Assembly: GCA_946529195.1 (NCBI GenBank)
Contig: CAMMZE010000006.1
Location: 1 to 16,094 of the forward strand
Direction: 5' to 3'
Length of the DNA: 16,094 bases
DNA from: an uncultured Lachnospiraceae bacterium
Lineage (GTDB): Bacteria; Bacillota_A; Clostridia; Lachnospirales; Lachnospiraceae
The position numbers were made by a program, and so were the translations under genes. The notes under the pieces were generated by a model. That model ran no database searches. It was given only the letters and a program-made list of their open reading frames with translations, and was not told the DNA's origin. Positions 1-16,094 of this stretch are shown piece after piece (positions within the stretch are counted from its first letter, which is position 1; every line of letters starts with the position of its first letter).

Positions 1-154
1 TGTTTATTTCTTTCCGAAGCGCCTGTCTGGCTTTCGCTCTCCACTCCCGCCAGTATTCACGACTCATGCTGCCGTGTTTGTGACCATTTTGTCCGGAGCG
101 AAGGTGCTTATTGTACTCTACCAGCATGCTGACGCCGGCATCGGGTTTCCGCAT
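1..154 (-). CDS. Unrecognised small basic protein, N-terminal part only
   Basis: An open frame starts at an ATG (152-154) behind a strong Shine-Dalgarno sequence (GGAGGAG) and stays open for 51 codons to the window edge, so the 3' end is missing. The product begins MRKPDAGVSMLVEYNK and is rich in Lys, Arg, His and Trp, with a hydrophilic helical stretch later on (REYWREWKARQALRKE). I do not recognise a family and see no membrane segment or signal peptide. It lies about 50 nt downstream of the terminator of the putative long non-coding RNA and has no obvious promoter of its own, so it may depend on read-through. A short inverted repeat (CCTTTT/AAAAGG, 166-179) overlaps the ribosome binding site and could mask it. 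The RBS supports a real gene; the function is unknown. Confidence 0.6.
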   Translation of the reverse strand, partial: MRKPDAGVSMLVEYNKHLRSGQNGHKHGSMSREYWREWRAKARQALRKEIN

Positions 155-202
155 AATCTTCTCCTCCTTTTCCAAAAGGCTTTTTCTTAGGCTCTTGTTA
201 TT

Positions 203-232
203 AAAAAAGCAAGCCTGAGACATTTTGGCTTG
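203..232 (-). terminator. Intrinsic terminator of the long non-coding RNA
   Basis: On the minus strand GCAAGCC and GGCTTGC pair over 7 bp around an 11-nt loop and are followed directly by six T residues (203-208 on the plus strand are A). This is a canonical Rho-independent terminator pointing left, so it closes a transcript coming from the 1000 side. Confidence 0.8.
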
Positions 233-967
233 CAGGGGCAATATCTTCCCGCGTTGGAACGGGTCTGTCACACAGCCTGTTAAGCTGTAACTGCCACCGA
301 CACCGGTTCGTGGAATCCGGCAAATACTTACATTCAGGTTTCATAGAGTTCCTTTGGACACATTCTGCTTTGCGGGCTTCAGAGACTGCCGTCTCTTAGA
401 GTTGCATCTACTTGTACTATCTCACAGCTTGCCTTGCGGGCTCACCGCGGCTGCATATCACAGCAGCATAAGTCGGTTTTCACCTGAGCGTCGCGCACGC
501 TTTTGCTTCTTCCAAACCTTAACGACGGTCCCAGGATATTCTATGGGTCCTGGCTCCCGGCACTTATGGGTTACGAGGTGCGCGTCTGAACATCCGTACC
601 TTTTGAGCACGGCCCATTCATCGCAACCCTGTCTGTCTTGCGGACATCAACTTCGCAGCTTTGCCCACCCTTTCGGGCTCCGAGCAGAATGCTTTGATCT
701 GATGAGCACTTTCTCCTGCAAAGATCACACCCACCAGCAGCCAGCCGTCCACGCGTTTCCGCGGTTAGGGTTTTAGGACCCGTCTCAGGATCCCCGTCCT
801 TCCACGCCTTACACCGATTGGCTCTACGGCCTGAGGAAGGAAGTCGGCTGTACTGATTTTCCGATGCACTGTTTTTGCAAACAGTCGCCGTCCGGCCAAA
901 AGACGGCTTTATCCGTGTCGCCACGTTTATCTTAAGGACCCGAAATCGGCCCTGTAAATAACTTACA
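205..967 (-). ncRNA. Putative long structured non-coding RNA, about 760 nt, family not identified
   Basis: This stretch is bounded on the minus strand by a sigma-A promoter and an intrinsic terminator, and it holds no frame with a plausible ribosome binding site or recognisable protein. Compact stem-loops recur along it: ACTGTTT/AAACAGT (868-885), CGCG-GAAA-CGCG (752-763), CCC-GAAA-GGG (668-677), CCAGGA/TCCTGG (531-553), AGAGAC-GGCA-GTCTCT (381-396), ACAGC/GCTGT (272-288) and CCCG/CGGG (248-263). GAAA tetraloops and purine-rich joining segments (AAGGAA, GAAAAC) are typical of folded RNAs with tertiary contacts. The size is in the range of the large ornate bacterial RNAs (ROOL, GOLLD, OLE classes), but I cannot match it to any of them by eye. 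RNase P, tmRNA, 6S and SRP hallmarks are absent. I am fairly sure that it is transcribed and structured; what it does is unknown. Confidence 0.65.
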
Positions 968-972
968 AGGTC

Positions 973-1000
973 ATTATACAGGGCCGGTTTTCATATATCA
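973..1000 (-). promoter_or_regulatory. Sigma-A promoter of the long non-coding RNA, with overlapping inverted repeat
   Basis: On the minus strand a perfect -10 box TATAAT (973-978) is preceded at 17 bp by GTGATA (996-1001), which matches TTGACA at four of six positions. Transcription would start near 966-967. A 10-bp inverted repeat, CGGCCCTGTA and TACAGGGCCG (947-956 and 977-986 on the plus strand), is centred almost exactly on the expected start and covers the edge of the -10 box. It could therefore be an operator, or could help a paired 5' end to form. Confidence 0.6.
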
Positions 1001-1032
1001 CGGGAAAAAAGTTGCGAACTCATTACAGGAAA

Positions 1033-1056
1033 GGACTCAAAAACCGTCCCCTGTCC
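1033..1056. repeat. Copy 1 of a dispersed palindromic repeat (degenerate)
   Basis: GGAC at the left and GTCC at the right flank a core AACCGTCCCCTGTCC, which matches the cores of the copies at 2982-3012 and 14517-14545. The left arm is the most degenerate of the three. It sits immediately after the stop codon of the anti-sigma gene. Confidence 0.6.
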
Positions 1057-1057
1057 C

Positions 1058-2410
1058 CTACTGCTCCAGTGTATATCCTTCTTCTATGCTGCCGGTCAGC
1101 CGGAAGCAGGCGGTTTTACCGGGTTCCAGAGTAGTCCGGAGCTTATCCGGTATATCCATTTTTTCGCCGGACGGTGTAGTAAAAGAAAGTGCTATTTCAA
1201 GCGACGCTCCTTCTATCTGGCTGCCTCCGAAGTCCTGCTCCTGCACGTGAAGCCATATGCTCCCGCCGAGACCAACCGGCGTATTGTCCGCATTCGTGCC
1301 TCCGCCGGAGGAGCAGAGTTTGCCGTCACGGTAGCAGCTGTACTCAAAGCTCTGTATCTCTATATCGCTCTCGTTGATGACCTGAATCCAGAGCTCTTTC
1401 TGTGCGGCGTCTGTTTCCTCTGTCGGACGGACGCACAGATTCAGGCCGGATTTTTTCAACAGCGCATCCAGGGTGCGGATGTTTTTTGCGCAGTTCTTAA
1501 TATCTTCTCCCAGAAACTCTGTCGCATCCGCTGCTGTGATAGTGCGTGTCACTTCTCCTTTTTCCGTATTGTATACAAAGCTGACATGATCCAGATTGCC
1601 GATCAGGCCGATGAGAACCCGGCCAAAGGCATCCATGTCCTGCTCCTTCTGTGCAAGCTTCGCCTCTTCTATTTCAAGAGGCAGCAGTGTAATCTTCCAG
1701 CCGTAAGGCTCCTGCTCAGTTTCCAGTTCGTTCTGGTAAGTACCGAGATATGCCGTCATACTCATGGCATTCGCTGTTCTCTGATTGGCCGGCATATCAC
1801 CCACGTAATCATGCCTGGTCTCAAAGAGTTCCGCCGCCTGTGCAGAAACCGTTGCTCCCTGCGACCAGACGATCCGGCCGCCAATCCGGACTTCGCGGAT
1901 TTCCCCGCTGGCTGTGTATTCGCCATGATGATTTCCGGGATAAAGAGGACTTGCCAGAACAGACCTTGCCTTTACCGAAACCACGCCGTCCTCTTCTGAG
2001 AAGGACAGGCCTGCGATGGCCGAAGCGCTTCCTGTCGGGACAGCCTCAAAACTCATGGTTTTCCCTTCGATCTGCAGATTTGCCGCGTCCCATTGCAGTT
2101 CATCGCTGTTTCCGATGAGAAAAACTCTCAGACAGAAGACCGCAGCTATGATCAGCAATGCCCCTGCGATACTTCCCAGCACAATCCTGCGGTTGCGCTT
2201 TTTATTCTTTTTCAGGAAATCAATCTCTTTCTGCTCCTGTACTTCCGCCTCCGGTTCCCTTTCCGGTGCGCGCATAGAGGCATAGACTGCCCGGCAGCCG
2301 GCGCAGTCATCCAGGTGCTCCCGGACCAGCTGGTTTGTCGTCTCGCTGGTCAGCTCATCAATATAGGAAGGAAGAAGGTCCCTGATCACTTCACATGGAA
2401 TCTTATTCAT
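1058..2410 (-). CDS. Zinc-finger anti-sigma factor with large extracytoplasmic domain
   Basis: This 450-residue protein probably holds its partner ECF sigma factor inactive at the membrane. The N-terminus carries the zf-HC2 arrangement, with C6 and then H32-X3-C36-X2-C39. A charged linker follows, then one membrane segment at about 76-100. The remaining roughly 350 residues should lie outside the cytoplasm. Around 199-240 the sequence (YVGD, then EPYGWKI) resembles the DUF4825 domain often found in clostridial anti-sigma proteins; the last 110 residues look like a beta-rich domain and are unassigned. The start codon overlaps the sigma stop codon in an ATGA junction, so translation is coupled. 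Signal and release mechanism (proteolysis or conformational change) cannot be read from the sequence. Confidence 0.85.
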   Translation of the reverse strand: MNKIPCEVIRDLLPSYIDELTSETTNQLVREHLDDCAGCRAVYASMRAPEREPEAEVQEQKEIDFLKKNKKRNRRIVLGSIAGALLIIAAVFCLRVFLIGNSDELQWDAANLQIEGKTMSFEAVPTGSASAIAGLSFSEEDGVVSVKARSVLASPLYPGNHHGEYTASGEIREVRIGGRIVWSQGATVSAQAAELFETRHDYVGDMPANQRTANAMSMTAYLGTYQNELETEQEPYGWKITLLPLEIEEAKLAQKEQDMDAFGRVLIGLIGNLDHVSFVYNTEKGEVTRTITAADATEFLGEDIKNCAKNIRTLDALLKKSGLNLCVRPTEETDAAQKELWIQVINESDIEIQSFEYSCYRDGKLCSSGGGTNADNTPVGLGGSIWLHVQEQDFGGSQIEGASLEIALSFTTPSGEKMDIPDKLRTTLEPGKTACFRLTGSIEEGYTLEQ

Positions 2411-2880
2411 TCTGACACTTCCTTTCTCAGTTTCTCTTTCACCCGGTAATAGGTCACCCTCGCCCAGTTCTCACTTTTGCCGAGCACCTGCCCGATTTCC
2501 GCAAAGGACAGTCCTCCGAAAATCCGCAGATACATCACTTCTCTGCCCGGTTCCGGCAGCTCGTGTATCTGCCGGAGCAGCTCCATCCGGCCCTGCTGCT
2601 GCAAGACCTCCGCCTCCGCAGAAGACATGAGCCCGGCATCCTCAGCCAGCTCTTCCTGGACGGGATGTTTCCTTCGCCAGGAAAAAAGCACGCGTTTTGC
2701 GATCGCACACAGCCAGGTCGACAGCTTGCAGCTTCCGTCAAAACGGTCAATGGACCGGATCGCCTGATAAAAAGTCTCCTGTGTCAGTTCTTCTGCCAGA
2801 TCCGCATCCCTTGTCAGGGAAAGCAGATAGCGGTACACGACATTCGCATACTGCTGATAGATTTCCTCCATTGTCTGCAA
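2407..2880 (-). CDS. ECF-type RNA polymerase sigma factor
   Basis: This 157-residue group IV sigma factor directs RNA polymerase to a small stress or envelope regulon. Region 2 spans about 7-71 (TRDADLAEELTQETFYQA, then FDGSCKLSTWLCAIAKR). Region 4 spans about 98-151, with the helix-turn-helix around LSFAEIGQVLGKSENWARV and the downstream helix YYRVKEKLRK. The length is normal for ECF sigmas. I use the TTG at 2880 as start because GGAGG lies 7 nt upstream; the ATG at 2871 is too far from that site. The gene is followed by its anti-sigma gene with a 4-nt overlap and is preceded by a likely autoregulated promoter (2931-2957). Confidence 0.92.
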   Translation of the reverse strand: MQTMEEIYQQYANVVYRYLLSLTRDADLAEELTQETFYQAIRSIDRFDGSCKLSTWLCAIAKRVLFSWRRKHPVQEELAEDAGLMSSAEAEVLQQQGRMELLRQIHELPEPGREVMYLRIFGGLSFAEIGQVLGKSENWARVTYYRVKEKLRKEVSE

Positions 2881-2930
2881 GCTCTCACCTCCTTTTCTGC
2901 GTGCGGCCTTAAGCCCTCTTTCTATATGTT

Positions 2931-2957
2931 AATACAGAAAACCCTGCTTTCGTTACA
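2931..2957 (-). promoter_or_regulatory. Likely ECF-sigma-dependent promoter of the sigma/anti-sigma operon
   Basis: On the minus strand TGTAAC (2952-2957) is followed after about 15-16 bp by TGTATT (2931-2936). This resembles the AAC plus CGTA-type elements used by many ECF sigmas such as SigW. The expected start lies about 45 nt before the TTG start codon. The spacer segment AAGCAGGG...TTTTCTGT is present twice in tandem (second copy just upstream, about 2957-2975), so part of the promoter is duplicated. Sigma autoregulation is inferred from the family. Confidence 0.5.
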
Positions 2958-2971
2958 GAAAAATCCCTGCT

Positions 2972-3012
2972 TTTCAAAAAAAAGGTGACAGAGAACCGTC
3001 CCCTGTCACCTT
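2972..3012 (-). terminator. Terminator formed by copy 2 of the dispersed palindromic repeat
   Basis: AAGGTGACAG (2982-2991) and CTGTCACCTT (3003-3012) pair over 10 bp around AGAACCGTCCC. Read on the minus strand the hairpin is followed by a run of T residues (A at about 2976-2983), so it terminates the polyferredoxin operon. The stop codon of that gene (3006-3008) lies inside the stem. It is the best conserved of three copies of this palindrome in the window. Confidence 0.75.
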
Positions 3013-3851
3013 CTGATGCGGAAGGATATTGCTTTTTCCGGACACTTGTCCATACATGCCCCGCAGCGGATGCATTCCGCCGAATCGGGGAATTTACGCG
3101 GATCTACCTGCATGCCGCAGGTGCCGGCACAGGCGCCGCAGTTGGTGCAGGCGTCTCCGTCGACCCGGATCCGGACCAGGCTGATTTTCTGCATGAGACC
3201 GTAAAATGCTCCGAGCGGGCAGAGATATTTGCAAAAAGGTCTGTAAATTACTGTGCAGGAGACCAGGCACAGGATCAGAATCAGCATTTTCCAGCGAAAG
3301 AGCCAGCCCAGAGCCGGCCGCAGGGTGCTGTTTAAGAGTACCAGGGGCACTCCGCCTTCTAAGGTTCCGACCGGACACAGATACTGACAGAAGAAGGGCA
3401 GGCCTCCTCCGGACCCGTCTCTGTAAAAAAGCGGAAGTCCGATGACCAGCACACAAAGTACCACATACTTCAGATATCGGAGAATGCGGTCGGCCTTTTC
3501 CGGTACCTGCAGTTTCGGAACCGGTATCTTGTGTAACAGTTCCTGTAAGAGTCCGAACAGGCAGAGCCAGCCGCAGATAAAACGTCCCGCTATGACGCCG
3601 GCTGCAATCAGATAGCCCAGTACATAGAAGGGGAATTTTCTTTGCCGTGCGTTCAGCGCAGCCTGCAGGGCTCCGATCGGGCAGGCACCAAGCGCTCCCG
3701 GGCAGGAGTAGCAGTTCATGCCCGGCAGGCAGAAATGTTTGAGCGGGCCTTCGTAGATCATGGGATTTCCAGGCAGGAAACCTTTGAGATAGCCGTTGGC
3801 TGCAATACCGGAGATGATCTGAACCACTTTTCTCAAATGCCCAAAAGTCAT
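3006..3851 (-). CDS. Membrane-bound 4Fe-4S polyferredoxin (NapH/YccM-like)
   Basis: This 281-residue protein should pass electrons between a membrane site and soluble carriers. It has several hydrophobic segments (about 75-90, 125-142, 165-175, 183-203) with cysteine motifs at their edges: C41/C47/C50/C57, C93/C97, C155/C159-P and C207/C211-P. The C-terminal ferredoxin domain has two complete clusters, C235-X2-C238-X2-C241-X3-C245 and C260-X2-C263-X2-C266-X3-C270-P. In the second membrane motif the usual CP is CL. The ATG at 3851 is chosen as start; a TTG at 3866 with GGAG about 10 nt upstream would add five residues. It follows the CXXC microprotein gene almost without gap, so the two are translationally coupled. 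The electron donor and acceptor are not shown by the sequence. Confidence 0.85.
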   Translation of the reverse strand: MTFGHLRKVVQIISGIAANGYLKGFLPGNPMIYEGPLKHFCLPGMNCYSCPGALGACPIGALQAALNARQRKFPFYVLGYLIAAGVIAGRFICGWLCLFGLLQELLHKIPVPKLQVPEKADRILRYLKYVVLCVLVIGLPLFYRDGSGGGLPFFCQYLCPVGTLEGGVPLVLLNSTLRPALGWLFRWKMLILILCLVSCTVIYRPFCKYLCPLGAFYGLMQKISLVRIRVDGDACTNCGACAGTCGMQVDPRKFPDSAECIRCGACMDKCPEKAISFRIRR

Positions 3852-3858
3852 TCTTTTA

Positions 3859-4005
3859 TTACCCAAGGCCGATACACTCCATACAGATCCGGATGGCCTT
3901 GATAAAGACGTCCTCTGCCTGGCCCGCTGCAGCCCCGTACAGACACATGCAGACAGCCGCGGCTAATATCCCCCAGCTGAGGCGGCCGGAAAACTTATTC
4001 CTCAT
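3859..4005 (-). CDS. CXXC-motif membrane microprotein (CD1871A-like)
   Basis: A 48-residue frame lies in the gap between the phosphatase and the polyferredoxin. Its ATG (4003-4005) has AGGGAG 8 nt upstream. The product starts with a basic MRNKFSGR, has one hydrophobic segment (about residues 10-27) and ends in AIRICMECIGLG, with the motif C-M-E-C close to the C-terminus. Small clostridial proteins of the CD1871A type have the same plan: one N-terminal membrane helix and a terminal ICxECIGxG. They are commonly encoded next to 4Fe-4S binding proteins, as here. The CXXC may bind metal or exchange disulfides with the neighbouring polyferredoxin; that role is inference. Confidence 0.8.
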   Translation of the reverse strand: MRNKFSGRLSWGILAAAVCMCLYGAAAGQAEDVFIKAIRICMECIGLG

Positions 4006-4033
4006 CTCCCATTCTCCCTTCTGCCAAAAGCGG

Positions 4034-6187
4034 TTATTTCCCTCTGTATTCCAGGCAGAGCATGGTCAGATCGTCAAACTGGTCCGCGCTCTTTACAAAG
4101 CTGTTCACTGCCTGGTGAACATTTCCCAGTACAGCCTCTGGTGCAGCATCCGGGTCCGCATTCAAAGCCTCCAGCATACGCTGCGTGCCGAACAGCTCCT
4201 TTTCTGCATTTGTCGCCTCCACGACTCCGTCTGTATAAAGGAAGAGTTTCGCCCCGGGCGCCAGCTGCAGTTCGTATTCTTTATAGCGCATTCCCTCCAT
4301 GCCGCCGATGATAAATCCGTGTTTGTCTTTTACCAGATCAAAGATACCGTCCGGCTGCTTCACCACCGGATATTCATGTCCTGCGTTGGCAGCTCTGATC
4401 AGGCCGGTAGCTGTATCTAAAATCCCAAGCCACACAGTGACAAACATTTCCTCCCTGTTGTTGGCACAGATCTGGTCGTTGACCGCCTGCAGGACTTCGG
4501 CAGGGCCCCTGCCTGTCATGGCATAATTCTGCACCAGAATCTTGGAAACCATCATAAAGAGGGCTGCCGGCACACCCTTCCCGGACACGTCAGCCATGAC
4601 CAGTCCCAGGTGGGTATCATCAATCAGGAAGAAATCATAAAAATCTCCTCCGACCTCTTTGGCCGGTGTCATTGTTGCGTAAACATCAAACTCAGGGCGT
4701 TCCGGGAAAGCGGGATAGATATTGGGCAGCATATCCGCCTGAATTCTGGTCGCCAGGGCCAGCTCTGTCCCGATTCTCTCCTTCTCTGCAGTGATCTCCG
4801 TAATCTGCTTAATATACTGTCTGGTCCGCTTTGACAGATTTTCAAAAGACTCTGCCAGTATCTCAATCTCGTCTCCCGTACGATATATCTTTTCCATCTC
4901 AAAAGTCTGATCGCTGCCGCTTAAGGCATTGATCCGCTGCGCCATATGTTCCAGGGGCTTTACCACCCGGCTGGAAAGGACCAGTGCACCTGCCAGAGCT
5001 GCCAGAAAGATCAGAAGCGTCAGAAGCAGGGTCCACATTGCAGCCCTTCCTGCCCCCTGCTTAAAAGCGGAAAAGGCTTCCTGCTGAATCTGGTCATACC
5101 GGGTCAGCATTGCCTCCGTCGGCTGCCGGGTGATTTCTTCATCTACCACGGAGAGAACCGTCCACCCAAGCGTCGGCATAGGAGCCCCTGACATATAATA
5201 GCTTTTTCCGTCGATTTCGATCCTTGTCAGGCCGGTCTTCTCCTGCAGGGCCTGCCGGATAAACTCCGCAAACTGCTGATTTTCACTATCCCGAAGGTCC
5301 GGCGCGTCATGTTCGGCCTTGAAAATTCCTTCTTTCTGCGGAGAAAAGAGAACCTGCCCGTTTTCACTGATGACGCACACAAAGCCTCCGTTTGCAGCTG
5401 TATTATCCACATAATCACTGATTTTATCCAGGAAAATATCCGCTCCTACCACTGCGGCAAGCTGGCCGTTCCGGTAGACCGGCGCTGCGCAGACCAGACC
5501 GGGAATGTCAGTAAATGCATCCAGTTCCACTCCGGTAAAGATCAATTCCCCCGCCTCCACAGCCTGCTGATACCAGGGGCGCTCCCTCACAGGGAACGTA
5601 TAAACCTGGCCATCTTCCGAAAAGTAAGAGCCCGCCCGATCATCTGCAAAAAGGATGCACCCGTCCGGCGTCGCCACAAAGCAGGAACTGAGCTTGTCCG
5701 AGTTTTCAAACATGGCCAGCATAATTTCTTCCATGTTAGCTGCAAGCCCCAAAGTCTCGGACCCGGCCGGATCAACACCCTCTTCATGCTGCATCATAAA
5801 AGAGGGTCTGCCGTCATTGGCTGCATCCGGCTCTGCATAAGGATGCGCCGAAAAGCGGTCCTCATTGGCAAAGAGCTCTGTCGCAAAAGCCTGCAGAGTC
5901 AGTACGTCTGTCCGGACATCTGAAAACAGATCATCGGCGATATAAGCCTGCAAGGCCGTACTCTTGGCCATAGACGCCTCCAGAACTGCCTGCATGGTTT
6001 CCTCGGACACCGCCGTGATCGAATCCTGCTGCCTGACATTGACCTCCTCCACTGCCCCTATCATATTTTTCTGCTGATAAATGGCAGACGCAGCGTACGC
6101 GCCGGCCAGAACCAGGATCAGAATCAGAACCAGATTGAAAATCTTCTGCTGAAGTCCTCCTATTTTGATGCCTCGTATGGTTTTCAT
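4034..6187 (-). CDS. Membrane sensor with Cache, HAMP and SpoIIE/PP2C phosphatase domains
   Basis: This 717-residue protein senses an external signal and probably dephosphorylates a serine/threonine-phosphorylated partner, as RsbU and SpoIIE do with STAS anti-anti-sigma proteins. A membrane helix at about 15-37 and a second at 383-407 enclose a double-Cache-like sensor domain (about 60-350; RPWYQQAVEAG at 203-213 is a Cache hallmark). A HAMP domain (about 403-455) and a coiled linker follow. The PP2C domain (about 500-715) keeps the metal-binding residues: GGDFYD at 513-518, DVSGKG at 533-538, TDGVVEA at 652-658 and FDDLT at 704-708. The start ATG has GGAG about 10 nt upstream. No STAS or kinase gene is adjacent, so the substrate is unknown. 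The CXXC and polyferredoxin genes follow within 30 nt, which suggests a shared task. Confidence 0.9.
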   Translation of the reverse strand: MKTIRGIKIGGLQQKIFNLVLILILVLAGAYAASAIYQQKNMIGAVEEVNVRQQDSITAVSEETMQAVLEASMAKSTALQAYIADDLFSDVRTDVLTLQAFATELFANEDRFSAHPYAEPDAANDGRPSFMMQHEEGVDPAGSETLGLAANMEEIMLAMFENSDKLSSCFVATPDGCILFADDRAGSYFSEDGQVYTFPVRERPWYQQAVEAGELIFTGVELDAFTDIPGLVCAAPVYRNGQLAAVVGADIFLDKISDYVDNTAANGGFVCVISENGQVLFSPQKEGIFKAEHDAPDLRDSENQQFAEFIRQALQEKTGLTRIEIDGKSYYMSGAPMPTLGWTVLSVVDEEITRQPTEAMLTRYDQIQQEAFSAFKQGAGRAAMWTLLLTLLIFLAALAGALVLSSRVVKPLEHMAQRINALSGSDQTFEMEKIYRTGDEIEILAESFENLSKRTRQYIKQITEITAEKERIGTELALATRIQADMLPNIYPAFPERPEFDVYATMTPAKEVGGDFYDFFLIDDTHLGLVMADVSGKGVPAALFMMVSKILVQNYAMTGRGPAEVLQAVNDQICANNREEMFVTVWLGILDTATGLIRAANAGHEYPVVKQPDGIFDLVKDKHGFIIGGMEGMRYKEYELQLAPGAKLFLYTDGVVEATNAEKELFGTQRMLEALNADPDAAPEAVLGNVHQAVNSFVKSADQFDDLTMLCLEYRGK

Positions 6188-6224
6188 ATACTATTCTCCG
6201 CCTTAAAAATATTCTATAGCCGTC

Positions 6225-6257
6225 AAAAGCTCAGAAAGAGTATCCCTCTGAGCTTTT
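6225..6257 (-). terminator. Terminator-like hairpin, end of the regulator transcript or leader of the phosphatase operon
   Basis: AAAAGCTCAGA (6225-6235) and TCTGAGCTTTT (6247-6257) form an 11-bp perfect stem with an 11-nt loop, ending in four T residues on either strand. It lies about 230 nt after the regulator stop and 38 nt before the phosphatase start. It may end the first transcript, or act as an attenuator if the promoter at 6294-6322 is used. Confidence 0.6.
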
Positions 6258-6293
6258 ATGTGAATAATGATGTATCCCCTGCTAACTGGCTTC

Positions 6294-6322
6294 ATAGTAT
6301 CATAAAGGCAGGCCTCCGTCAA
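6294..6322 (-). promoter_or_regulatory. Candidate sigma-A promoter of the phosphatase operon
   Basis: On the minus strand TTGACG (6317-6322; five of six) and TACTAT (6294-6299; four of six) are separated by 17 bp. The start would be near 6287, giving a leader of about 100 nt that includes the hairpin at 6225-6257. Confidence 0.4.
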
Positions 6323-6484
6323 ATTCTGCAGCTGTCTTTCCGGCTGCCTGCCCGCCGCAGTTTTCTCTGCCGCAGGATTGACTTCTGCGTCATCGGTACC
6401 AGGCTGGCTTCTTCCGTAATTGCCACAAAGGAAAATGTCTGCCCCCGCTTTCTCCCGGAGGAATTCGGCCTGTAGCTCCCTTTC

Positions 6485-7144
6485 TCAAAGCAGCGTGAAA
6501 TGGTTTTTCTCAAACCGCACAAGCCCGTCATCACGCATTTTGCAAAGCTCATTTGACATGGCACTTCTGTCAACAGACAGGTAATCTGCCAGCTGCTGCC
6601 TGTTAAAGGGAATGGTGATGCTCGCACTGTTTTGTTTCTTTGCCTCTTCTGATAAATAAGAAATCAGCTTCTCCCGAGTCGTCCTTCTTGACATACAGCC
6701 CAGCTTCTGCACGAGACTCCTGTTTTTCTCCGAAATCGCAAAAAACAGGTTCTGGACGACCATGGTGTGAAAGCGGCAGGCCGACGAGCAGGTCGAGATC
6801 ACGCGTTTGACATCAAAGAAAAAGACCGTGCTGTCCTCTACCGCTATCACATCATTCAAAAGTGTTCCGCTCTCCGGTGCCACATATGCTTCACCAAAGA
6901 TCTCTCCGACTCCGATCTGCCCGAGAATACTGCGGTTTCCCCAGTAATCATCTCTCTGAATATGCAGGCTGCCCTTTGCCAGAACGAGAATATCACTGAG
7001 CCGTTCGCCCTGCCGCAGCACATATTCTCCCTTCTTATAGGTCAGCATCCTTGCCCCCAGACAGGAAAGCATGGTGCTGATTTCTTCTTCTCCAACACCG
7101 GAAAACAGCTTTGTTTTCCTCAGTACAGGAACAAATTCTTTCAT
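6485..7144 (-). CDS. Crp/Fnr-family regulator, probable controller of the divergent hcp operon
   Basis: This 219-residue protein has an N-terminal cyclic-nucleotide-binding-like beta-barrel (about 10-115), a dimerisation helix (about 118-145) and a C-terminal winged helix (about 165-210; RQQLADYLSVDRSAMSNELCKM is the helix-turn-helix). C119 and C123 in STCSSACRFH, at the start of the long helix, are possible ligands for a redox or NO-sensing cofactor, but the four-cysteine FNR cluster motif is absent. Placement next to hcp is typical of HcpR-type regulators, which respond to nitrosative stress. The ATG at 7144 has GAGGAAAT just upstream. The only clear palindrome in the divergent region (7159-7172) is its likely binding site. 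The effector is unknown. Confidence 0.88.
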   Translation of the reverse strand: MKEFVPVLRKTKLFSGVGEEEISTMLSCLGARMLTYKKGEYVLRQGERLSDILVLAKGSLHIQRDDYWGNRSILGQIGVGEIFGEAYVAPESGTLLNDVIAVEDSTVFFFDVKRVISTCSSACRFHTMVVQNLFFAISEKNRSLVQKLGCMSRRTTREKLISYLSEEAKKQNSASITIPFNRQQLADYLSVDRSAMSNELCKMRDDGLVRFEKNHFTLL

Positions 7145-7158
7145 AATTTCCTCTTTCT

Positions 7159-7172
7159 GTTGTAAAAACAAC
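7159..7172. promoter_or_regulatory. Palindromic operator for the Crp/Fnr-type regulator
   Basis: GTTGTAAAAACAAC is a perfect inverted repeat (5-4-5) of the size bound by Crp/Fnr dimers. It lies about 40 bp upstream of the expected ferredoxin-hcp start, the place from which such proteins activate. It also lies just downstream of the expected start of the regulator's own gene, where binding would repress. The site is seen; its use is inferred. Confidence 0.55.
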
Positions 7173-7187
7173 CGACCTGTTTGATAT

Positions 7188-7217
7188 ATTGTACTATGCT
7201 TAAGGCACAGAAATCAA
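7188..7217 (-). promoter_or_regulatory. Candidate promoter of the Crp/Fnr-type regulator gene
   Basis: On the minus strand TTGATT (7212-7217) and TACAAT (7188-7193; five of six) are 18 bp apart. The start would be near 7181, so the palindrome at 7159-7172 would fall in the first 25 transcribed bases. Confidence 0.45.
7192..7197 (+). promoter_or_regulatory. Candidate -10 box of the ferredoxin-hcp operon
   Basis: TACTAT, preceded by TG (TTGTACTATG), resembles a -10 box but has no good -35 box at 17 bp. The regulator palindrome centre lies about 39 bp before the expected start. A weak -35 with an activator site there is the pattern of a class II activated promoter. The box overlaps the -10 of the divergent regulator promoter. 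Confidence 0.4.
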
Positions 7218-7254
7218 GAGAATCTTCTACGGAGAATCTAAGGAGGAATCGAAC

Positions 7255-8049
7255 ATGATCCGTAAAATTATAAAAATTGATGAAGAGAAATGCAATGGAT
7301 GCGGCCTGTGTGCCAGCGCCTGTCACGAAGGCGCCATCGATATCGTAGATGGAAAAGCCAAACTGGTAAGAGAAAACTTCTGTGACGGATTCGGCGACTG
7401 CCTGCCCAATTGTCCTACCGGCGCGATTACTTTTGAAGAGCGGGAAGCTCCGGCTTATGATGAAGCTGCCGTAAAGGCAGCTCAACAGGAAAAGAAAACC
7501 ATGAAACTCGAGGATATCATGCAGATTGAAGATGAAACAAAGCGGAAAGCCGCAATGATGGCGCATCTTGCTGCAGGAGGAAAGCGTCCTGCAGGAGGCT
7601 GCCCGGGTTCGCAGATGAAACAGTTTCAGAGGGAAGAAGACGCACCTGCACCTGCTCCTGCTGCCGCCCCTGGTTATCGCCCGGTATCCCATCTGAGGCA
7701 GTGGCCCTGCCAGATCAAGCTTCTGCCCGTAAAGGCTCCCTTCTTTGACGGTGCCAAGCTGCTGATTGCTGCAGACTGCACGGCTTATGCCTATGCCAAT
7801 ATGCATGAGGAATTTATGAAGGGCAGGATCACCGTAATCGGCTGCCCCAAGCTGGATGCTGTGGACTACACAGAAAAGCTGACTGCGATCATCCGCGACA
7901 ATGATATCAAAAGCGTGACCATCGTACGCATGGAAGTCCCCTGCTGCGGAGGCCTGCAGAGAGCCGCGGAAAATGCCCTTAAGGCAAGCGGGAAATTCAT
8001 CCCCTGGCAGGTCGTAACGATTTCCACGGACGGCCGTATTCTGGAATAA
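7255..8049 (+). CDS. Ferredoxin-domain protein, probable electron donor to Hcp
   Basis: This 264-residue protein has an N-terminal ferredoxin domain and a cysteine-containing C-terminal domain. The first motif is complete (C13-X2-C16-X2-C19-X3-C23). The second reads C43-X5-C49-X3-C53-P, so the usual second cysteine is replaced (Phe46) and this site may hold a different cluster. A Pro/Ala-rich linker (130-139) leads to a domain (about 150-264) with further cysteines: C152, C175, C197 and the pair C230-C231 in VPCCGG. The start has AAGGAGG 8-9 nt upstream. It precedes hcp by 13 nt with a fresh AGGAGG, so they form one operon. It could take the part that the reductase Hcr plays in enteric bacteria; this is inference from context. 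Confidence 0.85.
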   Translation: MIRKIIKIDEEKCNGCGLCASACHEGAIDIVDGKAKLVRENFCDGFGDCLPNCPTGAITFEEREAPAYDEAAVKAAQQEKKTMKLEDIMQIEDETKRKAAMMAHLAAGGKRPAGGCPGSQMKQFQREEDAPAPAPAAAPGYRPVSHLRQWPCQIKLLPVKAPFFDGAKLLIAADCTAYAYANMHEEFMKGRITVIGCPKLDAVDYTEKLTAIIRDNDIKSVTIVRMEVPCCGGLQRAAENALKASGKFIPWQVVTISTDGRILE

Positions 8050-8062
8050 GGAGGAAACAGAA

Positions 8063-9658
8063 ATGGAAAGAAAAATGTTTTGTTTTCAGTGTGAGCAGAC
8101 AGCAGGATGCAAGGGCTGCACGGGCTGTGCCGGCGTTTGCGGAAAAAATGCCGATGTTGCAGGCCTTCAGGACAAGCTGACCGGTGCTCTGATCGGTCTC
8201 GCCCGCGCAGTTGGCTCTAATACAGAGCCGACGGAGCATACCTATCAGCTGCTGATCAAAGGGTTGTTTACGACTATCACCAATGTAAACTTCAACGAAA
8301 ACACACTTCAGGCTATGATCGATGAGGTCCACGCAGAAAAAGAGAATCTTCTGCCTTCCTGCCCCTCCTGCGCAACTCCCTGCGGCAAAACCGATGATTA
8401 TGACATGACCAATCTCTGGAATGCAGAGGAAGACATCCGCAGTCTGAAATCTCTGATCCTGTTCGGAATCCGCGGTATGGCGGCCTATGCCTATCATGCA
8501 CGGGTGCTCGGATACTCCGACAAGCAGGTGGATACTTTTCTTGCCAGGGCCCTCTTTGTCATCGGCGAAGACTGGGACATGGAACAGCTGCTCCCTGTCG
8601 TACTGGAAGTCGGAGAAGTCAACTTCAAATGCATGGAAATGCTGGATAAGGCCAATACCGAAACTTATGGCAATCCTTCCCCTGTCACTGTACCTTTAAA
8701 GGTTGAAAAAGGGCCCTTTATCGTCATCACCGGCCATGACCTCTATGATCTGAAGCAGCTGCTTGAACAGACAAAGGATAAAGGAATCAATATCTACACC
8801 CACGGTGAGATGCTTCCCGCTCACGCTTATCCTGAGCTGCGGAAATATCCGCATCTCAAAGGAAATTTCGGCACTGCCTGGCAAAACCAGCAGAAGGAGT
8901 TTGCAAACCTTCCGGCCCCGATCCTGTTCACTACCAACTGCCTGATGCCGCCAAAAGACAGCTATAAAGACCGCGTGTTTACCACAGAAGTGGTTTCCTA
9001 TCCGGAAATTGTACATATCGGAGAAGACAAAGACTTCACTCCCGTTATCCAAAAAGCTCTTGAACTGGGCGGTTTTGCAGCAGATACGCAGTTCACCGGC
9101 ATTAACAGCGGTACGACTGTCACTACCGGCTTCAGCCACAGCGCAGTTCTCGGTGTTGCAGATACCGTTATCAATGCGGTCAAGAGCGGTGCGATCCGTC
9201 ACTTCTTCCTGGTCGGCGGATGCGACGGTGCAAAACCCGGAAGGAACTATTATACTGAGTTTGTAAAGCAGGCTCCCGCTGATACCGTCATTTTGACTCT
9301 GGCGTGCGGTAAGTACCGGTTCAACGATCTTGACATCGGCACGATTGGCGGCCTTCCCCGCATCATGGATATGGGGCAATGCAATGACGCATACAGCGCC
9401 ATCCGCGTTGCGGTTGCTCTTGCAGAGGCCTTTGGATGCAGCGTGAATGAGCTTCCGCTTTCTATGATCCTTTCCTGGTATGAACAGAAAGCGGTCTGTA
9501 TCCTGCTCACCCTTCTGTATCTCGGAATCAAAAATATACGTCTTGGCCCTTCTCTCCCGGCCTTTATCTCTCCGAATGTGCTGAGCTATCTTGTTGAACA
9601 TTACAATATTGCCCCGATCAGCACCCCGGAAGAGGACCTGAAAGCGATTTTGGGTTAA
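8063..9658 (+). CDS. hcp: Hybrid cluster protein (Hcp, hydroxylamine/NO reductase)
   Basis: This 531-residue cytoplasmic enzyme belongs to the prismane family, which reduces nitric oxide or hydroxylamine and protects anaerobes from nitrosative stress. All expected hybrid-cluster ligands are present: H225, E249, C293, C387 (the persulfide-bearing cysteine in GGCDG), C415, C440 and E474. Their spacing follows the Desulfovibrio protein with a constant offset of about 19. The N-terminal 4Fe-4S site is C7-X2-C10 with C19 and C26, and C16 and C22 are extra cysteines there. The length is that of the shorter anaerobe-type Hcp. The ATG has AGGAGG 8 nt upstream. It follows the ferredoxin gene in one operon, and a very long terminator hairpin lies just after the stop. 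Confidence 0.97.
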   Translation: MERKMFCFQCEQTAGCKGCTGCAGVCGKNADVAGLQDKLTGALIGLARAVGSNTEPTEHTYQLLIKGLFTTITNVNFNENTLQAMIDEVHAEKENLLPSCPSCATPCGKTDDYDMTNLWNAEEDIRSLKSLILFGIRGMAAYAYHARVLGYSDKQVDTFLARALFVIGEDWDMEQLLPVVLEVGEVNFKCMEMLDKANTETYGNPSPVTVPLKVEKGPFIVITGHDLYDLKQLLEQTKDKGINIYTHGEMLPAHAYPELRKYPHLKGNFGTAWQNQQKEFANLPAPILFTTNCLMPPKDSYKDRVFTTEVVSYPEIVHIGEDKDFTPVIQKALELGGFAADTQFTGINSGTTVTTGFSHSAVLGVADTVINAVKSGAIRHFFLVGGCDGAKPGRNYYTEFVKQAPADTVILTLACGKYRFNDLDIGTIGGLPRIMDMGQCNDAYSAIRVAVALAEAFGCSVNELPLSMILSWYEQKAVCILLTLLYLGIKNIRLGPSLPAFISPNVLSYLVEHYNIAPISTPEEDLKAILG

Positions 9659-9670
9659 ATAGATATTTGT

Positions 9671-9742
9671 AAAACCCTGGAAACCGAAGATCCCTTGAAG
9701 CCACTTAAGCTCCAAGGGATCTTCGGTTTCCGGGGTTTTATA
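9671..9742. terminator. Long bidirectional terminator between hcp and rpsI
   Basis: GGAAACCGAAGATCCCTTG (9679-9697) pairs perfectly with its complement at 9712-9730, and AAAACCC/GGGTTTT extend the stem with one G-T pair. The loop is about 14 nt. T-rich tails on both strands let it stop hcp from the left and the ribosomal transcript from the right. Confidence 0.85.
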
Positions 9743-9762
9743 TATGCCGCACTGTCGCGCTC

Positions 9763-9781
9763 CTTATCTCTTGGAGAACTG
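9763..9781 (-). repeat. Duplicated 3' end of rpsI (possible attachment-site scar)
   Basis: These 19 bases match the end of rpsI (9920-9938) at 18 positions. On the minus strand both encode Gln-Phe-Ser-Lys-Arg-stop; the one difference is silent (TCC against TCA). The similarity ends abruptly on the upstream side. Ribosomal gene rpsI is a known integration site of some Firmicute integrative elements, so the pair may be what an excised or decayed element left behind. Confidence 0.55.
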
Positions 9782-9794
9782 TACGAGCGTTAAG

Positions 9795-9871
9795 AAAACA
9801 TGCCAGTGACATGTTTTTAGCGAGTACCTCCGAGGCCGAATGAGCCGAGGAGGCCGCGCGTGAGCGCGGGG
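9795..9871. repeat. Cluster of palindromes between the rpsI-end copies
   Basis: Three hairpins follow each other: AACATG/CATGTT (about 9797-9814), CCTCCGAGG with its partner near GCCGAGGAGG (9827-9853), and CCGCGC-GTGA-GCGCGG (9854-9869). The composition is more GC-rich than the flanks. No coding frame fits. This could be a small non-coding mobile repeat or the residue of an integrated element. Confidence 0.5.
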
Positions 9872-9874
9872 TGA

Positions 9875-9920
9875 GAAAACAAAGCCCCCTGCAGTAAAGC
9901 TGCAAGGGGGGTCTGTTTTC
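9875..9920 (-). terminator. Terminator of rplM-rpsI
   Basis: Just past the rpsI stop, on the minus strand, CCCCC-TTGCAG pairs with CTGCAGGGGG (one bulged base) and is extended by GAAAACA/TGTTTTC, giving a T-rich downstream arm. The stop codon (9921-9923) touches the stem. Confidence 0.75.
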
Positions 9921-10313
9921 TTATCTCTTTGAGAACTGAGGTGCTCTACGTGCGCCTTTGAGACCGTATTTCTTACGCTCTTTCATACGAGGATCTCTGG
10001 TGAGGAATCCTTCCTTCTTAAGAACGGGTCTGTAGTCTGCGTCTGCCTCGCAAAGTGCGCGGGCGATGCCGTGACGGATCGCACCAGCCTGACCGGTGAA
10101 GCCGCCGCCATGTACATTTACAAGAATATCAAACTTCTCAACAGTATCGGTAGCAACGAGCGGCTGACGAACAACTACCTTGAGGGTCTCAAGACCGAAA
10201 TAGTCGTCAATGTCGCGCTTGTTAACAGTGATCTTGCCTGTGCCGGGAGTCAGGTAAACTCTGGCAATGCTCTTTTTTCTTCTGCCTGTTCCGTAAAACT
10301 TAACTGAAGCCAT
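9921..10313 (-). CDS. rpsI: 30S ribosomal protein S9
   Basis: The 130-residue product is a standard S9. It starts [20 protein letters not shown], contains [19 protein letters not shown] (about 70-88), and ends in the basic tail that reaches the decoding site ([17 protein letters not shown], final SKR). S9 is in the small-subunit head. The ATG has GGAGAGAATGT-type RBS sequence just upstream, and the gene follows rplM by 27 nt in the universal rplM-rpsI pair. The last six codons, including the stop, are duplicated 157 bp downstream. Confidence 0.98.
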
Positions 10314-10340
10314 TACATTCTCTCCTTCCGATCTTTTCTA

Positions 10341-10775
10341 TTAATACCTAAGCTCGAGCACTTCGGGCTTCTGTGCCTCATGCTTATGCTCAGGACCGGC
10401 GTATACAAAAAGCTTTCTTGCCATCTGTCTGCCAAGGGGTCCCTTCGGGAGCATACCCTTGATCGCATGTCTGATGACTTCCTCAGGCTTCTTTGCCATC
10501 ATCTCTTTGAGTGTTGTCTCTTTGAGTCCGCCTACATAATCGGAATGACGATAATAGATCTTCTGATCAAGCTTTCTGCCTGTAACTTTGATCTTGTCGG
10601 CGTTGATGACGATTACGTAATCACCGGTATCGATGAAAGGTGTAAATGTGGGTTTATTCTTTCCTCTGAGAACTGCAGCGACCTGAGATGTCAGACGGCC
10701 AAGAGTCTGTCCTTCTGCATCAACAACATACCATTTTCTCTCGATCTCTGCAGGCTTTGCTACATATGATTTCAT
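10341..10775 (-). CDS. rplM: 50S ribosomal protein L13
   Basis: The 144-residue product is a normal-length L13, an early-assembling large-subunit protein. It begins [20 protein letters not shown] and carries the hallmarks [15 protein letters not shown] (27-41), [12 protein letters not shown] and [19 protein letters not shown]. The ATG at 10775 with AGGAGG 7 nt upstream is clearly the start; the open frame runs 23 codons further up without an RBS. A full-consensus promoter and a leader of about 150 nt precede it, so rplM-rpsI can be transcribed apart from the upstream genes. Confidence 0.98.
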
Positions 10776-10922
10776 GGTAATCCTCCTATTAGTATCGTCC
10801 GGCTGGGCCGGACTCCCAAGCGATCCTCTGATCTGGTCAATCACAGAGCCGATCTGCTTTATGTATGATAAAGTGCACTCTGCCGGGGCTTGGAAGAGAC
10901 ACTTTTACACATATCGTGACAA
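10776..10922 (-). promoter_or_regulatory. rplM 5' leader, candidate L13 autoregulatory RNA
   Basis: The transcript from the promoter at 10929-10957 has a leader of about 147 nt. It can form CTTTAT/ATAAAG (10857-10873) and GTCCGG/CCGGAC (10797-10813). An L13 leader motif is known upstream of rplM in Firmicutes, where the protein is thought to control its own operon. I cannot confirm the match to that motif by eye. Confidence 0.4.
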
Positions 10923-10928
10923 TTAAAT

Positions 10929-10957
10929 ATTATATGGCAATCAAGTGTTCCTGTCAA
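10929..10957 (-). promoter_or_regulatory. Consensus sigma-A promoter of rplM-rpsI
   Basis: On the minus strand TTGACA (10952-10957) and TATAAT (10929-10934) are both perfect and exactly 17 bp apart. The start should lie near 10922, inside the 288-bp truA-rplM gap. Confidence 0.9.
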
Positions 10958-11063
10958 TCTTTTTTTGCTGCCTTCTTTTTCTGTTCTTGTTTTTTTGATG
11001 TACTTATCCACCAGCCGTCTCCAGATGACCTTTTTTGTCCACCGGATGCCAGGGCTTATCCTC

Positions 11064-11828
11064 TCAGAGCTCCTCCGGATACTTGATCTCCACCAGCGTC
11101 AGTCCCAGTGCCGGCGCAGTCGGAGCTGCAGCGCGGCCGGCCGGATGCTCCAGAGCTTTCCGGATATCTTCCAGACTCTTTTGCCCGACTCCGACTTTGA
11201 GCAGCATTCCCATGATGATCCGGACCATGTTGTAGAGAAATCCATTTCCCCGGATCCGCAGGGTGATGATATCTCCCTCCTGCAGGATCCTGCATTCATA
11301 GATGGTTCTAACCGTTGTCACAGTGTTTCTGCGCTGGGAGCTGAAATCGGTAAAATCATGTTCTCCCACGAAAAGCTTTGCGGCTTCTCTCATCTTTTCG
11401 ACATCGAGCTTCCTTGGCACAAAGTAGGAATACATGCGCTCGCAGGGCAGGGGGATCCGCCGGTTTAAAATGCGGTATTCGTAGGTTTTCTCCACCGTCG
11501 TATAGCGGGGGTGAAAATCCATGGATACTTCTTCCGAACTCTGGACCACGATATCGCGGGGCAGTCTCTGATTGAGCGCCCGGGCATACTGTTCGGGCGG
11601 GATATTCTTTGTCGTGTCGAAGATGACAACCTGTCCCAGGGCGTGCACGCCGGAATCTGTCCGGCTGGCGCCGGTAACATTTACTTTTTCTCTCACCAGA
11701 TCTTCAATGGCCTCCTGCAGGACTGCCTGAATAGACACCCCGTTGGGCTGGACCTGCCAGCCGCAGTAGTTGGTGCCGTCATAGGCTACGACCAGGCGGA
11801 TCCGATGTCTGATTTCCTGATTCTCCAT
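11064..11828 (-). CDS. truA: tRNA pseudouridine synthase A
   Basis: This 254-residue enzyme converts uridines 38-40 in the anticodon arm of tRNAs to pseudouridine. The catalytic aspartate is D58 in GASRTDSGVHALGQ. Other family blocks are RLVVAYDGTNYCGWQVQPNG (11-30), FHPRYTTVEKTYEY, HDFTDFSS and the C-terminal FLYNMVRIIMGMLLKVG. I chose the ATG at 11828 because GGAGG lies 8 nt upstream. A second ATG five codons earlier (11843) contains this RBS and has none of its own. The gene follows ecfT by 64 nt in the conserved ECF-truA-rplM order. Confidence 0.96.
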   Translation of the reverse strand: MENQEIRHRIRLVVAYDGTNYCGWQVQPNGVSIQAVLQEAIEDLVREKVNVTGASRTDSGVHALGQVVIFDTTKNIPPEQYARALNQRLPRDIVVQSSEEVSMDFHPRYTTVEKTYEYRILNRRIPLPCERMYSYFVPRKLDVEKMREAAKLFVGEHDFTDFSSQRRNTVTTVRTIYECRILQEGDIITLRIRGNGFLYNMVRIIMGMLLKVGVGQKSLEDIRKALEHPAGRAAAPTAPALGLTLVEIKYPEEL

Positions 11829-11892
11829 CCTGTATTCCTCCATTGCTGTTTGTTCAGTATGTTTTTTGGGTTCTAACCCACCTGAGAGTCTC

Positions 11893-12690
11893 TTACAGTA
11901 CTCTTAGAAGAATCATTGCTGCAAACACTGCCAGAATCACCGCCAGCGCCGCATAATCACTCTTCTGCAGCCGCAAAGGCTTCATTCTGGTCCGTCCCTC
12001 CCCGCCGTGATAGCAGCGGGATTCCATGGCGCAGGCCAGATCATCCGCCCGCCTTACCGCCGACACAAACAGGGGCACAATCACGGGCACCAGACTTTTC
12101 ACTCTCTGTACCAGGCTTCCGCTCTCAAAATCCGCGCCTCTGGCTTTCTGCGCCTTCATGATCCGGTGCAGCTCCTCCAGCAAAATGGGGATGAAGCGCA
12201 GGGCGATCGACATCATGAGTGCGATCTCGTGAATGGGAATGTGTATTTTCTTCAAAAATCCCAGGCCGGTCTCGATTCCGTCTGTCAGGGATGTCGGCGT
12301 TGTTGTCAGCGTCATGACAGAGGATCCTATGATCAGGTAAGACAGGCGCATGAGCATATAGATTCCTGTTTCCAGGCCTTCTCTGGTCGCTCTGGCCGGT
12401 CCGATGGCAAAGATAGTCTCGCCCGGTGTCAGAAAGAGGCTGAAAAAGAAGGTCAGAACCAGTATGGTAAAAATGCCTCGCAGGCCGCGCAGCATCATCC
12501 GCACTGGCACCCGCGAAAGGGCTATGACGATGCACATAAATGCTGTTGCCAGTACAAATGACGGAATGTCGCGAATCAAGAAGACCATGATCAGGAAAAG
12601 TACCGTGCCAAGCAGCTTGACCCGCGGGTCCAGACGGTGGATCACAGAATCTCCCGGATAGTACTGACCTATGGTAAAATCACGAAACAT
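11893..12690 (-). CDS. ecfT: ECF transporter transmembrane protein EcfT
   Basis: The 265-residue membrane protein is the T component, coupling the ECF ATPases to interchangeable substrate-binding S subunits that import vitamins and metals. It begins MFRDFTIGQYYPGDSVIHRL (the family's typical YYPGxSxIHRLDPRxK start). It has several membrane helices (about 28-75, 85-105, 120-145, 245-265). The cytosolic coupling helices carry the Ala-Arg-Gly signature twice: AQKARGADF (about 182-190) and CAMESRCYHGGEGR (about 219-232, where ARG is changed to SRC). The ATG at 12690 has GGAGG 7 nt upstream and overlaps the ecfA end by 11 nt, so translation is coupled. Confidence 0.95.
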   Translation of the reverse strand: MFRDFTIGQYYPGDSVIHRLDPRVKLLGTVLFLIMVFLIRDIPSFVLATAFMCIVIALSRVPVRMMLRGLRGIFTILVLTFFFSLFLTPGETIFAIGPARATREGLETGIYMLMRLSYLIIGSSVMTLTTTPTSLTDGIETGLGFLKKIHIPIHEIALMMSIALRFIPILLEELHRIMKAQKARGADFESGSLVQRVKSLVPVIVPLFVSAVRRADDLACAMESRCYHGGEGRTRMKPLRLQKSDYAALAVILAVFAAMILLRVL

Positions 12691-14482
12691 GGCCAGCCTC
12701 CTTAAAACAGCGCAGGATCTCCTGCTCTGCCTGCGAAAGGGTGATGGCATCTTCCTTTACCGGAATGCCTTTTTCCCGAAGTCTTTTCATGATATACATG
12801 CTGCGCGGGGCGGCCAGCCCAATCTCTTCCATAGCCTGACTGTCGCGGAAGACTTCCGCTGCCGGCCCGTCGCGGAAGATTTTTCCTTCGCTGAGCACGA
12901 TCACCCGGTCTGCATAAAGAGCAGCATCTTCCATGGAATGGGACGTCTGCAGAATGGTCATGCCTTCTTCTTTCTGCAGGCGGAGGATGCTCTCTTCCAG
13001 GTCCTTTTTCCCGGCCGCGTCCAGTCCTGCCGCCGGCTCATCCAAAAGCAGAATCCGCGGCCGCATGGCCAGGATCCCGGCGATGGCAGCCCGGCGCTTC
13101 TCTCCGCCGGAAAGCGTGAATGGGGATTTGGAAAACATTTCCTCTCCGATGCCCATCATCTGCAGAGCCTGCACGGCCCGCTTTCTGGCCTCTTCTTCGG
13201 TCAGCCCCAGATTTTTGGGTCCGAACATAACATCTGTCAGAATATCCTCTCCAAAAAGCTGATATTCCGGATATTGGAAAGCAACTCCAGTCATCCGGCA
13301 GATCCGGGCACGGGTATACTTCTTTTCAAAAATATCTTCCCCTTCATACAGGATCCTGCCGGAAGCGGGCTTTGCCAATCCGTCCATGAGCTCCAGAAGG
13401 GTCGATTTGCCTGATCCGGTCGGACCGATCACGGCGATCCGCTCACCGGGGCGAATCTGCAGGGAAATATCCTGCAGAGCACATTTCTCATAGCTGAGAC
13501 CCTTCGCGTAGTAAAAGGAGACATTTTCCAGGCGGATCAGGGGATTGTCCGCTACAGCGGCTGGCTGCGGCTGCTGTCCTTCTCCTGCGGGGATGTCATC
13601 TGCATTTGTCCCGGTCATTCCTTTTTCCGCTCCAAATGCCTTTGCGACTGCCTCTGCCAGTTCTTCCTGGTCCATGATTCCTTCCGGAATCGGTATGCCG
13701 TTTTCTCTCAGCTTCCAGGCTAGTTCCGCCTCAAAAGGCACACCCAGCCGGAGCGACTGGAGAAGAGGCAGTTCCTTCAGTACCTGGCGGGGGGAGCCGT
13801 CCAGGACGACCTTTCCCTGGTCCATCACGATCACACGATCCGCCATGGCGGCTTCTTCCATGTCGTGTGTAATCAGGATTACCGTCACGCCTTCCTGCCT
13901 GTTCAGGGCGCGCACAGCCTCCATCACGCTCTGTCTTCCACCCGGATCCAGCATGGCTGTCGGCTCATCCAGAATCATGCAGGAGGGCTTCATAGCCAGG
14001 ATTCCAGCTATGGCAATCCTCTGCTTCTGTCCGCCGGACAGCCTGCCCGGCGCCATTTCCCGGTAAGCACTCATACCTGTCTTTTCCAGACTGTCAGCTA
14101 CTCTCTCCCAGATCTCCTGAGAGGGAACACCCAGGTTTTCCGGCCCGAAGGCAACATCTTCCTCCACGATACCAGCTACCAGCTGGTTGTCCGGGTTCTG
14201 AAAAACCATGCCTGCAGTCTGCCTGACAGCCAGAGTCTGCGCCGGATCTGCTGTGTCCCGGCCATCGATCCAGACAGTCCCTTCCGTAGGCGTCAGAAGA
14301 GCATTGAAATGACGGGCAAGCGTCGTTTTTCCGGAGCCATTGTGCCCGATCAGGGCCACAAAGGAGCCAGCTTCAATATCCAGATTGATATCCTGCAGGG
14401 CAGCAGTCTCAGAAACAACCTCTCCTGCATCATTTTTCTGCAGGAAGCGGTGAATCAGTTTGCTGGTTTTTATGATTCCCAT
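12680..14482 (-). CDS. ecfA: ECF transporter ATPase, EcfA1-EcfA2 fusion
   Basis: One open frame of 600 residues encodes both ATPase halves of the ECF transporter, which are usually two adjacent genes. The first domain has Walker A GHNGSGKTT (46-54), Q-loop Q95, signature LSGGQ (148-152), Walker B with LDEP (171-174) and switch H206. The second has GPTGSGKST (353-361), Q403, LSGGE (457-461), LDEP (480-483) and H515. All catalytic residues are intact in both. The linker (about 285-313) is rich in Gly, Gln, Pro and Ala. The start is the ATG at 14482, with GAGGAGG 8 nt upstream; the open frame extends further without an RBS. It lies between rplQ and ecfT as ecfA1-ecfA2 do in other Firmicutes. Confidence 0.95.
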   Translation of the reverse strand: MGIIKTSKLIHRFLQKNDAGEVVSETAALQDINLDIEAGSFVALIGHNGSGKTTLARHFNALLTPTEGTVWIDGRDTADPAQTLAVRQTAGMVFQNPDNQLVAGIVEEDVAFGPENLGVPSQEIWERVADSLEKTGMSAYREMAPGRLSGGQKQRIAIAGILAMKPSCMILDEPTAMLDPGGRQSVMEAVRALNRQEGVTVILITHDMEEAAMADRVIVMDQGKVVLDGSPRQVLKELPLLQSLRLGVPFEAELAWKLRENGIPIPEGIMDQEELAEAVAKAFGAEKGMTGTNADDIPAGEGQQPQPAAVADNPLIRLENVSFYYAKGLSYEKCALQDISLQIRPGERIAVIGPTGSGKSTLLELMDGLAKPASGRILYEGEDIFEKKYTRARICRMTGVAFQYPEYQLFGEDILTDVMFGPKNLGLTEEEARKRAVQALQMMGIGEEMFSKSPFTLSGGEKRRAAIAGILAMRPRILLLDEPAAGLDAAGKKDLEESILRLQKEEGMTILQTSHSMEDAALYADRVIVLSEGKIFRDGPAAEVFRDSQAMEEIGLAAPRSMYIMKRLREKGIPVKEDAITLSQAEQEILRCFKEAGHVS

Positions 14483-14516
14483 ATGCTCGCCCTCCTCTCC
14501 GTACTTCTGCTCTCTT

Positions 14517-14545
14517 GGGAGACAGAGAACCGTCCCCTGTCTCCC
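14517..14545. repeat. Copy 3 of the dispersed palindromic repeat
   Basis: GGGAGACAG (14517-14525) and CTGTCTCCC (14537-14545) form a 9-bp stem around AGAACCGTCCC. Core and loop are identical to the copy at 2982-3012, while the outer stem bases differ in a compensated way. It lies between the rplQ terminator and the ecfA start and has no T-run. Confidence 0.75.
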
Positions 14546-14556
14546 TCCGGAAATCA

Positions 14557-14592
14557 CAAAAAGGCTGTCCGAAGGTTCCTTCGGACAGCCTC
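14557..14592 (-). terminator. Terminator after rplQ
   Basis: AGGCTGTCCGAAGG (14562-14575) pairs perfectly over 14 bp with CCTTCGGACAGCCT (14578-14591), followed on the minus strand by five T residues. It closes the rpoA-rplQ transcript, so the ECF genes need read-through or their own promoter, which I do not see. Confidence 0.85.
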
Positions 14593-14608
14593 TTTTATGA
14601 ATGTCTGA

Positions 14609-15088
14609 TTAGACTAACTCGATCAGAACCTCCATCGCAGCATCGCCTTTGCGAGGCCCGATCTTTACGATTCTAGTGTAACCGCCGTTACGGCCTGCAT
14701 ACTTGTCAGCAAGCTCGCCAAAGAGCTTATCTGTCAGATCTACAGTCTTTGTGTTGGCTTTTCTTCCTGCCAGAGTTGCAGGGATCTCTTTACGAGTGTA
14801 AAGAACCTTTCTCATCTGTCTTCTTGCGTGCAGACGGGAAGGGGTGTCTTTCTTAACGACCTTCTCGATGGTCTCGCCATCTTTGCTGGTTCTGGTAACT
14901 GTTACTTCGTTGAAGTTATCTTTCTCTCTAACGCCCAGCGCAATCAGACCTTCTGCGATCTTTCTGATTTCCTTTGCCTTGGCCTCAGTGGTACGGATCT
15001 TTCCATGGTAGAGAAGATCTGTTACCTGGTTTCTCAGCAAAGCTTTACGCTGGCTTGAAGTTCTTCCAAGTTTTCTATAGCCTGCCAT
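14609..15088 (-). CDS. rplQ: 50S ribosomal protein L17
   Basis: The 159-residue product begins [20 protein letters not shown] and ends [11 protein letters not shown], both diagnostic for L17, which sits near the exit tunnel of the large subunit. It is longer than the roughly 120-130 residues of many L17 proteins. The extra part is a charged insertion in the middle (about 53-84, [20 protein letters not shown] and onward), as in other clostridial L17 proteins. The ATG has AAGGAGG 9 nt upstream. It follows rpoA after 46 nt. Confidence 0.98.
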
Positions 15089-15134
15089 TGTATATTATCC
15101 TCCTTAGGTAGCCGGTAATGTAAAGCGGAAATGA

Positions 15135-16094
15135 TTATTCATCGGTCTCTCTGAGATGCAGACCAAACTCTTTGAGTTTGGCGAGTACCTCGTCGAGGGA
15201 CTTGCGGCCAAGATTTCTGACCTTCATCATTTCCTCAGCGGATCTGTTTGTAAGCTCCTCCACGGTATTGATGCCTGCACGCTTGAGGCAGTTGTAGGAA
15301 CGAACAGATAACTCGAGTTCATCGATGTTCATCTCAAGCACTTTTTCCTTCTCATCGTCTGCCTTCTCTACCAGGACTTCTGCTGTCTTGGCATTCTCAG
15401 AAAGGTCGATGAAGAGTGTGAGATGATCGCTGAGCACCTTGGCGGCCAGGCTGACAGCCTCATCCGGTCCAAGAGTACCATTTGTAAATATTTCAAGTGT
15501 CAGTTTATCATAATCCGTTACCTGACCAACACGGGTATTCTCTACGCTCATGTTGACCCTCTCCACCGGGGTGTAGATGGAGTCGACCGCGATCACGCCG
15601 ATCGGAAGGTCGGGGTTTTTATTCTTATCGGAGCTGACATAACCGCGTCCGTTTGTGATGGTCATTTCCATCTCAAGCTTGCAGTCCGGTCCGCCGCTCA
15701 GATGAGCGATCACCTGATCCTTGTTGAGGATCTCGATGTCCTGGTCTGCCTGAATGTCGGAAGCGCGTACAACGCCCTCTCCCTCATAATCGATATAGAC
15801 ACTCTTAGGCTCACCCGTCTGGCTGGAATTCTTGATAGCGAGGGACTTGATGTTCATGATGATCTCAGTAACATCTTCCTTAACGCCGGGAAGCGTGCTG
15901 AACTCATGAACCACACCGTCGATCTTGACATGACTTACTGCAGAGCCGGGAAGTGAGGAAAGCATGATCCTTCTCAGGGAGTTGCCCAGAGTGATGCCGT
16001 ATCCTCTTTCCAGAGGCTCAACTACAAATCGGCCATACTTATTGTCTTTGGAAATCTCAGCAATCTCAATCTTCGGTTTTTCAAAATTAAACAC
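15135..16094 (-). CDS. rpoA: RNA polymerase alpha subunit
   Basis: The 319-residue product is RNA polymerase alpha, which nucleates assembly of the enzyme and contacts UP elements and activators. The N-terminal domain (about 1-230) has [20 protein letters not shown] (29-48). A flexible acidic linker leads to the C-terminal domain (about 250-315; helix-hairpin-helix [19 protein letters not shown]). The frame begins at a GTG on the last base of the window, reading [11 protein letters not shown]. Clostridial alpha subunits commonly begin MF(D/E)FEKP, so this is probably the true GTG start. The RBS is outside the window and an upstream start cannot be excluded. Confidence 0.97.

Follow-up and report, generated by a model that had tools for sequence, protein, structure and literature searches.

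The stretch of DNA analysed here (the window, 16,094 nucleotides from an uncultured Lachnospiraceae bacterium) carries at its left edge, on the minus strand, a gene for a large non-coding RNA of the GOLLD type, whose predicted transcript spans positions 203 to 967 (about 760 nt, its start being placed from the promoter). Upstream of it, that strand also carries a zf-HC2/DUF4825 (anti-sigma-like) gene and one for an ECF sigma factor. Past the terminator lies a small gene (positions 1 to 154, minus strand) with the Shine–Dalgarno sequence aaggagg and no known domain, of which 51 codons fall in the window; it encodes 56 residues in a related genome, G001, whose sequence (2.2 kb) supplies the farther left flank. 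Other genes above curated cut-offs are those for hydroxylamine reductase, ribosomal proteins S9, L13 and L17, truA, ECF transporter ATPases and rpoA, and no tRNA gene is present in the 16.1 kb. Comparison with PHROGs covered the small protein of G001 and 12 proteins of the window, and no gene for phage structure or integration was recognized among them. Matches were obtained for the sigma factor, the ABC ATPase, a ferredoxin, TruA and three others; terminase, helicase and transposition families also matched the ABC ATPase weakly at its ATP site. We read these matches as cellular families that are also present in phage collections, and the neighbouring genes examined look like those of a host.

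The promoter of the RNA gene (1001 to 973, minus strand) combines a perfect -10 box, TATAAT at 978–973, with a -35-like GTGATA at 1001–996, 17 nt away, and its letters are identical in G001. Together the two boxes match the consensus at 10 of 12 positions, GTGATA at four of six; the -10 box and the spacing described in the earlier note hold, and the -35 box is weak. Three promoter-like sites occur on the two strands of positions 1–1500, against 0.8 ± 1.0 in shuffles, so that the promoter match by itself is weak evidence. A perfect inverted repeat, CGGCCCTGTA/TACAGGGCCG (947–986; 10-bp arms, 20-nt spacer), covers the -10 box together with the expected start site and is possibly an operator, to judge from its letters. 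This pattern, which was defined after the sequence had been viewed, has one exact match against none in 200 shuffles; G001 differs from it at one arm base, and its inner arm also holds the conserved 5' strand of the RNA. At the other end, the canonical terminator is plain from the sequence (233–203, minus strand): GCAAGCC-AAAATGTCTCA-GGCTTGC followed by T6, a 7-bp hairpin that is at the same time the last GOLLD hairpin (probably P27; its loop contains the conserved CUCA). It is absent from the scanner listing because its 11-nt loop exceeds the scanner maximum of 8. Two reading frames over the RNA segment, of 117 aa on the minus strand and 140 aa on the plus strand, are open in both the window and G001, and the folding energy of the segment gives z = -1.92, with one of 20 shuffles equally good. 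Single-sequence evidence is therefore suggestive, not decisive, and folding energy was rejected as proof of structure.

At gathering thresholds, an Rfam scan of the window yielded no match. A permissive scan of positions 1–1200 gave four matches at E ≤ 10, one of which was GOLLD (RF02032) on the minus strand at 629–212, with 94.8 bits and E = 3.2e-25, covering model positions 1–416 of 416, that is, the entire model; the other three had E values of 0.23 to 2.3, and the ROOL, OLE and HEARO models were not matched in this range at E ≤ 10. The earlier note, which had suggested the Rfam scan, could not place the RNA in ROOL, GOLLD, OLE or HEARO and left it as a member of either a known class or a new one; the first alternative is borne out, the class being GOLLD. 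The score is below the 150 bits required by the RF02032 gathering threshold, a curation cut-off and not a structural trait. All eight relatives described below likewise score under 150 bits (91–122 bits), which means that the Rfam cut-off excludes every one of the nine copies found and can hide GOLLDs. The GOLLD set of PMC12286853 was gathered at a cut-off of 1e-5; the window E value is far beyond this limit, so by that standard the RNA counts as GOLLD. Its 3' domain is also joined to a 5' domain of lower conservation. We regard it as almost certain that this minus-strand RNA of about 760 nt is a divergent yet genuine GOLLD, an ordinary identity in an unusual place.

Independent relatives, several of which score higher than the window, align with its RNA over the full length and share the 5' half too. 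Of the eight relatives, one is in G001 (contig CAMHFW010000040.1, a MAG of an uncultured member of the Clostridia); over 765 nt it is 98.8% identical to the window RNA. Nine differences separate the two RNAs, four of them on paired columns; three of these preserve the pair and the fourth falls at an already broken one. The low divergence continues from the RNA segment into the flanking coding sequence, and this similarity is therefore no separate proof of constraint. In G001 the small gene is followed by an oxidoreductase (BaiCD/OYE-like) gene lying in two frames (L005 48–2107), from either a frameshift or an assembly error. A second genomic copy, G174 (JAFQBM010000040.1, a Lachnospiraceae MAG from goat cecum, of the same family as G001), has a tRNA-Lys about 50 bases away and integrase, exonuclease, HNH and Ku-like matches in its surroundings. 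The remaining six are on IMG/VR contigs (L072, L076, L105, L106, L107 and L108; 92.9–121.6 bits). Seven of the eight relatives are in phage or phage-like DNA, the eighth being the G001 copy. A tRNA gene is found inside or within about 1.8 kb of seven of the nine copies (at 1.4 and 1.7 kb in L107 and L108, and at no more than about 50 bases in the other five), whereas the two chromosomal copies, those of the window and G001, have none in 16.1 and 13.1 kb, respectively.

Inside the GOLLD linker, a tRNA is found in two of the nine copies, L072 and L076 (ARAGORN and Rfam). ARAGORN assigns both as tRNA-Leu(GAG), 73–74 nt long and lacking a long variable arm (L072 4579–4651, L076 4847–4920), and its predictions for the 10.8-kb stretch of L072 total 28 tRNAs. 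In L105 a weak tRNA match (3089–3164, 39.2 bits), not called by ARAGORN, ends just before the assumed GOLLD start; tRNA processing at this point might generate the 5' end of that RNA. L072 has its own promoter, TTGAAA-17-TATAAT, and a separate terminator beyond the last GOLLD hairpin. Read by eye, the last GOLLD hairpin is directly followed by T6 in the window and G001 and in none of the seven others; in L106 a five-T run starts four bases past the hairpin, and in L108 the stem itself is T-rich on its 3' side. Several features of the window copy were considered as its own peculiarities and discarded: a promoter of its own, which L072 also has; a linker without a called tRNA, which is true of seven of the nine copies; and a short linker, those of L107 and L108 being shorter (32 and 34 nt, against 61). 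A tRNA relic in the window linker was likewise discarded, as none is called there.

Copies are sparse in the genomes searched. Among 16 genomes, including six of the genus, GOLLD was found in one of these six, G001, which is also the one genus genome with the small gene; neither was detected in the other five. The family yielded two of 397 genomes, both with RF02032 and with model R1, and the class, with model R1, one of 391, G001 itself. Such searches score few candidates per genome, and the search of 16 genomes missed the G174 copy found by the family searches, so that these absences are not firm. A nucleotide search of 98 relatives returned G001 at full length and a chance-like match of 23 bases in G025, and blastn against phage and plasmid records returned no match. 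As for the motif patterns, the first drew 60 stretches from IMG/VR, none with the companion motifs at the expected places (judged on motifs and not by cmscan); two of five from the second were true by cmscan; the third drew none; all six from the fourth were true, two having been found previously, as were both of the two true ones from the fifth. A genome-contig pattern drew 28 stretches, two of them true (G001 and G174 again); 17 share a reverse-strand peptide motif read as RNA polymerase beta', and the remaining nine were assessed by eye and not by cmscan. Searches of open-licence literature brought up no title or abstract opening on a GOLLD in Lachnospiraceae, which is no proof of its absence from print.

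The structure was examined on seven full-length sequences aligned by sequence alone. RNAalifold gives 169 pairs, 98 of which show at least one two-sided change; with pseudoknots included, the count is 102 of 171. The 5' domain (951–630, minus strand), a cap by homology with the cryo-EM structure of another GOLLD, contains the GAAA hairpin 763–752. In it, 439 of 487 pair cells are paired (90%) and 49 of 71 pairs show a two-sided change, whereas 500 shuffles give a mean of 347 and a maximum of 368 cells, and a mean of 28 and a maximum of 38 two-sided pairs. The 3' domain (629–212), which is the segment matched by RF02032, has 686 of 700 cells paired (98%) and two-sided changes in 53 of 100 pairs, against shuffle maxima of 581 and 45. 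The shuffles ignore the relatedness of the sequences; slid controls, which retain it, are lower throughout. Compensatory changes, which the earlier note had proposed to look for among homologues, are hence seen in both domains and, unlike folding energy, are decisive for a structured RNA, and its description of a large, ornate non-coding RNA bearing its own start and stop signals agrees with both the sequence and the covariation.

Within the 3' domain, covariation outlines a helix, 629–621/576–568, around the hairpin 619–588 with loop UCAAAAG (568–629; probably P13 and its inner stems); a variable linker of about 60 nt (61; 509–567), in which tRNA scans call none and whose length was compared in nine sequences; and a core domain (330–491), supported also by model R1 and closed by the helix 491–483/338–330, with the hairpin 467–450 and the arm 449–423 (loop CGCAA). 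A two-hairpin arm within the core (408–357), with loops CGGCAG and CGCAA, probably corresponds to L21a and L21b. There follow the hairpin 321–302 and the helix 295–290/242–237 bearing the hairpins 289–271 and 264–247 (237–321, covariation). The loops CGCAA, NNGCAN and CGCAA are conserved in all seven sequences. A scan for helices with six pairs formed in all seven sequences and no fewer than two two-sided changes returned 14 windows that overlap one another, among them two long-range proposed pseudoknots. The first, 584–578 with 498–492, has 49 of 49 cells paired and two-sided changes in four of seven pairs; slid by 2 columns it still has 45 of 49, and a competing nested helix has 46 of 56. 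The second joins 477–472 to 301–296, and at position 477 the window and G001 differ with pairing preserved (A-U to G-U). The two alone have 91 of 91 cells paired (shuffle maximum 86) but seven two-sided changes, no more than the shuffle maximum of 7. Since this consensus was drawn from the same alignment, a second structure was built with both chromosomal copies left out, on the basis of the five remaining sequences. Of its 186 pairs the window forms 152, against 61–81 of 181–184 after shifts of 1 to 5 columns; among the pairs kept, 53 depart at both positions from the pair most frequent in the others. The fit of the window is 82%, compared with 92–98% for the source sequences, a gap that arises partly by construction.

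GOLLD RNAs have been described from phages, prophages and tRNA arrays. These locations are typical of the class and not required by it, and the window, as far as its gene content goes, is none of them. Its RNA gene has a GC content of 0.529, close to the 0.519 of the remaining window, while the stretches around five relatives have 0.31–0.41. Host-like GC and largely kept pairing together suggest that selection is now acting in the host, although the composition could also stem, without long residence, from a phage donor that was itself richer in GC. In a sister genome, G005, the region beside the anti-sigma gene differs, and no empty site is demonstrable there. The strongest rival reading is that the RNA gene is what remains of a phage GOLLD in decay and, whether transcribed or not, has no function in the host. 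It would account for the occurrence in one of six genus genomes, within the limited sensitivity of that search, for the apparently frameshifted oxidoreductase gene downstream in G001, and for the 34 of 186 consensus pairs unmet in the window, compared with 4–14 of 183–191 in other relatives. Against it, the 53 pairs changed on both sides have nonetheless been retained, as have the pseudoknot pairs; the loops, promoter and terminator are intact in both chromosomal copies; and three of the four paired-site differences between these copies preserve the pair, the fourth lying where the pair was already broken. We consider such a relic unlikely. That the RNA represents a new large class with no relation to GOLLD, as the silence of Rfam at gathering thresholds might have implied, is very improbable in view of the full-model RF02032 match and of independent relatives, several of them better-scoring GOLLDs, that align from end to end. 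The chance that a protein-coding region has been mistaken for RNA is practically negligible: the two frames, open as they are in the window and G001, are lost among the relatives (the longest in the corresponding segment of five divergent ones is 58–106 aa), and variation follows the stems in both domains. The earlier note had seen no convincing open reading frame. Taken jointly, GOLLD identity, a chromosomal setting and a still foldable RNA are very probable.

Some features of the assembled state may be read from homology. In PMC12286853, the solved GOLLD, env-38, is a homo-14-mer cage in which the 5' part forms the cap and the 3' part the ring. The linker is disordered and lies inside, a GAAA loop faces the inner circle, and L21a has a self-complementary dinucleotide that makes an intermolecular contact (bridge B8). 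The window RNA shares with env-38 its two-domain 5'/3' build of about 800 nt, the variable linker, the whole 3' model, the 5' GAAA hairpin, the CGCAA loops and a self-complementary GC in an L21a-like loop; this GC is present in seven of seven sequences, in the loop that we take for L21a. As to the L20–J13/15 kissing contact (bridge B7), the CGCAA loop is present in all seven, but the proposed partner of the J strand 584–578 is instead 498–492. The window RNA differs from env-38 in lying on a host chromosome, without a nearby tRNA or recognized phage gene, and in that its last hairpin serves as terminator. ROOL, another large phage RNA that forms a cage, is described in the same paper as differing from GOLLD in sequence and secondary structure; the window RNA has no ROOL match. 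The mycobacterial GOLLD reported in PMC6582537 likewise resides in a bacterial genome, but within a cluster of 32 tRNAs; it contains a pseudo-tRNA, and a Northern blot in that study showed low expression.

In our preferred explanation, the RNA would derive from a phage GOLLD that was retained on a Lachnospiraceae chromosome, would be transcribed as a unit of about 760 nt and would fold into two domains, a 5' cap and a 3' ring, after which kissing loops would assemble it into a hollow homo-oligomeric cage (a 14-mer in one GOLLD structure) with the linker inside. Formation of such a cage by the window RNA is probable by homology. Our favoured guess at its use, a tentative and rather improbable one, is that parts of the translation machinery (ribosomal particles or tRNAs) are kept inside the cage while the cell is under stress or attacked by phage. 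The discussion of PMC12286853 brings up both tRNAs in linkers and the binding of ribosomes to GOLLD in pull-downs; for a Lactobacillus brevis prophage, PMC7567579 reports that phage production does not require GOLLD. It is conceivable, but quite unlikely, that the host has domesticated the nanocage, having taken a phage GOLLD and given it a compact transcription unit, with its own promoter under a dyad and its last hairpin turned into a terminator, and using the cage with the small protein encoded next to it. A domesticated cage might store translation components, or might co-assemble with, and so spoil, the cages of invading phages.

GOLLD and its linker tRNAs were already known; what is unusual here is the chromosomal setting, the host-like GC and the last hairpin doubling as terminator. 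PMC12286853 establishes the architecture, a 14-subunit RNA cage, and calls the function unknown. With a GOLLD copy that lies neither in a phage nor near a tRNA array, the RNA's own role becomes separable from the phage life cycle, and such a copy could be deleted in a host. The small protein is a possible partner of the RNA, to go by the position of its gene. Six relatives of it were found, and none in viral contigs or phage records; within the family, two of 299 genomes have one, in one case as a 43%-identical stretch in a 642-aa frame. Elsewhere in the window, the repeat GGGGACGGTTCTCTGTCA occurs in two copies on the minus strand (2986–3003 and 14520–14537), one of them mismatched, with 0.07 expected in shuffles.
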